Positions 1 through 64,000 of a stretch of 64,000 nucleotides of DNA are shown one piece after another (positions within the stretch are counted from its first letter, which is position 1; every line of letters begins with the position of its first letter). Under the pieces are notes generated by a model. The model had not been told where the DNA came from, did no database searches, and worked only from the letters and a program-made list of their open reading frames with translations. The translations under genes were made by a program, and so were the position numbers. The stretch comes from Gemmatimonadota bacterium (GTDB lineage Bacteria > Gemmatimonadota > Gemmatimonadetes > Gemmatimonadales > GWC2-71-9), in the NCBI GenBank assembly GCA_003169895.1, contig PNAE01000007.1:1-64000 (forward strand). The letters run 5' to 3'.

Positions 1-729
1 TACCTATCTCTCCGGCCGCTCACGCACGTCCTGTATGGCTTTGAAGTCGTCGCAGCCGAGTGGGACTTTCCCAAGGGAGTCGCCGAGATGCGGCGCGGCC
101 TGGTACTCGACCCGAACGCTCCCGATGCGCTGTTCATGTTTGGGTTGTTTCTGGGGGTCACCGGCCAGACCGCCGAGGCGGTCGAGGTTGCCGACCGGTT
201 GATTCGCGTCGATCCGCTCTCGGCCATGGCCTCCATGGCGCGCGCCACCGTGCTCAGTTTCAGCGGCCGGTGGGCGGAAGCCCTGCGACAGGACAGCCTC
301 ACCAAGCGGCTGGATGCGACGGTCGTGTATGCGGACGCCTGGGATGGCGCCGCGCTGCGAGAACTCGGACACTTGCCGGAATCCGTCGCAGCGTACCTCG
401 CCTTCCAGACGCTGACTGGACAGCCGGCCTTCGGCCTCGCCACTACGTATGGCCGCATGGGGAAGCGTGACGATGCGTTGCGGATCATTCATGAATTGGA
501 GGACGCGCGGCCGCATCGGTGGGTGGATCCGGTAGCCATCGCGTCTGCGTATGCCGGCATTGGCGACCGCGACCACGCGATGGAGTGGCTCAACACGGCG
601 CTCAAGGAAAAGGCATTCACGTTGCGTTTCATGATGAATTACGACTCGTTCTGGATGGATGGTGTGCGCGACGATCCCCGGTTCGTGGCGCTGCGCCGGC
701 AGGTGCTCGCGACGACATTCACGGACTAG
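1..729 (+). CDS. TPR-repeat protein, C-terminal fragment (probably of a Ser/Thr kinase)
   Basis: The reading frame is open from base 1, so the gene begins upstream and only about 242 C-terminal residues are seen. The visible part is all helical TPR-type repeats, with repeated pairs such as DPNAPDALFMFG and IRVDPLSAMASMARAT and alternating small and aromatic residues. It ends in a DDPRFVALRRQ segment, which is typical of the last repeat in bacterial kinase-TPR proteins. No catalytic domain is visible. The kinase gene at 3492 has the same kind of TPR tail, so this is probably the sensor or scaffold end of another membrane Ser/Thr kinase or CadC-like regulator. That assignment is inference. The next gene starts 50 bases downstream on the same strand. 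Confidence 0.7.
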   Translation, partial: YLSLRPLTHVLYGFEVVAAEWDFPKGVAEMRRGLVLDPNAPDALFMFGLFLGVTGQTAEAVEVADRLIRVDPLSAMASMARATVLSFSGRWAEALRQDSLTKRLDATVVYADAWDGAALRELGHLPESVAAYLAFQTLTGQPAFGLATTYGRMGKRDDALRIIHELEDARPHRWVDPVAIASAYAGIGDRDHAMEWLNTALKEKAFTLRFMMNYDSFWMDGVRDDPRFVALRRQVLATTFTD

Positions 730-779
730 CAGCGGACCGTGATCAGGATGCACGTCAACGAGAAACCGGGGCACGCACC

Positions 780-2918
780 ATGAATGTCTCTTTCATCATT
801 CGCTGGCTGATCGCTTCAGCGCTCGTGCCGGCCTGCGTTTCTGCCCAGCAACCCGCGCGCGATACGCTCTCGCTGGTGCGCGCGCTCAGCTACCCATACC
901 CGACCAACCTCGTCGCCAGTGCCCGCAGCACACGCATCGCGTGGGTGTTCAACCAGCAGGGGCGCCGCAACATCTGGACTGCCGATGCACCCGACTATCG
1001 CGCTTCACAGCTCACGCATTACACGGCGGATGACGGACAGGAGCTCACCGAACTCTCCGTGACCGCCGACGGCAACACCATCAGCTATGTCCGCGGTGGC
1101 GATCACGACGCCAACTGGCCGGAAGCGGTTCCACCCAACCCGCAATCCGCCACGGTACAACCCAAGGTGGCGATCTGGGCGGTTGCCACCCACGGCGGCG
1201 ATCCACACATGCTGGCCGAGGGTGATGATCCCGTCGTGTCCCCGCGCGGCGATCGCGTCGTGTTCACGCGCGCGGGACAACTGTGGGTCGTGCCGATCGA
1301 CGGCTCGTCGCCCGCGAAACAACTCTTCTACGCGCGAGGGGCCAACGGATCAGCGACCTGGTCGCCAGATGGGTCACGGCTCGCCTTCGTCTCCGATCGT
1401 GGCGACCACAGCCTGGTCGGCGTGTACGCCGACGATTCCACGCCGGTGCGATGGATGGCGCCATCGACCTCGCACGATGGATCACCGCAATGGTCACCGG
1501 ACGGCAAGTCGATCGCCTTCGCGCGCACGCGCGGCGACGGCGGTGCGCCCGAGCCGATGCTCAAGCTCGTGCCCAATCCGTGGAGCATCTGGACGGCGGA
1601 TGCCGCCACCGGATCGGCGCATGTCGTCTGGACGAGTCCCGCGACACTCCGCGGTTCGTACCCCGAGACGGACGGCGAAGCGAATCTTCACTGGGCCGCC
1701 GGCGATCGCCTGATCTTTCTCGCCGATCTCGATGGCTGGCCGCATCTCTACTCCATTGCCACTTCCGGCGGCACACCCTTGCTGCTTACGCCGGGCAGCT
1801 TCATGACAGAGTTCGTCGCTATCAGCCCGGACCGGCGCACGCTGGTCTATGCCGCGAATTCCGGCGCCGATAGCAACGACGTCGATCGCCGCCACATCTT
1901 TCGCGTCCCGGTCGATCGAGCCGAGCTTCAGTCGTTGACACCAGGCCCGGGTGTGGAATGGAGTCCGACCTTCACGGGTGACGGGCAGAGCATCGCGTTC
2001 ATTGCCGCTGGCACCGCGACGCCGCCGCTTCCCGCCATCATGCCGGCAGCCGGTGGCACGCCACATTCACTCGGCAGCGAACTGATCGCCGAGTTCCCGT
2101 CGGCGCAATTCGTCACGCCGCGGAAGGTCGTCTTCAAGTCGGCCGATGGCACCATGGTGCACGGCCAGCTCTTCGAACGCGCCGGCGGCTCGCCGCCAAA
2201 GAGCGGCATCGTCTTCGTTCACGGCGGTCCACCGCGGCAGATGCTGCTCGGCTGGCATTACATGGACTACTACTCGAACGCCTATGCCGTCAATCAGTAT
2301 CTTGCGAGCCAGGGGTACGTCGTTCTCACAGTCAATTACCGGCTCGGCATCGGATACGGACATGAGTTCCATCATCCCGCACATGCCGGCCCGGCGGGCG
2401 AATCGGAGTATCAGGATGTGAAGGCCGCCGGTGAGTACCTGCGTGCCCTGGCCCAGGTCGATCCGGCGCGCATCGGGATCTGGGGCGGGTCATACGGCGG
2501 TCTCCTCACCGCGCTGGCTCTCGCCCGCAACTCGGACATCTTCCACACCGGCGTCGACCTGCACGGCGTGCACGACTGGCCCGTCGGCATGGGAATGTGG
2601 GAGACCAGCTCCGCTCGCCGGCCCTATGAGCAGAGCGACTCGAAAGCGGCGATGGAGATCGCATGGCAGTCGTCACCGGTCGCGGATATCGCGAAATGGA
2701 AATCGCCAGTGCTGCTGATTCAGGGCGACGACGATCGCAACGTGCGTTTTCATCAGACCGTCGATCTGGCCCGTCGGCTCGAGAAGCACGGTGTCAGGTA
2801 CGAAGAACTCGTGCTACCGGATGAGATCCACGGTTTCCTGCGCCACGCCTCGTGGCTCACGGCAGATAGCGCGACCACGGCGTGGTTTCGCCGGGAATTG
2901 CCGACGCGCGGGCCGTGA
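780..2918 (+). CDS. Secreted S9-family (prolyl oligopeptidase/DPP IV-like) serine peptidase
   Basis: A 712-residue protein that begins with a signal peptide (hydrophobic stretch IIRWLIASALVPACVSA then Gln-Gln), so it should act in the periplasm or outside the cell. Residues of about 30-430 form a TolB/DPP IV-type beta propeller with repeated WSPDG signatures. The C-terminal alpha/beta-hydrolase carries Ser571 in GGSYGG, Asp652 in the GDDDRNV loop and His684 in EIHGF, a complete S9 triad. Family members cut short peptides after Pro or Ala, or release acylated N-terminal residues; the exact specificity cannot be read here. The ATG at 780 was chosen because it starts the signal peptide. The frame is open much further upstream, where it only shadows the TPR gene. 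The Shine-Dalgarno is weak. Confidence 0.9.
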   Translation: MNVSFIIRWLIASALVPACVSAQQPARDTLSLVRALSYPYPTNLVASARSTRIAWVFNQQGRRNIWTADAPDYRASQLTHYTADDGQELTELSVTADGNTISYVRGGDHDANWPEAVPPNPQSATVQPKVAIWAVATHGGDPHMLAEGDDPVVSPRGDRVVFTRAGQLWVVPIDGSSPAKQLFYARGANGSATWSPDGSRLAFVSDRGDHSLVGVYADDSTPVRWMAPSTSHDGSPQWSPDGKSIAFARTRGDGGAPEPMLKLVPNPWSIWTADAATGSAHVVWTSPATLRGSYPETDGEANLHWAAGDRLIFLADLDGWPHLYSIATSGGTPLLLTPGSFMTEFVAISPDRRTLVYAANSGADSNDVDRRHIFRVPVDRAELQSLTPGPGVEWSPTFTGDGQSIAFIAAGTATPPLPAIMPAAGGTPHSLGSELIAEFPSAQFVTPRKVVFKSADGTMVHGQLFERAGGSPPKSGIVFVHGGPPRQMLLGWHYMDYYSNAYAVNQYLASQGYVVLTVNYRLGIGYGHEFHHPAHAGPAGESEYQDVKAAGEYLRALAQVDPARIGIWGGSYGGLLTALALARNSDIFHTGVDLHGVHDWPVGMGMWETSSARRPYEQSDSKAAMEIAWQSSPVADIAKWKSPVLLIQGDDDRNVRFHQTVDLARRLEKHGVRYEELVLPDEIHGFLRHASWLTADSATTAWFRRELPTRGP

Positions 2919-2936
2919 GGCCTGATCCGATGAACC

Positions 2937-2973
2937 AACCCGGGCTCGCCGCCTTGGGCACGCGCCCGGGGTT
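2937..2973 (+). terminator. GC hairpin after the peptidase gene
   Basis: AACCCGGGC at 2937-2945 pairs with GCCCGGGGTT at 2964-2973, giving a nine-pair stem with one bulged G. It lies between the peptidase stop and the next start, and no T-run follows. It may be an attenuator or a weak terminator. Confidence 0.3.
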
Positions 2974-3009
2974 ACGATTCGAGGACCTCTCCAGCACCGG
3001 AGCACCGTG

Positions 3010-3507
3010 ATGAAATCTCTGTTCGCCGTATTGCTCGTCGGCGGCTCGATCCTTCCGGCCGCCGCCCACGCCCAGTCGCTCGACGGCGACTGGGCCGCAG
3101 CGATGAACACGCCCGGCGGCACGATCAACTTCGGGATCGCGTTCACGCTGAAGGGTGACACCGTCACCGGCACGGTCCATCGCTCTGCCGGCGATGTGCC
3201 GCTCTACGGCACCATCAAGGGCGACACGGTGACCTTCGGCTACACCGTCCAGTACAACGACCACGACCTGAATCTCACGATGACCGCGAAGCTGGTCCGC
3301 GATTCCCTCAAGGGGACGGTCGACTTCGACGGGCAGGGTGAGGATCAGTTCTGGGCGGCGCGGGTCAAGCCCACCCCCGGCGCAACGCCGGTGCGCCGGG
3401 AATCGCCGCCACCGCCCCGGTCCCGGCACGATCGCGTGCTACGGCAACGAAACGCTTCGCTCCTTTCCCTCGATCCTGAGGCCGGGACGGCATGTCGGGT
3501 GATGTGA
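3010..3507 (+). CDS. Small secreted protein of unknown function
   Basis: A 165-residue protein with a clear signal peptide (MKSLFAVLLVGGSILPAAAHA then Gln). The mature part, about residues 22-118, is a small beta-rich domain of the type often found in Gemmatimonadota and Acidobacteriota secreted proteins, with repeated KGDTVTG/KGDTVTF turns and a closing FWAARV. I do not recognise a function. The last 47 residues are Pro/Arg-rich and low in structure and run 16 bases into the following kinase gene. They look like read-through after loss of an original stop or a small frameshift. Start: a GTG at 3007 directly precedes the ATG at 3010; the ATG gives the better signal peptide. Confidence 0.6.
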   Translation: MKSLFAVLLVGGSILPAAAHAQSLDGDWAAAMNTPGGTINFGIAFTLKGDTVTGTVHRSAGDVPLYGTIKGDTVTFGYTVQYNDHDLNLTMTAKLVRDSLKGTVDFDGQGEDQFWAARVKPTPGATPVRRESPPPPRSRHDRVLRQRNASLLSLDPEAGTACRVM

Positions 3508-5867
3508 CCCGCCTCACCGAGGCCCTCGCCGGTCGCTACACGATCGAGCGCGAACTCGGTGCGGGCGGGATGGCCAGGGTGTATCTCGCCGAAGATCTCA
3601 AGCACAAGCGCCAGGTGGCGGTCAAGGTTCTCAAACCCGGCCTCGCCATCGAACTCGGCCCCGAACGATTCCTCCACGAGATCACTACGACCGCCAACCT
3701 GCATCATCCACACATCCTGCCATTGTATGAATCGGGTGAAGCGGACGGGTTCCTGTTCTATGTGATGCCCTTCATCGGCGGCGAATCCCTCCGGCATCGC
3801 CTCGACCGCGAGAAGCAGCTTCCCATCGACGACGCGTTGCAGATCACGCGCGAGGTGGCCGACGCGCTGAGCTACGCCCACGCCGGTGGAGTGATCCACC
3901 GCGACATCAAGCCGGAGAACATTCTGCTGGACAGCGGGCACGCGTTGGTGGCCGATTTCGGGATTGCCCGCGCAGTGAGGGCGGCGGGAACCCAGAGGAT
4001 CACGCGGAGCGGGATGTCCGTGGGCACACCGACATACATGAGCCCGGAACAGGCCGCTGGCGAAGCCGACCTGGACGGCCGGAGCGACCTGTACGCGCTG
4101 GCGTGCGTGCTGTACGAGATGGTGGCGGGGCAACCGCCGTTCACCGGGCCGACCGCGGAGGCGCTGATTCGCCAGCATATGGTGGTGGACGCACCTCCCG
4201 TCACCAACTTCCGACCCGCCGCACCCGCTGCCGTGACCGCTGCATTGCAGCGCGCCCTCGCCAAGGCCCCGGCCGATCGGTTCAACTCGGTGGCGCAGTT
4301 CTCGGAAGCGCTCCGCCTCGGTGAGGGAGCGCCGGCGACCGTGACAACTGTTGCGCCCCTCCCGGCGCGCCGACTCAGCAAGCGGACGGTGGTTACGCTG
4401 GCTGGCCTCTTCGTGGTCGCCGCAATCGTGATGCTGAACGTGTGGCGCCGAGGTTCCTCCGCCGCGCCCGCAGGCGCCGCCTCAGTGGCAGTCCTTCCCT
4501 TCATGGACCTGAGTCCCGAGCGGGCGAACGCCTACCTCGGCGACGGCATGGCCGAGACGTTGATCAACGCGTTAACGAACGTGGCAGGCCTGAGCGTCGC
4601 CGCGCGAACATCGGCGTTTTCGTTCCGGGACAAGGCCGAGGATGTCCGCGAGATCGGGCGTCAGCTCGGCGTCGCCACGGTGCTCGAGGGAAGCGTACAG
4701 AAATCGGGTGATCGTCTGCGCGTAACGGCGCAGCTGATCAAGACATCCGATGGCTTGCATCTCTGGTCGCAGAGCTTCGATCGAAGCACGGGTGATATTT
4801 TCGCGGTGCAGGATGAGGTGGCCCGCGCGGTCGTGACCGCGCTTCAGGGAAAGCTTGTCGCTCGATCGGACACGGTGGTCGCTGCCGGTGGCACCCGAAA
4901 TCCCGCGGCTTACGATGCGTACCTTCTGGGGCGCTTCTATTGGAACAAGCGTACCACGGCCGACATGGTGCAGGCTGCCGAGTATTTCGAGAAGGCACTG
5001 CGAACCGACTCGACTTACGCTCAGGCGTGGTCGGGGCTCGCCGATTCGTATGTGCTCTTCGGCCCCGCCGAGTATGCGGTGCCCGGCATCAACCAGGACT
5101 CAATCCTGACGCTTGCGGAGCGCGCTGCGCGCCGGGCAATCGCGATCGCACCACGACTCGGCGAGGCGCGCACCTCCCTTGCAGAGATCCTGGAGTACCG
5201 CAACCGCTGGCGAGAGGCGGCCGAAGCGTTCCAGCAGGGGATCCAGCTCAGCCCACGATACGCAACCGGCCATCAATGGTATTCCTACGACTTGATGATC
5301 TGGAATCGCTGGGACGAGGCAATCAAGGAGATGGAGCGTGCCCGGGAACTGGACCCGTTGTCGTACGTCATTGTGGTGTCACTCGCCGCCACCTACGATG
5401 GCGGGGACCGAGGATCGGAGGCTCCGCCACTGATCGAACAGGCGGACGCCCTGAACCCAGGCAATCCTCTCACCTTCCAGGTCCAGTTCGCCCATGACAT
5501 GATCCTCGGTCGGTTCGACCAGGCGGCGTCGGATTACCGGCGATACCTTGTTGCGACCGGTACCGACAGTGCGGGAGCAGCCGATATCAAGCGCCGGCTG
5601 GGCGATCCTGTGCTTCGGGCCGCGGCATTTCGCAAGATCGCCGAGCCTCCGTCTTCGTTCGGCGTGATCATCCATCGGGTCCTCGACGGCGATGACGCCA
5701 CCGTCGCGTATCTCGCCTCCCTGGTCAAGAGCCCGAATCGGGAATCGATCGGCGGGCCGGCCCTTTACGCGGCGTTGGGTCCGAAGCTCCGAGCGAATCC
5801 GCGGGTACAGGACATTCTGGTGCAACTGCGCTATCCGCGCCCGCAGGATTTCGGGAAGCATCAATGA
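3492..5867 (+). CDS. Membrane Ser/Thr protein kinase with TolB-like and TPR sensor region
   Basis: A 791-residue Hanks-type kinase. The N-terminal kinase domain (about 15-275) has the glycine loop GAGGMARVY, Lys45 in VAVKVL, HRD with Asp138, DFG with Asp155, and SPEQ in place of APE. One transmembrane helix lies near residue 297 (TVVTLAGLFVVAAIVML). Outside it is a FlgO/CadC-type TolB-like N-domain (VAVLPFMDLSP... GDGMAETLINAL ... VLEGSVQKSGDRLRV) followed by TPRs from about residue 475. This matches adenylate-cyclase-like and transcription-factor-like TPR sensors. It is the first of four kinase genes joined by 4-base overlaps, so they are very likely co-transcribed. Substrate and signal are unknown. 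Confidence 0.92.
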   Translation: MSGDVTRLTEALAGRYTIERELGAGGMARVYLAEDLKHKRQVAVKVLKPGLAIELGPERFLHEITTTANLHHPHILPLYESGEADGFLFYVMPFIGGESLRHRLDREKQLPIDDALQITREVADALSYAHAGGVIHRDIKPENILLDSGHALVADFGIARAVRAAGTQRITRSGMSVGTPTYMSPEQAAGEADLDGRSDLYALACVLYEMVAGQPPFTGPTAEALIRQHMVVDAPPVTNFRPAAPAAVTAALQRALAKAPADRFNSVAQFSEALRLGEGAPATVTTVAPLPARRLSKRTVVTLAGLFVVAAIVMLNVWRRGSSAAPAGAASVAVLPFMDLSPERANAYLGDGMAETLINALTNVAGLSVAARTSAFSFRDKAEDVREIGRQLGVATVLEGSVQKSGDRLRVTAQLIKTSDGLHLWSQSFDRSTGDIFAVQDEVARAVVTALQGKLVARSDTVVAAGGTRNPAAYDAYLLGRFYWNKRTTADMVQAAEYFEKALRTDSTYAQAWSGLADSYVLFGPAEYAVPGINQDSILTLAERAARRAIAIAPRLGEARTSLAEILEYRNRWREAAEAFQQGIQLSPRYATGHQWYSYDLMIWNRWDEAIKEMERARELDPLSYVIVVSLAATYDGGDRGSEAPPLIEQADALNPGNPLTFQVQFAHDMILGRFDQAASDYRRYLVATGTDSAGAADIKRRLGDPVLRAAAFRKIAEPPSSFGVIIHRVLDGDDATVAYLASLVKSPNRESIGGPALYAALGPKLRANPRVQDILVQLRYPRPQDFGKHQ

Positions 5868-8524
5868 GCGACCCCCTGCCTCGACTCACCACCGCCCTCG
5901 CCGACCGGTATCACATCGAGCGCGAGCTCGGTGCGGGCGGCATGGCCACGGTTTATCTGGCCGAAGATCTCAAGCACGACCGCAAGGTGGCGATCAAGGT
6001 GCTACGCCCTGAACTCGCCGCGGTGATCGGCGCCGAGCGGTTCCTCAAGGAGATCAAGACCACCGCCAACCTGCAGCACCCGCACATTCTCGGCCTCATC
6101 GACTCGGGAAACTCCGACGGGATGCTGTGGTATGCCATGCCGTTTGTGGACGGCGAATCGCTCCGAGACCGGCTGCAGCGCGAGAAGCAGCTGCCGATTG
6201 CGGATGCGGTGCGCATTGCGACCGAAGCCGCCAGCGCCCTCGACTACGCCCACCGCCACGGCGTGATCCACCGCGACATCAAGCCCGAAAACATCCTGCT
6301 CCACGATGGCAGCGCGCTGGTAGCTGATTTCGGCATCGCGCTCGCCGCGAGCACGGCCGGCACGCGGATGACCGAGACCGGCATGTCGCTCGGCACACCG
6401 CACTACATGAGCCCCGAGCAGGCGATGGGCGAGCGCGAGATCACGGCGCGCAGCGACGTCTACGCCCTGGGTTGTATCACGTATGAGATGCTGGTGGGCG
6501 AGCCACCGTTCAACGGGCCCACAGCGCAGGCGATCATCGCACGGGTGATGACCGAAGAACCGCGGTCACTGACGTTGCAGCGCAAGTCGATCCCCCTGCA
6601 TGTAGAGGCGGCGGTCATGCAGGCGCTCGAGAAGCTGCCGGCGGATCGGTTCGCCACCACGGCCGAATTCGCGGCGGCGCTCTCGGACGAGAAGGTGGGA
6701 ACCGCCCGCCGCCCGACCGGACGAATGACCGCCGTCCAATCGCGCGGACCATCGGCATGGGCGCCGTGGCTTGTCGCCGCAATCGCGCTCGCCGCTGGCG
6801 CATGGGGGTGGGTCCGCGCGGTCGGAACCGCGGGGCGGCCGATTGAGCGACACTACCTCTCCCTTGGCGACAGCGCCCACCTCCAGACGCTGGTGACGCT
6901 GGGGCCGCCACTGGCCCTCTCACCCGACGGGAGCCGCCTCGCGTTCATCGGCGACACGCTGGGCCGGATCTGGATCAAACGACGCGAGGCGCTCGAGCCG
7001 GTGCTCGTCCCCGGAACTGAGGGGGCGAGCAGCCCGGTCTTTTCGCCCGACGGCACGTGGATCGCTTATGTCGCCAACAATCACCTCAAGAAGGTGCACG
7101 CCGATGGCGGGGCGAGCATCACCATCGCCGACTCGGCGGGGACCGGATTCGGCGTGGCCTGGCTCGACGATGGCACTTTGATCTTTCCAACCACGTCGCT
7201 GCTCGGGCTCCACCGGGTGAGTGAGTCGGGAGGACCGGTCACGGTGACCGTGGCTGATTCGGTGTTCAAGGGGCTTGCCCCGATGCTGCCGACGCCGCTC
7301 CCGCACGCTCGAGGTATCCTCTTCGAGGTCTGTGCGTCCGGCTGCGTGACGATGGAACTCCATGCACTCGATTTCAAGACCCACCGGGAGAAGCTCGTCA
7401 TCAAGGACGTCGCCATGGGTTGGTATCTCCCGACCGGTCAGCTGCTGTATGTCCGGCGTGACGGCGCCGCCCTGGCGGTGCCCTTCGACCTCGGCACGCT
7501 CGAGACCCATGGCGCCGCCATCCCGGTCCTGCAGGGTGTCGGATTGAACCTCGCGATCGCCGATCTGGCGTGGTCGCCGTCCGGCGCGCTGGTGTACGGC
7601 AACAGCGGTGCCGGCAATGACGTCGTTGCGCTGCAGCACGCCGATCGCACCGGCAAGACGGCCGTCTACGATCCGTCGTGGACCGGCCAGTTCAATTCAT
7701 TCGACCTTTCCCCCGACGGGCGACGCGCCGCCGTCGGCGTCAGCACCCCGGGCTCTGGGCTCGACATCTGGGTCAAGCAGCTCGACCGCGGTCCCTTCGG
7801 CCGGGTGAGCTTCAGCGGGCGCGATCGTCGTCCCGCCTGGTCGCCTGACGGCCGGCAGATCGCATTCGTCCGCGACAGCGCCAGCGGCGGCGACGTCTAT
7901 GCGCGAGCTGTAGATGGCAGCGGCCCGGAACGCCGGCTCGCTCACCTCGTCGGCCGGGCGATCCAGGAGGTCACCTGGTCGCACGACGGCCGCTGGATCC
8001 TGGTGCGCACTGAAACCGGCTCGGCGGGAAACGGCGACATCCTTGCCTTGAGCACTGCGGGCGACACCGGAATCGTACGGGTCGCGACGAGCAACTTCTC
8101 CGAGTTGCAGCCCGCGCCGTCGCCCGATGGGCGATGGGTGGCGTACGTGTCGAACGACGCTGTCACCAATGAGGTCTACGTCCGGCCATTTCCGAATGCC
8201 GATGCGGGGCGCTGGCAGGTCTCCAATGGGGGAGGCGGTTCGCCGGTCTGGTCGCCCGATGGGAAGGAACTGTATTTCATCGATGCGGCCAACCGGCTGG
8301 TCGCCGCAGAGATCGGAACGGGACCGGCGTTCAGCGTCAGCGAACTCAGACCGCTCTTCGACGCGACCCGCTTCTCGTACACCAGCTTTCACCAAGCCTT
8401 CGAGGTGACGAAGGACGGACAGTTCGTCTTCCTCGGCCCGATCGGCCCGGTCGTGTCACAGGCAGTTCGGCTCGTCCAGGTGGATAACTGGTTCGCCGAC
8501 CTGAAGGCGAAGATGAAGCCGTGA
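5864..8524 (+). CDS. Membrane Ser/Thr protein kinase with beta-propeller sensor (subtype A)
   Basis: An 886-residue kinase whose ATG overlaps the upstream stop (ATGA). The kinase domain (about 16-275) is complete: GAGGMATVY, Lys45 in VAIKVL, HRDIKPEN, DFG, SPEQ. A single membrane helix near residue 305 (APWLVAAIALAAGAWGW) is followed by an extracytoplasmic TolB/WD40-like propeller with repeated SPDG turns to the C-terminus. Kinase domains of this gene and of 11187 are almost identical, sharing for example AAVIGAERFLKEIKTTANL and AASTAGTRMTETGMSLGTP. Their propellers are much more diverged, which implies duplication followed by sensor diversification. The ligand is unknown. Confidence 0.93.
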   Translation: MSDPLPRLTTALADRYHIERELGAGGMATVYLAEDLKHDRKVAIKVLRPELAAVIGAERFLKEIKTTANLQHPHILGLIDSGNSDGMLWYAMPFVDGESLRDRLQREKQLPIADAVRIATEAASALDYAHRHGVIHRDIKPENILLHDGSALVADFGIALAASTAGTRMTETGMSLGTPHYMSPEQAMGEREITARSDVYALGCITYEMLVGEPPFNGPTAQAIIARVMTEEPRSLTLQRKSIPLHVEAAVMQALEKLPADRFATTAEFAAALSDEKVGTARRPTGRMTAVQSRGPSAWAPWLVAAIALAAGAWGWVRAVGTAGRPIERHYLSLGDSAHLQTLVTLGPPLALSPDGSRLAFIGDTLGRIWIKRREALEPVLVPGTEGASSPVFSPDGTWIAYVANNHLKKVHADGGASITIADSAGTGFGVAWLDDGTLIFPTTSLLGLHRVSESGGPVTVTVADSVFKGLAPMLPTPLPHARGILFEVCASGCVTMELHALDFKTHREKLVIKDVAMGWYLPTGQLLYVRRDGAALAVPFDLGTLETHGAAIPVLQGVGLNLAIADLAWSPSGALVYGNSGAGNDVVALQHADRTGKTAVYDPSWTGQFNSFDLSPDGRRAAVGVSTPGSGLDIWVKQLDRGPFGRVSFSGRDRRPAWSPDGRQIAFVRDSASGGDVYARAVDGSGPERRLAHLVGRAIQEVTWSHDGRWILVRTETGSAGNGDILALSTAGDTGIVRVATSNFSELQPAPSPDGRWVAYVSNDAVTNEVYVRPFPNADAGRWQVSNGGGGSPVWSPDGKELYFIDAANRLVAAEIGTGPAFSVSELRPLFDATRFSYTSFHQAFEVTKDGQFVFLGPIGPVVSQAVRLVQVDNWFADLKAKMKP

Positions 8525-11190
8525 GCGCAGCACCGGATCGCCTCACCGCCGCGCTGACCGGCCGCTACACGATCGAGCGCGAACTTGGCCAGGGCGGCAT
8601 GGCCACGGTGTATCTCGCGCATGATTTGCGGCATGATCGCGACGTCGCGATCAAGGTGCTGCACCCCGACCTCGGGGCGGCGCTCGGCGGCGAGCGATTC
8701 CTGAGCGAGATCCGCACCACCGCCCGGCTGCAGCATCCGCACATCCTGCCCCTGCTCGATTCGGGTGAAGCGGATGGCCTGCTCTACTACGTGATGCCGC
8801 TGGTCACGGGCGAAACCTTGCGAGCGCGCCTCGAGCGGGAGCAGCAGCTGCCCGTGGAGGACGCGGTCCGCGTCGCCCGTGAGGTTGCCGACGCACTCGG
8901 CTATGCCCACGGCCTCGGTGTCGTTCACCGCGACATCAAGCCGGAGAACATCCTGCTGCAGGGCGGCCATGCGCTCGTGGCCGACTTCGGCATTGCTCTC
9001 GCCGTGCAGAGTGCCGGTGGCACCCGGATGACGCAGACCGGCCTCTCGCTTGGCACGCCGCAGTACATGTCGCCCGAACAGGCGATGGGCGAGAAGATGA
9101 TCGACGCCCGGAGCGACATCTACGCCCTGGGTGCGGTGACGTATGAAATGCTGGTCGGCGAAGCGCCGTTCACGGGTCCGACGGTCCAGGCGATCGTGGC
9201 GCGGCTGATCACCGAGGAACCACGCGGGATTGCTGCGCAACGGAAGGCGGTGCCGCCCGGAGTAGAGAACGCCGTGTTACGCGCGCTTGAGAAGCTGCCA
9301 GCGGATCGATTTGCGTCTGCGGCGGAGTTCAGCGCCGCGCTGACATCCGAGGGGAAAGACGAGAGGCGAGAGACGAGAATTGCGACGAAACGCTCCTCGT
9401 CTCTCGTCTCTCGTCTCTCGTCTCTCCTGTTGGTGTCCGCCTTGGCAATCGTTGCGCTCTGGGGCTGGCTGCGCCCCCGGCCCCCGGCCGAGATCACCCG
9501 GCAACGCGTCACGCTGTGGGAGTATTCGCTGGCCAGGTTGCTTTCCCCCGGCGCTGAACGGGTCGCATCCCGCGCGACGATCGCTCCGGATGGCTCGAGC
9601 ATTGTGTTTGGTGACTCGGTCGGCGGGAACCTGCAGCTTCTGCGCAAGCTGCGCGGCGAGAGCAAAGCAACACCCATCGCCGGCACCGAAAGCGGTGTCT
9701 CACCATTCTTCTCGCCAGACGGGAAGTGGATTGCCTACATCACGACCGACAATAAGCTCCGCAAGGTCCCAGTAGAAGGCGGCGGTTCGATCACGCTTGC
9801 CGAGAATGTCAATTCGATCTATACGATTGGGGCCTGGCTGGATGATGGCACCGTCGTATTTGTCGGAGGCAGCGGCACCGCTGGCTTCATGCGACGCATC
9901 TCGGCCAACGGCGGAACCAGTCGTCCCCTCGTGCGGGACAGTGCGGGAGCAGTCACCTCGATCCTTTCGATCTCGCCGCTGCCCGGAAGCCGTGGTGTCC
10001 TCTTTACCTCCTGCCCGGGCAATTGCGGCCTTGAATCCGCGGTGTACGTCTTCGATTTCGCCGCTGACAGCAGCCGGCTACTCGTCGCCAATGCGGCCGG
10101 CGCGTGGTATTCGCCCACCGGTCACCTCCTCTACACCGACCGGGCCGGCGGATTGTACGCCATGGGATTCGACGCCAAGCGACTCGTCGCCACGTCGGGA
10201 TCGGTGCCAGTCATCGAGGCTGTGGTTCCGGGCAGCTTCACGCTCTCGCCGTCAGGAAGCGCGCTGTACCTGACTGATGCCGGCGCGATTGCTCCGGCCG
10301 AGCTGATGTGGGTCGCACGGGATGGCAGCGCGGTACCGTTGGACTCGACCTGGCGCGCGGATTTCGGTTACCCCGCGCTGTCACCCGACGGCAAATCGCT
10401 CGCCGTCAGTGTGACAGACGGGGCGACCCACCTCTGGATCCGGCGATCCGATGGCACGCGGCAGAAGCTCAGCCAGGACGGCACCGTCAACTGGCGGCCG
10501 GCGTGGGCCGCCGACGGCCGGTCGGTGCTCTTCGTCTCCAACCGCCGCGGAGGTGGCGGCCAGAACGGCTACGATCTGTTTCGCATGCCCGTGGATGGCA
10601 GTGCGCCGCCCGGGCTGCTGCTGCACCATAACTACGGCATCTGGGAAGGCGAGTTCTCGCCCGACGGCGACTGGCTGGTCTTTCGCTCGGACGAAGCGGG
10701 GGCCGACGGCAATATCTACGCGCGACGCCTCAGCGGCGACACAGCCCTGGTTCCGATCGCGGTAGACAAGAGCATCACCATGCAGGTGGCCCTGTCACCC
10801 GACGGCCACTGGCTCGCCTTTACCGGCAACGCCACCGGACGCTACGAGGTCTATGTCACGCCGTTTCCCGCCGCCACGTCAATCCGCCTCGTCTCCCGGG
10901 ATGGCGGCAACGAACCGCGATGGGCACACTCGGGCCGTGAGCTCTTCTATAAGAGTGGCAACCAGTTGATGTCGGTCGACGTGACACCCGGGCCGTCACT
11001 GACCATCGGCACGCCGCGACCGCTCTTTTCCCTGTCGGGGTACCGTTTCGCGAGGAATCGGGCGCAGTACGACGTGGCCCCTGACGACAAGCACTTCGTG
11101 ATGATCAAGGAACTCGGCGGGAACACCCGTGGCGACGCGGTGTACGTCGAGAACTGGTTCAAGGAACTGCTGGCGAAGGTGAAGCGATGA
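8521..11190 (+). CDS. Membrane Ser/Thr protein kinase with beta-propeller sensor (subtype B)
   Basis: An 889-residue kinase starting at a GTG that overlaps the previous TGA (GTGA). The kinase domain is intact: GQGGMATVY, VAIKVL, HRDIKPEN, DFG, SPEQ. A transmembrane helix near residue 305 (LLLVSALAIVALWGWL) leads to a long TolB/WD40-like propeller. Its kinase domain is closest to that of 15103, not to its immediate neighbours; both carry GAALGGERFLSEI and TGETLR. The juxtamembrane linker is encoded by a simple heptamer repeat (see 9361-9427) that produces a run of Ser, Arg and Leu just before the membrane helix. A change in repeat number would shift the frame and cut off the sensor. Confidence 0.92.
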   Translation: MSAAPDRLTAALTGRYTIERELGQGGMATVYLAHDLRHDRDVAIKVLHPDLGAALGGERFLSEIRTTARLQHPHILPLLDSGEADGLLYYVMPLVTGETLRARLEREQQLPVEDAVRVAREVADALGYAHGLGVVHRDIKPENILLQGGHALVADFGIALAVQSAGGTRMTQTGLSLGTPQYMSPEQAMGEKMIDARSDIYALGAVTYEMLVGEAPFTGPTVQAIVARLITEEPRGIAAQRKAVPPGVENAVLRALEKLPADRFASAAEFSAALTSEGKDERRETRIATKRSSSLVSRLSSLLLVSALAIVALWGWLRPRPPAEITRQRVTLWEYSLARLLSPGAERVASRATIAPDGSSIVFGDSVGGNLQLLRKLRGESKATPIAGTESGVSPFFSPDGKWIAYITTDNKLRKVPVEGGGSITLAENVNSIYTIGAWLDDGTVVFVGGSGTAGFMRRISANGGTSRPLVRDSAGAVTSILSISPLPGSRGVLFTSCPGNCGLESAVYVFDFAADSSRLLVANAAGAWYSPTGHLLYTDRAGGLYAMGFDAKRLVATSGSVPVIEAVVPGSFTLSPSGSALYLTDAGAIAPAELMWVARDGSAVPLDSTWRADFGYPALSPDGKSLAVSVTDGATHLWIRRSDGTRQKLSQDGTVNWRPAWAADGRSVLFVSNRRGGGGQNGYDLFRMPVDGSAPPGLLLHHNYGIWEGEFSPDGDWLVFRSDEAGADGNIYARRLSGDTALVPIAVDKSITMQVALSPDGHWLAFTGNATGRYEVYVTPFPAATSIRLVSRDGGNEPRWAHSGRELFYKSGNQLMSVDVTPGPSLTIGTPRPLFSLSGYRFARNRAQYDVAPDDKHFVMIKELGGNTRGDAVYVENWFKELLAKVKR
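9361..9427 (+). repeat. Heptamer tandem repeat in a kinase juxtamembrane region
   Basis: Three exact copies of CTCTCGT stand at 9401-9421, with partial copies on both sides (CTCGT at 9396-9400, CTCTCC at 9422-9427). The complementary run GAGAGGCGAGAGACGAG at 9361-9377 lies upstream, so the two can also pair. The unit length is not a multiple of three, so slippage would shift the frame of the kinase gene at 8521. Confidence 0.75.
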
Positions 11191-13808
11191 GCATTGATCA
11201 ACTCGCGGCCGCTCTCGCCGACCGCTACACGATCGAGCAGGAGCTCGGCGCGGGCGGCATGGCCACGGTATACCTCGCCCACGACCTCAAGCACGACCGC
11301 AAGGTCGCGGTGAAGGTGCTGCGCCCCGAACTCGCCGCGGTGATCGGCGCCGAGCGCTTCCTCAAGGAGATCAAGACCACCGCCAACCTGCAGCATCCCC
11401 ATATTCTCGGCCTGATCGACTCCGGTGAAAGTGGCGGATTGCTCTGGTACGCCATGCCGTTCGTCGAGGGGGAATCACTCCGCGAGCGCCTGCAGCGCGA
11501 GAAGCAGTTGCCGATTCCCGATGCGGTGCGCATCGCGACGGAAGTGGCCGCCGCCCTCGACTACGCCCACCGCCATGGCGTGATCCACCGCGACATCAAG
11601 CCCGAGAACATCCTGCTGCACGACGGCAGCGCGCTCGTCGCCGACTTCGGCATCGCGCTCGCGGCGAGCACTGCCGGCACCCGGATGACAGAGACCGGAA
11701 TGAGTCTCGGCACTCCGCACTACATGAGTCCCGAGCAGGCGATGGGCGAGCGCGAGATCACGGCACGCAGCGACGTGTACGCGCTCGGCTGCGTGCTCTA
11801 CGAAATGCTCGTCGGCGATCCGCCGTTTACCGGCTCGACCGCACAGGCAATCGTTGCCAAGGTGGTGACCGAGGAGCCGCGATCACTTGTCGCACAGCGA
11901 CACACGATCCCGGCGCATCTCGACGCGGCAGTGCTCACCGCGCTGGAGAAACTCCCCGCCGATCGCTTCGCGACCGCTGCCGAGTTCGCGGCCGCGCTCT
12001 CCGACAAGAATTACACGATCGCGGCAACGGCCGCCCGCGCGCCCGCACGGGCGGCGCGCTCCATCGTGCCGTGGGCGCTATTCGGTGTCGCCACGATTGG
12101 TATGTTGATCCTTGCGCTTCGGCCGCGGCGCCAGCCTCCCGATCCATCGGGCCCGGTGGTGCGCGCGATGGTCGAATTGCCGAGCGGAACGTCGATCGCG
12201 TATCCGAGCCTTGCCCTGGCGCGCGACGGCAGCAGGCTCGTGGTCGCGGTCAAGCAGAACGGCCAGAACGTGCTGTATCAGCGCCAGCTTGACGGACTCG
12301 AGTTTGCGTTGGTGCCAGGCAGCGAATCCGCCATGCATCACTTCCTCTCGCCCGACGGCAAGTGGGTGGCCTTCGCCGCCAAGAACATGATGCGCAAGAC
12401 GCCGCTCGATGGCGGTCCTACGACCGACGTCACCACCGGCTCGTGGGCAGGCGGCGACTGGTCGGCGTCCGGCACCATTATCTACACACCCGACTACAGC
12501 AAGGGGCTGTGGCGCGTACTGGCTGGCGGCGGCACACCTGAGCGCTTGACCGTGCCTGATAGCACACACGGCGAGCTGGGCCACTGGTGGCCTCAGCTGC
12601 TGCCCGACGGCGATCACGTGCTGTTCACGGCGTACCGCGTTCCGGTGGAACGAGCGAGCATCGAGGTCCTGTCGCTCAAGACTGGCAAGCGGACCGTTCT
12701 GATCGAAGGTGGTCTCTCCGGGCGGTACGTGACCGCGGGCTATCTACTTTATACGAAGAACGAAACGCTCTTCGCGGTGCCGTTCGACGCGAATCAGTTG
12801 AAGGTCACGGGTCAAGCCGTGCCGGTCCTCCAGGACGTGGCGACGGAAACGTCGTCCTCCGTGACTGGGTTCGCCGTGTCGGACAACGGCACGATCGCCT
12901 ACATCGCCGCATCGACGTACAACCCGGCACTGGACCTGGTCTGGGTTACCAGAGAAGGAGTCGCCGGCGCGGCGATCACTCCGCCGGCACGGTTGTACAC
13001 GCCGACGGTTTCGCCTGATGGCGGTCGTATCGCGCTGGCCGCGACCCGCCCCGGCGAGTCGCAGGACGTGTGGATCCTCGATCTCGCCCGCGGCACCCGC
13101 ACGGCACTCACCAGCGGTGGCGCGGACGACTTCGCTCCGATCTTCACACCCAGTGGCGATCGCGTCGTGTTCGAATCGGAGCGGCCGGTCTTTGACCTCT
13201 ATGTGCGGGCAGCCGACGGCAGCGGTCCCGCCACACCACTGGTGATATCACCGTACGACAAGAACCCCGCGACCATTTCGGCCGACGGCAAGGTGCTCTT
13301 TTTTGATCACCACTTGCCTGCCCACTATGAACTCTGGAGCGTCCCGCTCGACGGCAGTGCTCCCGCCACCGCGTTGATGAAATCCGCAGCCGGCGACCTC
13401 CGATTGCCAAACATTTCACCGAACGGACGGTGGCTCGCCTACACATCGAACGAATCGGGAAGGGGCGAGATCTACGTCAGTCCCTATCCGGCCGTGGCAA
13501 GCGGACGCCGGCAGGTTTCGGCCGATGGCGGCCTGGAGCTTCGCTGGACCCGCGGCGGGCGCGAACTGGTGTACGAGAACGGGCGGCAGATGATGTCGGT
13601 TGCGGTCGATCCGGTTTCAGGAGCGCTGGGCCGGCCGACGGAATTGTTCCACGGTGACTACGTCGAAGACGCCGAGCTGCATTCGTTCGACGTCACGCCG
13701 GATGGCGAGCGATTCCTGATGATCCGCCGCCCGGCCGGTGCCGACCCACGGCAGATCATCGTGGTGACAAACTGGTTCACGGAACTCCGGCGGAAGATGG
13801 CGAACTAG
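11187..13808 (+). CDS. Membrane Ser/Thr protein kinase with beta-propeller sensor (subtype A)
   Basis: An 873-residue kinase with an ATGA overlap to the gene before it. Kinase motifs are complete (GAGGMATVY, VAVKVL, HRDIKPEN, DFG, SPEQ). A membrane helix follows near residue 300 (IVPWALFGVATIGMLILAL), then an extracytoplasmic TolB-like propeller with repeats such as FLSPDGKW, VSPDGGR and ISPNGRW. The kinase domain is nearly the same as that of 5864, while the propeller differs. It is the last kinase of the overlapping run; the fatty-acid-hydroxylase gene starts five bases after its stop. Co-transcription with that enzyme is likely, but a functional link is only inferred. Confidence 0.93.
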   Translation: MSIDQLAAALADRYTIEQELGAGGMATVYLAHDLKHDRKVAVKVLRPELAAVIGAERFLKEIKTTANLQHPHILGLIDSGESGGLLWYAMPFVEGESLRERLQREKQLPIPDAVRIATEVAAALDYAHRHGVIHRDIKPENILLHDGSALVADFGIALAASTAGTRMTETGMSLGTPHYMSPEQAMGEREITARSDVYALGCVLYEMLVGDPPFTGSTAQAIVAKVVTEEPRSLVAQRHTIPAHLDAAVLTALEKLPADRFATAAEFAAALSDKNYTIAATAARAPARAARSIVPWALFGVATIGMLILALRPRRQPPDPSGPVVRAMVELPSGTSIAYPSLALARDGSRLVVAVKQNGQNVLYQRQLDGLEFALVPGSESAMHHFLSPDGKWVAFAAKNMMRKTPLDGGPTTDVTTGSWAGGDWSASGTIIYTPDYSKGLWRVLAGGGTPERLTVPDSTHGELGHWWPQLLPDGDHVLFTAYRVPVERASIEVLSLKTGKRTVLIEGGLSGRYVTAGYLLYTKNETLFAVPFDANQLKVTGQAVPVLQDVATETSSSVTGFAVSDNGTIAYIAASTYNPALDLVWVTREGVAGAAITPPARLYTPTVSPDGGRIALAATRPGESQDVWILDLARGTRTALTSGGADDFAPIFTPSGDRVVFESERPVFDLYVRAADGSGPATPLVISPYDKNPATISADGKVLFFDHHLPAHYELWSVPLDGSAPATALMKSAAGDLRLPNISPNGRWLAYTSNESGRGEIYVSPYPAVASGRRQVSADGGLELRWTRGGRELVYENGRQMMSVAVDPVSGALGRPTELFHGDYVEDAELHSFDVTPDGERFLMIRRPAGADPRQIIVVTNWFTELRRKMAN

Positions 13809-13813
13809 CCCAG

Positions 13814-14815
13814 ATGCACGCGATCCTGGCACCCTTCACCGTCATCGCGCACGAGCTGATCGGTTTCTTCGGTATCCGGTCGTGGCTCGACATGATGGCC
13901 CACCACGACTACTCGCCCTTGCGCACCTACAAGGGATTTACCGGCGCCATCGGGCCCGTGCTGCCGGTCCTGCTCGTGGTCGAGATCGTTCGGGCGTTGT
14001 TCCGCAAGAGTTTCAAGGGACGGGACTACAAGGTCATCTTCATCACCTATGTGCTGAACCGGGTCCTCGGCACCTTCATCTCGATCGCGGCGTTCGCATT
14101 CTGCGTCGGACTCTTCACTCCCTATGCGATCTTCCAGAGCCGCATCACCTGGTACTGGTTCCTGTATGGCTATGTCGTCTGGGAGTTCGGCCACTTCATC
14201 TACCATTACCTGGCGCACAAGGTCCGGCTGCTCTGGTGCCTCCACTCGACCCATCATGCACCGGAAACCATGAACCTCTTCGTTTCGCATGCCCACTTCT
14301 TTCTCGAGGCGCCGTACGCCGACGTCGTCCGCACGTCCGTCTGCATCCTGCTGGGCGTCTCCCCGCCCCTGCTGCTGATCATCATGTTCATCGATGGGAC
14401 CTGGGGAATGTTCATCCACGCTGGAGAGCACCTGATCCGCGACGGGCGCCTCGGCATCCTCAACCGGGTCATCCTCACGCCGTCGCACCACCGCGTGCAC
14501 CACGCCCGCAATCCGCTGTACATCGACACCAACTTCTGCAACCTGCTCAACATCTGGGACCGCGTCTTCGGGACGCTGCAGGATCAGCGCCCCGAGACGC
14601 TGCCCGAGTACGGCATCACCAGGCCATGGCATGTTGGCAATTTCTGGGACTTCTATTTCGGTGAACTCGTGGCACTCGGGCGCGACGTGAAGCGGGCACC
14701 GGGCCTCCGCAACAAATTCGCCTATCTCGTGATGCCCCCGGGGTGGAGCCACACGGGGAACCACAAGACTGCCTCGGCAGCGCGGGCAGCGTTCCTCGCG
14801 GGAAAGTCGCAATGA
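13814..14815 (+). CDS. Fatty-acid hydroxylase / sterol desaturase superfamily membrane protein
   Basis: A 333-residue integral membrane protein with several hydrophobic helices (for example VLPVLLVVEIV, FISIAAFAFCVGLF and PPLLLIIMFI). It carries the histidine clusters of the di-iron fatty-acid hydroxylase superfamily: HFIYH, HSTHH, SHAHF and HHRVHH. Members hydroxylate or desaturate lipids such as sterols, carotenoids, alkylglycerols or fatty acids in the membrane. The substrate cannot be told from the sequence. It starts five bases downstream of the kinase stop and is probably the last gene of that operon. Confidence 0.85.
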   Translation: MHAILAPFTVIAHELIGFFGIRSWLDMMAHHDYSPLRTYKGFTGAIGPVLPVLLVVEIVRALFRKSFKGRDYKVIFITYVLNRVLGTFISIAAFAFCVGLFTPYAIFQSRITWYWFLYGYVVWEFGHFIYHYLAHKVRLLWCLHSTHHAPETMNLFVSHAHFFLEAPYADVVRTSVCILLGVSPPLLLIIMFIDGTWGMFIHAGEHLIRDGRLGILNRVILTPSHHRVHHARNPLYIDTNFCNLLNIWDRVFGTLQDQRPETLPEYGITRPWHVGNFWDFYFGELVALGRDVKRAPGLRNKFAYLVMPPGWSHTGNHKTASAARAAFLAGKSQ

Positions 14816-14975
14816 CGCACGCCGTCGAGAACGCCACCCTCGCTCTCGGGACACACCCGGTTCGCCGGACACGCTAGAGACGGGCGCTGAGACGCGGATA
14901 CCTTGATTGCCCTAATCGCTATGCCGGATCGGGACAATATTTTCGGCTGCTTCGCCCAGCCACGGCCCTCCGAGA

Positions 14976-14989
14976 TGGTCAAATGACCA
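14976..14989. promoter_or_regulatory. Palindrome upstream of the fifth kinase gene
   Basis: TGGTCA-AA-TGACCA is a perfect 6-bp inverted repeat in the 287-base gap between the hydroxylase gene and the kinase at 15103. It has the size of a dimeric-regulator operator. No regulator gene lies beside it, so the role is a guess. Confidence 0.35.
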
Positions 14990-15102
14990 GTGTCAACGGC
15001 AGGAGCCACACTTACCGGCTCACTGCCTGCACATCATATTGATAACCCGCGTTCCCCGGACATCGCCGAACACTCCATCACGCCTGACCCACGGGGCACT
15101 GA

Positions 15103-17763
15103 TTGACGTCTGACGCCGTGCACCGCCTCACCACCGCGCTCGCCGACCGCTACCGGATCGAGCGGGAACTCGGCGAGGGCGGGATGGCCACGGTCTATCT
15201 CGCCCACGACCTCAAGCACGATCGCGACGTCGCGATCAAGGTATTGCATCCCGACCTCGGTGCCGCACTCGGTGGCGAACGGTTCCTCAGCGAGATCAAG
15301 ACCACGGCCAAGCTGCAGCATCCGCACATTCTCCCGTTGCTCGACTCGGGCGACGCCGACGGATTGCTCTACTACGTAATGCCGGTCGTCACCGGCGAGA
15401 CCTTGCGCACGCGCCTCGAGCGCGAACGACAATTGCCGATCCCCGAGGCCGTACGCATCGCTCGCGAGGTGGCGAGCGCGCTCGACTATGCCCACCGCCA
15501 AGGCGTCATCCACCGCGACATCAAGCCGGAGAACATCCTGCTGCACGATGGTCAGGCGCTGGTGGCCGACTTCGGCATCTCCCTCGCCGTCCAGCAGGCC
15601 GGCGGCCAGCGGATGACGCAGACCGGGCTCTCGCTCGGCACGCCGCAGTACATGAGCCCCGAGCAGGCGATGGGCGAGAAGCAGATTGACGCCCGCAGCG
15701 ATGTGTACGCGCTCGGCGCGGTGACATACGAGATGCTGGCGGGCGATGCGCCGTTCACCGGATCGAGCGTGCAGGCGATCGTGGCAAAGGTGCTGGCCGA
15801 GCGCCCTACCCCGCTCCACACGCTGCGTGACACGGTGCCCGCGGGTGTCGAGGACGCCGTGCTGACGGCGCTCGCCAAGCTGCCGGCCGATCGGTTTGCC
15901 ACCGCCGCCGAGTTCGCGGCGGCGCTGGCAAATCCGACCACAACGATGGCACGAACCAGCGTCCACCCGACCATCGTCATGGGGCGGCGTGGCTGGCTGA
16001 CCACCGGCGTCTTCGCCGCACTCGCCTTGATTGCCGGCCTGGTGATCGGCGGACGGCACCAGGATCCCGGCAGCGTTGGCCGCACCGACGAAGTACGCGC
16101 CACCCTCACGCTCGGCGACAGCACCGGGGTCCGGGCGATCGGCAACATCCGCTTGGCGATCTCCCCGTCGGGCCGGCGGATCGCCTTCATTGGCCCGAGT
16201 GGAGCGGAGACCGCGCTCTGGGTGCGTGACCTGGACCAGCCGACCGCCCACCAGCTCCCGGACACCAAGGGCGCCTTCGCCCCGTTCTTTTCACCAGACG
16301 GCGAGACGATCGGATTCTTCACCGCCGCCGGAGGTGCCACCCTCAAGGTCATCGCGGTCACCGGAGGAGTGGCCCGCACCGTGGTACAGGACTCCGTCGC
16401 CGGGTTCGGCGCGGACTGGGGCGATGACGGCCAGATCTATTTCACCGACGCGACCCGGAGCCTCGCCCGAGTGGCATCCACGGGCGGTGCAGTGACCCGG
16501 ATCTCGCACCCGGACACCACCCATGGTGTCACGGAACATGATTATGCCGATGTCCTGCCAGGTAGTCGCCGCGCACTGGTGATGCTGTGGAAGGGTTCGA
16601 ACGCTGCGAATCACATCGGTCTGGTCGACCTGGCTACGGGAGCAGTGACCGACCTCGTCGCGGGAACCTACGCCCGCTACGTCGCCGCCGGCTTCCTCGC
16701 GATCGGCACCGCAGACGGCCGGGTCCTGGCAGTACGATTCGATCCCCATCAGGGGCGAATTGCCGGAGCGCCTGTGCTCATGCTGCAGAACGTCCAGCAA
16801 GAGACGAGCAACGGCACCTTGCAGTTTGCCGTCTCCGCGACCGGCACCGTCGTATTCGAAGCGAAGACCGGCGGCAACGACGGGCTCGTCTGGGTGGATC
16901 GCGGCGGCGGACGAACGCCAGTGGACACTGCGTTGACGGGTGGGATCCAGAGCATCGCGCTGTCGCCCGACGGAACCCAGATCGCCATGAGCCGCGCCGC
17001 GTCGGGTGAAACCTCGATCTGGGTGAAACAGCTGACGACGGGGGCCTTGAGCCGATTGTCCTTCGACGTCGGCACCGCCGATCGACCCGTCTGGACCCCC
17101 GATGGCCGCAAGGTCGCATTCCTCGCCAGCCGCGACAATCATCGGAAAGCCTGGGTGCGACGGGCGGATGGCAGTGACAGCACGCAGGCCGCGTCACACG
17201 GCAACACCCCGCTGGATGAGATCGCCTTCGATCCCCTCGGCCGATACACGCTCTTTCGCTCCGAGGGCATGGGACCAGGGAGCCGGCACCTGTTCGTCGT
17301 CGAGAACGGCAAGGACACCATCCCCCGGATACTGGTGCAGTCGCGTTTCGATCACTACGCGATGGTGGTTTCCCCGGATGGCCACTGGCTGGCGTATGTC
17401 TCGGAGGAATCCGGGGCACCGGAGGTTTACGTACGACCGTTTCCCAACGTCGATTCGGCGCGATACGCGATCTCGGTTGGTGGCGGCATGGAGCCGGTCT
17501 GGCGGCGTGACGGCACCGAGCTCTTCTTCCGTAATCCGCGCGGTGCCATGTTAGCGGCGCCGGTCACCACCGGTCGCCACTTTGAGCACGGCACACCCGA
17601 GCTCCTCTTTTCCGTTGTCGGACTGGCACAGCAGGAGTATTACCGCAGCTACGACGTGGACCCGACCGGGAAGCGGTTCCTCATGGTGACTTCCGGCGGG
17701 GTCGACGCGAACAGTCTCAACGTCATCTTCAACTGGCGTGCGGAACTCGAGAAGCTCAAGTAA
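15103..17763 (+). CDS. Membrane Ser/Thr protein kinase with beta-propeller sensor (subtype B)
   Basis: An 886-residue kinase that stands apart from the overlapping run. The kinase domain has GEGGMATVY, VAIKVL, HRDIKPEN, DFG and SPEQ, and is closest to that of 8521. A membrane helix near residue 305 (WLTTGVFAALALIAGLVIGG) is followed by a TolB/WD40-like propeller. The start is a TTG at 15103, which gives MTSDAVHRLTTALADRY, matching the N-termini of the sister kinases. A GTG at 15118 is the alternative. The 287-base upstream gap suggests its own promoter. Confidence 0.9.
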   Translation: MTSDAVHRLTTALADRYRIERELGEGGMATVYLAHDLKHDRDVAIKVLHPDLGAALGGERFLSEIKTTAKLQHPHILPLLDSGDADGLLYYVMPVVTGETLRTRLERERQLPIPEAVRIAREVASALDYAHRQGVIHRDIKPENILLHDGQALVADFGISLAVQQAGGQRMTQTGLSLGTPQYMSPEQAMGEKQIDARSDVYALGAVTYEMLAGDAPFTGSSVQAIVAKVLAERPTPLHTLRDTVPAGVEDAVLTALAKLPADRFATAAEFAAALANPTTTMARTSVHPTIVMGRRGWLTTGVFAALALIAGLVIGGRHQDPGSVGRTDEVRATLTLGDSTGVRAIGNIRLAISPSGRRIAFIGPSGAETALWVRDLDQPTAHQLPDTKGAFAPFFSPDGETIGFFTAAGGATLKVIAVTGGVARTVVQDSVAGFGADWGDDGQIYFTDATRSLARVASTGGAVTRISHPDTTHGVTEHDYADVLPGSRRALVMLWKGSNAANHIGLVDLATGAVTDLVAGTYARYVAAGFLAIGTADGRVLAVRFDPHQGRIAGAPVLMLQNVQQETSNGTLQFAVSATGTVVFEAKTGGNDGLVWVDRGGGRTPVDTALTGGIQSIALSPDGTQIAMSRAASGETSIWVKQLTTGALSRLSFDVGTADRPVWTPDGRKVAFLASRDNHRKAWVRRADGSDSTQAASHGNTPLDEIAFDPLGRYTLFRSEGMGPGSRHLFVVENGKDTIPRILVQSRFDHYAMVVSPDGHWLAYVSEESGAPEVYVRPFPNVDSARYAISVGGGMEPVWRRDGTELFFRNPRGAMLAAPVTTGRHFEHGTPELLFSVVGLAQQEYYRSYDVDPTGKRFLMVTSGGVDANSLNVIFNWRAELEKLK

Positions 17764-17815
17764 CATCGCGGTGACCGTCGAACGGCGGCTCCGTCAACCT
17801 CAAAGGAGAACGAAA

Positions 17816-17991
17816 ATGCGGCTGGAGCGTCAGCTGGCGGCTGGACGATCGTGGCAATCCACGAATCCAAGGAGGGCTGGGAGCGGTTCCGCGACGGCAC
17901 GCTGATGCCCCGGATGCAACAGGGCATCAAGGGCGGGTTCGCCACGCCACCACAAGAGACCGCCTTCGAGGTGTACAACCTGCAGCCGTGA
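17816..17991 (+). pseudogene. Remnant of a small conserved monooxygenase-like (dimeric alpha/beta barrel) gene
   Basis: A near-perfect Shine-Dalgarno (AAAGGAGAACGAAA) and an ATG at 17816 are kept. The ATG frame, however, quickly ends after about 29 meaningless residues. In the frame two bases on, 17818-17991 encodes WTIVAIHESKEGWERFRD followed by LMPRMQQGIKGGF and a FEVYNLQP end. That resembles the C-terminal half of small (about 100 residue) proteins of the antibiotic-biosynthesis-monooxygenase/EthD-like fold. The N-terminal half is missing. The simplest reading is an internal deletion that fused the start codon out of frame with the surviving C-terminal half. The family assignment is from memory. 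Confidence 0.5.
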
Positions 17992-18036
17992 GCTGAACGC
18001 CCATTGTGCGCCTGTTCCGGGTGGCTTTGCCGTCGC

Positions 18037-18075
18037 GCACGAAGGGGCTGCGGAATTCCGCGACCCCTTCCGTGC
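18037..18075. terminator. Bidirectional terminator-like palindrome
   Basis: GCACGAAGGGGCTGCGGAA pairs with TTCCGCGACCCCTTCCGTGC across a very short loop, with one bulge and a two-base mismatch. It sits between the 3' ends of the plus-strand kinase region and the minus-strand lipoprotein gene. No clear T-run follows. Confidence 0.5.
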
Positions 18076-18258
18076 ATCATGCAGCGAGAGGCCTCTCCGG
18101 CGAGACGATATCGGACGACGACGCTGCGCTGGCGGCGATGAGGCTCCGCTCAGGGCGACACGTCAACTCGCCACCGCACTGAGGTCCGCTACCAGCTGCG
18201 CCGAGGAGAACCCCGGCGCAAACCCCGGCTGCTTCGCTTCCGGCGGCAGGATGGCGCG

Positions 18259-20421
18259 CTACCGTTTCGGGTGCTTCGCCGTGACGGCGCCGGGCTGCAG
18301 CCGCAGCGTCGGCGGCGCGACGATATCTGGGAAATCCGGCGCAATGGTCAGCGTCAGCGTATAGGCGCCCACTCCCCCCGCTGTGGCCGATGTTGCCTCG
18401 ACCATGATCCCGGTTGCATCGGCCGCCGTGCTTGGGTTGGTGTAACTCACGCGTGCCGTCGTGCCGCCGCCGCTGTTGTTGTCGCTGGCGAGCACGCTGG
18501 TTCCCGTCGTCAACGTGGTCGGCGGCGATTCGATCTTCAGGAACGGATCGAACGCGGTCGATGCCATGGTCGCGGTGACCGTTTGCCCCGCGCCGACGAA
18601 CAAGTCGATCCGGTGCGAAAAGGTCCCCGCGGTCGTTCCGGTGCAGTCGGTGTTCTTGAGCATCAAGTTCAGCGTGATGCTGCTCGCACCCCCGCCGATC
18701 AGGAATTTGCACCCGCTCGGCTCTGCCGGAGTGGCCGTTGCCGTGATGGTGTAGTTCAGTGCCGGGAGCGGAGTTCCCGGCTGCAAGTCGATAATTCCGA
18801 CGATGTACGTCCCAGCGCCTAGGAGGTAGGGCTGGGTGACACTGAACGGACTGGTCGCCGCCTCGACGCCGCTGCGCGGTGTTCCCTGACGGTAGACCAG
18901 AAGTTGATTCGTCCCGTTGGCAGTCGAGGTGAACGTCACGATCTCCGGTGTCGTGACGATGAACGTGTACTTGTCCTCGCTCGACGCCCCTCCCAACTCG
19001 ACTCTGCAACTGTTGCTCGTGACCGTGCCGGTCACGGTCACGCCAATGGTCAGTGGAGCGGGAATGCACGCGGCGGTATACGCGTACGCCACCACGTTCG
19101 AGCCGGTGTACGCCGCAGCGGCGTTGACCGCCAGGTACCAGATGCCGGTGAGATTCGTGGTGATCGAACAGACTTGCGCCGGCCCTGGCACGTTCGAATG
19201 GCAGACGAAGTCCGCTGCCGTGGGATACGCACCGGGACGGGCGTACAGCTCGATATTGCCGGTCGATCCATACGTCGAGACATCGATCGACGTGGTGCCA
19301 GCCGGCACCGTGAACATGTAATACGTCTGCGTATTCGCGGCGGCGCTGACTGGACCGGCGGCGATTGCGTTTGCAATCGATGTCGAGGTGGTCGCCGACA
19401 CGTTCAGCGTCGCACTGGTGGCCACGGTGAGGCCCGGGGAAGTGAACTGGATCGTTGACGCGCCGGTGCCGGTGAGCATCAGATCATGAAACGCGGCCTG
19501 GCCGCTGGCGTCGGTCGTGACGGTCAAGGTTCCAGTACCGCCGGTCGCCACCCCCAGCGTCGCTCCACCCGTTGCCGCACTCGCGGTGACGGCCACGCCC
19601 GCCTGATGCAGCGCGTTGCCTTGTCCGTCTTGCAACTGGATGACCGGTTGGACAAAGAAGGGAATCGCGCTGTGCACGGAAGCACTCGACGGCGTCAGTA
19701 CCGCCAGCTGATTCGGCGGTGATACCGTGACGGCAGACGAGGTCACGCTGACACTCTGACCGTTCAACGTTGCCGTGAACCTCAGCGTGATCGAACCGGC
19801 CGCGCTCAGCGAGAGTCCGGTGAAGGTCGCCACGCCGCTCGCATCCGTCGTCGCGGTGGTCGCACCGCCAAGCGTCCCGCCGCCGCTGGCGATTGACGCC
19901 GTGACCACAACACCACTCTGCGGCACCTCCTGGCCCCTGGCATCACGCAATTGCACGACGGGCTGGCCGGTGAGCGGCTGTCCGGCGATCGCCGTGGTCG
20001 CCGGTTGCGTCGTGATGCTGAGTTGATTCGCCGGCAGCGCAGTCGCGGTGACGTCGACGTCGACATAGTCAGTCGTTGATACCGAAATTCGCAGCGTCTG
20101 AACACCCGTGGTGCTTCCCAGCGTCCACGTGGCCGACACTGTTCCATCGCTGCCGGTGGTGATGGAATTGGGCGTCACTGAACCGCCGCCACCGGTGACG
20201 GCGAGTGTTGCCGAAACGCCGGCCGCTGGAGTCGCCGTCCCTCCATTGACCTGCTTCATCACGGTAACCGCGATCGGAACCGCGCTGGAGACCGGCGCGG
20301 CCGCTGGTGGCGCTGTCGTTACCTGCACCGTGTAGGTCGTGGTATCTACGCCGCCGCTCGAGTTGGACTTGCACGATGCGACGACGACCGTCGCAAGCAT
20401 TACCATGGTGATCCGGGACAT
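18259..20421 (-). CDS. Large Ig-like (Big/invasin-type) lipoprotein with PPC-like C-terminal domains
   Basis: A 720-residue predicted lipoprotein. The signal peptide ends in a lipobox (MLATVVVASC, Cys17). Residues of about 30-330 form three bacterial Ig-like domains with repeated GVXVTASXAXGGXTLG and TDASGVATF motifs, as in Big_1/invasin-like modules. The C-terminal half resembles two or three PPC-type beta domains (FTVPAGTTSIDVSTYG..., FIVTTPEIVTFTS..., HRIDLFVGAGQTVTATM). The composition is rich in Thr, Ala and Gly. It is probably an outer-membrane-anchored surface or binding protein; its partner is unknown. A good Shine-Dalgarno (AAGGAG) lies five bases before the ATG, and a sigma70-like promoter is upstream. 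Confidence 0.8.
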   Translation of the reverse strand: MSRITMVMLATVVVASCKSNSSGGVDTTTYTVQVTTAPPAAAPVSSAVPIAVTVMKQVNGGTATPAAGVSATLAVTGGGGSVTPNSITTGSDGTVSATWTLGSTTGVQTLRISVSTTDYVDVDVTATALPANQLSITTQPATTAIAGQPLTGQPVVQLRDARGQEVPQSGVVVTASIASGGGTLGGATTATTDASGVATFTGLSLSAAGSITLRFTATLNGQSVSVTSSAVTVSPPNQLAVLTPSSASVHSAIPFFVQPVIQLQDGQGNALHQAGVAVTASAATGGATLGVATGGTGTLTVTTDASGQAAFHDLMLTGTGASTIQFTSPGLTVATSATLNVSATTSTSIANAIAAGPVSAAANTQTYYMFTVPAGTTSIDVSTYGSTGNIELYARPGAYPTAADFVCHSNVPGPAQVCSITTNLTGIWYLAVNAAAAYTGSNVVAYAYTAACIPAPLTIGVTVTGTVTSNSCRVELGGASSEDKYTFIVTTPEIVTFTSTANGTNQLLVYRQGTPRSGVEAATSPFSVTQPYLLGAGTYIVGIIDLQPGTPLPALNYTITATATPAEPSGCKFLIGGGASSITLNLMLKNTDCTGTTAGTFSHRIDLFVGAGQTVTATMASTAFDPFLKIESPPTTLTTGTSVLASDNNSGGGTTARVSYTNPSTAADATGIMVEATSATAGGVGAYTLTLTIAPDFPDIVAPPTLRLQPGAVTAKHPKR

Positions 20422-20454
20422 GAGAACTCCTTGAGGGGCTATGCCATACTCTAT

Positions 20455-20482
20455 AGCGTAGCCGGGGGCCGCAAGAGGTCAA
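20455..20482 (-). promoter_or_regulatory. Candidate promoter for the Ig-like lipoprotein gene
   Basis: On the minus strand TTGACC (20477-20482) is followed after 16 bases by TACGCT (20455-20460), about 30 bases before the Shine-Dalgarno. It lies in the divergent gap shared with the ECF sigma factor gene. Confidence 0.4.
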
Positions 20483-20628
20483 CCCGTTTGGATCGGCGGT
20501 GGCGCCGTCCCTACCGGCGGCGCACTGCTGCATGCGTCCCCGAAGACCAAGAGGATGGGCGACGGCGCGCCCCTCCGCGGCGCGAGTTACCTTCAGGAAC
20601 CGCATTCCACTCGGGGGCGCCGCACCAC

Positions 20629-21218
20629 ATGTCCGCCGACGAGACCCTGCCGACCACGGTGACACGGCTGCTCGATGACATGCGTCGAGGCAACGCCGCC
20701 GCCGCCGACCAGCTCCTGCCACTGGTCTATGCCGAGTTGCGCGGGATCGCCGAAAAGCAGATGCGCGGCGAACGGCCCGATCACACGCTGCAACCGACTG
20801 CGCTGGTGCACGAAGCCTATCTCCGGCTTCTCGGCGGAACGCCGATTCCCTTCGAGAGCCGCCTGCACTTTCTCCGCACCGCCTCGCAGGTGATGCGCCG
20901 GGTGCTGGTCGATCACGCGCGGGCACGCAACCGGGCGAAGCGCGGCGACGGCGCGATCAACCTGACACTTAACGAAGGGATCGCCGGCGCCGACAGCGAC
21001 GTCGTCGAGCTGCTGGTGGTCGACGACGCACTCACGCAGCTCGCCGCCGCCGAGCCTCGATGGGCGCAGGTCGCCGGGCTGCGCTTCTTCGGCGGCCTCG
21101 AGGTTCCGGAGATTGCCGCCGCCCTCGGCATTTCGCCAGCCACCGTCAAGCGTGACTGGCAGTTCGCCAAGGCGTGGCTCGCGCAGGTGCTGCGCGATGA
21201 CGCGAACCCAGGGCCGGC

Positions 21219-21222
<4 letters not shown>
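20629..21222 (+). CDS. ECF-type RNA polymerase sigma factor
   Basis: A 197-residue sigma factor of the ECF group that is habitually encoded next to TPR kinases. Region 2 is seen in ADQLLPLVYAELRGIAEKQM and HTLQPTALVHEAYLRLL. Region 4, with its helix-turn-helix, is seen in GLEVPEIAAALGISPATVKRDW. The ATG at 20629 gives the expected short N-terminus; the frame stays open further upstream, where nothing is conserved. Its stop overlaps the GTG of the following kinase gene (GTGA), so the two are translationally coupled. Known family behaviour suggests that the partner kinase controls sigma activity. No zinc-finger anti-sigma gene is visible. Confidence 0.92.
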
Positions 21223-23750
<2,528 letters not shown>

Positions 23751-23808
23751 GCTCCAGCGGCTCGACTTGGCGCCTTACCAAGGGCGAGGCTCTCCCGCCG
23801 AGGCGGCC

Positions 23809-24147
23809 ATGCTGTGCATCACCTTTCGACACATCAGTGGATCGCGCGCGACCGAGGTGGACGTCGTCCCGATGGGGGCGCATCGTGAGTTGATTCTGGG
23901 CCGGGCCCCCTCGGCGGCGGTGCGATTCGATCCGCGCGGGGATCCCATGGTCGGGCGCCAGCACGCCCGCATCACGCCGTGCGTCGACGACCCGCGGCGC
24001 CTGATGCTCAGCGACCTCGGCAGCCGCAACGGCACACTCCTCAATGGCGAACCGGTTGCCGCCATCGTCGCGATCAAGTCGGGCGATGTCGTGAGGCTGG
24101 GAGCGTCGGGGCCCGAGCTCGAAGTCGTGATCGAATTCGGCCAGTAG
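23809..24147 (+). CDS. Small single-domain FHA protein
   Basis: A 112-residue protein that is a single forkhead-associated domain: LILGRAPSAAVRF, then MVGRQHARI and LSDLGSRNGTLLNGEPV, with the Arg, Ser/Gln-His and Asn-Gly signature positions. FHA domains bind phosphothreonine peptides. It starts 58 bases after the kinase stop on the same strand, so it is probably a phosphorylation target or reader for that kinase. The frame is open upstream within the kinase gene, but the ATG at 23809 gives the exact start of the FHA fold. Confidence 0.85.
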   Translation: MLCITFRHISGSRATEVDVVPMGAHRELILGRAPSAAVRFDPRGDPMVGRQHARITPCVDDPRRLMLSDLGSRNGTLLNGEPVAAIVAIKSGDVVRLGASGPELEVVIEFGQ

Positions 24148-24225
24148 CATTCCGGTCCGGCTCCTGGAGCGCCAGTTCAGGGTCGGCGGATTCACGCGTA
24201 CCTTCACCCGCCCGGCAACCGCGAT

Positions 24226-24260
24226 GCCGCCAACGATCACTTTATCGGATCGTTGACGGC
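24226..24260 (-). terminator. Hairpin between convergent FHA and lipoprotein genes
   Basis: GCCGCCAACGATC at 24226-24238 and GATCGTTGACGGC at 24248-24260 form 13-base arms around a 9-base loop. Read on the minus strand the only mismatch becomes a G-U pair, so the stem is continuous. It begins 23 bases past the stop of the minus-strand gene. There is no T-run. Confidence 0.45.
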
Positions 24261-24282
24261 GCATGCACCGGCGCGCGGTTTG

Positions 24283-25489
24283 TCACTTGATCCGCGTTGC
24301 CGTAAAGGCATACGTGAACACAATGTCGCCCAATAGGAAGTTATTCACCGTAGAGGTGTCCCAGACGCGCTCAGTCCGGGTGATGGTGCCCGCGAGTTGT
24401 GTCCCGTTCTTGGTGGCCGAGATGCTCCAGATAGTCTCCGGTGTCCCGCTGAATGGCAGCCCGCCAACAGTGGGGAAGAGCTTGACGGTTTGCCCGGCGT
24501 AGGCACCGCTAGTCAGGCTGCCGACGGACCCGCCCACGATCAGCGTTCGCAATTCAGCCGTCACCGGATCAAATCCGGTGCGCGGATACCCCGCCCCGGC
24601 GAACTGCAGGTAGAGACCCGCCGGATACCGAGAGGCCGCCGGAGCCCAGGCGCAACGACCCGAAGGGCAGGATTCTGGACCGCAACGAACCGGGCACGTT
24701 CGACCGCTCGGCAAGCAACGCCGCGGAGAAATGCCTCGTGCCGACGGTAATCGAGTTCGCGTCGATGGCGATCGTTGGCAGTGGCTCGATGTACCCGGTC
24801 GTTGAATCGTAGTAGAACGCCGCGGCAATCGAGTCTGATCGGCGGGTGACTGGAATCTTCAGCGTCATCAATTGATCGGCCATCCCCTGATCCGTGGTGA
24901 TGGAGATGATCGGCGACGCGATTCGATAGTTGGCGTTCAGCAGCGCAACCGGCGGCGGCTGATAGTCGACCGTCCAGTGGCCCGACCCAGCGAACGCGCC
25001 CGCCGGAATGGCCAGCGCCAGCCCGGCGAGCGGGGCAGTGTTCGACGTGATAGTCCCGCCACCGGCCCCGATCGTCGTGTCGGCGATCCGGGTCGCCAAC
25101 CCGGGCACCCCGGTCGCGCTCACGAACATGGGCGACAATCCGCTCACGCTCACGCGCAGGATGTTGCGACCCTGGGTCGGACCGAGGTTCCAGCCTCCAA
25201 GAGTGGCCACGCCATTCGCGTTCGTCGTGGCCGTGCCGCCGGTGATGGTGCCGCCGCCGGAATCGACCGTAAAGGTCACGGTCGCCCCGGCCACCGGACT
25301 GCCGGCCGCATTCTTGACGATGACGGCGGGGTTGACCGGAACCGCCGCACCAGGCGCGGCCTGCTGGCCGTTTCCGGCCATTACCGTCACCGACGCGGGC
25401 GTTGATGCCGGCGGGGGTGAGCCGGTGGTGGGGCTGGAGCTGCATGCAGCGAAGAGAACCAGAATGGCGATACCGGGCACTCGTGACAT
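24283..25489 (-). pseudogene. Ig-like lipoprotein gene split by a frameshift
   Basis: The gene starts at 25489 with GGAGA upstream and a lipoprotein signal (ILVLFAACSS). It runs through a Big-type Ig domain (AGATVTFTVDSGGGTITGG, ATTNANGVATLGGW) and a ZU5-like or propeller-like region (GGGTITSNTAPLAGLALAIPAGAF). Around 24630-24660 the coding signal moves to the adjacent frame. The first frame degenerates and stops at 24569. The second continues with LYLQFAGAGYPRTGFDPVTAEL and ends sensibly at 24283 (FTYAFTATRIK). Joined, the two parts give about 400 residues. It could be a real pseudogene, programmed frameshifting or a sequencing error in a GC-rich run. A function in surface binding is guessed by analogy with 18259-20421. 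Confidence 0.7.
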
Positions 25490-25626
25490 CTCAATTCTCC
25501 GGACAAGGAGGCTCACCCCCTCAAGGGCGACAAACCCGGAACCGGGGACTCATGGAGCGGGGATGCACCGTGCAGGCTCAGGCCGTCCCCCAGCTGTCCC
25601 GGCAGACCGGCGGCTCGACCCGGTGC

Positions 25627-25674
25627 TTGACGGGAACGCCTGCCGCACCTATACATAGATGTGACAGGTATAGG
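25627..25674 (+). promoter_or_regulatory. Promoter and palindromic operator of the first PadR-permease operon
   Basis: TTGACG (25627-25632), a 17-base spacer and TATACA (25650-25655) form a near-consensus promoter. The inverted repeat CCTATAC (25648-25654) / GTATAGG (25668-25674) overlaps the -10 element and the expected start site. This is the layout for autorepression by the PadR protein encoded 10 bases further on. Confidence 0.7.
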
Positions 25675-25684
25675 GAGAAAAGGT

Positions 25685-26023
25685 ATGGGCCGCGGCCGCT
25701 CTGAGTTGCTTTCGGGAACGCTCGACCTGCTCATCCTCAAGACGCTCTCGGTGGGCGTGCTCCACGGCTACGGCATCGCCCAGCACATCCGGCGCTTGTC
25801 GAGCGACGCGCTGCGTGTGGAGGAAGGCTCACTCTACCCCGCGCTGCAGCGACTGCAGGCCAAGGGCTTTGCCACGTCGGAGTGGAAACGCTCGCCCACC
25901 GGCCGGCAGGCCCGCTACTACCGACTCACGGCAGCCGGCCGTCGCCAGCTCGGCCTGGAAGAGTCGAGTTTCCTCGACTCCGTCGCCGCAATCACACGGG
26001 TCCTGCGGAGGGCCGAGCCATGA
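25685..26023 (+). CDS. PadR-family transcriptional repressor
   Basis: A 112-residue PadR winged-helix regulator: LLSGTLDLLILKTLSVGVLHGYGIAQHI, the wing motif EEGSLYPALQRLQAKG, and the RQARYYRLTAAGRRQL strand. The C-terminal dimerisation helix is short, as in the PadR group paired with ADOP permeases. The stop overlaps the ATG of the permease gene (ATGA). The operator seen at 25648-25674 suggests it represses its own operon. The inducer is unknown. Confidence 0.93.
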   Translation: MGRGRSELLSGTLDLLILKTLSVGVLHGYGIAQHIRRLSSDALRVEEGSLYPALQRLQAKGFATSEWKRSPTGRQARYYRLTAAGRRQLGLEESSFLDSVAAITRVLRRAEP

Positions 26024-28647
26024 GGCTGAACGAGATCTGGCGCCGGCTCCGCTTCTGGAACCGGCGCGACGCACTGGAGCGCGAGCTTGCCGCGGAACTT
26101 GCCGAACACCTCGCGCTCCTCACGCGAGACTACGAGCACGCGGGGCTCTCGCACACCGATGCACGCGCCGCCGCGCAGCGCCAGCTCGGTAACATCAGCC
26201 ACATTCGCGAGGAGAGTCGCGACAGCTGGGGATTCCGCACGCTCGAGTCCCTGCTTCAGGACCTCCGCCATGCGCTGCGCGCACTGCGCCGCGCACCGGG
26301 CTTTACCGCCGCCGTGGTCATCACGCTGGGGCTCGGCGTGGGCGCCACTACCGCCATCTTCAGCGTCGTGAACGGCGTGCTCCTCCGTCCGCTCCCCTTT
26401 CCCAATGAGGACCGCCTCGTCACGCTCTGCGAGCAATACCCCGGAGCGCCCCGTGACTGGTGCAGCATCTCCCCGCCGAATGTCGAGGATATCGCCGCCC
26501 GGTCGCGCTCGCTCGAGGCGATTGGCATTGGTCGCGCATGGTCCAGCCATCTGACCACTCCGGACGGTGCGCAGCCGGTGCAGAGTGGCATCGCGACGCC
26601 CGGGCTGTTCGCCGCGCTCGGCGTCGGCGTCGTGCGCGGACGGCTCATTACCACGGCCGACCTGCTGGGCCGCGAGAGCGATGTCGCACTCCTCACCTGG
26701 GAGATGTGGCAGTCGAGGTTCAACGGCGACACCGGCATTGTCGGGCGCATCATCGTGCTCGACGACCACCCGGTCAGCATCGTCGGCATTCTCCAGCCGG
26801 CATTTCACCTCCCGCAATTCGAAAACGTCGAACTGTGGCGTCCGGTGCACATCGACCCGCGCGATGAGGAGCACCGCGACTGGCGCGGATTCGTGGCATA
26901 TGGCCGCCTCAAGCCCGGTGTGTCCGTGGCCCAGGCGCACGCGGAACTTGCACCGATCACCGAGGCGATCCGGCGCGAGCACTTCGCGACCACGCGTGGC
27001 TGGGGACTGACCGTGCTGCCGCTCCGCGACCTCGTGATTGGCAACGTGCGCCCGCGCGTGCTGCTCTTCCTCGCCGCCGTCGTACTCGTGCTGCTCATCG
27101 CCTGCGCGAACGTGAGCAACCTCCTTCTCGCGCGCGGTGAGGTGCGCGGCCGAGAGATGGCGGCGCGGTCCGCGCTCGGCGCCGGGCCTGGCCGAATCGT
27201 GCGCGCGCTCTTCGTCGAGAGTCTCGTGCTCGCCGGCGGCGGCGCGGTTGCGGGCATCGTCATCGCCCTCGGCGCGGTGCGCGCCTTCCGTGCCCTGGCG
27301 CCTGCAGGCATCCCGCGCGTCGCGAACGTCACGGTGGATGCCCGCGTCTTTGCGTTCGCCGCGGCACTCGCCGTGCTCACCGCGCTCATCGTGGGCCTCA
27401 CGCCAGCGTTGCGCGCGGCACGCGTGGATCTCGCTCAGGCACTGCGCGAGGGCGGACGGGCCGCACCGGCCCGCCGCACCGGGCTCGGCTCGGTGCTCGT
27501 TGCCGTCGAACTGGCCATGGCCGTGCTGCTCGTGGCGGGCGCCGTCACGTTGACGCGAAGCTTCGCCGCCTACAGCGCCTGGAAACCGGGCTTCGAACAC
27601 GACCATCTGGCGCTTTTTTCTCTCTCCGCGCCCTCAGCGCGCTATGACTCCGTCGCGAAGCTCGCCGCCCTCTGGGACCGCGTGGAGGGCGAGCTCGGCA
27701 CGATCCCGGGCGTTGCGGCCGTCGGCACCGCCTCGGCCGGCCCGCTCTTCGGCGGGCGCGAAACGTGGGAAATGGAGCTGCAGGGCCTGCCACCGGACGA
27801 AAAGGCCTCAGTGCGCTGGTACGACGTGAGCCCGGGCTACTTCCGCGCACTCGGCGTTGCGCGCCTCAAGGGACGCGACCTGAATGCAGGCGACGTCAAT
27901 GGCGCGCCGCTCGTGTGCGTCGTGAACCAGACGCTGGTGCGCCGCTACTGGCCAGGGCTCGACCCCATCGGCCGGACCATCGTTTTTCCCATGGGAAAGC
28001 AGCGCGAGACGTTCACTGTTGTTGGCGTCGTCGCGGACGTTCCCTCGGTTTCGCCGGGAGTTGCGGTGGAGCCCGAGATGTACTGGTCCAACCGACAGCA
28101 GCCGCGACCCTACACCTGGGTCATCGTGCGCACGACGACTCCGCCAGGCGCGCTCGCGACAGCGATTCGCGACCGTATCAAGCAGGTGGACCACGACATC
28201 ACTATCAGCGCAGTGCAACCGATGCCCCAGCTGCTCGCCCGCGAGCTCAATACCCCGCGATTCAACATGCTCCTGCTACAAAGCTTCAGTCTGATCGCGC
28301 TCGCGCTCGCCGCGGTGGGTACGTACGGATTGCTCGCGTATCTCGTCACGATGCGGCGGCGCGAATTCGGCATCCGCCTCGCCCTCGGGGCACAGCGCAC
28401 ACAGGTCATGTCCGCCGTGCTGTCGCGCGGGCTCAGTCTTGCCGGCTTGGGGCTGGCGGCGGGAATTCTAGCGTTTCTGGCACTCGGGCGGGTGATCGCA
28501 GCGCTCGCACCCGGCATGTCCCTGCACGACCCGCTCACGCTCGCGGAAACGGTTCTTGTGGTCGCTGCGGTCGCGACTGCTGCCTGCGCGGTGCCCGCGG
28601 TTCGCGCGGGGCGGGTCGACCCGGTACTCACCCTCAGTTCGGAGTGA
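26020..28647 (+). CDS. ADOP-type orphan MacB/FtsX permease
   Basis: An 875-residue permease of the ADOP type (acidobacterial duplicated orphan permease). A soluble N-terminal segment of about 80 residues (EIWRRLRFWNRRDALERELAAEL) precedes the first membrane helix. Two MacB-like units follow, each with a periplasmic core domain and an FtsX block (about residues 345-480, LLFLAAVVLVLLIACANVSNLLLARGE; and 750-875, LIALALAAVGTYGLLAYLV with RRREFGIRLALGA). No ATPase is encoded beside it, which is usual for ADOPs. The substrate is unknown; related systems export peptides, macrolides or signals. The start at 26020 overlaps the padR stop. Confidence 0.9.
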   Translation: MRLNEIWRRLRFWNRRDALERELAAELAEHLALLTRDYEHAGLSHTDARAAAQRQLGNISHIREESRDSWGFRTLESLLQDLRHALRALRRAPGFTAAVVITLGLGVGATTAIFSVVNGVLLRPLPFPNEDRLVTLCEQYPGAPRDWCSISPPNVEDIAARSRSLEAIGIGRAWSSHLTTPDGAQPVQSGIATPGLFAALGVGVVRGRLITTADLLGRESDVALLTWEMWQSRFNGDTGIVGRIIVLDDHPVSIVGILQPAFHLPQFENVELWRPVHIDPRDEEHRDWRGFVAYGRLKPGVSVAQAHAELAPITEAIRREHFATTRGWGLTVLPLRDLVIGNVRPRVLLFLAAVVLVLLIACANVSNLLLARGEVRGREMAARSALGAGPGRIVRALFVESLVLAGGGAVAGIVIALGAVRAFRALAPAGIPRVANVTVDARVFAFAAALAVLTALIVGLTPALRAARVDLAQALREGGRAAPARRTGLGSVLVAVELAMAVLLVAGAVTLTRSFAAYSAWKPGFEHDHLALFSLSAPSARYDSVAKLAALWDRVEGELGTIPGVAAVGTASAGPLFGGRETWEMELQGLPPDEKASVRWYDVSPGYFRALGVARLKGRDLNAGDVNGAPLVCVVNQTLVRRYWPGLDPIGRTIVFPMGKQRETFTVVGVVADVPSVSPGVAVEPEMYWSNRQQPRPYTWVIVRTTTPPGALATAIRDRIKQVDHDITISAVQPMPQLLARELNTPRFNMLLLQSFSLIALALAAVGTYGLLAYLVTMRRREFGIRLALGAQRTQVMSAVLSRGLSLAGLGLAAGILAFLALGRVIAALAPGMSLHDPLTLAETVLVVAAVATAACAVPAVRAGRVDPVLTLSSE

Positions 28648-28742
28648 GCGCGAGGTCGGCAGGGCGCGATTCATGACGATGACGGCGTAATTCGGCGACT
28701 CGATCGATGGCGCCGTATCCGCGATGACGCAGGTAAAATTCA

Positions 28743-28776
28743 CTGCCCTGCTTCGCGTTTCTGCAAAGCAGGGCAG
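28743..28776. terminator. Strong bidirectional terminator
   Basis: A perfect 11-base stem, CTGCCCTGCTT / AAGCAGGGCAG, with a 12-base loop. GTTTT follows on the plus strand, and AATTTTACC follows on the minus strand. It separates the plus-strand permease gene from the convergent gene at 28856. Confidence 0.8.
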
Positions 28777-28855
28777 CGGTGTTTTCGGCCGGGTGCAACT
28801 CGCGTCGATTCGGACCGGTCCGGAACGGAGCGAGGGATTAGCGCCGATCTCCGGT

Positions 28856-29602
28856 TCAGCCTCCGAGGTACTCCACGTGGCAGTATGTCCCCAGCCGGAC
28901 ATTGTAGGCGAGGTACCAACCGTCGTGATCGGGGTCGAGATAGATAACGATGTCGTCGTTATCCCAGAGCCAGTCGCCACAGTAGTTGTAGTCGTACGGC
29001 GCGACCTGGAAGTAGTAGCCGCCGACGTCGAATCGACTGACGCCGCCGCCATGAAGCCGCCAGACGTGCTGCGGTCCAATCCCCGCAGTGAAATGTCCAT
29101 GTTCCCACGGGCGATCGAGGTGATAGTTCACATCGTTGCGGCCCGTGGTATGTCCCACCCAGGTATTGTCGGCGTGTACGTGCGGGATATCGGGGTGGCT
29201 GGGCTGATCGCGGTACGTGCGGCCGCCAACTGCTGGTGTCACCGGCGCGGTGCCACGCTGCGGAGCTGTTGGAAGTGGCTGTGGCCGGCTACGTGTCCCT
29301 GGCGCGCTGATGCTCGGCGGAGGTGGTGGTGGTGCCTGCGGCCGGCTATGCGTCACCGGCACGTTGGCGCTGTGTTGAGCTGGTGCTGGCGCCTGGGGCC
29401 GGCTACGCGTCGCCGGTGGCCCGTGCTGCGGGATATAGCCGCCGCCGACCGGCGGCTGGGCCGGACGCGCTGGCTTTTGCGGCGGTTGTTGTCCGCGCTG
29501 CGGCGGTTGTTGGCCGCGCTGCGGGTCATTACCCCTCCCTTGGGCGGCTGCCAAGGTAGGAACCAGGATTGCGACCGCGAGAAATCGGCTGAAGTGTCTC
29601 AT
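28856..29602 (-). CDS. Secreted proline-rich protein of unknown function
   Basis: A 248-residue protein starting at 29602 with a signal peptide (FLAVAILVPTLAAAQG). Residues of about 22-125 are Pro/Gln-rich with internal repeats: QRGQQPPQ twice and three copies of a T(R/H)SRPQ motif. The C-terminal 110 residues look folded and aromatic-rich (GRNDVNYHLDRPWEHGHF, WRLHGGGVSRFDVGGYYFQVAP, GDWLWDNDDIVIYLDPDHDGWY). They end in a short Tyr-rich module of a kind found in other bacterial secreted proteins. I do not know its function. The linker suggests a wall-spanning or surface-exposed position. Confidence 0.7.
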   Translation of the reverse strand: MRHFSRFLAVAILVPTLAAAQGRGNDPQRGQQPPQRGQQPPQKPARPAQPPVGGGYIPQHGPPATRSRPQAPAPAQHSANVPVTHSRPQAPPPPPPSISAPGTRSRPQPLPTAPQRGTAPVTPAVGGRTYRDQPSHPDIPHVHADNTWVGHTTGRNDVNYHLDRPWEHGHFTAGIGPQHVWRLHGGGVSRFDVGGYYFQVAPYDYNYCGDWLWDNDDIVIYLDPDHDGWYLAYNVRLGTYCHVEYLGG

Positions 29603-29769
29603 GCCCGGGGGACGATTTCCGGCAGCGTGGCCGCACAACGACCGCTCGCTGCATGATTAACCAGGCTCGCAGCATGACGGCTGGCGGCAGCGCCGTATCG
29701 GCTGATACCGTTCTCGCCAGATTCACCAGCGTGGTGCAATCGCTGTCGTCATCCGACTGGAGCGCGGCC

Positions 29770-30348
29770 ATGACCGTCTTCGACCTGCTATTCATCGGCG
29801 CATTCCTCGCGCTCGTGGTTGCGCTCGGCACCGCCGCATTCGTCGCGATCCGGGGTGCTCATCAACGTTCGTTCACCATCGTGCGGCGGACCGGGATTGC
29901 CTCGGGTCTCTACTTCGCGGCATTAGTCGCCGTCTCGACGGTGACCCCCAGGCGCGTCGTGCCAGTGAACGCTGCGCAATGTTTCGATGACTGGTGCATC
30001 ACGACCGTGAGCGCCGTACGCATACGCTCCGGATCGAGCGACTCACTCAGGGTGGTCCTGCAGTTGTCGAGCCGCGCGCGCGGCATCACCCAGGGGGAGC
30101 GCGACGTGCGCGTGTATGTGGTCGACGACCGTAACCGGCGCTATCAGCCAGTGCCCGACACCGGAGCCATTCCGCTCAGCATCAGGCTCCCGCCCCAGGG
30201 CACCGCAACGACAACGCGCCTGTTTGTGTTGCCAACCGGCGCCGGCAATCCCGCCCTCATTGTCGCGCATGACGTGTTCCCGCATTGCTGCATCATCGGC
30301 GATGCCGAAAGCTTCCTGCACCGGCGCACCGTCGTCCCGCTCCAGTAG
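29770..30348 (+). CDS. Small membrane-anchored hypothetical protein
   Basis: A 192-residue protein with two N-terminal membrane helices (DLLFIGAFLALVVALGTAAFVAI and ASGLYFAALVAVSTVT). A beta-rich extracytoplasmic domain of about 120 residues follows, with CFDDWCITTVSAVRI, a DVRVYVVDDRNRRYQPVPD strand pair and a late FPHCCIIGD. The paired cysteines may form disulfides. The ATG at 29770 was chosen because GGAG stands about nine bases upstream and the first helix follows at once; a start at 29653 is possible but has no ribosome site. I do not recognise the family. It is divergent from the proline-rich gene. Confidence 0.55.
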   Translation: MTVFDLLFIGAFLALVVALGTAAFVAIRGAHQRSFTIVRRTGIASGLYFAALVAVSTVTPRRVVPVNAAQCFDDWCITTVSAVRIRSGSSDSLRVVLQLSSRARGITQGERDVRVYVVDDRNRRYQPVPDTGAIPLSIRLPPQGTATTTRLFVLPTGAGNPALIVAHDVFPHCCIIGDAESFLHRRTVVPLQ

Positions 30349-30369
30349 GCCGGGGCGCCGACACTGGGG

Positions 30370-32661
30370 TCAATAGACGATCTGGTAGTTCAGCCGGATT
30401 CCGCGCGCCGGTTGCGGGATGAAGTCCTTGATCACCGACAGGTTGTCGCGATACACCGTATTGAACACGTTATCAACGTGGACGCTGATGCTGTGCACCA
30501 CACGGGCCTGAAACAAACGGACGCCGAAGCCGACGTTCATGATTGCGTAACCGCTGGTCGGTGTATCGCCATCACCGAGCCGCGTCTGACTCGCGGCGAA
30601 TCGACCTTCGATGCTGCCGGTGTACCGGCTGGCCTGGTAAGTCCCACGCAGCAATCCGCGGAGCGGCGGAATGAAGGGAAGCGGCACGTTCTGCTTGGTG
30701 TCTTCCGCATTCACATAGTCGGAGCTTGCCCTGAGGGCAACGTGCGGTGTGGGCTGGACGATGACCACGGCCTCGAACCCCATGAGTCGGGCATCCGCAG
30801 CAGCGAACTGGCGCACCGGAAAATCCTGAATCGTGTCCCCACGCAGGAACCCGTAGATGTAGTTGCCGATGTAGTTCACATAGGGCGACAATTCAAACAC
30901 GACCTTGTCGTAGCTGCCCTTGAACGAGGCGTCCACGCCAAATCCGTGCTCCGGTGCCAGAGTCGCCGTACCGACCGAGTACGTGCCGCTCGCGGCGTCG
31001 AGGCCATTGGCAAAGAGCTCCTGCACGGTGGGTGCGCGGAACGACCGGGCCAGGGAGAATGAAGCCGTCAACCCCGGCGCGATTCGTCGCACCGCTCCGA
31101 ACGATGCCGTGAAGGCGTTCGACAAGCGCGCCGTACTCAGCGTCTGGAAGACTGGATCCGTCGATGCAGGGTATGGATTGGTCTGGATCTTGTTGTAGTC
31201 ATAGCGAATGCCGGCCTGCAGTCGGGTGTTTGCCGTCGCGAGATATTCCTCGTACGCGTAGCCGGCAACGCCCGTCGTCACCGAGTTCGGGCCCAACGGC
31301 TGGTCGCCTTCGATCGTCAGGTTCTCGATGTCGGTCCATAGCCCCAGCGTGCCCTGCAACTTTCCAATCGGGCGGTGCTGCAGCTGCAGTACCGCGTTGA
31401 ACGTGCGCTTGTGAAAATGGTTCGCCTGCGGGTCCGAAACGCCGGAGGAGTCCTCGGCGGTCGGAAATTCCGAATGATTGTAGTCGTTGTAGCTGGCGTC
31501 CAGCTTCAACCGCTCCGCGAACGCGCCATCGATGTTGAACAGGCTCCGCATCTCGACGGTATTCCGCGCCTGTGCGATGCGCGATGTCGTCGGCGGAATC
31601 GCGAGCCAGTCAGGGTTCGGCGGGGTGCCCGGGATGCCATAGTTCATTTCGTAATGCTTCCCGCCGATGCCGATCATTCCGAAATCGCCCTGGTACGCAT
31701 AGCCAACGCCGGCTTCCGAACTGCGGTCGAACGTTTGCGGGATCCGGTCGAGCACGAAAGCGCCCCCGGTACCCGGATCGGTGTAGGTGCCGGAGGGAAT
31801 CCGGATGTCGTCCGCATGCACGCCGCCCGCCGAAACCCTCACGGCCTGATGTCCCGCGCTGTAGACCGTGTTGAAGTAGCCGGCGTACTGGTCGCTGACC
31901 GTATTGCCTTCCGTCGCGAGAGTGCCGGAGACCGCGTGATCCGAGACCGTTGGCACGATGTCAGTGATCACGTTCACCAGTCCGCCGATCGTATTGGGCC
32001 CATACAGGATCGTCGCCGGCCCGCGCACAACGTCGATCTGGGACACGCCAATCGCCTCGATCGGGGTGGCGTGGGCCGGATCGTATGTTGCGATATCGCC
32101 AACCCGCATGCCGTTCTCGAGCACCAGGACTTCATTGTCGCCGAGACCGCGCAGGATCGGCCGGGTGGGCGCCGAGCCGTTGCCGCGCACCGTCACGCCG
32201 GGGAGGTCGGAAATCTTCTCCGCGAAGCTGGTTCCGGCGCTGTTCTGCAACTCCACGAACGACTTTGATGAGACGGACTGGTACTGGTCGTCGGCCGTGC
32301 GGGCAATCGGTGACGCGGATACGACGATCTCCTTGAGTGTCATCGCGGATGTGACCAGCTCGAAGGTGATTGTCGCGGTATCGCCGGTGACCTCGACCGG
32401 CTTGGTCGCGGAGGCATACCCGCTCGCCGAGGTGAAAATCCGGTAGCTGCCCCGTGGAACGTTGGCGAAGGTGAACTCACCCCTGGAACCGGTGTGCACG
32501 GCGCGGTCGAGATCCAGCAACCGCACTGTGGCGCCGACAACGGGCCTGGTCTCGCTCCGGACGGTGCCGGTGATTGATTGTGCGGACGCCGCCGCGGGGC
32601 GCGAGAGCAATCCAGCAAGGGCAAGGGCCACCGCGGCCAATCGTGGACGGGTCCAGTTCAT
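30370..32661 (-). CDS. TonB-dependent outer-membrane receptor
   Basis: A 763-residue receptor. It has a signal peptide (AAVALALAGLLSRPAAASAQ) and an N-terminal carboxypeptidase-regulatory-like domain (TGTVRSETRPVVGATVRLLD ... FANVPRGSYRIF). The plug domain (about 120-250) carries ISDLPGVTVRG, RGLGDNEVLVLENG and DVVRGPATILYGPNTIGGLVNV. A 22-strand-type barrel follows and ends in LNYQIVY. AGGAG stands seven bases before the ATG at 32661. Family members import siderophores, metals, cobalamin or oligosaccharides with TonB energy. The plug and RGPATILYG style suits metal or siderophore receptors, but no substrate is proven. It is divergent from the second PadR operon. Confidence 0.92.
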   Translation of the reverse strand: MNWTRPRLAAVALALAGLLSRPAAASAQSITGTVRSETRPVVGATVRLLDLDRAVHTGSRGEFTFANVPRGSYRIFTSASGYASATKPVEVTGDTATITFELVTSAMTLKEIVVSASPIARTADDQYQSVSSKSFVELQNSAGTSFAEKISDLPGVTVRGNGSAPTRPILRGLGDNEVLVLENGMRVGDIATYDPAHATPIEAIGVSQIDVVRGPATILYGPNTIGGLVNVITDIVPTVSDHAVSGTLATEGNTVSDQYAGYFNTVYSAGHQAVRVSAGGVHADDIRIPSGTYTDPGTGGAFVLDRIPQTFDRSSEAGVGYAYQGDFGMIGIGGKHYEMNYGIPGTPPNPDWLAIPPTTSRIAQARNTVEMRSLFNIDGAFAERLKLDASYNDYNHSEFPTAEDSSGVSDPQANHFHKRTFNAVLQLQHRPIGKLQGTLGLWTDIENLTIEGDQPLGPNSVTTGVAGYAYEEYLATANTRLQAGIRYDYNKIQTNPYPASTDPVFQTLSTARLSNAFTASFGAVRRIAPGLTASFSLARSFRAPTVQELFANGLDAASGTYSVGTATLAPEHGFGVDASFKGSYDKVVFELSPYVNYIGNYIYGFLRGDTIQDFPVRQFAAADARLMGFEAVVIVQPTPHVALRASSDYVNAEDTKQNVPLPFIPPLRGLLRGTYQASRYTGSIEGRFAASQTRLGDGDTPTSGYAIMNVGFGVRLFQARVVHSISVHVDNVFNTVYRDNLSVIKDFIPQPARGIRLNYQIVY

Positions 32662-32909
32662 CCTGAAACTCCTGTCGTCAGCTCCCGGTTGCTTCCGGTA
32701 CGACTTGAGGCTCCAGTACGTTGACGGGAGCCCTGCAGCATGCACTCGCCCGAGGGCCGAGACGGACGACCGCGTCGCGGTCAAATCCCAGTCCGCTGAA
32801 AAGGTGGACCCACCGGCAGTGAATGGTAGCTCGGACCGGATTCCTGTCCAGCGGCCGAGTCCTGCGCCTCTGGCAGACTGGCAACCCTTTCCCGCCGGGA
32901 GGTATCTTA

Positions 32910-32928
32910 CCTTCAGACCATCTGAAGG
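32910..32928 (+). promoter_or_regulatory. Palindromic operator of the second PadR-permease operon
   Basis: A perfect inverted repeat CCTTCAGA-CCA-TCTGAAGG, 11 bases before the padR ATG. Its right arm also supplies the GAAGGA ribosome site, so a bound repressor would sit on the start of the message. A possible -10 (TATCTT, 32903-32908) lies just upstream. Confidence 0.65.
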
Positions 32929-32939
32929 AATGACCGTCC

Positions 32940-33290
32940 ATGGCCGACCCACGTGGCGAGTTGCTCCAGGGCACGCTCGAGATGCTGGTGCTCAAGACCC
33001 TCGCCCTCGAACCGATGCACGGCTGGGGGATCGCCCACCGCATCGAGCACCTGTCCGGCAATGTGTTTCTGGTAACCCAGGGCTCCCTCTACCCCGCCCT
33101 GGTGCGCATGAAACGCCGCGGCTGGCTCAGGACCGCGTGGCGCATCACCGAGAACAACCGGCGCGCGCGCTACTACGAACTCACAGCCGTGGGCCGGTAT
33201 CAACTCGATGTTGAGCGCGCCAGCTGGCTGCGCGCCTCCTCGGCAATCAACGGCATCATGAACGCCCACTGGGTGACAGGGGAAGCATGA
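32940..33290 (+). CDS. PadR-family transcriptional repressor
   Basis: A 116-residue PadR regulator: ELLQGTLEMLVLKTLALEPMHGWGIAHRI, the TQGSLYPALVRMKRRGW wing and ARYYELTAVGRYQL. It resembles the PadR at 25685 but has its own, unrelated palindrome upstream (32910-32928), so the two probably act on separate operons. Its stop overlaps the permease ATG (ATGA). Confidence 0.93.
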   Translation: MADPRGELLQGTLEMLVLKTLALEPMHGWGIAHRIEHLSGNVFLVTQGSLYPALVRMKRRGWLRTAWRITENNRRARYYELTAVGRYQLDVERASWLRASSAINGIMNAHWVTGEA

Positions 33291-35953
33291 GCATCATTTC
33301 CGACATCGCGGAGCGCCTCCGCGCCCTGATCTTCCGGCGACGTGAAGAGCGTGAACTCGCCGAGGAGCTCCAGCTGCACGTGGAAATGGAAGCCGAACAC
33401 CGTCGGGCGTCAGGTGCCGACGCGGCCGAGGCGCGGCGGCGCAGCATCATCGCACTGGGCGGCGTGGAGCGAGTGAAGGAAGACGTGCGAGACGCGCGCG
33501 GCATCCGCCTGCTGGAGGAGAGCGCCGGCGACCTGGCCTTTGGGGTGCGCACGCTGCGGCGCAGCCGCGGATTCGCCATCGTGGTGATCCTCACGCTCGC
33601 GATTGGCATCGGCGGGACGACCGCGGTGTTCAGCGCCGTGGACGCCGTGTTGCTGCAACCGCTGCCGTATCAGGAGCCCGGCCAACTCGCCCGCCTCTAT
33701 GGGGCCGACGTCAACAACCTCAGCGGTCGCAACTTCGTCACCCCGGTGCACTACCTCGCCTATCGCAGCCAGCTTTCGTCGATGGAGGCTGTGGCTGCGA
33801 TCCTGACGTACGACGAAAAGGGTGCCGATATCGGGACCGGCGATAACGTGCGCCGCATCCGCCTTCTTCCCGCGAGCGCCAACTACTTCGATGTCGTCCG
33901 CGTCCACCCCGCACTCGGCCGCGGCTTCCAGGTGGCCGATGAAAACGGTACGGGGATCGAAGACAACATTGACGCCGCGCCGGTCGTGGTGCTGAGCCAC
34001 CAGGTGTGGCAGGACCAGTTCCACGGCGACCCGTCGGCCATCGGTCGCGCACTCGTGATGAACGGCAGGAGTTATACCGTGTCTGGTGTGATGCCCGCCG
34101 GGTTCAAGGATCCGATCGCTGGCGCAATTGACGGCTGGGTGCCAATGGACCTGAGCCAGGGGAAGGACCCGAACGAAGCGGGAAATCACTACCTCACGTT
34201 GATCGCGCGACTCCGTCCCGGCGTGCCGATCACCCGCGCCCAGGCGGAACTCGATGGCCTTAGCCTCCGGCTCGCCGAACAATACCCGATGGCCAAGAAC
34301 GAGCGCGCGCGCCTGTATCCGCTCAAGGAGGATATCGTCGGCTCGTCGAGCCGGGCGCTTGCGATCATGCTCGGTGCGGTCGGGCTCGTGCTCGTGCTCG
34401 TCTGCGTCAACATCGCGAATCTCATGCTGGTGCGCGGCTCGGAGCGCACCCGTGAATTCGCCGTCCGCTCCGCCCTGGGAGCAGGGCGCTCGCGGCTCGT
34501 GCGGCAGCTGCTGGTCGAAAGCCTCATCCTCGCCGTGGCCGGCGCGATCGCGGGGCTGATCGTGGCGCGCATCGCTATGTCGGCGATCGTCGCGGTGGGA
34601 TCGGGCAGCATTCCGCGGCTCGCATCACTGTCGATCGACCCCAGGCTGCTGGCATTCGCGCTGGCTGTGGCTACGCTGTGCGCGGTGTTGTTCGGACTGG
34701 TCCCCGCGGTCCGCGCAGCGCGCACGCAGCCGGGCGATGCGCTACGCGATCAGGGTCGTTCGGCAACCAGCGGAGGGCATGCCATGCGGCTCCGCGAGTG
34801 GCTGGTCGTATCGCAGGTCGCGCTCGCGTTCGTGCTCCTGGTGGGCGCCGGACTGCTGCTCGCGAGTTTTCAGCGGATTCGCCAGGTCGAGCTCGGCGTG
34901 ACGGCTGACCGAGTGCTCGCCTTCGAGTTGAACCTGCCTGCCGCGCGGTACGACTCGACAGCGCGGGCACAGTTCTACGACGCCTTTGCCTCGCAGGTCG
35001 CGTCACTTCCGGGTGTACGCGCAGCCGGAGGGGTCTCGAAGCTGCCGGCGACCGGTCGATATCATCAGTGGAGCGTGACAGCGCTGACCGGGCCGTTGGC
35101 TGGCGATGAAAAGCGGCGCAACACCGGGGCCGAAAATCGCGTGGTGTCGGGCGACTATTTCCGCACCGTCGGGATTCCAGTGGTCGAAGGGCGAGCCTTC
35201 GGCGCAGGTGATGATGGTCGCGCACCGGACCGGGTCATCATCAGCAAGAGTCTCTCGAATACGTTGTACCCGAACACCAGCGCGGTCGGCCAGAGACTTC
35301 GCACCGGCGGGCGCTCCAGCGAGATCATCGGCGTGGTCGGCGACGTCGCCGTCGATAACGAAGGGAATCCGGACGGGTACGTCTACCACGCGCACCGCCA
35401 GTTTGCGGGCGATCGCAATTGGGCATTGACGCAGGTCGTCGCGACCACCGGGGCCCCCGAGCGCCTGGAGCCCGCCATCCGGCGAGCGCTTGCCGCCCGT
35501 GATCCACAACTCGTGATGTTCCGGCCCACGACGCTTGACGCAGCGATCGGGCGCGGCGCGGCACAGCGAGTGTTCACGTTGAGAATCCTGATGAGCTTCG
35601 CGGCGGTCGCACTTGCGCTCTCCGCGCTCGGCCTCTTCGGTGTTCTCTCCTACGGCGTGAAGCTGCGGAGTCGTGAGTTCGGGATTCGCATGGCGCTGGG
35701 AGCCGGGCGGGGTACCATCCGCAGCATAGTCCTGCGGCAGGGCTTGTTGGTCACTGCCGTCGGGATCGGCATTGGCCTGGTGGGCTCGCTGGCACTGTCA
35801 AAGCTGATGGTGTCCCTGCTCTTTCACGTCAGCCCGATCGATCCGCGAGTACTGGCCGGCGCGGTGCTGTTCCTGGTGATAGTCGCCGGGGCGGCGGCGT
35901 ACCTGCCAGCGCACCGCGCCACGGCGGTCGATCCGCGGACGGTGCTGCAGTAG
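33287..35953 (+). CDS. ADOP-type orphan MacB/FtsX permease
   Basis: An 888-residue permease with the same layout as that at 26020. It has an N-terminal soluble segment (SIISDIAERLRALIFRRREERELAEEL), then MacB periplasmic cores and two FtsX blocks (LAIMLGAVGLVLVLVCVNIANLMLVRGSER; LMSFAAVALALSALGLFGVLSYG with SREFGIRMALGAG). It ends in the usual AVDPRTVLQ. No ATPase gene is adjacent. It is translationally coupled to padR. The substrate is unknown. Confidence 0.9.
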   Translation: MSIISDIAERLRALIFRRREERELAEELQLHVEMEAEHRRASGADAAEARRRSIIALGGVERVKEDVRDARGIRLLEESAGDLAFGVRTLRRSRGFAIVVILTLAIGIGGTTAVFSAVDAVLLQPLPYQEPGQLARLYGADVNNLSGRNFVTPVHYLAYRSQLSSMEAVAAILTYDEKGADIGTGDNVRRIRLLPASANYFDVVRVHPALGRGFQVADENGTGIEDNIDAAPVVVLSHQVWQDQFHGDPSAIGRALVMNGRSYTVSGVMPAGFKDPIAGAIDGWVPMDLSQGKDPNEAGNHYLTLIARLRPGVPITRAQAELDGLSLRLAEQYPMAKNERARLYPLKEDIVGSSSRALAIMLGAVGLVLVLVCVNIANLMLVRGSERTREFAVRSALGAGRSRLVRQLLVESLILAVAGAIAGLIVARIAMSAIVAVGSGSIPRLASLSIDPRLLAFALAVATLCAVLFGLVPAVRAARTQPGDALRDQGRSATSGGHAMRLREWLVVSQVALAFVLLVGAGLLLASFQRIRQVELGVTADRVLAFELNLPAARYDSTARAQFYDAFASQVASLPGVRAAGGVSKLPATGRYHQWSVTALTGPLAGDEKRRNTGAENRVVSGDYFRTVGIPVVEGRAFGAGDDGRAPDRVIISKSLSNTLYPNTSAVGQRLRTGGRSSEIIGVVGDVAVDNEGNPDGYVYHAHRQFAGDRNWALTQVVATTGAPERLEPAIRRALAARDPQLVMFRPTTLDAAIGRGAAQRVFTLRILMSFAAVALALSALGLFGVLSYGVKLRSREFGIRMALGAGRGTIRSIVLRQGLLVTAVGIGIGLVGSLALSKLMVSLLFHVSPIDPRVLAGAVLFLVIVAGAAAYLPAHRATAVDPRTVLQ

Positions 35954-36311
35954 CGGTATCGCGCGCATCGTCTTGCCAGCCGACGACCACCGTAATCACT
36001 GTACTGTCGCGCGCGACCACCGTGCATCCCCCGCCGGCCGCTGCGGGTCCCGCGCGCATGGCACGATCGCAAACTGGCGGCCGCTGGCTCACCGACGCGG
36101 CCTCCGGGGGACGCACGGTGGTCGCTGCGGGCAGAGACACCGTAGGCCGACCGGGACGAGAGCCCGAAGCGGGGCCTCGGTGAGCCAGCGGCCGCCCCGC
36201 GCCGATGACACCGAGCCGGCATGACTTGCGGCGGCCGCGCCAGCGAACCGCAGACCCGCGCAGGGCTGCTCGTCCCGGCGCGCAGTCGCGGTTGCGCCGC
36301 GGCGACGGCGG
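35954..36311. other. Non-coding gap with a long inverted repeat
   Basis: A GC-rich stretch of 358 bases between the permease and a convergent hydrolase gene. Reading frames exist on the minus strand but have no conserved pattern or ribosome site. Its main structure is the inverted repeat listed separately. Confidence 0.6.
36076..36196. repeat. Long inverted repeat, 20-base perfect arms
   Basis: GGCGGCCGCTGGCTCACCGA (36076-36095) and its exact reverse complement (36177-36196) enclose 81 bases. Inside, ACGGTG and CACCGT can form a smaller hairpin, and GGCC boxes extend the outer stem with bulges. It may be a folded transcript end, a palindromic repeat element or a recombination-type site. No terminal duplication or transposase was seen. 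Confidence 0.7.
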
Positions 36312-36926
36312 TTATGACTCCCGGCCTCGCAGCTCGGAGGTGACGGCGAACCTGTCGCCGTGGCCGGGAACGATATGCCGGGCGAGTGCGAGCACCGCGG
36401 CGCGGCTGGTGCGCTGCTGTTCCGCATTCCGGGACCACTGCATCCAGGCGCGATCGATACCATCGTGCTCGTACTCGAACAGGTCACCCACGATCGCGAC
36501 CCTGCCGATCGAGGTATCGACAATGACGCTAAGGTCGTGATCGGTATGCCCCGCGGTCCGCATCACCGTGATCGGGGCTTCTCGCACGGGACACGGAAGC
36601 TCGAGCGGACCGCGATCGAAATCGTGCGTCCAGTACACGCCGTCGCGTGACACGTCGGTGTCGAGAATGAACGTCGCGCCGGGAAAGAGGTTGTTGTTGC
36701 CGATGTGATCCAGGTGACCGTGAGTATTGACCACATACGCAATGTCGGCGGGCGAGAGGCCCTGGGTAGCAAGCGCGTCGAGCAATTGCCGTCGCTGGCC
36801 GGGGTCTCCGGTATCAACCACCACGTTCAACGCACCATGGATGAGCGTGACGGTGCCGGCAGCGCGGAAACGTCCGTCGCCGGTTGGCGTCGAATTGCCC
36901 GACAAGAGTACGGTGACTTGATGCAC
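36312..36926 (-). CDS. Metallo-beta-lactamase-fold hydrolase
   Basis: A 204-residue single-domain MBL-fold protein with all metal-binding positions. THGHLDH gives His69, His71, Asp73 and His74; His127 is in TAGHTDH, Asp148 in VGDLFEYE and His189 in VPGHGD. The compact form is like MBLAC1 or glyoxalase II-type hydrolases acting on thioesters or other esters. The start is a GTG at 36926, seven bases from the stop of the upstream FMN reductase gene, so the two are likely one operon. The substrate is unknown. Confidence 0.85.
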   Translation of the reverse strand: MHQVTVLLSGNSTPTGDGRFRAAGTVTLIHGALNVVVDTGDPGQRRQLLDALATQGLSPADIAYVVNTHGHLDHIGNNNLFPGATFILDTDVSRDGVYWTHDFDRGPLELPCPVREAPITVMRTAGHTDHDLSVIVDTSIGRVAIVGDLFEYEHDGIDRAWMQWSRNAEQQRTSRAAVLALARHIVPGHGDRFAVTSELRGRES

Positions 36927-36932
36927 GGCCCC

Positions 36933-37490
36933 TCAGTGGCCCGCGTTCCGCTCCACCCACTCGCCAAACGCCGCCATGAAGCGGGTAAAGAACTCCCGTG
37001 AACTCTCGACCAGCGTCCCGGCCTGGTCGAAGAGTTTCGCCGCGCCGCTGATGTATGCCTCCGGCTGCTGCATCGTCGGCACGTTGACGTAGACCAGTGA
37101 CTGTCGCAAGTGATGATTGGCGCCAAACGCACCGAGACCAAACGGCGTGACGCTCACCACCGCGCCGGGCTTGCCGCTCCAGACACCGTGTCCGCCGGGG
37201 CGCGACGCGATGTCGAGCGCGTTCTTGAGCACTGCCGGCACGGAACGGTTGTACTCCGGCGTCACGAAGAGGACGCCATCGCAGGCCTTGACGTCGCGCC
37301 GGAGCTGGGCCCACGCCTCGGGCAGGTCGGCCTCGAGGTCCTCGTTGTACATCGGCAGCGGGCCGAGGTCGAGCTCGCGGCACGCCAGCGACGGCGGCGC
37401 AACCGACATTAACGCCCGCGCCACCTTGCGGGTCACCGACTCGCGGCGAAGGCTGCCGACCAGCACCACGATCTCAAAGCGACGATTCAC
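36933..37490 (-). CDS. NADPH-dependent FMN reductase (flavodoxin-like)
   Basis: A 185-residue flavodoxin-fold reductase with the FMN phosphate loop VGSLRRESVTRKVARAL at the N-terminus, the LGPLPMYNEDLE segment and the conserved TPEYNRSVPAVLKNALD motif. Such enzymes reduce FMN, quinones, azo dyes or chromate using NAD(P)H in the cytoplasm. It lies between the arabinofuranosidase gene (39 bases upstream) and the MBL hydrolase gene. Confidence 0.93.
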   Translation of the reverse strand: MNRRFEIVVLVGSLRRESVTRKVARALMSVAPPSLACRELDLGPLPMYNEDLEADLPEAWAQLRRDVKACDGVLFVTPEYNRSVPAVLKNALDIASRPGGHGVWSGKPGAVVSVTPFGLGAFGANHHLRQSLVYVNVPTMQQPEAYISGAAKLFDQAGTLVESSREFFTRFMAAFGEWVERNAGH

Positions 37491-37529
37491 GCGTGTTCCT
37501 CAGGGAATGGGCCTGCCACCGCATCCGCG

Positions 37530-39191
37530 TCATGCGTCCAGCGTAATTGCCAACTTGGTCACCGACGCCGGCGGGAACCGGTAGACGCCGCTCAGCTCGC
37601 GCGCAGCGATGTCGGCCGTAATCGGCATCACTGCATCCGGTTGATCGAAGCTGTTCACGTCGTGCACGCTGCTGGCGGTGAGCGTCGTCATTCGGATCGC
37701 GCCGACGGTCCCGCCCCGCACGACCACTTCCGTCTCCCGCGCCTCGGTGAGCGATGCATTGGTGACCGTCAGAGTGAGTTCGCGACCACGCCGCGACGCC
37801 GACCCGTTCAGCCCCCAGAACGCTCCGCGCTTGCCATCCTTTGCCAGCCATGACGCCTGCGGCCCCGACACCAGGGTGCGCACCGACTGCGCGCCCTGGT
37901 GCGCGGCATACATCGCGAATACGTGATACGCGGGTGTGACGCAGAACTTGTCCCCGTGCGAAAAGCACAGCGAGTGTATGCAGTTGATGAGCTGGGCCAC
38001 GTTCGCCATCGCGACCTTGTCGGCGTGGCGGTGGAAGATGTCGAGCGTGAGTCCGGTCACCAGTGCATCGCGGATGGTCGACTGCGACTCGAACAGGTGG
38101 CTCGGGTCGACGATCGGCGCGCTCGTGTGCCAGGCGCCCCATTCGTCGACCACGAGCTTGATGCGGCGCTGGCGGTCGGCCTGGCGCATGACTTCCCAGA
38201 TCGACGCGATGATCGATTCGATCCGGTCGGCACTCACCAGCAGGTCGTACCACCCGCGCTCGTCGAACGCGATGGCGTCGGCGCCGGCATCCGGCGCGCT
38301 GCAGTAGTGGTGCATCGACAGGCCCCACATCCGGTCGAGGCTGCCACGCTCCGCCAGCGCGGCGAACAGCCGCCGCGTCCACTCGATGTCGCCGCCGTTC
38401 GGCCCCGAGGCGATGAACGCCAGGTCCACATCGAACTGCGGCACCGACCACGCCACGAAGCGCCGGTACTCCTCCGCGTATTCTTCCGGCGTGAAGTTGC
38501 CGCCGCATCCCCACGCCTCGTTACCCACCCCCCAGTAGCGAACCTGGTACGGATTGCGGTCCCCCGCTGCGGCCCGCACGCCGGACCAGCTGGTGGTCGC
38601 CGGCGGCGAGTTGCAATACTCCAACCACTGGTTGAATGCGGTCGCGGGCAGCGTCCGCACGTTGGCCGCAAGGTAGGGCTCTGCGCCAATCAGGCGGCAG
38701 AAGCGGACGAATTCCGTCGTGCCGAATTCGTTGGGATCGTACTTCGCGGGCCCGCCGGCGACCTGCTTGAGTCCTGCATCGCCAGCCCAGAAGTTGGTGC
38801 GCACCGGCCGCTTGTCGCGCGGTCCCACGCCGTCACGCCAGTCATACGAGTCGGCAAAGCACCCGCCGGGCCAGCGCACGACACTCGGCTTGATGAGTCG
38901 CATCGCGTCCACCAGCGCCGTTCGGACGCCGCCGATGTTCGGAACCTTGGAGCCCTCGCCCACCCACACGCCGTCGTAGATCACGCCGCCGAGGTGTTCG
39001 GTGAAGTGACCATAGACCTCCGGGGCGATGGTACCGATCGGCTCGTCGAGAAGAACCTCGATGTGCGAATCCGCGAGCAGCGATCGCACCCGCCCACGCA
39101 GCAATGGGACGGACGTGCCGTGCGGCACGATCAGCGAGACACCGCCGGCGAGCGCGGTCTGGACGAATTGTCTTCTCGGGATGCCGGGCAT
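37530..39191 (-). CDS. GH51-type alpha-L-arabinofuranosidase with a Tat-like signal
   Basis: A 553-residue glycosidase. Residues 6-23 (RRQFVQTALAGGVSLIV) look like a twin-arginine signal, so it is probably exported folded. The GH51 (alpha/beta)8 barrel is shown by GHFTEHLGGVIYDG, MRLIKPSVVRWPGGCFADSYDWRDGVG, the acid/base Glu225 in GVGNEAWG and the nucleophile Glu350 in VVDEWGAWH. The beta-sandwich at the C-terminus follows. Family enzymes remove terminal arabinofuranose from arabinan or arabinoxylan. The start at 39191 was preferred to 39224 because the Tat motif begins there. Confidence 0.88.
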   Translation of the reverse strand: MPGIPRRQFVQTALAGGVSLIVPHGTSVPLLRGRVRSLLADSHIEVLLDEPIGTIAPEVYGHFTEHLGGVIYDGVWVGEGSKVPNIGGVRTALVDAMRLIKPSVVRWPGGCFADSYDWRDGVGPRDKRPVRTNFWAGDAGLKQVAGGPAKYDPNEFGTTEFVRFCRLIGAEPYLAANVRTLPATAFNQWLEYCNSPPATTSWSGVRAAAGDRNPYQVRYWGVGNEAWGCGGNFTPEEYAEEYRRFVAWSVPQFDVDLAFIASGPNGGDIEWTRRLFAALAERGSLDRMWGLSMHHYCSAPDAGADAIAFDERGWYDLLVSADRIESIIASIWEVMRQADRQRRIKLVVDEWGAWHTSAPIVDPSHLFESQSTIRDALVTGLTLDIFHRHADKVAMANVAQLINCIHSLCFSHGDKFCVTPAYHVFAMYAAHQGAQSVRTLVSGPQASWLAKDGKRGAFWGLNGSASRRGRELTLTVTNASLTEARETEVVVRGGTVGAIRMTTLTASSVHDVNSFDQPDAVMPITADIAARELSGVYRFPPASVTKLAITLDA

Positions 39192-39248
39192 GGCGGTTCC
39201 GGTCACGTGACTGGGGGCACGCAATCGTCGCTCGGCGAGACCGGAAGA

Positions 39249-42188
39249 TCAAGAGCCACGGCGGGGCTCACGGCTCACGGCTGAACTCCTCACGAGTCTC
39301 GACAACTCCGCTCGCACGCCAGTGACCTCGGCGGCAGTGGCCGGCTCCGGGTCGTCGCGCAACGCCAGGTAGCGGCGGTATGCGACAATGGCCGCCGCGG
39401 TATCCCCGGTGTGCGCCGCAAGTCGACCCTCCTCACGCAGCATGGTCGAGAGTCCGACCAGCACGCGTGGTTCGCCGAAGTCGGTGACATACGGCCGCCG
39501 CCGGACGGCGGCGAGAGCCTTGTCGGGTGCGCCCGCCGCTTCCCACAACCGGGCTGCCGTGAGATTCGCCGCCACCAGGAGCCAGGTGAGCACTGGCGGC
39601 GCGGTCGCGGCGAGCGAATCGAGGCGCACCAATCGGGCGCGCGCATCCGGCGCGCCGGTCAGCTGCGCCAGCTCCGCGTCAATCGTTTCGGCGCAGAGAC
39701 CCATGTCATCGAAGCTCGGGTCGGTCAGGTATCCCATCCGCAGGCGACGCACGCCCTCGGCGACACCGGCGATCGTTCCATGATTGACTCGCCAGAGATT
39801 CACGCCACAGATGATATACGCCAGTTCATCGCTCGAGCCGGACGACAGGTGGCCGCGGCCGTCCGCGGCAGCGGCGGACTGCGATACCCACCGAGCCGGG
39901 AAAGTGGTATCTGCGCCCCAATAGAGCGCATTGACCACCTCGGCCAGGCCATCGCGCGGCCGGAACGGGACCGTAGCCTGCCAACGCGCGAGCAGCGCCC
40001 GCGCCTCCGCTGGTCGCCCGCGGTTCAGTGCAAGTTCGCGCTGCTTCATGAATGCCCATCGCGTCTCGGCACTCGCCCCGCTCTGTTGCCAGAGCGCGGC
40101 GGCGGCTCGCAACGCATCGGGCAGCGCAACGCCATCGAGTTGCGCAACGTTGACAATCCGCTCCAGCGCCGGCTTGTCGAATCGGTCGATCCGCGCCCGT
40201 ACCGCGCTGAGCGCTGGCTTGTCGCCGAACGCGACCGCCACGCGCCAGCGGTAGTAGTCCGCCAGGTTGCTGGTGGAGTCGAGCGCGAAGTATCGTCGCG
40301 CGAGGCTCCTGACCGCGGCCGTGTCGCCGCGTGCCGCAGCGAGATCGATCGAGGCCCCGAGTGCCGGCACGAACTCCGGTTCCAGCCTGAGCGCTCGCTC
40401 GAAACTGCCGGCGGCACGCTGCAGCACATCGGGAATGCCGAGCAGGGGGCCGTCATGGAACAGCCGTTCACCCAGCAAGTACCAGCGGGTGCCCTGTGTG
40501 GCGAAGGTTGCAGCGCTATCGGATCGTGCCAATCGCACGGCAAGCCCGACACCGTGCTCCAGTGGCCAGCGCAACGACCGCAAAAAGGCGCTGTCCATCC
40601 AGGTCATCACGCGGCGCTGCGCCTCCGCCAGCGTCAGTGCGCGTCGTGTTTGATCAGGATCGGCCAGCACCATGCTGACGGCGCCGAGGCCGAATGCCGC
40701 TGGAAAGCAGGTGGAGTCGCTCGCGAGCACCGCATCGTACAGGCGGCCGGCCGCCTGAAACTGGCCGTGGATGAACGCCCGCTCCGCGGCGAGGTACGAG
40801 CGCAGGACGGGGAGGGACAGCCGTGCCAGCGCTGCGCGCTCGGGGTCGGGAATGCGAGTGCTCTGCACGAGGAGCTGGATCACGAGACGGTCGACCAGCG
40901 CCGGAAGGCTGTCACGCCCACCGGTCACGTTGTCGACGCGTGCGAGAATCGAATCGCCGCGAACCGCCTTGAATGTCGCACTCAAGCTTACTCGTCCTTC
41001 CATCGCCGCCATGCTGCCCTGGATGACCCGACCTGCGCCGGCGTTACGCGCCGCGGCAAGCACCGAGCGATCGTCGAGCACCGGGCTCGCGGCCACCGCA
41101 ACCGCGCGAGGGCCGCCGTCGCCGGGGAGGCGCTGCACCACGAGATCCGCCACGCCGGCCGCCAACCGTTGCAGGGCCGAATCGGTGACGCCGCCGACAT
41201 GGAACGTCGGCACGGCCACGACGTTGGCATCGAGCGTTGCGGCGGGCGAGCGGCGAATGAGCGACCAGGGCCGGATCAGCAGCGCTGCCGCGAGCAGCAC
41301 GCACGTTGCCGTTGCCGCCAGCACCGGGGCCCGCCAGCGCGAAGTCCTGGCAATCGTTCCGGTGGCGACGTCGTGCGAGATGCTCTCCGGTGAAATCGCC
41401 GCGGCGAATGCAGCGGCGGTCACGAAGCGATCGGCGGGTGACTTGGCCAGCGCGCGATTCACCGCCGCTTCCACCGCACTCGGAATGGTGGGCCGAACCA
41501 CCCGCATGCGAGGCGCCGGCTCGGCCAGATGCCGCGCCACGATTGCCTGCGCCGACGGTCCGGTGAACGGTGGCTCGCCGATCAACATCGCGTAGAGGAC
41601 GCAACCGAGGCTGTACACATCGGAGCGCCCATCCAGCCGGGTGGTCCCGCTGATCTGCTCGGGACTCATGTACGCGGGCGTGCCCACGGAGAAACCCGTG
41701 GCGGTGAGCCTCTGCTCGCCGGTACGGTCGACAGCGTGCGCAATGCCAAAATCGGCAACCAGCGCGTTGCCGCCGGAAAGCAGGATGTTGTCCGGCTTGA
41801 TATCCCGGTGCACGACGCCGGCGGCGTGAGAATAATGGAGTGCGGCGGCAACCTGCCGGGCGATGGAGAGTGCCTCGTCGATCGGGAACTGTCCCTCTCG
41901 CGCGAGGCGGCTGCCCACCGACTCTCCGTCGATGAACGGCATTACATAGTAGAGCAGTCCCTCGATTTCACCCGAGTCATAGAGTGCGAGGATGTTCGGG
42001 TGACTGAGTCCGGAGGCCACGGCGATTTCGCGGAGGAACCGTTCCGATCCCACACCCGCCGCCAGCTCGGGCCGGAACACCTTGATCGCCACCTGGCGCG
42101 GGTGCCGAAGGTCGCGGGCGAGATAGACGGTTGCCATCCCGCCCTGCCCAACCTCACGCAGGACGTCATAGCGATCCTTGAGCAGCAC
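39249..42188 (-). CDS. Membrane Ser/Thr protein kinase with long TPR region
   Basis: A kinase of about 980 residues encoded directly downstream of the RiPP synthetase gene. The kinase domain has GQGGMATVYLARD, VAIKVF, HRDIKPDN, DFG and SPEQ. A membrane helix (PVLAATATCVLLAAALLI) is followed by a TolB-like segment (VAVPTFHVGG) and TPR-like helices to the end. The start is uncertain. No in-frame ATG, GTG or TTG lies between 42398 (deep inside the upstream gene) and the GTG at 42188; the latter leaves 14 residues before the glycine loop. It may be co-transcribed with the RiPP genes and serve in their regulation, but kinases of this kind are common all over this window. Confidence 0.85.
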   Translation of the reverse strand: MLLKDRYDVLREVGQGGMATVYLARDLRHPRQVAIKVFRPELAAGVGSERFLREIAVASGLSHPNILALYDSGEIEGLLYYVMPFIDGESVGSRLAREGQFPIDEALSIARQVAAALHYSHAAGVVHRDIKPDNILLSGGNALVADFGIAHAVDRTGEQRLTATGFSVGTPAYMSPEQISGTTRLDGRSDVYSLGCVLYAMLIGEPPFTGPSAQAIVARHLAEPAPRMRVVRPTIPSAVEAAVNRALAKSPADRFVTAAAFAAAISPESISHDVATGTIARTSRWRAPVLAATATCVLLAAALLIRPWSLIRRSPAATLDANVVAVPTFHVGGVTDSALQRLAAGVADLVVQRLPGDGGPRAVAVAASPVLDDRSVLAAARNAGAGRVIQGSMAAMEGRVSLSATFKAVRGDSILARVDNVTGGRDSLPALVDRLVIQLLVQSTRIPDPERAALARLSLPVLRSYLAAERAFIHGQFQAAGRLYDAVLASDSTCFPAAFGLGAVSMVLADPDQTRRALTLAEAQRRVMTWMDSAFLRSLRWPLEHGVGLAVRLARSDSAATFATQGTRWYLLGERLFHDGPLLGIPDVLQRAAGSFERALRLEPEFVPALGASIDLAAARGDTAAVRSLARRYFALDSTSNLADYYRWRVAVAFGDKPALSAVRARIDRFDKPALERIVNVAQLDGVALPDALRAAAALWQQSGASAETRWAFMKQRELALNRGRPAEARALLARWQATVPFRPRDGLAEVVNALYWGADTTFPARWVSQSAAAADGRGHLSSGSSDELAYIICGVNLWRVNHGTIAGVAEGVRRLRMGYLTDPSFDDMGLCAETIDAELAQLTGAPDARARLVRLDSLAATAPPVLTWLLVAANLTAARLWEAAGAPDKALAAVRRRPYVTDFGEPRVLVGLSTMLREEGRLAAHTGDTAAAIVAYRRYLALRDDPEPATAAEVTGVRAELSRLVRSSAVSREPRRGS

Positions 42189-42207
42189 CTTGAGGCGCGC
42201 CAGCAGA

Positions 42208-44622
42208 TCATCCGTGGGTGGCGTGGCGAGGAAATCCTTCCGGTTCGAACAGGGGGAACGCCGCAGCTTCGGGGTGTCGCAACTCAGCGAACAGCAACGC
42301 GAGTCCCGCCTCGCCCTTGAAGAGGCTGAGCGGTCGAGGCAGCGTCGACCGGCAACGCTCGAACACTTCGGCTGCCCGGTGCGCCAGCGTCGCTGCACGG
42401 TCCAGCCAATCGGCCTGGCCGGTGTGACGATAGAGATTCAGCAGCGCGTGCGCCCGCCCAACCAGTCCACAACAAAGATCGAAGATCACGCTGTCGGATT
42501 CCCAGGCGCTCCATGCGCTCCCTTCCGCCAGCACGCCGAAGCCGCGTCGAGGGAAATGTACGTTCGCCACGGTCCATAGGTGGACAAACCCGGCCGGCCC
42601 GTTGCACCAGCCCGCCACCTGGTGCCCCCCCAGCACGCTCGGCGTCAGACCAGCCCGCTGCTGCGGCCAGTGTATGCCGCGACCGAGAGACTCGGCGGCG
42701 TCTGCGAGTTCGACCAGTCGACGCTGCATCGCGGATGGCAGCGGCTGGCCGGTCGCGCGGTGCCATCGGAGCGTGGCGTACAGCAAGCCGGCCCAGCCAT
42801 GCGCGATTCCGAAGTCAGCCGGATCCCGCGTGCGGCCGATTGGACCGAATCGATCGATTTCCCGCCACAGCTCGGTCATGACTCGGCCGCCCGCACGTTG
42901 CAGCGAGGCGATCTGCTCCGACATAGTGGCCGGGAGCGCCTCGATCAGGGTGGCACATGCGAGCGGCACACCCATGCGTCCCAGCGTGAGGTCGAAGGAA
43001 GGCCATGGGATCCCCGCGGCGGTTGTGAACCGCTCGATCGCGGAAACCGCACCATCGGCATCGTTCATCGCCAACGCAATGAGCGCGCGAACGACGTGCA
43101 CACCCGTGATGCTGTGGAACGGGGAGACTGGGCCGAGGCCCTCGGCCTCCAGGCCGTCAGTGGGCGCGGCGAACGCCGCGTCAGTGTTGCTGTCGCGTTC
43201 AACGCGCGTGATCCACGCGTCGGCGAGCGCAAGCGTCCTGGCGTCGTCACGCAGGCAGGCAAGACGGTAGAGCGCGTACGCGACCCCGGCGCGGCCGAGC
43301 ATGATCGAACATGTTGGCGCGCGGCCGGCCGTCGTGAACGCCGGCGCCGCGTAGTCAACTCGAGCGAGGAATGCGCTGACGACGCCGTCGAGACTCGTAC
43401 GCGACGCCCGCAATCGTCGCGCGTCGGCGGCGCGGCGCGTACGTGGCACCCGCGCGAGGGCGCGCGCCAGATCGGTCATCGATCGAAACCGATCCTGCGG
43501 ACGCTTGGCAAGCGCGCGCGCGAAAACGGCTTCGAGTTCGGGCCAGGGTGCCGTGCCGCGGCGAGCGAACAGCAACGGCGGGTCGGACACGATCTGCTGC
43601 AACATCGTCTCGCGGTCGAGCGCCAGTTCGATCGGGTGCGCGCCGACGACCAGCGAGTAGAGCAGCGTGGCCACGGCGTACTGTTCGGCGGCCGCCGTGG
43701 GGGCCGGGAATTCGCCGCCAGCCAGCACCGAAGCGGCCTGTTCCGGCGCCAGGAACTGCGGCACGGCCCCCCGGCGGGCACGACCGCCGAGGCGGAGTGG
43801 CGCGATCGCACGCGCCAGGCCGAAGTCGAGCAGATGCACCGCGTCGCGACGATCGATCAACAGATTCCGATCGTGGACGTCACCGTGCAGCACGCCGGCC
43901 TGGTGGATGCCCGCGTACGCGTGGGCGATGCGGGTCGCCAGATCGAGCAGCTTCACCGTCGCGTCGGCAACAGCGCGGCTGCGCAACTCGGCGAAGGCGA
44001 CATCGGGCGCAATCCCGGTACACCACGACATCGCGAGCCAGGGACGCTGCGCATGCCGGCCGCTGCCGATCAAGGCCGGTGCGCCGTTCCCATCGAGATG
44101 ACGGAGCACCGCCGCTTCTCTTGTGAAGAGTGCACCCGACGTCACACCGGGGCGCGCCAGCTTCACCGCGACGACGGCACCGTCCCGATCGCGTGCTTGA
44201 TACAGTTCGGTGTCATCGACGACATGGAGACAGCGCAGCACCACAAAACGCCCCACCGTGTCGCCGCGATCGCGCGTCGGTAACGTCCGCGCCGCTTCCG
44301 GCGATCCGGCGACGACCAGGAATCGACTGTTGAAACAGTCGCGCAGAAGCGGGAATGCCTCTTCCAGGAGCGCGTCAGGGTTGAGGTCGAGCCGCTCCGC
44401 GCATGCGATGACGGCAGTTGCCACCGGCTTGGCCTCAAGAAACTCGGCCAGCAGACTGGCGCCGAGACGCCCAATGAGCCGGGCCGGCGCGCGGCCCCGC
44501 AAGCGCGTAACGGCGTAGTCGCCGCGCTTTGCCCCAAGACGCGCCCGTAAGGACGGCGACAGCTTGGCTGTCGGCGTGATGCTGACGTCGGCCGCGAGGA
44601 TCAAGGGGTCAAGAATCGGCAT
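42208..44622 (-). CDS. RRE-kinase-LanC fusion: lanthipeptide-type synthetase without lyase domain
   Basis: An 804-residue protein in three parts. Residues of about 40-125 look like a PqqD-type winged helix (ASLLAEFLEAKPVATAVIA, then DALLEEAFPLLRD), i.e. a RiPP recognition element. Residues of about 130-400 are a Hanks-type kinase with VAVKLA, HGDVHDRN (catalytic Asp248), DFG (Asp266), APEQ and a late KRPQDRFRSM. It has HGD instead of HRD and a degenerate glycine loop, as in LanKC-type kinases. Residues of about 430-804 are a LanC cyclase: His608 in GIAHGWAG, Cys673 in GWCNG, and Cys717-Cys718 in LCCGLVG. The zinc ligands are therefore Cys-Cys-Cys, as in ProcM-type cyclases, not Cys-Cys-His. 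No OspF-like lyase domain is present. The kinase should phosphorylate Ser/Thr of the precursor and the LanC domain add Cys. The ATG overlaps the HopA1-like gene by 14 bases. Confidence 0.85.
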   Translation of the reverse strand: MPILDPLILAADVSITPTAKLSPSLRARLGAKRGDYAVTRLRGRAPARLIGRLGASLLAEFLEAKPVATAVIACAERLDLNPDALLEEAFPLLRDCFNSRFLVVAGSPEAARTLPTRDRGDTVGRFVVLRCLHVVDDTELYQARDRDGAVVAVKLARPGVTSGALFTREAAVLRHLDGNGAPALIGSGRHAQRPWLAMSWCTGIAPDVAFAELRSRAVADATVKLLDLATRIAHAYAGIHQAGVLHGDVHDRNLLIDRRDAVHLLDFGLARAIAPLRLGGRARRGAVPQFLAPEQAASVLAGGEFPAPTAAAEQYAVATLLYSLVVGAHPIELALDRETMLQQIVSDPPLLFARRGTAPWPELEAVFARALAKRPQDRFRSMTDLARALARVPRTRRAADARRLRASRTSLDGVVSAFLARVDYAAPAFTTAGRAPTCSIMLGRAGVAYALYRLACLRDDARTLALADAWITRVERDSNTDAAFAAPTDGLEAEGLGPVSPFHSITGVHVVRALIALAMNDADGAVSAIERFTTAAGIPWPSFDLTLGRMGVPLACATLIEALPATMSEQIASLQRAGGRVMTELWREIDRFGPIGRTRDPADFGIAHGWAGLLYATLRWHRATGQPLPSAMQRRLVELADAAESLGRGIHWPQQRAGLTPSVLGGHQVAGWCNGPAGFVHLWTVANVHFPRRGFGVLAEGSAWSAWESDSVIFDLCCGLVGRAHALLNLYRHTGQADWLDRAATLAHRAAEVFERCRSTLPRPLSLFKGEAGLALLFAELRHPEAAAFPLFEPEGFPRHATHG

Positions 44623-45748
44623 GGGCAGCGACGTCGTTCGCCTGGCGCAGCAATCGGGTGGTGGGTGCCCAGGTTGATGTGTCGACGCCGTCGAGGGAGA
44701 GTCGATCGAGAGCGTATTGCACCGGGGTCGCGGCGTGACAGGCGAGCGCGCTCGCAAGGGCCTTGGCAAGTCGGGACGTCACCCAACCACGCCAGCTTCG
44801 ATCCTGCAGGCTCATTGGCAGGTTCGCATCCGGCGCCAGATCGGCACCCCAGGACAGCAGCGCGCCGGGCCCGGTCGGCGCGGTGAATGGCACGCCCTGC
44901 GCCGGCAGGCCATCGAGCCGGGTGCGCAGCCGAGCGGCCGCCTCGAACAGATCGTCTCGCGTTGTGAAGTAGCCGACGAGCCGGTCCGGGCGGAGCAAAC
45001 TCGGCAGGTCACGTCCAACCTTGAGGGTGAACGGCCCATGTCGCGCGTTCCGCAGGTCGAGCATGGCGCGGTAGGCGACCGGCGTGCCTTCCGGCGTCGG
45101 GCTCACATACAGCTTGTAGTGCGCGCCATTCGGCGCCGTGCGCATCGATCGCCCGGAGTCCGAGACAAGCCACCGTCCCACTACATACGATGCCGGGTCC
45201 GGCAGGGCATGCCGCACCCGGCGGCCGGACTCGCGATGCTCGCCGAGAAGGAAGCGGAGGATTGCGCCGTCGTCTGGGAACCGCGAGCGCCAGGCCGGTG
45301 ACAGCGGCCGGGCGTGATAGCGGTACAACCGGTCGGCGAGCCGTGCGGACGAGACGGGCCAGAGCGCGGCGGCGTGAGCCAGCGCATCGAGCGACAATTG
45401 TGCGAGCGGCGATGCAGCTCGCCGTGTCGCCGACCCGGGAAAGAACGCTCGATGAAGGCGTGGTCCCGAGCGGAAGCGCCCGTCGACCTCGATTTCGAGC
45501 AAGCCGTCGAGCACCAGGCGTGCGATGCTGCGGCGATTCGCCGTCGTCGCTGGAATGCGCGCCGGGGTGCGCAGTGCGCTGATGAGCTTGGCGGTCGCGG
45601 GTGCGACGTGAAAGGCCACGCCGAAGCCCGGCCGCGTGGGCCGGAGCAACGCGCCAGGGGTGCCGCTACCGGAACTCGCGGTTGGGTGATAGTGTCGAGC
45701 GGCGCGAACGCGGGCGTCAGCGAGGAGCCGACCGCTGAAGCGAGCCAT
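44609..45748 (-). CDS. HopA1-like protein, candidate phospho-Ser/Thr lyase of the RiPP pathway
   Basis: A 379-residue protein. The first 100 residues contain a possible winged helix (VAPATAKLISALR ... SIARLVLDGLLEIEVDGRF), perhaps a second leader-binding element. Residues of about 115-165 (LADRLYRYHARPLSPAWRSRFP) and 185-270 resemble the HopA1 effector family, with PFTLKVGRDLPSLLRPDRLV giving Lys243, Arg246, Arg253 and Asp255. HopA1-family proteins are the lyases of class V lanthipeptide pathways; in such a role it would remove phosphate to make dehydroalanine or dehydrobutyrine. The match is from memory of family patterns. It starts 12 bases after a strong hairpin and has no good ribosome site, and it overlaps the next gene by 14 bases. 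The alternative is an unrelated conserved RiPP accessory protein. Confidence 0.6.
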   Translation of the reverse strand: MARFSGRLLADARVRAARHYHPTASSGSGTPGALLRPTRPGFGVAFHVAPATAKLISALRTPARIPATTANRRSIARLVLDGLLEIEVDGRFRSGPRLHRAFFPGSATRRAASPLAQLSLDALAHAAALWPVSSARLADRLYRYHARPLSPAWRSRFPDDGAILRFLLGEHRESGRRVRHALPDPASYVVGRWLVSDSGRSMRTAPNGAHYKLYVSPTPEGTPVAYRAMLDLRNARHGPFTLKVGRDLPSLLRPDRLVGYFTTRDDLFEAAARLRTRLDGLPAQGVPFTAPTGPGALLSWGADLAPDANLPMSLQDRSWRGWVTSRLAKALASALACHAATPVQYALDRLSLDGVDTSTWAPTTRLLRQANDVAAHADS

Positions 45749-45760
45749 GCGTGGAGGCAG

Positions 45761-45791
45761 TCCGACCGCTCCCGGAACGGGAGCGGTCGGA
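45761..45791 (-). terminator. Perfect hairpin between precursor and modification genes
   Basis: TCCGACCGCTCCCG and its exact complement form a 14-bp stem with a 3-base loop, 16 bases after the precursor stop and 12 bases before the HopA1-like ATG. No T-run follows, so it is more likely an attenuator or mRNA-stabilising hairpin that keeps precursor mRNA in excess than a full terminator. Confidence 0.75.
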
Positions 45792-45807
45792 CCGCCCAGT
45801 CAGATCG

Positions 45808-46017
45808 TCAGCTGCAAGCAGTGCGCAGCTGGTCCCGAAGCGCCGACAGGTCGGAATCCACCGCCAGCTTGGGTTTGGCGGCGGTGTTGTTGGTGCAGCA
45901 GGTGCATGCCCCGGCACCGTCGCGGTCGCCGCACTGCTGCGTGTGCGTCGTACCGCCGGGACCGATCACGTCGGCGAAACTGACGAACGACAATTCGCGA
46001 CTGGCAAAGCGTGTCAT
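45808..46017 (-). CDS. Putative RiPP precursor peptide (Thr/Cys-rich)
   Basis: A 69-residue peptide preceded by a very strong Shine-Dalgarno (GAGGAGG, eight bases before ATG) and a near-consensus promoter. Residues 1-22 (MTRFASRELSFVSFADVIGPGG) look like a short leader ending in a double-glycine-type site. Residues 23-45 hold Thr23, Thr24, Thr26, Cys29, Cys38, Thr39, Cys40, Cys41, Thr42 and Thr45, enough for several lanthionine or methyllanthionine rings. Residues 50-69 are leader-like again (LAVDSDLSALRDQLRTACS), an acidic amphipathic helix, so a C-terminal follower is also possible. It is the first gene of the strand that encodes the HopA1-like protein and the RRE-kinase-LanC fusion. That it is the substrate is inferred from position and composition. 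Confidence 0.75.
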   Translation of the reverse strand: MTRFASRELSFVSFADVIGPGGTTHTQQCGDRDGAGACTCCTNNTAAKPKLAVDSDLSALRDQLRTACS

Positions 46018-46085
46018 GGGTGGTGCCTCCTCGAGAAGTGGGCGGGCGCCTGAGCCCGTCGCCGGCGCAGCGTGCGAAACGAATG

Positions 46086-46114
46086 GATATACCGGCCGGG
46101 ATGATTCCCGTCAA
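46086..46114 (-). promoter_or_regulatory. Strong promoter of the RiPP operon
   Basis: On the minus strand TTGACG (46109-46114), a spacer of exactly 17 bases and TATATC (46086-46091). Transcription should begin near 46079 and give a leader of about 60 bases before the precursor ATG. Such a close match to the sigma70 consensus stands out in this GC-rich sequence. Confidence 0.65.
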
Positions 46115-46194
46115 GCACGCTCTTGCGCCCATCGACGGGACTCGATATTTCCCCATCGCTCCCTGCCCGTCCTCTTCCCGGATCAGCCGTGCCG

Positions 46195-47499
46195 ATGAAA
46201 GGCCCACCGCTCCGGGTTGCCAGCGTTCAGTTCGCGTTCGACGGCAACCCGGCGGCGATCCCACTCCGAGACCCTGTCACCCTCGACTTCCTCGGCGCCA
46301 CGCCGGAATGGACGCTCGCCGGGTCGCGCCAGCCCGCCGCGTTCGTCGCGGGCAGCCGGCCTCACGTGCGGGTCGTGTTCCGGCGAACTCCGGCGCTTCA
46401 GGCCGATGCTGGCCCGTGGCAGATCGGCGCACGCGGACACCTGGGTCCGGGCCTCGTGCCGCGCACCGTTCGCCTTCGGTTCAATGCCCAGGGCGATTCG
46501 CAACCCGTCGAGTTCCGCTTCACTGATGCGATTCCGCACGGCATCGTTGCTGCTCGCCGGCATTGGCGCTGGTACGCGGTGTGCAACGGGCAACGCCACG
46601 CCCTGGGCATTACCCGCCACCTGGTCTATCACGCGCGGCGCCGGCCCATCTCACCTGCCAGTTGGGCGGTGACGTCCGAGCGCCGGCAGGGCCCGTTCGG
46701 AAATCCGGATGCGCCGTGGGTCTATCTCCCACTGATGCAATGGACGTGTCGCTGGGCCGCCGGCCGGCGCGGCGACAAGGCGATCTGCGATGCGATCATC
46801 GCGAACGTCAAGTATTCAGGGTTGCGCTACGCCGAGGCGGCATGGAACGTCGGGCAGATGCTGCAGGTGGGTGGCGGCTACTGCGGCGGCTGGTTTCGCA
46901 TGTTCCAGGCCATGGCGGGGGCGCAAGGCGTGCGGGTTCAACGCCGCGCATTCCTGGTCGATTGGCGCATGGAGCACCGCGACATCATGCGCTGGTGCGC
47001 CATCGTGGTGTCCGCCCCCGGACTCCGCCGGAAACGCCCGGCCGAAGCCGCAAGCGTGTTCCACGATTCGAACGTCGGGCGCGCGAAGCGCGATCCGATC
47101 CAGCGGTTTCACGTGCGGCGCTATCGTTTCTGGGGACTGCCAGGCGCCAAGGCCGACGGGCATTGCATCAACTTCCTGCAGCACAACGGGCGCTGGTATC
47201 TCTACGACGCGTGTTTTTTCGCCAAGCCGGTGGCGCTCAGCAATTTCACGCTGCCACGCACCAGTGCAGAGCGCACCATCGCGGTCGAACGGCAGGGCAC
47301 CTTCCAACGGGCCTACCTCAATCGGGCGGTCAGCCACATGCTCGGTTCGCTACGCCACGGTAGGCGGCTGTTCAAGACCGACCACCCCGATCCCGCGGAG
47401 CCGCAGTTCACCAGCGACATTACCCGCAACGGCCTGACAGTGAAGACCGCGATCATCCCGCCACGGTGGCGGAATATCACCTTCTACTGGATGGCGTAG
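46195..47499 (+). CDS. Transglutaminase-like cysteine enzyme divergent from the RiPP operon
   Basis: A 434-residue protein. The second half has a transglutaminase/protease-like core: Cys230 in GGGYCGGWFRMFQAM, His323 in DGHCINFLQHNGRWYLYDA and Asp338 in the same stretch, in the order and spacing usual for the fold. Residues 1-170 are beta-rich and unrecognised. No signal peptide is seen, so it should be cytoplasmic. Members of this superfamily are mostly peptidases or amide-forming enzymes. It starts 177 bases from the precursor ATG, in the opposite direction, with the promoter region shared. A role in removing the leader or in cross-linking is inferred from position only. Start: the ATG at 46195 was preferred to 46123. 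Confidence 0.7.
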   Translation: MKGPPLRVASVQFAFDGNPAAIPLRDPVTLDFLGATPEWTLAGSRQPAAFVAGSRPHVRVVFRRTPALQADAGPWQIGARGHLGPGLVPRTVRLRFNAQGDSQPVEFRFTDAIPHGIVAARRHWRWYAVCNGQRHALGITRHLVYHARRRPISPASWAVTSERRQGPFGNPDAPWVYLPLMQWTCRWAAGRRGDKAICDAIIANVKYSGLRYAEAAWNVGQMLQVGGGYCGGWFRMFQAMAGAQGVRVQRRAFLVDWRMEHRDIMRWCAIVVSAPGLRRKRPAEAASVFHDSNVGRAKRDPIQRFHVRRYRFWGLPGAKADGHCINFLQHNGRWYLYDACFFAKPVALSNFTLPRTSAERTIAVERQGTFQRAYLNRAVSHMLGSLRHGRRLFKTDHPDPAEPQFTSDITRNGLTVKTAIIPPRWRNITFYWMA

Positions 47500-47510
47500 G
47501 AAGTCGAGCA

Positions 47511-47891
47511 ATGACGCGACGCACACAGTCGTCTGACGCCCCGCTGACCGCGGAAGCCCATCTGCAACGGTTGCTCTCCGGCAGTCAGTCGTCCCGCACA
47601 TACCAGTGGCATCACGTCCTCGCCATCGCCGAGGCTGTGACGGCGAAGCGCACGAGCCGGCGCGAGACGCTGCTCCGCCGGGCAGCGCTCTATCAGGGGA
47701 CATTCCGGCTCGATCCGAGCCACGGCATGCCGCACGCCATGCCGCCCGAGGATGTCCTGCGGTGCATCGCGGTGCAAGCGCTGGGCAAGTGGGATCCGCG
47801 GCAGCATCGCGAAGTGATTCTGCGCGTCGCCGACACGGCGGAGCGGGAGATGGTCGCCGAGATCGCCCGGGCGGCACTAGCTGCGGAATGA
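47511..47891 (+). CDS. Small helical protein of unknown function
   Basis: A 126-residue, mostly helical protein (EAHLQRLLSGS, HHVLAIAEAVTAKRTSRRETLLRRAALY, VLRCIAVQALGKWDPRQHREVILRVADTAEREMVAEIARAAL) without signal peptide or cysteine motif. The last part is faintly like a HEAT repeat. It starts 11 bases after the transglutaminase-like gene, with AGGAA upstream, so the two form a unit. The stretch upstream of 47511 in the same frame lies inside the previous gene and was left out. No function is recognised. Confidence 0.6.
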   Translation: MTRRTQSSDAPLTAEAHLQRLLSGSQSSRTYQWHHVLAIAEAVTAKRTSRRETLLRRAALYQGTFRLDPSHGMPHAMPPEDVLRCIAVQALGKWDPRQHREVILRVADTAEREMVAEIARAALAAE

Positions 47892-47909
47892 CCTTTCCGC
47901 AGTCCTAGT
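47876..47909. terminator. Bidirectional terminator covering two convergent stops
   Basis: ACTAGCTGCGGAA and TTCCGCAG-TC-CTAGT pair around a 6-base loop, with a 2-base bulge. Both stop codons (TGA at 47889 on plus, TAG at 47905-47907 on minus) lie inside it. Confidence 0.6.
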
Positions 47910-49155
47910 TGTCCCGCGCAAGCCGGATGCCCGAGAACTGCCAGCGTGCGTCCGGTGGGAAGAAGTTGCGATACGTCGAGCGGGCGTGTGACCGGGGCGT
48001 GGCGCACGATGCGCCGCGCAGCACGATCTGGTTGCACATGAACTTGGCGTTGTACTCGCCGAGGGCTCCCGGGGCGGGCCGGTAGCGGGGATATGCCGAG
48101 TACGCGCTCTGCGTCCACTGCCAGACATCGCCGTAGAGTTGCGCCGGTTCGTTGCCCGGGGCGCGCCCACCCGGCATCGGATGAAAGTGGCCACCCTCGA
48201 GAAAGTGGCCGTCGACCGGGGACGGCGTGGCGACCGCCTCCCACTCTGCTTCCGTTGGCAGGCGCGCCCCGGCCCATCGCGCGTACGCATCGGCTTCGTA
48301 CCAGCTCACGTGAGTCACCGGCTCGGCGTCCGTCACCGCGCGCATTCCGGACAGCGTCATCGTCCACCAATCGCCGTCGCGTGCCTCCCAATACAGCGGC
48401 GCGCTCCAGCCGTGTTCGCGAACAACATTCCAGCCATCCGACAGCCAGAGTTCCGGTCGGCGGTAGCCGCCGTCGGCCATGAACTCACGGTATTCGCCGC
48501 AGGTGACGAGGCGGTCGCCGACCTGGAACCGATCGATGAACACGCGGTGGCGGGGCGATTCGTTGTCGAACGCGAATCCCTCGCCGGCAAAGCCGATTTC
48601 GACCAGTCCCCCGGGTCCGTCGATCCAGCGCGCGGCTGGCACCGCGCCCTCCACCGGCACCGTCGCCGTCGCCGTCGCCTGGCGATACACCGGCCGCAGC
48701 GGATTGCACGACAGCAGATGCTTCAGGTCCGTGAGGATGAGCTCCTGGTGCTGCTGCTCATGATTCAATCCCAGCACCACGACGTCCGGCGCCCCGTCAC
48801 CCGCGTCGAGAAGTTCGAGCATCGCAGCATCGACGTGCGTGCGATAACGCCGCACGTCGGCGACGCTGGGCCGGGTCAGCAAACCCCGGTGCGGTCGGTA
48901 CGGTTGCGGCCCCACCGCGTTGTAATATGAGTTGAACAGATACTCGAAGTGGGCGTCGAACGGCCGGAAATCCCGGCGTGCCGGCTTCAGCACGAAGGTC
49001 TCGAAGAACCACGTGGTATGAGCCAGATGCCAGCGAGTTGGACTCGCATCGGGCATCGACTGCACCACGAAGTCCTCGATGCCGAGGGGCTCGCAGATCC
49101 AGTCAGTCGTGGCGCGAACGGCCCGGTACTGCTGGGCAAGGCTCGGGGTGGACAT
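47905..49155 (-). CDS. egtB: EgtB-like iron-dependent sulfoxide synthase (ergothioneine)
   Basis: A 416-residue enzyme with a DinB-type N-domain and a formylglycine-generating-enzyme (FGE-sulfatase) C-domain. The iron ligands are His46 in WHLAHTTW and His132 and His136 in HEQQHQE. The FGE part runs from about residue 190, with RLPTEAEWEAVA and a late RGASCATPRSHAR. It joins a sulfur donor (Cys or gamma-Glu-Cys) to hercynine with O2. AGGAGA stands six bases before the ATG at 49155; the frame continues upstream without conservation. It is downstream of egtD by 37 bases on the same strand. The donor cannot be told because egtA and egtC are absent here. Confidence 0.92.
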   Translation of the reverse strand: MSTPSLAQQYRAVRATTDWICEPLGIEDFVVQSMPDASPTRWHLAHTTWFFETFVLKPARRDFRPFDAHFEYLFNSYYNAVGPQPYRPHRGLLTRPSVADVRRYRTHVDAAMLELLDAGDGAPDVVVLGLNHEQQHQELILTDLKHLLSCNPLRPVYRQATATATVPVEGAVPAARWIDGPGGLVEIGFAGEGFAFDNESPRHRVFIDRFQVGDRLVTCGEYREFMADGGYRRPELWLSDGWNVVREHGWSAPLYWEARDGDWWTMTLSGMRAVTDAEPVTHVSWYEADAYARWAGARLPTEAEWEAVATPSPVDGHFLEGGHFHPMPGGRAPGNEPAQLYGDVWQWTQSAYSAYPRYRPAPGALGEYNAKFMCNQIVLRGASCATPRSHARSTYRNFFPPDARWQFSGIRLARDN

Positions 49156-49192
49156 ATGCAGTCTCCTGTCTGGTCGCGCCTTGGCCGCCCAG

Positions 49193-50155
49193 TCAGGCCC
49201 GTCGGGGAACCTGGAACAGCAGGACCGCGAACCAGCGCCGGTCATCGGTGAACACCTGGCGTAACTCGAACCCGAAGCTGGCCAGATACTGCTCCAGTTC
49301 ATCGAGCACGAACTTCCGGCTGATTTCGGTCATGATCCGTTCTCCCGCCCGGACCCGAACGTCACGCCCGAGTGGCCGGAGATGCACCGTCTGCTCGCAG
49401 GCAAACCGCGCGAAGATCTCGACGCGCTGCCATTCCGGGTTGTAACTGGCGACGTGGTCAATCTGGCCGAGGTTGAGACCGGCGCCAAGTTCGCGATTCA
49501 TCCGGTGGAAAATGTTGCGGGTGAACTCCGCGGAATGCCCGGCCACATCGTTGTATGCCGCGGTGATCAGGCCAGGATCCTTCACGAGATCCACGCCGAG
49601 CAGCACGAAGTCGCCCGGAACGAGATGGGCCGCGACGTCGGACCAGAAGCGCGCCGCTTCCGTCTGGTTGAAGTTCCCGACGGTGCTCCCCAGAAAGACC
49701 AGCATTGCGGGAGACAACTCGCCGAGCAACGGGAAGGCGGCATCGTAGGTGCCGTGAATGCCCGTGACTCGCACCGCGGGATACGCCACCGATATCGCCG
49801 CACTTCCAGTGCGCAGGGCCGCCTCGCTCACGTCGACCGGCACATAGTGTACCGAGCGCACATGGTTCGAGTAGGCTGCCAGAAGGTGGCCGGTCTTCCT
49901 GGAGCTGCCCGACCCCAGTTCGATCAGGGTGACCGGCCCGGTGAGATCGCGGATGTCGGCGGCCGACGCGTCGAGGATCGACGACTCTGTTCGGGTGAGG
50001 TAGTACTCCGGCGTTTCGCAGATCGCGTCGAACAACCTGCTGCCCCGCTCGTCGTACAGGAATCGACACGGGAGCCACCGCGGGTGATCGCTGAGCCCGA
50101 TCATCACGGCAGTCGCAAATTCCCGCGCCGCAACGTCTGCCTGGTTACTGCTCAC
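49193..50155 (-). CDS. egtD: EgtD histidine N-alpha-methyltransferase (ergothioneine)
   Basis: A 320-residue SAM-dependent methyltransferase that trimethylates histidine to hercynine. Motif I is LIELGSGSSRKTGHLL; the family signatures CETPEYYLTRTE, LGSTVGNF and RNIFHRMNREL are present, with a C-terminal SRKFVLDELEQYL. It overlaps the stop of the RDD/SpoIIM gene upstream by 11 bases. egtB follows. Confidence 0.95.
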   Translation of the reverse strand: MSSNQADVAAREFATAVMIGLSDHPRWLPCRFLYDERGSRLFDAICETPEYYLTRTESSILDASAADIRDLTGPVTLIELGSGSSRKTGHLLAAYSNHVRSVHYVPVDVSEAALRTGSAAISVAYPAVRVTGIHGTYDAAFPLLGELSPAMLVFLGSTVGNFNQTEAARFWSDVAAHLVPGDFVLLGVDLVKDPGLITAAYNDVAGHSAEFTRNIFHRMNRELGAGLNLGQIDHVASYNPEWQRVEIFARFACEQTVHLRPLGRDVRVRAGERIMTEISRKFVLDELEQYLASFGFELRQVFTDDRRWFAVLLFQVPRRA

Positions 50156-51899
50156 GTCGTGCAGCTCTCGATCCGTTCAGAAGATACAGCACCAGCAACA
50201 GCACACTCCCGCCGCTCACCGCCACGCGACCTGCCAGTGGCAAGCGACTCGACGACACGAATCCTTCTATGGTGCCGGCTACCGCCAACAGGACGATCAC
50301 CGCACCGATCATTCGCATGGCGCGGCGTCCCGCGAGGACCAACGCATCCTTGCGCGGCAGCGCTCCCGGCGCGATCAGCGCGCGTCCGAGCAGGAAGCCC
50401 GCGGCGCCGGCAACCCAGATGCTGAACAATTCGAGCGCTCCGTGGCCGAGGACGAAGGTCCAGAGATAGCCCAGCAACCCGACGTTGGCGAAATATCCTG
50501 ACACGGCACCAAGTGCCAGACCGTTGTACGCCAGCGCGACCAGCGAGCCAACGCCGAAGAGAATCCCGAATGCAAAGCAGTTGAATGCGACGTGGACGTT
50601 GTTCACGATGATGGCTGTCGCCATCACCGGACGCTGGTCGCGGGACACCTGCACGTAGCCCTGGCCTCGAGCTTCGCGCGCCGCGCCCGCTTCCGCCCGT
50701 TCGAGCATTGTGTCGGGAATCAGCTCCGCGGCGAGACTCGGGCGGTCCCGCAACAACGCGTACCCTCCGACAGCCGGAAGCGCGAAGACGAGGAACGCGA
50801 GGACGACGTAGCGCCACGACTCGACGATCGCCGCCGGGCAGTCCCGGAACAGCAGCTGCCACATTCGCTGCCAGGTGTGCCGCTCGACGCGATAGAGCGC
50901 GCTGTGACCGGCCGCGACCAGGCGCTCGAGCTGCCCGAGCGCGGTGGGATCGGCACCATAGGTCCGCGCACGCGCGAGATCGGCGGCCACCTCGCGATAC
51001 CGCGCGGCGAAGTCGGGAAGCTCGTCGGCCGTGAGCGCATCGAGTCCTTGTGTGGTCACGCGATCGGCCAGTCCCTCGAATTCACGCCAGCGGGCGCCCT
51101 TGCGGGCAACCAGGCGCTCGGCCACCGACCGGCCGGAATTGGCCGATGCCCGGGCGCCGAAGCGCCCCCGCCGCCGCGCGAGTTCGGCCGCGTGCAGTTC
51201 CCCCAGGAAGGCGACGTCACTCGCGGCGCGCACGGGGTGAGCCGGCGCGAACCGCTCCATCAGTTGGGCGGCGAATCGGTCGCGCACTGGGTCCGGCAGC
51301 GAGGGCGCGCGCGCGATGAAACCGCGCAGGAGCTGGAAATCAGGGTCGCTGAGTTCGGGCGTGCCGAGTTCGACCTCGGCCGACGCCACACCAGGCGGCG
51401 ATATCGGCGCGGCACGAAGCTGCACTGGCTGATCGCGCACCACCACGGTACCGGCGACCATGTCGCCCAGGCGCTTTCCCTTGGAATGAACCGCGATGAG
51501 GATGATGCCGATGAGGCCGATCAGATCGACGGGCAGCAGGAGATTGCGCGCCGCGGCGTCCGAGAACGTGATGCCGCCGCCAGTATCGCGAATGACCCGA
51601 ATGCCGAGCCATCGCTTGCCGGGGGTCTGGCCCCGACGAAACGCCTCGAATCCGGTGTAGTACCCCCACACGATGGCGTATACGACGACCATCTGGATGG
51701 CGAACAGCCAGCTCGAGAGACCGCGCCAGAGCGCCAGTCCAAGCACCGCCATGACGATCAGGACCGTGAGAATCGACCAGTCCGCCACCGCGGCAAGGGT
51801 GCGACTGCCGACCCCCGCGATTTCGTAGTCGAGCATCACATGCTCAGGGGTCTCGAGCTCAAGATGCTGGCGGTAGTCGGGCCGGGACGGCTTGGGCAT
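50145..51899 (-). CDS. RDD domain fused to SpoIIM (DUF95) membrane protein
   Basis: A 584-residue polytopic membrane protein. Residues of about 18-150 are an RDD domain (AGVGSRTLAAVADWSILTVLIV, FEAFRRGQTPGKRWLGIRVI, GDMVAGTVVVRD). The rest is SpoIIM-like, with a soluble helical linker and six membrane helices (AFNCFAFGILFGVGSLVALAYNG, LLGYLWTFVLGHGALELFSIW). This fusion is often next to MoxR/DUF58/DUF4129 genes, as here, where it is divergent from that operon. Role: unknown membrane assembly or transport. The start at 51899 was chosen because the frame beyond it overlaps the divergent gene. Confidence 0.85.
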   Translation of the reverse strand: MPKPSRPDYRQHLELETPEHVMLDYEIAGVGSRTLAAVADWSILTVLIVMAVLGLALWRGLSSWLFAIQMVVVYAIVWGYYTGFEAFRRGQTPGKRWLGIRVIRDTGGGITFSDAAARNLLLPVDLIGLIGIILIAVHSKGKRLGDMVAGTVVVRDQPVQLRAAPISPPGVASAEVELGTPELSDPDFQLLRGFIARAPSLPDPVRDRFAAQLMERFAPAHPVRAASDVAFLGELHAAELARRRGRFGARASANSGRSVAERLVARKGARWREFEGLADRVTTQGLDALTADELPDFAARYREVAADLARARTYGADPTALGQLERLVAAGHSALYRVERHTWQRMWQLLFRDCPAAIVESWRYVVLAFLVFALPAVGGYALLRDRPSLAAELIPDTMLERAEAGAAREARGQGYVQVSRDQRPVMATAIIVNNVHVAFNCFAFGILFGVGSLVALAYNGLALGAVSGYFANVGLLGYLWTFVLGHGALELFSIWVAGAAGFLLGRALIAPGALPRKDALVLAGRRAMRMIGAVIVLLAVAGTIEGFVSSSRLPLAGRVAVSGGSVLLLVLYLLNGSRAARREQ

Positions 51900-51993
51900 G
51901 CGCACCGAGCGGGAAAGGATGCATGGATCGAGCTTCGACGGTAATGTATGGGCACGCCGCGCGCTGTCCCAATCCCCGCCAGGAGATTTCCGC

Positions 51994-52746
51994 ATGGCCG
52001 CACCGGCCCTCCGACCGCTCTCCACCGGCGAAGTGCTCGATGTTTCCTTCGGCCTCTACCGCTCGCTGTTCTTCACGCTCGTCGTCGTCACGACGGTCTC
52101 GCGGCTCGTTCCGACCGTGCTCGGGATCTACCTCAACGTGTCGGGCGGGGTCCTCGAGCATTGGGTGTTGGGCATAGTGCAGTTCCTGGTATCCATCATC
52201 CTGGGGGCGCTCGGCGTCGCGGCGACCACCTTCATCGTGTCCGGCGCCTACCTCGGACAGGAAATCAGCGCAGAAGCTGCGCTGCACGCGGCATGGGGCC
52301 TGATCGGCCGGCTCATCCTGTTGTCGTTGATGACCTCGCTGGTCATCGGCGTCGGGGTAGTGCTCCTGATCGTGCCGGGCGTGATCCTGCTGAGTGGCCT
52401 GTTGTTGAGCACGGTTGCACTGGTGCTGGAGCAGCCACTGACCGCCACCGGCGCCATGAGCAGGTCATGGGAATTGACCAGGGGTTTTCGCGGCAAGGCC
52501 CTGCTCACATTGCTGGTCGCCGCGTTGCTGCTGCTCATACCCACGATGATCGTCGGCGTGCTGGCCGGCATCGCCACATTGCTGGGCATTCCCTCGCAGC
52601 TGCTGGTCCAGGTGCTGGCCGGCGTCCTGCAGATCTTCGTGTACCCCTTCATGTACGTCGCGCTCACCGTGCTGTATTACGACCTTCGCGTGCGCAAGGA
52701 AGGGTTCGACCTGGAATTGCTGGCCACCGCGACGCAGCCGGCGTAA
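51994..52746 (+). CDS. Polytopic membrane protein, first gene of a MoxR/DUF58 operon
   Basis: A 250-residue hydrophobic protein with about six membrane helices (SLFFTLVVVTTVSRLVPTVLGIYL, VQFLVSIILGALGVAATTFIV, VVLLIVPGVILLSGLLLSTVALVL, LLTLLVAALLLLIPTMIVGVL). It begins with a short conserved LRPLSTGEVLDVSFGLYR motif like that of the glycerophosphodiester phosphodiesterase membrane-domain family. AGGAG stands before the ATG at 51994. The stop overlaps the next start (TAATG). No enzyme function is seen. Confidence 0.75.
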   Translation: MAAPALRPLSTGEVLDVSFGLYRSLFFTLVVVTTVSRLVPTVLGIYLNVSGGVLEHWVLGIVQFLVSIILGALGVAATTFIVSGAYLGQEISAEAALHAAWGLIGRLILLSLMTSLVIGVGVVLLIVPGVILLSGLLLSTVALVLEQPLTATGAMSRSWELTRGFRGKALLTLLVAALLLLIPTMIVGVLAGIATLLGIPSQLLVQVLAGVLQIFVYPFMYVALTVLYYDLRVRKEGFDLELLATATQPA

Positions 52747-53354
52747 TGGTGGCACAGCGGCCGGATTCATTGCGGGCGGTGCTCGATTCGGTGTTCGCGG
52801 CACCGCAGTATCGCTGGGTCAGCCGGCCCGATGCGTTCGCAGCGCTGCGACGCTGGTGGGCAGCGATCACGAAGTGGCTGCAAGCGCTGCATGAGACGCA
52901 TCCGCTCGGCTATCGGCTGATCCTGTTCGCTGTTCTTGCCATCCTGATCGCCCTCTTGACACATGCCGCCTGGATATTCTGGCGGACGATGCGACCGGTC
53001 GCGGCACGGAGCGCCGCGGCGCCAACGCCCGGCGTTCGGTGGCAGGGGGAGGCGTGGTACCGCGGCGAGGCGGATCGCCTCGCCGCGCAAGGGCGGTTCG
53101 CCGATGCCATCCAGGCGGATTTCATCGCGCTCATCCTGGCCCTCGATGCGCGCCGGGTGCTGACGTTCCACCCCAGCAAGACACCGGGAGAATATGCCAC
53201 AGAAACGCACTTCGCCCCGGAGGCGGGCCGCGCGTTCCGTGACTTGGTACGCACCCTCTATGGCTATGCGTTTGCCCGCTGGCCGTGCGGGCCCGGCGAG
53301 TTCGCGGCGTGGCGGGCGCGCGCCGTTGCGGAGCGGTATGCGTCCGCGAACTGA
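52746..53354 (+). CDS. DUF4129 domain protein
   Basis: A 202-residue protein with one central membrane helix (LILFAVLAILIALLTHAAWIFW) and a C-terminal DUF4129 segment (AWYRGEADRLAAQGRFADAIQADFIALILALDARRVLTFHPSKTPGEY), which contains the typical TPGEYA motif. It overlaps both neighbours and belongs to the MoxR/DUF58 operon. The role is unknown; such units are linked to envelope or secretion quality control. Confidence 0.8.
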   Translation: MVAQRPDSLRAVLDSVFAAPQYRWVSRPDAFAALRRWWAAITKWLQALHETHPLGYRLILFAVLAILIALLTHAAWIFWRTMRPVAARSAAAPTPGVRWQGEAWYRGEADRLAAQGRFADAIQADFIALILALDARRVLTFHPSKTPGEYATETHFAPEAGRAFRDLVRTLYGYAFARWPCGPGEFAAWRARAVAERYASAN

Positions 53355-54534
53355 AGCCCTTGTCGGGCTCGGCGCGATGGCGCTGCTCGGCGTCCTGGCG
53401 GCCGTCGTCGCCGACTCGCACCGACCAGCGACTCCGGCGGACATCGACCCGTCGACATTCGTTGCGGGCCCGGGCGGTGCACGCGGCCTGCTCGAAGCCA
53501 CCCAGCGGCTGGGGATCGAGGTGCGCCGGTTCCGCGAGCGGCCGATTCGGCTGCAGTACCTGGGCGATCGTCCGCGCCAGCTCCTGGTGATCCTCGACCC
53601 GAGCATGCCGATATCGGCCCCGGAGCTTGACGCGTTCGTGGCGTTCAACCGGTCCGCCGATCTGCTGATTGCCGGACCACGGGCGGAGCGATTGATGCGA
53701 TGCTTCGGGTACCGTGTCAAACGGAGCCGGTTCGATTCGGTCCGGGTGAGCGGTGCATCTGCCACCTCGCCGCGCGTGGACGCGATCCTCATACCGACCA
53801 ACGAGCGAGTCTATACCGATTCGAGTCGCCTCGCCGACGCCGCGCCGTTGACATGTCGAGTGCCGGCGTATCGCACGACCACTACCCTGCTCACGTCGCC
53901 TCGCGGCCCGGTCGCGTTGCGCCTCGAGCGCCAGGATAACGACCATGCGGTGATCCTCGCGGCCGACGCGGGATTGTTCGAGAATAGCCAGTTGCGCTTT
54001 ACCGACGCGGGAACGTTCGCACTCGGGCTCATCGCCGGACACTACGATCGGGTGATCTTCGAGGAGTACCATCACGGCTTCGGTGCCGCCGGATCGCTGG
54101 CGGGCGCGACCTTCGACTGGAGCCGCCACTCTCCGTGGGGATGGGCCGTGTGGCAGCTCGCCGTTGTCGGGCTGCTGGCACTCCTTCTTGGCGCCGTTCG
54201 TTTCGGCCCGGCCGGCCCGGGGATCTCCCGGCGGCGCCGTTCCCAACTCGAGCACGTACGTGCCCTCGCGACCGCGCTCACCGCCGCACGCGGCCACGAT
54301 GAAGCGATCGCGGCGATCGTACGCGGCCTGCGGCGGCGCCTGGCGCCGGCGGCGCTGCGCGGGCGCGGCGATTGGCGGGCCTGGCTCGCACGGCTCAACG
54401 ATCGCGCCGCATCACCCAGCGAGCGCGTAGCGGTCGCCAAGCTGACATCATTCACCCACGCCGGACAGCCGTCATCGAGCGTGCTGCATGCGGCGAATGC
54501 CGTGGAGGATCTTTGGCAGAATCTGCACCACTGA
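53338..54534 (+). CDS. DUF4350 domain membrane protein
   Basis: A 398-residue protein with an N-terminal helix (ALVGLGAMALLGVLAAVVA) and a glutamine-amidotransferase-like DUF4350 region (DPSTFVAGPGGARGLLEATQRLGIEVRRF, LLVILDPSMPISAPELDAFVAFNRSADLLI, VIFEEYHHGFG). A second membrane helix follows near residue 280 (AVWQLAVVGLLALLLGAVRFG), and a helical tail. It overlaps the DUF4129 gene by 17 bases and the MoxR gene by about 22. Confidence 0.8.
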   Translation: MRPRTEALVGLGAMALLGVLAAVVADSHRPATPADIDPSTFVAGPGGARGLLEATQRLGIEVRRFRERPIRLQYLGDRPRQLLVILDPSMPISAPELDAFVAFNRSADLLIAGPRAERLMRCFGYRVKRSRFDSVRVSGASATSPRVDAILIPTNERVYTDSSRLADAAPLTCRVPAYRTTTTLLTSPRGPVALRLERQDNDHAVILAADAGLFENSQLRFTDAGTFALGLIAGHYDRVIFEEYHHGFGAAGSLAGATFDWSRHSPWGWAVWQLAVVGLLALLLGAVRFGPAGPGISRRRRSQLEHVRALATALTAARGHDEAIAAIVRGLRRRLAPAALRGRGDWRAWLARLNDRAASPSERVAVAKLTSFTHAGQPSSSVLHAANAVEDLWQNLHH

Positions 54535-55496
54535 CCAGCGACGAGGTTCGCACCCACGCCGACGCCGCGAATCGCGTCCTGGCCGAACTGCAGCGAGTCG
54601 TGTTGGGTCAGGACGCGGTGCTCCGGGAATCGCTGCTCGCCTTGCTCGCGCGCGGACATGTGCTCCTCGAAGGACCGCCGGGCACCGCCAAGACGCTCCT
54701 GGTCCGGTCGCTCAACCGGACGCTGGGTCTCGAGTTTCGTCGCATCCAGTTCACTCCTGACTTGATGCCGTCGGACATCACCGGCGTGAGCATGCTCGGC
54801 GGACCGGACGTGTTCACGTTCCGGCCGGGGCCGTTGTTCGCCGACCTGGTGCTGGCCGATGAGATCAATCGCGCGCCGGCCAAGACGCAGGCAGCGCTGC
54901 TCGAGGCAATGGAGGAACGCAGTGTCACCGTGGACGGTGTGCGCCACGCGATGACCTCAAGCTTCACCGTGTTCGCGACGCAGAATCCCATCGAGTTCGA
55001 GGGGACGTATCCGCTTCCGGAGGCGGAACTCGATCGCTTCATGATCAAGAGCATGTTGGGCTACCCGGACGCGGACCACGAAACTGGCGTGCTCGCGCGG
55101 GTCCTGGACGGCTTCGAATCGTCCGAGGCCGACACGTTCGGGATCAGCCAGGTGCTCGACGGACCCGGGTTGTCCACCCTGCGCGCGGCGGTGCGGCGCG
55201 TGCGGGTACAGCCGGCGCTGACCAGTTACATCACGGCGCTGATCCGCAGCACGCGTGGCGCACCCGCGTTGACACTCGGCGCATCGCCGCGCGCCAGCGT
55301 GGCATTGCTCAAGCTCGCGCAAGCCGCGGCGCTCGTGGATGGCCGCGGGTACGTCGTTCCGGATGACGTCAAGGCCCTCGCGCCGCCAGTACTTCGGCAT
55401 CGCGTGATCCTCGCGCCTGAACTCGAGCTCGAAGGCGTCACGGCGGACACCGCCCTGGCCACACTGATCCAGCGAGTCGAGGCACCGCGCGGGTGA
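54513..55496 (+). CDS. MoxR-type AAA+ ATPase
   Basis: A 327-residue ATPase: Walker A GPPGTAKT, Walker B LVLADEINRAPAKTQAALLEAMEE, sensor-type VFATQNPIEFEGTYPLPEAELDRF and the typical C-terminal lid. MoxR proteins act as chaperone-like partners of DUF58/VWA proteins. The start is probably the TTG at 54513, with GGAGG four bases before it; no ATG exists between it and the conserved domain. The stop overlaps the DUF58 ATG (TGATG). Confidence 0.9.
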   Translation: MAESAPLTSDEVRTHADAANRVLAELQRVVLGQDAVLRESLLALLARGHVLLEGPPGTAKTLLVRSLNRTLGLEFRRIQFTPDLMPSDITGVSMLGGPDVFTFRPGPLFADLVLADEINRAPAKTQAALLEAMEERSVTVDGVRHAMTSSFTVFATQNPIEFEGTYPLPEAELDRFMIKSMLGYPDADHETGVLARVLDGFESSEADTFGISQVLDGPGLSTLRAAVRRVRVQPALTSYITALIRSTRGAPALTLGASPRASVALLKLAQAAALVDGRGYVVPDDVKALAPPVLRHRVILAPELELEGVTADTALATLIQRVEAPRG

Positions 55497-56815
55497 TGTT
55501 GCCCTCGAGGCGGTGGTACGCCATCGCTGCCGGGCTCGCCATGCTGGCACCCTTTGCGCTGCGCTGGCCGGAGGCCGCGGACGTGCTGGTATTCGCGGAC
55601 ATGTTGTGGGTGCTGGCGTTCGTGATCGATGCCTGGCGAAGCACCGACCCGGCGGTGGCGAACTTCCCGGTCAGGCGCGAGGCGCCGGCTGCATTCTCTG
55701 TCGGACGGCCGTTGCCGGTGACCTATCATTGGACCAATCCATTGCCACGCGCCCTGACGCTCCGGGTGCGCGAGGTCGTCCCGTCACCGCTCGAGGCGGT
55801 TGCCCCCGGCGAACGGCGGTTGAGGCTCTCGCCCGGAACCGAGCTCGCCGAGGCGCAGGTGTTCAGTCCAGTTCGGCGAGGCAAGGCGCAAGGCGGGCAG
55901 CTCCACATCCGGATCGGCGGACCGTGGGGACTTGCCTGGCATCAGGGCAAGCGGGAATTGCCGTGGGATGTGACCGTCTATCCCAGCCTGAAGACCGCGG
56001 CGCTGCAAGCGCTCCCCGCGGCAGCGCAGCGGCGCCGCGAGGCCGGATTCCGCAACCTCCGCCGCATTGGTGAAGGCCGGATCTTCGAAAGCCTGAAGGA
56101 GTGGGTGCCCGGCGACGAGCCGCGCGCCATCGACTGGAAGGCGACGGCGCGCCGCGGCAAGCTGATGTCCCGCCAATATGAGGACGAGCGACGTCAGAAC
56201 GTGATGGTGGTGATCGATGCCGGGCGGCTGCTCACCGCGGAGATCGACGGGCGCGCACGACTCGACGCCGCAATCGACGCGGCACTGGAGCTGACTCAAA
56301 GCGCCGTGCTTCACGATGACAACGTCGGACTGCTGGTATTCGCCGACGAAGTGCTGCACTACGTGGCGCCGAGCCGCGGCCGCCGGGCGTTGCGGCAGGT
56401 GCTCGACGCACTCGCGTCGGTCGAGGGTCGTCTGGTCGAGCCAAACTACCCGGCCGCGTTCGCCTATCTCGCCGCCCGGAACCGCAAGCGGGCGCTGACC
56501 GTGCTGTTCACCGACGTGATCGACCGGACGGCGAGCGACGCCTTCGTCGCGCTGGCGGGAAGCCTGCGGCCTCGCCACCTGCCGCTCGCCGTCACGCTGC
56601 GCGACCCCGCCCTGGAGCGCCTGGCCACCGCGCGGCCGGCGAGTATCGACGATGCATTCCAGCGCGCCGCGGCGGAGGAACTCCTTGAGGCACGCGAAGC
56701 GGCGTTGAGCGAACTGCGATCGGGCGGGGTGCTGGTACTCGACGTCCTGCCCGATGGCGCCGCCCGCGCGGTGGTCGCGCAGTATGAGCGCCTCAAGCGA
56801 CGGGCGATGGTCTAG
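55496..56815 (+). CDS. DUF58 (VWA-like) protein
   Basis: A 439-residue protein with two N-terminal membrane helices (IAAGLAMLAPFALRW, VLVFADMLWVLAFVIDAW), a beta-domain and the DUF58 motif GRIFESLKEWVPGDEPRAIDWKATARRGKLMSRQYEDER. A von-Willebrand-like part follows. It is encoded right after MoxR, its usual partner. A GTG three bases earlier is possible. Its stop overlaps the stop of the minus-strand gene in a CTAG. Confidence 0.88.
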   Translation: MLPSRRWYAIAAGLAMLAPFALRWPEAADVLVFADMLWVLAFVIDAWRSTDPAVANFPVRREAPAAFSVGRPLPVTYHWTNPLPRALTLRVREVVPSPLEAVAPGERRLRLSPGTELAEAQVFSPVRRGKAQGGQLHIRIGGPWGLAWHQGKRELPWDVTVYPSLKTAALQALPAAAQRRREAGFRNLRRIGEGRIFESLKEWVPGDEPRAIDWKATARRGKLMSRQYEDERRQNVMVVIDAGRLLTAEIDGRARLDAAIDAALELTQSAVLHDDNVGLLVFADEVLHYVAPSRGRRALRQVLDALASVEGRLVEPNYPAAFAYLAARNRKRALTVLFTDVIDRTASDAFVALAGSLRPRHLPLAVTLRDPALERLATARPASIDDAFQRAAAEELLEAREAALSELRSGGVLVLDVLPDGAARAVVAQYERLKRRAMV

Positions 56816-58146
56816 GTGGTGCTCGCCCCACTGGCCGCGCTGTCTTCAAGCCACCCGCCGGTGAATCCCGCTCGCTTCAGTCCCGCGATCAGGTACGGAC
56901 ACCCACGCATGAGTTCCCAGATCAGCCCGGATCGGTAGTTCTCGATCATGAGCATGATCGGCCCCTGATTGAGTCCAAAGTGGTAGGGCGAGACCCAGCC
57001 GCGCGGCCCACTGGCGCCACCGGGAAATGTCAGGTTGAACGTCGACTTGAACCCGTAGGGGTGTTCCCCGCGCAGCTTGCGCCGTGCGTAGCTCTCGATG
57101 GTTGGCAGCACGATTTCAGGGGCGAACGGGAGCGACGCCACGACCGCCCACGGAGCCAGCGTGCCGTCGTCCGGGCCGAACGGCACGCCCCGGGCGACGT
57201 AGTCATAGAAGCGCCGGTCGACCCCATCGATGCGGAGCGTGGCATCGCCCGGCCCGTCACTCGCGGTGATTCCCCAGGCGTGCTCGCCGTAGCCGCGCAA
57301 TCCGAGCGGGTTATCCATCGCGTACCGCTGCTGTACCCACGTGGCTCGGCGGCTGTTCTCGAAATAGTCGATTCCCTTGTCCCGCATTTCGGCATCCCGG
57401 ATGCCGCGGAAGTCAATCCACCCATGGGAGAGCTGATGGGTGAATAGCGGGCCGGCGCAGAGAAACTCGATGTCGTAGATCCGCTTCCAGGCGTAACTCG
57501 AAGCCCACGCGCCGTAGCTTTCCACCGTTAGTGGCCGCTCCGGCGCACCAAGGCCGAGCAGGTAGAGGATGAGCGCCTCGTCGTATCCCTGGTAGCGATA
57601 CCCGACAAAGCCGGTTTCCGGTTGCCAGCCCTGCGCGACGGCTGCTTCGCCGTTCTGGGCCCATTGCCAATCGACCCGCCGATACAGCGCATCGGCGAGC
57701 TCGCGAATCTCGCACTCCTCGGCGGTCTCTCGCGTGAAATACTCGGCGGCGGTCAGCGCACCTGCGAGGAGGAGTGCTGTATCGACGGTCGATACCTCGC
57801 AGTCCATTGCGCGCCGCCCCGATCGCATGTCGAGAAAGTGATAGTAGAACCCGTGGTAGCCGGTCGCGTCGGGCTCCGGCCCTTGAGCGCTTCGCGCAAA
57901 GAAGCGCAATGTCGTGAGGGTGATCTGGATCGCGCCGTCGCGCGCGATGAGCCCTCGCTCTACGCCGACCGGATAGCACGACAGTGCAAGCCCGACCGCC
58001 GCGATGCTCGCAGGCCAGTCAGCGGCGGTCTTGTCCAGCACCAACCCATTCGCCGGATTGGTCTCGTGCAGGAAATAGTTGAAGGCTTCCCGCTGCAACG
58101 CGTCCAGCAGGGTGGCTTCAGTCCGCAGCGAGCGCCGGCGGCTCAT
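56812..58146 (-). CDS. GH144-type endo-beta-1,2-glucanase (glycoamylase-like domain)
   Basis: A 444-residue cytoplasmic-looking protein of the (alpha/alpha)6 glycoamylase fold: LQREAFNYFLHETNPANGLV, GYHGFYYHFLDMRSGRR, STVDTALLLAGAL, YQGYDEALILYLLGLG and the late WVSPYHFGLNQGPIMLMIENYRSGL. GH144 enzymes hydrolyse beta-1,2-glucans. It is encoded directly after, and overlapping by four bases, a cyclic beta-1,2-glucan synthase-like gene; the shared polymer supports this assignment. No signal peptide is visible. The alternative is a glucoamylase-like enzyme with a different glucan. Confidence 0.8.
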   Translation of the reverse strand: MSRRRSLRTEATLLDALQREAFNYFLHETNPANGLVLDKTAADWPASIAAVGLALSCYPVGVERGLIARDGAIQITLTTLRFFARSAQGPEPDATGYHGFYYHFLDMRSGRRAMDCEVSTVDTALLLAGALTAAEYFTRETAEECEIRELADALYRRVDWQWAQNGEAAVAQGWQPETGFVGYRYQGYDEALILYLLGLGAPERPLTVESYGAWASSYAWKRIYDIEFLCAGPLFTHQLSHGWIDFRGIRDAEMRDKGIDYFENSRRATWVQQRYAMDNPLGLRGYGEHAWGITASDGPGDATLRIDGVDRRFYDYVARGVPFGPDDGTLAPWAVVASLPFAPEIVLPTIESYARRKLRGEHPYGFKSTFNLTFPGGASGPRGWVSPYHFGLNQGPIMLMIENYRSGLIWELMRGCPYLIAGLKRAGFTGGWLEDSAASGASTT

Positions 58147-61100
58147 CCAGCGGCCCCGAGCACGATGCGAACGCGGTGCACCGTGCCGTCATCGATCAGC
58201 GCAATGCCCGTCCCACGGTCCAGTGCAATACCGTCGACCTCGACGGCGGAAACACCCCGCGACACCGCGTGAGGATTTTCCACTCCGATCTCATAGCGGG
58301 CCGAGTGGTACCGGAAGGTGATCTGAAAACCCGGCCAACCCTTCGGGATGCAGGGATCCATTTCGAGATGCGTTCCTCGCAGGCGGAATCCCAGGATCGA
58401 TTCCAAGCCGGCGCGGTACAACCATCCCGCCGATCCGGTATACCAGGTCCAGCCGCCGCGTCCCGCGTGCGGCGGTTCGGAGTATACGTCTCCAGCGACC
58501 GCGTACGGCTCGACTTTGTACTGCTGCACTTCGTCGGGGGTACGGGCGCGGGTGACCGGGTTGAGGAAGCCGAACAACTCGGCGGCCTTGTCGCCATCAC
58601 CGAGCTGGGCGAGCGCCACGATCGACCAGGTCGCAGCGTGGGTGTATTGGCCACCGTTTTCGCGGACCCCCGGTGGGTATCCCTTGATGTAGCCGGGGTC
58701 GAGCGCGGTCTTGTCGAATGCCGGCGTGAGGATGAGATGGATGCGGAGCTCGCGACGCACGAGCTGTTGTTCCACCGCTGCCATCGCCTGCCGCTGGCGG
58801 TCGGCGCCCGCCAGGCCGGACATCACGCTCCAGGACTGGGCGATCGCATCAATGCGACATTCGTCGTTGGTCGCCGAGCCGAGGGGTGTGCCGTCGTCGA
58901 AATACGCGCGACGATACCACTCACCGTCCCAGCCGTTCTGCTCGAGCGCTCGCACCAGCGTGGCCAGGTGTCGCCGCCACACCCCGGCGCGTTCCGATTC
59001 GCCGCGTGCCTCAGCCTGCGGCGCCCACGCCGCGAGCACGGTGCCGAGAAACCAGGCGAGCCAGACGCTCTCGCCCCTGCCTTGGAAACCCACTCGGTTC
59101 ATGCCGTCATTCCAGTCACCGGTCCCGATCAGCGGGAGTCCATGCACGCCAACGGCAAGACTGCGGTCGATCGCACGGGCGCAATGCTCGTATACGGTTC
59201 CCGTGTGTTCGGATGTGCGTGGCTGGAAGTAGCATTCCAGCTCGCCCGGAGCGAGGCGCGCGCCTTCGAGAAACGGGACCACGGCGTCGAGCACGCCGCT
59301 GTCGCCGGTCACCTGCAGGTAGTGCGTCACGACGTACGGTAGCCACAGCAGGTCGTCGGACATACGGGTCCGCAGCCCGCGACCGGTCGTGGGATGCCAC
59401 CAATGCTGCACGTCACCTTCGACGAACTGTCGCGCGGCTGACCGGAGGAGGTGTTCGCGCGTCAAGTCCGGGCGGGATACCGCCAGTGCCATGACGTCCT
59501 GCAGCTGGTCGCGAAACCCGTATGCACCGCTCGCCTGGTAGAACGCGGACCGGGCCCAGAGGCGACATGCCAATGTCTGATAGAGCAACCATCGATTCAG
59601 CATCAGGTCCATCGCCGGATCCGGCGTGCCGACCTGCACCGTTGCGAGCACCGTGTCCCATTGCTCGACGACGTCGTGCAGCACCGTCGCAAGATCGGCG
59701 GCGCGGTAGCGGCGGACCAGTTCCGCGGCCTCGTCAAGACCGGCCGCCTCACCCAGCAAGAACGTCACCGTCGCCCGGCCGCCGGGAGGCAAGTCCACCG
59801 GAGTCTGCAGCGCGCCGCAGGGATCGAACCCCGCGCCGACCCTGCCCGACAGTGGCACGTCGCCGTGAAGCGCCGCCGGCCGGCCGACGCTGCCGTTGCG
59901 ACCCAGAAACTCGGCGCGGTCACCGGTCCACCCGGTCTGCGCGCCGGCGAGATCGGCGAATGCCACCCGATCGCGGAAGTCGGTGTTCCATCCGTTGCGC
60001 GCGAACATTGCACCGGTCGCCGGATCGATGCTCGTGATAATGAATGGCGCGGACACGGCGCGCGACGTACCGAGCACCCACTCGGTCAGTGCCGTCACCG
60101 ACAGGCGGCGCGGTTGCTTCGACTGGTTGGTCAGCGTCAGGCGCGTGATCTTGACGGGATCGCCCGGCGGCACGAACTGCAGCAACTCGAGCGCAATGCG
60201 ATGGGAGACGTGCTCGAACCGGGAATAGCCTTGGCCGTGTCGCGCGATGTAGGGGGAGTCCGGCTCGCGGATCGGCAGCGCGGTCGCGGTCCAGACGTCA
60301 CCAGAGTCCTCGTCCCGGATGTAGATGATCTCGCTCGGCGGATCGTTGACCGGATCGTTCGACCATCCGGTCACCTGGTTCTCGTGGCTGTTGACGGACC
60401 AGGTGTAGCCCGAGCCGGATTCCGACACTTGAAATCCGAACCCGGGATTGGCGATCACGTTGATCCATGGTGCCGGCGTTCGATCCGTACCGGACAGGAT
60501 GGTGACGTATTCGCGACCGTCCGCGCTGAACCCGCCGAGCCCGTTGAACGACGTGAGATCGGGCAGCGCAAGCGCGGCATTCGCCGGTGCGGACGCCACG
60601 GTTCGCGGTGGCGGCGGCGGCGGCGCGAGGCCCAGCGGTCGATGCGCACGGAGGATCTGTTCGGCCAGCGTGCCCCGCCGGCCGGAGAGCACTGCACGCG
60701 CTGCGTGCATCAGCGCGTCACGATCGGCCGGGGGTACACGATCTGTCTGCAACGTAAAGACCGCGCCGCGGGGCTCGTGGCTCTCCGGCGCGGACGCCGG
60801 ATGGCTGGACCGCACCAACGTTTCCAGCAGCGCCTGCAGGTCCTGCAGGTATGACGGTCCATGTTCGTTGAGGATCACCAGATCGACGGCGAGGCGCTTC
60901 ATCCGCCAGTATTCGTGGGCGCGAAGCAGTTGACGCACCAACCCGATATCGTCGAGTTCGTCGATCTGCACGACGACGATCGGCAGGTCGCCCGAAATCC
61001 CGTGTGCCCAGAGCGACGCACGTCCGCCGTTGGGGCGGCTCAGTACGTCCGAGGAAGGCCGCAGCGTCCGGTCGGAGTAGAGAACGGCACCGGCAAGGCT

Positions 61101-64000
61101 CTGGAAGAGGTGCGCTTCATCCGGTGTCACGCCCAGATGGTGGAGTTGCACCTGCGCCTGAGTCCAGGCCAGGTCGGCGGCGCGCTCGAACGTCGTGGTT
61201 TCGTGATACTTGTCCGCCAGCGCGAGGACGCGGTCCCGTGTCGGCGCCACCATCGTCGAGAACACGAGCCGCGCGTGACCGCCTGGGCGCAGGCGAATCC
61301 GGCGCCGCAGTGCGATCACCGGATCGAGCACCGAGCCGGTCGTATTGGAGAGAGGGCGGCCGTCGGCGACGGACACCGGCGTGGCCACACCCTGGTCGCG
61401 GCCCAGGAATCGGGCGCGATCGGTCTCCCACTCCAGGGCGCCAATGGTCTCGCCGTCTACTGCGAGCACGTGGGCGAGCCAGATTTCAGGCTCGTCCGCG
61501 GAGCGCGGCCGGCGAGTCGCGAGTATGGCCGCATGCTCGGCGACCGCTTCGGTCCGCACGAACAGATCGGAGAAGGCCGGGTGCGTGACGTCAGCGGCGT
61601 GCGGCGCGAGCACGACTTCGGCGTAGGATGTGATTTCGATCTCGCGCGTGCGAAGGCCGATGTTCGTCAGTGACACGCGCCGCACCTCGGCATCGTCTTC
61701 GGGAGAGACGACCACCTCGAGGCGCGTCGAGATCGGCCCGTCACGACGAACGAACTCCGCCCGGTCTTCCGAAAACGCCACGGAGTAGCTGTCGGCTTCG
61801 ATGCCGGACGGCTGGAACCCGGCCGACCAGATGGCACCGGTCGCAACATCCCGCAGGAAGACGTAGGTACCCGTGGCATCGCACGTGGCATCCTCGCGCC
61901 ATCGGGTGACTGCAAGGTCTCGCCATCGGCTGTATCCCGACCCGGCCGCCGTCAGCATCACCGCGTATTGACCGTTCGAGAGGAGATGGGCACGGGGAAC
62001 AGCCCCATGGGGCGAGAGGAACCGCCTGGCAATCGGCAACACCGGTTCGCGAATGTCGGCGAAGGCAGGGACTTCGTTGACCGGGGGACGAGCCACCGGG
62101 ACGTCGCGCGGGGTGCGCTCCTGCAATAGCAACTCGCAGGCGCGGACCATCGGTTCGGCATGAAACCGGCGGCGCATTGGAGCCTGGAGCAGCGCATCGG
62201 CGATTCCCAGCATCAGCATGCCCTGATGATGAGCCATGTATGAACGAACGACCGCCACTCGCGTCCCGGTGGGCACCCGACTCGGGGTGTAATCGAGCGC
62301 CTCGTAATACCCGTACGATCCGCTCGCCCCGGCCTGGCCGAGTTCCCGGAAATTGTCCGCCGCCGCTGCCGGGTCGACCATGGCTACCAGGCCGGTGGCG
62401 TACGGCGCGATCACGAGGTCCTCACCGGCCTGCCAGCGCAGTCCGAGACCCGGTACGCCGAACGTGGAGTACTGGTATGTCATCTCGATGTTGCGTGCGT
62501 TGTATCCGGATTCCGAAATCCCCCACGGGACACCGCGTTCCGCGCCATACGCGATCTGCCGACGAACCACCAGCCGGCAGGTCTGGTCGAGCAGGCTTCC
62601 GGCCGGCACCTGCAACAGCAAGGATGCCATGAGGTATTCGAACATCGAACCCGACCATGAGATGAGGACAGAGTCGGGCCCCACCGGCGTGAGCGCGCGT
62701 CCGAGATGAAACCAGTGCGCAACCGGAACATCGCCCTTGGCAATGGCCAGATAGCTGGTGAGTCGGGCTTCGGAGGCCAGCAGGTCGTACTGGCCAGCGT
62801 CGAGAGTGCCATCGGTGACCCGCAATCCGATCGAGAAGAGCTTGCGAACGGGATCGAACAGCACACTGAAGTTCATCGCCTTGACCATCGCCCGCGCCCG
62901 ATCCGCGATAGCCTGCACCCGCTCGGCCAGCGCCATGCATGCGGCGGCTGAAGCCTGCAGGCTGGCAACCTGGCCATCGAGCTGGCGCAGCACAGCCTCG
63001 GCCGTGTTGCCGTCGGCGACCAGTCGGGCGCGAATCAGGCCCAGCTGCGTCGCGGTCGCCGCGCACACGCCGGGCGTCGCTCCGAGTGCCAGCCACGACG
63101 TGGCAAGATCCCCGGTGCCAGAGAAGGCACCATCCGCCAGGCCGCGCGCCCAAGGCAGCAGTGAATCCAGGTCACGCGCATGGCTCGCGACATCGGCCTG
63201 CAAGGCGGCGAGCCAGAGCGGCAACTCGCCGGCATCGTCCGCGGCACGCGGATCAGCGAGGTCCTGGGCCACACCGGCGAGCTCATGGGACACCGCCTCC
63301 ACCGCGGCGAAGCGGCGGGCCCAGTCGGGCGGACCGGCCAAGGCAATATCGCCAAATGCCGTGATGGCATGCAGCGCCATGTACATGCGCCGCCATGCGA
63401 GAGGGACGGCGGGATTTGGTGCCGCGTCCCCGGCATCACGCATCAGTGTTGCGGTATCGGCCATCCCGGCGAACGCCGCGGCGTTGATCGCCGGGTGATC
63501 GAGTATCTCCTGGCATGCACCGGTCAGCGCGATCAGGGCGCCGGCCAGGTTCCCGCTGTCAACCGACGACAGGTACCTTGGCTCGAGCGGCCGCGTATCC
63601 TGCGTATCGTACCAATTGTAGAAATGCCCGTGCAATCGTTCGAGGCCGCTCATGGCATCGAGCGTCGCTTCGATGCGGTCGATCGCGTCGAGCGTTCCGA
63701 TCCAGCCGAAATCCCTCGCGGCGAGTGTCGAGAGCAGGTACAACCCGATGTTGGTCGGCGATGTGCGGTGCGCGACCAGGGGCGTCGGCGTCTCCTGGAA
63801 GTTGTCGGGCGGCAGGTGATGATCCGCCGCCCCGACGAACGTGACAAAGAATCGCCAGGTGCGCCGAGCGATCAGACGCAGCGCCCGGGCATCGTCCGGT
63901 GCGAGCGACCCGATCGGCTCCGCGCGGCCCGGCACGCTGACTCCATGGGCGACCACCGGCGAGATCGCCCACAACACCACGAAGCCCAGTGCGAGGGGCC
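58143..64000 (-). CDS. ndvB: NdvB-like cyclic beta-1,2-glucan synthase, C-terminal part (N-terminus beyond window)
   Basis: About 1950 residues are in the window, and the frame is still open at its edge, where a membrane helix (PLALGFVVLWAISPVVAHGV) begins. Then follow a glycoamylase-like central domain (about 40-590: FQETPTPLVAHRTSPTNIGL, GHFYNWYDTQD, RYLSSVDSGNLAG, AGTSW-type turns) and two GH94 units, each with a beta-sandwich (LLSNGQYAVMLTAAGSGYSRW; LGGFSADGREYVTILSG). The catalytic (alpha/alpha)6 part carries GTGDWNDGMNRVG, with the general acid Asp. In NdvB the missing N-terminal part is the GT84 glycosyltransferase that makes the chain; the GH94 end sets ring size by phosphorolysis. 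The stop overlaps the GH144 start. Confidence 0.88.
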   Translation of the reverse strand, partial: PLALGFVVLWAISPVVAHGVSVPGRAEPIGSLAPDDARALRLIARRTWRFFVTFVGAADHHLPPDNFQETPTPLVAHRTSPTNIGLYLLSTLAARDFGWIGTLDAIDRIEATLDAMSGLERLHGHFYNWYDTQDTRPLEPRYLSSVDSGNLAGALIALTGACQEILDHPAINAAAFAGMADTATLMRDAGDAAPNPAVPLAWRRMYMALHAITAFGDIALAGPPDWARRFAAVEAVSHELAGVAQDLADPRAADDAGELPLWLAALQADVASHARDLDSLLPWARGLADGAFSGTGDLATSWLALGATPGVCAATATQLGLIRARLVADGNTAEAVLRQLDGQVASLQASAAACMALAERVQAIADRARAMVKAMNFSVLFDPVRKLFSIGLRVTDGTLDAGQYDLLASEARLTSYLAIAKGDVPVAHWFHLGRALTPVGPDSVLISWSGSMFEYLMASLLLQVPAGSLLDQTCRLVVRRQIAYGAERGVPWGISESGYNARNIEMTYQYSTFGVPGLGLRWQAGEDLVIAPYATGLVAMVDPAAAADNFRELGQAGASGSYGYYEALDYTPSRVPTGTRVAVVRSYMAHHQGMLMLGIADALLQAPMRRRFHAEPMVRACELLLQERTPRDVPVARPPVNEVPAFADIREPVLPIARRFLSPHGAVPRAHLLSNGQYAVMLTAAGSGYSRWRDLAVTRWREDATCDATGTYVFLRDVATGAIWSAGFQPSGIEADSYSVAFSEDRAEFVRRDGPISTRLEVVVSPEDDAEVRRVSLTNIGLRTREIEITSYAEVVLAPHAADVTHPAFSDLFVRTEAVAEHAAILATRRPRSADEPEIWLAHVLAVDGETIGALEWETDRARFLGRDQGVATPVSVADGRPLSNTTGSVLDPVIALRRRIRLRPGGHARLVFSTMVAPTRDRVLALADKYHETTTFERAADLAWTQAQVQLHHLGVTPDEAHLFQSLAGAVLYSDRTLRPSSDVLSRPNGGRASLWAHGISGDLPIVVVQIDELDDIGLVRQLLRAHEYWRMKRLAVDLVILNEHGPSYLQDLQALLETLVRSSHPASAPESHEPRGAVFTLQTDRVPPADRDALMHAARAVLSGRRGTLAEQILRAHRPLGLAPPPPPPRTVASAPANAALALPDLTSFNGLGGFSADGREYVTILSGTDRTPAPWINVIANPGFGFQVSESGSGYTWSVNSHENQVTGWSNDPVNDPPSEIIYIRDEDSGDVWTATALPIREPDSPYIARHGQGYSRFEHVSHRIALELLQFVPPGDPVKITRLTLTNQSKQPRRLSVTALTEWVLGTSRAVSAPFIITSIDPATGAMFARNGWNTDFRDRVAFADLAGAQTGWTGDRAEFLGRNGSVGRPAALHGDVPLSGRVGAGFDPCGALQTPVDLPPGGRATVTFLLGEAAGLDEAAELVRRYRAADLATVLHDVVEQWDTVLATVQVGTPDPAMDLMLNRWLLYQTLACRLWARSAFYQASGAYGFRDQLQDVMALAVSRPDLTREHLLRSAARQFVEGDVQHWWHPTTGRGLRTRMSDDLLWLPYVVTHYLQVTGDSGVLDAVVPFLEGARLAPGELECYFQPRTSEHTGTVYEHCARAIDRSLAVGVHGLPLIGTGDWNDGMNRVGFQGRGESVWLAWFLGTVLAAWAPQAEARGESERAGVWRRHLATLVRALEQNGWDGEWYRRAYFDDGTPLGSATNDECRIDAIAQSWSVMSGLAGADRQRQAMAAVEQQLVRRELRIHLILTPAFDKTALDPGYIKGYPPGVRENGGQYTHAATWSIVALAQLGDGDKAAELFGFLNPVTRARTPDEVQQYKVEPYAVAGDVYSEPPHAGRGGWTWYTGSAGWLYRAGLESILGFRLRGTHLEMDPCIPKGWPGFQITFRYHSARYEIGVENPHAVSRGVSAVEVDGIALDRGTGIALIDDGTVHRVRIVLGAAG

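What the first reader, a model, noticed from the sequence alone, without database searches (positions are those of the whole stretch)
42208..46017. Lanthipeptide-type locus with lyase split off and kinase and LanC fused
Seen: a Thr/Cys-rich 69-residue peptide, a HopA1-like protein and one 804-residue protein with RRE-like, kinase and LanC parts, all on one strand with 14-base coupling. Known: class III/IV synthetases carry lyase-kinase-cyclase in one chain; class V uses a separate kinase, a HopA1-type lyase and a separate cyclase. Here the kinase and a zinc-type cyclase are fused behind an RRE-like domain while the lyase is a separate protein. That is a mixed arrangement between class IV and class V and may be an undescribed group.
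Basis: partly seen in the sequence, partly recalled or inferred. Interest (0 to 1): 0.92.

Follow-up and report, generated by a model that had tools for sequence, protein, structure and literature searches.

The report
Lanthipeptide synthetase with detached lyase
This bacterial gene trio most likely makes a ring-bearing (lanthionine) peptide with a two-protein machine, a free-standing lyase plus a recognition-kinase-cyclase fusion, an arrangement that recurs in at least ten bacterial phyla and that I found described nowhere in the literature I could search.

Summary
The three genes (69-aa Thr/Cys peptide, 379-aa lyase-like protein, 804-aa fusion) lie at the stated places with a 14-base overlap. 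A scan of one genome per species found about 50 further loci in nine phyla, plus a tenth (Bacillota) on a plasmid. In all 50 testable loci an RRE-like/kinase(/LanC) protein sits beside a homologous HopA1/SpvC-fold lyase. Nearly all also carry a new type of precursor: a conserved N-terminal leader (F-x-V-K-D-L-x-I), a Cys/Ser/Thr core that is often repetitive, and a conserved C-terminal helix. The kinases form one clade, sister to the LanL/LanKC kinases. The lyase profile is related both to class V LanY and to the fused lyases of LanL/LanKC. The cyclase always has a Cys-Cys-Cys zinc site. In six Cellulomonas loci the LanC domain is gone and the precursors have no cysteine, as expected if LanC makes the thioethers. 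The most likely mechanism is: kinase phosphorylates Thr/Ser, separate lyase eliminates phosphate, LanC adds Cys. The RRE fold is supported by predicted topology only. No product is known.

The parts
45808..46017 (-). Precursor peptide gene (69 aa): MTRFASRELSFVSF leader, Thr/Cys core, C-terminal helix
   Evidence: ORF; leader and C-terminal motif shared with precursors at the same place in related loci; GAGGAGG 7 bases before the ATG
45976..46008 (-). Leader motif, residues 4-14 (FASRELSFVSF), equivalent to F-x-V-K-D-L-x-I-x-V elsewhere
   Evidence: alignment of precursors; motif upstream of the lyase in 35 of 53 loci against 1 of 1405 control stretches (pattern drawn from the same data; the window's own motif misses it at one position)
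45874..45954 (-). Presumed core, residues 22-48: 4 Cys (29, 38, 40, 41) and 6 Thr (23, 24, 26, 39, 42, 45), no Ser
   Evidence: sequence; CTxCTN-type block shared with L023, L024, L031
45826..45852 (-). C-terminal conserved segment, residues 56-64 (DLSALRDQL), short form of the helical follower
   Evidence: alignment
45756..45796 (-). 19-bp inverted repeat, 3-base loop, between precursor and lyase; no U-run; probably an attenuating or protecting hairpin
44609..45748 (-). Separate phospho-Ser/Thr lyase (379 aa), HopA1/LanY/SpvC fold; K212, K243, R253, Y260 at the catalytic positions
   Evidence: model pLDDT 90.4; PDB matches; residues conserved in 55 lyases; profile alignment to LanY and LanL
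45434..45727 (-). N-terminal winged-helix domain of the lyase (residues 8-105), homologous to the N-terminal domain of the fusion
   Evidence: hhalign E 4.4e-8; fold match to TigE residues 3-86, Z 7.1, rmsd 2.7 over 75 residues
44654..45301 (-). Catalytic lyase domain (residues 150-365)
42208..44622 (-). Fusion protein (804 aa): RRE-like domain, kinase, LanC cyclase
44308..44622 (-). RRE-like winged-helix domain (residues 1-105)
   Evidence: predicted topology; conserved as a domain in 54 homologues and also fused to a 2OG oxygenase in Cupriavidus
43423..44268 (-). Ser/Thr kinase domain (residues 119-400); K154, E169, H246-x-D248, N253, D266-F-G
   Evidence: Pfam; catalytic residues conserved; own clade, sister to LanL/LanKC
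42235..43329 (-). LanC cyclase domain (residues 432-796); zinc ligands C673, C717, C718; H608
   Evidence: Pfam; ligands invariant; fold match to LanCL1/2 and CuvL

Best explanation
A two-component lanthipeptide synthetase and its precursor. The winged-helix domain at the start of the 804-aa fusion binds the N-terminal leader of the 69-aa peptide. The kinase phosphorylates Thr residues of the core (all six candidates are Thr). The separate lyase, using Lys/Lys/Arg/Tyr at the positions used by SpvC, LanL and LanY, eliminates the phosphate to give dehydrobutyrine. The LanC domain, with a zinc held by three Cys, adds core Cys thiols to these to form methyllanthionine rings. The two proteins probably work as a complex, like CaoK-CaoY. 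Shown by sequence and structure prediction: domain identities, intact catalytic residues, obligate pairing, precursor family. Inferred: leader binding by the RRE-like domain, order of steps, ring chemistry, complex formation. Unknown: cleavage site, protease, export, function of the product.
For: Lyase fold and catalytic residues: top PDB hits LxmY 7e-7, HopA1, CuvL, SpvC (Z 16-9). K212, K243 and R253 occur in 55/55 homologues and Y260 in 54/55; the spacing K243-10-R253-7-Y260 equals CaoY K219-10-R229-7-Y236 (CaoY residues from PMC9486802). Kinase residues K154/E169/D248/N253 are kept in every RRE-kinase and the LanC Cys-Cys-Cys site in every full cyclase. Lyase and fusion always occur together: 50/50 testable loci, and the only two plasmid records with one also have the other. 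Precursors with a common leader and follower lie directly upstream. Where LanC is missing (6 Cellulomonas loci; no LanC anywhere in the two genomes searched), precursors have no Cys. Kinase clade is sister to LanL+LanKC against ordinary kinases (95.6).
Against: No product, mass shift or expression data. RRE identity is by predicted topology; Pfam/NCBIfam PqqD or RRE models do not hit and the fold search did not test that domain. The window's precursor is an unannotated short ORF that misses the leader pattern at one position. No dedicated protease or exporter recurs in the neighbourhoods. SpvC's His106 is a Tyr here, as in LanY, so the general acid is not identified.
Confidence: 0.85

Rival explanations
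1. A class IV (LanL) synthetase that lost its lyase domain locally, the separate protein being a degenerate or unrelated neighbour.
For: The best NCBIfam match of the fusion is LanL, starting at profile position 184, i.e. after the lyase part.
Against: Score is 142 bits against a cut-off of 650. Kinases and cyclases of the group form clades separate from LanL. The lyase is conserved with invariant catalytic residues and is adjacent in 50/50 loci in many phyla.
Confidence: 0.05
2. A dehydrating RiPP system whose main product is a linear dehydrated peptide, LanC being accessory or used for another addition reaction.
For: Cellulomonas and Phenylobacterium members have no LanC beside the kinase, and their precursors are Cys-free or Cys-poor with TIPTPITP-type motifs.
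Against: In the window the zinc site is intact and the core has 4 Cys among 6 Thr.
Confidence: 0.07
3. A peptide-signalling or regulatory kinase system: the kinase phosphorylates a small protein and the lyase irreversibly removes phosphate, as OspF/SpvC do on MAP kinases, without making a natural product.
For: The lyase fold is shared with effector lyases; the kinase resembles PknB; an ordinary STK gene is the next gene downstream.
Against: LanC fused to the kinase, repetitive Cys/Ser/Thr cores (up to 26 Cys) between conserved flanks, and loss of Cys where LanC is lost.
Confidence: 0.03

Closest known systems
Class V lanthipeptide dehydratases (LxmK-LxmY, CaoK-CaoY) and thioamitide TvaC-TvaD
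   Same: Separate HopA1-fold lyase working with a kinase; catalytic Lys/Arg/Tyr in the same spacing (PMC9486802)
   Different: Kinase is of the LanL/LanKC lineage, not an APH-type LanK; it is fused to LanC and an RRE-like domain; the lyase has Lys (K212) where LanY has Arg187; precursor family unrelated
Class IV synthetase LanL (e.g. CuvL)
   Same: Kinase followed by zinc LanC in one chain; related kinase
   Different: Lyase is a separate protein; N-terminus is RRE-like; zinc ligands Cys-Cys-Cys in all members (Cys-Cys-His in 10 of 12 LanL looked at)
Class III synthetase LanKC (ThurKC, SalKC)
   Same: Kinase-cyclase order; lyase fold related
   Different: LanKC carries its lyase in the same chain and has no zinc site
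Class II ProcM-like LanM
   Same: CCG (three-Cys) zinc site; multi-ring, Cys-rich substrates (PMC11667668 notes a unique set of zinc ligands for ProcM-like enzymes; that it is three Cys is from my own knowledge)
   Different: Dehydration by a lipid-kinase-like domain, no separate lyase
Class VI synthetases of Streptococcus
   Same: Kinase with incomplete other domains
   Different: By the description in PMC10676316 they are one chain with truncated lyase and cyclase; here the lyase is a complete separate protein and the cyclase is complete

Membership tests
Class IV lanthipeptide synthetase (LanL) | Lyase, kinase and cyclase in one polypeptide | tested here: not met
   Lyase is a separate ORF in the window and in all 50 testable homologous loci
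Class IV lanthipeptide synthetase (LanL) | NCBIfam NF038150 equivalog cut-off (650 bits) | tested here: not met
   142 bits, profile 184-804 only
Class IV lanthipeptide synthetase (LanL) | Kinase plus zinc-binding LanC | tested here: met
   Pfam; zinc Cys residues invariant
Class III lanthipeptide synthetase (LanKC) | LanC domain without zinc ligands, lyase in the same chain | tested here: not met
   Zinc ligands present, lyase separate
Class V lanthipeptide system | Separate HopA1-type lyase (LanY) | tested here: met
   Fold and residues; profile E 2.8e-10 to a set of Streptomyces PF17914 proteins; Pfam cut-off itself not reached
Class V lanthipeptide system | Separate APH-type kinase (LanK, PF01636) | tested here: not met
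   Kinase is fused, matches PF00069 best, and groups with LanL/LanKC kinases
Class VI lanthipeptide synthetase | One chain with kinase, truncated lyase and truncated cyclase | tested here: not met
   Complete cyclase (residues 432-796) and complete separate lyase; class definition taken from PMC10676316
RRE / PqqD-like domain | Three-stranded winged helix followed by three helices | tested here: inconclusive
   Predicted topology fits; homologous lyase N-terminus matches TigE 3-86 at Z 7.1 only; no PqqD or RRE sequence model hit; domain not searched alone
Lanthipeptide | Lanthionine or methyllanthionine in the product | not testable with these tools
   needs mass spectrometry

The most novel reading that the evidence does not exclude
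A separate, so far unnamed class of lanthipeptide systems in at least ten phyla. A free-standing lyase and an RRE-kinase-LanC fusion each carry a related winged-helix domain, and together they hold a core that lies between two conserved handles (leader and C-terminal helix). The group is the sister of class III/IV and keeps the pre-fusion state of the lyase. A branch has lost LanC and makes Cys-free dehydrated peptides.
Probability: 0.4. Interest if true: 0.85.

Novelty: new variant of a known kind. Interest (0 to 1): 0.74.

Why it matters
Lanthipeptide classes are defined by how lyase, kinase and cyclase are combined. This group has a combination that none of the described classes I-VI has, and its lyase profile is related both to class V LanY and to the fused LanL/LanKC lyases (2.8e-10, 2.3e-6 and 1.2e-4, against 0.065 between LanY and LanL directly). 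That makes the origin of the fused synthetases testable. It also points to dozens of unexplored peptide clusters in Acidobacteriota, Gemmatimonadota, Chloroflexota and other phyla, with cores of up to 26 Cys and tandem ring modules, and an enzyme with the three-Cys zinc site associated with the substrate-tolerant ProcM. The LanC-free branch is a natural experiment on what LanC does.

Tried and rejected
Pfam HopA1 search of the own genome and of nine genomes holding homologous loci: the lyases of this group are below detection. Sequence search of PDB with the lyase and the RRE profile: nothing significant; the structure search was needed. hmmsearch of the Gemmatimonadota-based lyase profile against class V and LanL/LanKC proteins: no hit; profile-profile comparison was needed. 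Pfam/NCBIfam for the N-terminal domain: no PqqD or RRE hit. Pfam/NCBIfam for precursors: no family. Phage records: no homologue. Clustering of neighbouring ORFs found no transporter or protease that recurs across phyla, only lyase, fusion, precursor and reverse-frame artefacts. A first kinase tree put ordinary kinases between this group and LanL/LanKC; removing three very long branches put all lanthipeptide kinases on one side. The cyclase tree gives a clean clade but does not settle its place relative to LanM and LanL (support 81; one clade test did not finish). Precursors were not found in L026, L048 and L067. Literature searches found no description of the arrangement, but the library holds open-access papers only. 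Surveys that call any LanC plus Pkinase protein class III/IV (PMC7268733) may have counted some of these fusions without noting the separate lyase.
Full report
What is there. On the minus strand of the window lie, in this order, a 69-aa ORF (45808-46017), a 379-aa ORF (44609-45748) and an 804-aa ORF (42208-44622). The last starts 14 bases before the end of the second. The 69-aa ORF has a GAGGAGG sequence 7 bases before its ATG. The 804-aa protein has a kinase (Pfam 4e-14) and a LanC domain (7e-22). Its best NCBIfam match is LanL, but only from profile position 184 on, i.e. without the lyase part, and at 142 bits against a cut-off of 650. The 379-aa protein is below the Pfam HopA1 cut-off.

The arrangement is a family. 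In the order of the window's genome 8 of 288 genomes have the fusion, each with the lyase gene next to it or, in G071, on another contig. Two plasmids, of Paenibacillus peoriae and Cupriavidus oxalaticus, have both, and no other plasmid has either. A scan of one genome per species with an alignment of the fusion gave 52 loci with RRE-like/kinase or RRE-like/kinase/LanC proteins: Actinomycetota 15, Acidobacteriota 14, Pseudomonadota 10, Gemmatimonadota 6, Chloroflexota 2, and one each of Planctomycetota, Nitrospirota, Bacteroidota, Armatimonadota and unassigned; the Paenibacillus plasmid adds Bacillota. The lyase is next to the fusion in all 50 loci where the contig extends far enough, nearly always directly upstream on the same strand. 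The scan used short exact motifs, so it is a lower bound.

The lyase. In 55 homologues K212, K243, R253, D255, F288 and S318-W319-R320 are invariant, and Y260 is kept in 54. The spacing K243-10-R253-7-Y260 equals that of K219, R229 and Y236 in the class V lyase CaoY, whose K219 and R187 are needed for elimination (PMC9486802). K212 takes the place of CaoY Arg187, i.e. of SpvC Lys104, so this group keeps the Lys of SpvC and LanL, while the SpvC His106 position is Tyr as in LanY (alignment). Profile comparison gives E 2.8e-10 to LanY-type proteins, 2.3e-6 to LanL lyase domains and 1.2e-4 to LanKC lyase domains, against 0.065 for LanY to LanL directly. The predicted structure (pLDDT 90.4, pTM 0.90) matches LxmY (Foldseek 7e-7), HopA1, CuvL and SpvC/OspF.

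The fusion. The predicted structure (pLDDT 90.5) shows an N-terminal winged helix (residues 1-105), a kinase that matches PknB, ThurKC and CuvL, and a LanC domain that matches human LanCL1/2 (Z about 40) and CuvL. Kinase residues K154, E169, D248 and N253 are kept in all RRE-kinases, and the zinc site is Cys-Cys-Cys in every complete cyclase, whereas 10 of 12 LanL proteins looked at have Cys-Cys-His. The kinases form one clade (SH-aLRT 99). Together with LanL and LanKC they stand apart from ordinary bacterial kinases (95.6). The LanC domains are also one clade (100).

The N-terminal domain. No PqqD or RRE sequence model hits it, so 'RRE' rests on the predicted topology. It is homologous to the N-terminal domain of the lyase protein (hhalign 4.4e-8), which resembles the N-terminus of the radical SAM RiPP enzyme TigE (Z 7.1, 75 residues, rmsd 2.7; that TigE is a RiPP enzyme is from my own knowledge). 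In two Cupriavidus loci the same domain is fused to what looks like a 2OG oxygenase, recognised by eye only. Both proteins thus carry a related putative peptide-binding domain.

The precursor. ORFs upstream of the lyase share a start of the form M-x-F-x-V-K-D-L-x-I-x-V, a Cys/Ser/Thr-rich middle and a conserved C-terminal helix. A pattern for the leader is met upstream in 35 of 53 loci and in 1 of 1405 control stretches; the pattern was drawn from the same data, so this shows place, not independent discovery. The middle is often modular: ECRKGGTTC repeats in L049, CTDCTTQQFSICGTSP in L029, CHFGCS in L045 and L059, and three leader-core-follower units in one protein in Paenibacillus. The window's core TTHTQQCGDRDGAGACTCCTNNT resembles KCTTCTSCTNVSNQ (L024) and CTCCSHCTGCTNVTHQT (L031). 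No Pfam or NCBIfam model covers these precursors.

Loss of LanC goes with loss of Cys. Six Cellulomonas loci have lyase and RRE-kinase but no LanC, and the two Cellulomonas genomes searched have none at all. The precursors that belong to them have the leader and the follower but no Cys. A Phenylobacterium locus without LanC in the cluster has one Cys in its precursor, but that genome has a LanC elsewhere. The Cellulomonas cases are one event in the tree, so this is suggestive, not statistical.

How it most likely works. Shown: domain identities, catalytic residues, obligate pairing, precursor family. Inferred: the RRE-like domain holds the leader, the kinase phosphorylates Thr, the lyase eliminates phosphate, the LanC adds Cys. 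The presence of two related winged-helix domains and two conserved precursor ends suggests that the core is held from both sides; this is a guess to be tested.

Comparison with known classes. The defining features of class III and IV (one chain with lyase) and of class V (separate APH-type kinase) were tested and not met; class VI as described in PMC10676316 does not fit either. By mechanism it works like a cross of class IV and class V. I found no description of it in the open-access literature, but surveys that label any LanC plus Pkinase protein class III/IV (PMC7268733) may have counted some of these fusions. I therefore call it a new variant of a known kind, with the possibility that it deserves a class of its own.

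Noticed in passing
window 46183-47499 (+): Divergent gene with a Cys-His-Asp pattern (GGYCGGW, DGHC, WYLYD) and a weak transglutaminase-core match (E 0.035, below cut-off); about 43-50% identical homologues sit at the same place in L007, L023 and L024 only. Candidate maturation protease or cross-linking enzyme.
   Followed up: partly
window 39252-42209 (-): Ser/Thr kinase (Pfam 2e-49) with weak TPR matches, directly downstream of the fusion; a homologue lies at the same place in L023, L024 and L025. The window carries several close paralogues between 3.4 and 17 kb.
   Followed up: partly
window 45756-45796: 19-bp inverted repeat with a 3-base loop between precursor and lyase, without a U-run; not found in the equivalent short stretches of L023 and L024.
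   Followed up: partly
L068, L070-L074 (Cellulomonas): Lyase plus RRE-kinase without LanC; precursors without Cys, MGFYVKDLYV leader and TIPTPITPIV or VPSWLTPI-type cores: a possible class of linear dehydrated peptides.
   Followed up: partly
L021 10375-11448 (-), L042 5164-6324 (-): The same RRE-like domain fused to what looks like a 2OG-Fe(II) oxygenase (by eye) beside the lyase in Cupriavidus, suggesting an extra modification.
   Followed up: no
L022 5801-6610 (+): Paenibacillus peoriae plasmid: one protein with three head-to-tail leader-core-follower units (FRTVDLAANV, NDCGITCLASCG, AMKAELKTALDEVEAQ).
   Followed up: no
L034 and L063 precursors: Acidobacterial precursors with TIPTPITPVVH motifs and only two Cys although the LanC zinc site is intact; they look intermediate between the cyclised and the Cys-free type.
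   Followed up: no
window 47905-50155 (-): Two overlapping ORFs that look by eye like ergothioneine genes egtB and egtD; not searched.
   Followed up: no

What the first reader, a model, noticed from the sequence alone, without database searches (positions are those of the whole stretch)
45808..46017. Precursor peptide with leader-like parts at both ends
The N-terminus ends in GPGG just before the Thr/Cys-rich block, as in double-glycine leaders. The C-terminal 20 residues are an acidic amphipathic helix with LAVDSDLSALRDQL, resembling lanthipeptide leader helices. So either the core is residues 23-45 with a C-terminal follower, or the core is the whole stretch after residue 22. Cys38, Cys40 and Cys41 are interleaved with Thr39 and Thr42, which would make very small or overlapping rings.
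Basis: partly seen in the sequence, partly recalled or inferred. Interest (0 to 1): 0.8.

Follow-up and report, generated by a model that had tools for sequence, protein, structure and literature searches.

The report
RRE-guided lanthipeptide precursor with conserved follower
This is a real gene for a small peptide that soil and water bacteria of many phyla probably staple into rings; unusually, both its ends are conserved tags, and its two modifying enzymes each carry a peptide-docking domain that relatives of this kind were reported to lack.

Summary
The ORF is real: minus strand, 46017-45808, 69 aa, strong ribosome-binding site, first gene of an operon with a HopA1-like lyase and a kinase-LanC fusion. 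A second copy in the same genome is 62% identical under purifying selection (dN 0.23, dS 1.48). A profile search found the lyase in 28 loci of many phyla; nearly all also carry the kinase-LanC and a Cys/Ser/Thr-rich peptide with a short N-terminal motif (MxFxvkDLmIxVl) and a C-terminal domain beginning LxxLrxQL. The double-glycine idea fails: GPGG is absent even in the paralogue, and no C39 peptidase was found in the genome. The 'acidic amphipathic' reading of the tail is not beyond chance. The N-terminal domain of the kinase-LanC protein folds like a RiPP recognition element (RRE), and that of the lyase is homologous to it. Lanthipeptide classes II-V were reported to lack RREs. Best reading: an RRE-guided hybrid of class IV and V lanthipeptide biosynthesis: N-terminal leader, variable ring-forming core, conserved C-terminal follower. 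Chemistry and the follower's role are inferred. New variant of a known kind.

The parts
45808..46017 (-). Precursor peptide, 69 aa: N-terminal motif (1-16), Cys/Thr-rich core (about 23-48), C-terminal follower (about 50-69)
46026..46031 (-). Ribosome-binding site AGGAGG, 8 nt before the ATG
   Evidence: sequence
45755..45797 (-). 20-bp hairpin between precursor and lyase genes (no U-run)
   Evidence: -44.9 kcal/mol, z -5.75 against shuffles; no comparable single hairpin seen in a quick look at relatives
44609..45748 (-). HopA1-like phospho-Ser/Thr lyase (LanY-like), 379 aa, with extra N-terminal domain
   Evidence: (PF17914 sub-threshold)
45473..45727 (-). RRE-like domain of the lyase (residues 8-92)
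   Evidence: TigE residues 3-86, Z 7.4, 75 aligned; homologous to the kinase-LanC RRE domain, hhalign prob 81.5%, E 1.1e-5
44654..45433 (-). Lyase domain (residues 106-365) with K212, K243, R253, Y260
   Evidence: LxmY Z about 15; residues by spacing to CaoY (PMC9486802)
42208..44622 (-). RRE-kinase-LanC fusion protein (804 aa from ATG at 44622, overlapping the lyase gene by 14 nt)
44296..44616 (-). RRE domain of the kinase-LanC protein
   Evidence: TigE Z 10.2, TbiB1 Z 10.0, PqqD Z 8.9, NisB Z 8.8
43588..44202 (-). Protein-kinase domain (PF00069) with HGDVHDRN and DFG
42250..43308 (-). LanC cyclase domain with WCNG and CCG zinc-ligand motifs
46195..47499 (+). Divergent transglutaminase-like protein (C/H/D residues kept in the one relative); probable accessory gene, candidate protease
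   Evidence: (PF01841 sub-threshold)
47466..47891 (+). Small protein with weak HEAT-repeat match, kept beside the transglutaminase-like gene in one relative

Best explanation
The ORF is the precursor of a lanthipeptide-type RiPP made by a compact three-gene operon. Its N-terminal segment (MxFxxxxLxVxV type) is the leader: it docks as an extended strand on the RRE domains at the N-termini of the kinase-LanC protein and of the HopA1-like lyase. The kinase phosphorylates Ser/Thr of the variable middle, the lyase eliminates phosphate to dehydroamino acids, and the LanC domain adds Cys thiols to make (methyl)lanthionine rings. The C-terminal domain (LxxLrxQL..., one short segment here, about 60 residues in most relatives) is a conserved follower that most likely helps hold or position the core on the enzyme complex, and is later removed. 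Shown: the ORF, its conservation at both ends, the operon, the domain composition and predicted folds, catalytic motifs. Inferred: chemistry on this substrate, which end binds which domain, removal of either end, ring pattern, product activity.
For: Precursor under purifying selection with a paralogue. Lyase and kinase-LanC with an adjacent Cys-rich peptide in nearly all loci with enough flank, across Gemmatimonadota, Acidobacteriota, Chloroflexi, Nitrospira, Actinobacteria, Proteobacteria, Bacteroidota, Armatimonadetes. Both ends conserved; no Cys in the first 16 residues in 23 of 24 peptides. Lyase domain matches LxmY, the class V lyase (Z about 15), LanKC lyase domains and the OspF/SpvC fold; K243/R253/Y260 have the spacing of CaoY K219/R229/Y236 (PMC9486802). 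Kinase and LanC motifs intact in the window; CCG zinc motif in nearly all relatives. RRE in the kinase-LanC protein: the top structural matches are almost all known RREs; the lyase N-domain matches TigE residues 3-86 and is homologous to the kinase-LanC one. The known class V lyase LxmY aligns only from model residue 106, so this domain is outside the match.
Against: No product, modification or binding is demonstrated. No transporter, immunity gene or dedicated protease is conserved across loci. RREs usually explain one recognition motif; why a second conserved end is needed is not explained, and the tail might instead be part of the product. The hydrophobic moments of both ends are unremarkable. 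The RRE match of the lyase domain alone is moderate (Z 7.4). Peptides in two loci (L035, L065) were assigned by eye, and the leave-one-out test used ORFs first picked with these motifs in view.
Confidence: 0.66

Rival explanations
1. The C-terminal helical domain stays in the mature product (an anchor, partner-binding or folding domain), so the enzymes make a ring-stapled protein rather than a small excised peptide.
For: In most relatives the C-terminal part is long (about 60 aa) and better conserved than the core; cores reach 33 Cys and over 130 residues with repeats (L038, L053); no conserved protease or transporter.
Against: In the short Gemmatimonadota peptides the tail is only about 20 residues and varies in detail; an adjacent transglutaminase-like gene could be a protease.
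Confidence: 0.2
2. Conventional single leader: only the N-terminal motif is recognised; the C-terminal segment is simply the end of the core, conserved for product activity.
For: RREs account for N-terminal recognition; lanthipeptides of other classes are described with an N-terminal leader only (PMC9486802, PMC10604976).
Against: The C-terminal domain is conserved across phyla although the cores between are unrelated, and it usually lacks Cys, which fits recognition better than product function.
Confidence: 0.1
3. One reading: cleavage after GPGG (residue 22) by a C39 peptidase transporter releases residues 23-69.
For: GPGG is present at residues 19-22.
Against: Absent in the paralogue, GG-like in only 8 of 24 peptides; no Peptidase_C39 found in the genome, control positive in 8 of 14.
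Confidence: 0.03

Closest known systems
Class V lanthipeptides (cacaoidin, lexapeptide, pristinin A3; LanK/LanY)
   Same: Separate HopA1-like lyase whose lyase domain superposes on LxmY (Z about 15) with the key Lys/Arg/Tyr spacing
   Different: Kinase is PF00069-type fused to LanC, not a separate APH-type LanK; both enzymes carry RRE-like domains; the CaoY Arg187 position is Lys212 here (by spacing); precursor has a conserved C-terminal domain
Class IV lanthipeptide synthetases (LanL) and class III (LanKC)
   Same: Kinase fused to a LanC cyclase; best NCBIfam match is LanL (sub-cutoff); zinc-ligand motifs kept as in class IV
   Different: The N-terminal lyase domain of LanL/LanKC is replaced by an RRE; the lyase is a separate HopA1-type protein; class III cyclases lack the zinc motif
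RRE-dependent RiPPs (lasso peptide TbiB1, PQQ PqqD, class I lanthipeptide dehydratases NisB/MibB)
   Same: N-terminal domain of the kinase-LanC protein has the RRE fold; short N-terminal motif in the precursor
   Different: RRE attached to a kinase-LanC and to a HopA1-type lyase, fusions not described in the papers read
RiPPs with follower peptides (bottromycin, plant and fungal cyclic peptides; from own knowledge)
   Same: Conserved recognition-type sequence after the core
   Different: Leader and follower together in a lanthipeptide-type system; no example found in the papers searched

Membership tests
RiPP precursor | Short ORF next to modifying enzymes, conserved recognition region, variable core | tested here: met
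Lanthipeptide (any class) | Lanthionine/methyllanthionine rings in the product | not testable with these tools
   needs mass spectrometry; enzymes for each step are present
Class V lanthipeptide | Stand-alone HopA1-like LanY lyase | tested here: met
   catalytic spacing
Class V lanthipeptide | Separate APH-family LanK kinase, no LanC fused to it | tested here: not met
   PF00069 kinase fused to PF05147; no APH match in that protein
Class V lanthipeptide | Core enzymes without an identifiable RRE (PMC10604976) | tested here: not met
   RRE-like domains in both enzymes
Class IV lanthipeptide (LanL) | Lyase-kinase-cyclase in one polypeptide | tested here: not met
   N-terminal domain is an RRE, lyase is a separate gene; NF038150 142 bits against cutoff 650
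Class IV lanthipeptide (LanL) | Zinc-binding LanC domain | tested here: met
   WCNG and CCG motifs (ligand identity inferred from motifs)
Class III lanthipeptide (LanKC) | Cyclase domain without zinc ligands | tested here: not met
RRE domain (kinase-LanC protein) | Winged-helix RRE fold matching known RREs | tested here: met
RRE domain (lyase) | Same fold and homology to an RRE | tested here: met
   moderate, Z 7.4; hhalign 81.5%
RRE domains (both) | Bind the precursor | not testable with these tools
   no complex prediction or binding assay available
Double-glycine leader | Conserved GG/GA/GS before the core | tested here: not met
   8 of 24 peptides, absent in paralogue
Double-glycine leader | C39 peptidase transporter in the genome | tested here: not met
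   (genome 98% complete, so a missing stretch is possible)

The most novel reading that the evidence does not exclude
A separate, widespread class of lanthipeptide biosynthesis in which an RRE-bearing HopA1-type lyase and an RRE-kinase-LanC protein act on precursors gripped at both ends, by N-terminal leader and C-terminal follower domain, allowing very long cores (up to 33 Cys) to be laddered with thioether rings.
Probability: 0.45. Interest if true: 0.85.

Novelty: new variant of a known kind. Interest (0 to 1): 0.72.

Why it matters
It would be a lanthipeptide route that joins the class V lyase with a class IV-like kinase-cyclase through RREs, with a precursor that has conserved sequence on both sides of the core. 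It gives a directly testable system for two open questions: how kinase/lyase lanthipeptide enzymes recognise substrate, and whether a follower lets them process long cores. The enzymes are few, found in many phyla outside the usual producers, and the natural core diversity suggests tolerant catalysts.

Tried and rejected
Single-protein scan of genome contigs with the lyase found nothing; an alignment was needed. Family-level search with the peptide alone gave mostly chance matches at E 0.006-0.1; not used. Pfam/NCBIfam gave no family above cut-off for any precursor or for the two RRE domains. Profile search of the lyase N-domain in the PDB gave matches to immunoglobulin-binding protein A through one local motif absent from the window protein; rejected as local resemblance. 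PDB sequence search with the whole lyase or the kinase-LanC N-domain gave nothing useful. Helix and strand hydrophobic moments did not exceed shuffles for either end, so no claim is made from them. A conserved transporter or protease was looked for across loci and not found. Literature searches for a HopA1-RRE link or a lanthipeptide follower found no description; only open-licence papers were searchable. PMC9486802 mentions a heterogeneous 'type-C' set of class V precursors whose members, in a supplement not read, could include some of these, so partial prior listing is possible.

Full report
OBSERVATION. The ORF is at 45808-46017 on the minus strand, 69 aa, with AGGAGG 8 nt upstream of its ATG. 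It is followed on the same strand by a 379-aa protein (45748-44609) and, with a 14-nt overlap, by an 804-aa protein from an ATG at 44622.

IT IS A GENE. The same genome (3.42 Mb, 98% complete) holds a second copy on another contig, about 62% identical over its whole length (L026:9874-10077). Between the two, 33 of 61 base differences are at third positions, dN 0.23 and dS 1.48. The first 13 residues are identical despite synonymous changes; CTCCTxNT is kept apart from one residue; so is LAxDxDLxALRxQL. The copy is followed by the start of a lyase-like frame that soon loses similarity, and no other full lyase was found in the genome, so it looks like an orphan precursor that could be modified in trans (inference).

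RELATIVES. A lyase alignment (A1) scanned against 84,980 species gave 28 loci in Acidobacteriota, Chloroflexi, Nitrospira, Actinobacteria, Alpha- and Betaproteobacteria, Armatimonadetes, Bacteroidota and others. Comparing all ORFs of these neighbourhoods, only three things recur widely: lyase (30 loci with the window), kinase-LanC (28) and a Cys-rich peptide. Loci L041, L059 and L064 are cut or partial; the L035 and L065 peptides were assigned by eye.

BOTH ENDS ARE CONSERVED. Most peptides read MxFxvkDLmIxVlp, then a Cys/Ser/Thr-rich stretch of 20 to over 130 residues, then LxxLrxQLxxxLaavexxExxvxxslrPqtxxEvdxLExxLxxALeEL. The window peptide is a short form with MTRFASRELSFVSF and DLSALRDQL only. 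Profiles of 18 N-terminal residues or of the C-terminal part, each built without the locus tested, rank the right ORF first among all six-frame ORFs in 21 of 23 and 20 of 23 loci; for the window itself the N-profile ranks it fifth and the C-profile first (E 0.28). The peptides were first picked with these motifs in view, so this is support rather than a blind test. Cores look unrelated, some repetitive (L036, L037: TDCRKGGxTC; L053: CGACSHAAT-type repeats; L038: 33 Cys).

DOUBLE GLYCINE. GPGG is not kept in the paralogue; a GG/GA/GS pair within 12 residues before the first Cys occurs in 8 of 24 peptides; no Peptidase_C39 was found in the genome although the search rings in 8 of 14 control genomes.

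THE LYASE. Pfam HopA1 is only a sub-threshold match (E 0.016). The predicted structure (pLDDT 88.5) matches, over residues 106-365, the lexapeptide lyase LxmY (Z about 15), HopA1, LanKC lyase domains and OspF/SpvC. K243, R253 and Y260 are invariant in 25 homologues and have exactly the spacing of CaoY K219, R229 and Y236; the CaoY Arg187 position corresponds by spacing to K212 (CaoY data: PMC9486802). Residues 8-92, outside the LxmY match, match residues 3-86 of the RiPP radical SAM enzyme TigE (Z 7.4), its RRE region (own knowledge).

THE KINASE-LANC PROTEIN. It has PF00069 and PF05147 with HGDVHDRN, DFG, WCNG and CCG motifs; CCG recurs in nearly all relatives. Its first 128 residues, predicted alone (pLDDT 89.1), match almost only RREs at the top: TigE Z 10.2, TbiB1 10.0, MccB 9.3, PqqD 8.9, NisB 8.8. 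The lyase and kinase-LanC N-domains are homologous to each other (hhalign 81.5%, E 1.1e-5). PMC10604976 states that none of the core enzymes of class II-V lanthipeptide clusters has an identifiable RRE. PMC12710340, on RRE discovery, does not mention HopA1 or kinases in its main text.

MECHANISM. The domain order is that of a class IV synthetase with its lyase moved to a separate class V-type protein and an RRE placed on both. The N-motif is the natural RRE ligand (inference). The C-terminal domain is conserved across phyla while the core is not, so I favour a recognition or positioning follower, with 'part of the product' the main rival. Removal, export and activity are unknown. A divergent transglutaminase-like gene (46195-47499), with Cys, His and Asp kept, is found in only 2 of 390 genomes of the phylum, both beside this operon, and could be the protease (inference).

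VERDICT. Real, well supported as a RiPP precursor; the two-ended character is real; the double-glycine reading is not. The system meets the class V lyase criterion but fails other class V, IV and III criteria, so I file it as a hybrid, RRE-guided variant rather than a member of any numbered class.

Noticed in passing
G000:C4, L026:9874-10077 (-): Second copy of the precursor followed by a decayed lyase start and a strong terminator-like repeat; possible orphan substrate modified in trans.
   Followed up: partly
window 46195-47499 (+) and 47466-47891 (+): Transglutaminase-like gene and a small HEAT-like gene, divergent from the operon; in 390 phylum genomes the first occurs only in two, both next to this operon (L033).
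   Followed up: partly
window 45755-45797: 20-bp hairpin between precursor and lyase genes, no U-run; may protect or attenuate the transcript.
   Followed up: partly
L053:2258-3175 and 3195-4058; L038:430-1143: Homologous precursors with 26-33 Cys and repeated CGACS-type units, possibly thioether-laddered repeat proteins; two tandem precursor genes in each locus.
   Followed up: no
L036:9317-9664 (-), L037:7115-7435 (+): Cores built of repeated T-D/E-C-R-K-G-G-x-T-C units.
   Followed up: no
N-terminal region of lyases in L038-L062: Segment FRANPxYELVxFDRLPxxxR...DP resembles a motif of staphylococcal protein A by profile; absent in the window lyase.
   Followed up: no
L065:7052-8299: Paracoccus precursor candidate with both end motifs but almost no Cys in its core.
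   Followed up: no
window 47905-50155 (-): Pair of genes resembling ergothioneine biosynthesis EgtB and EgtD (by eye).
   Followed up: no
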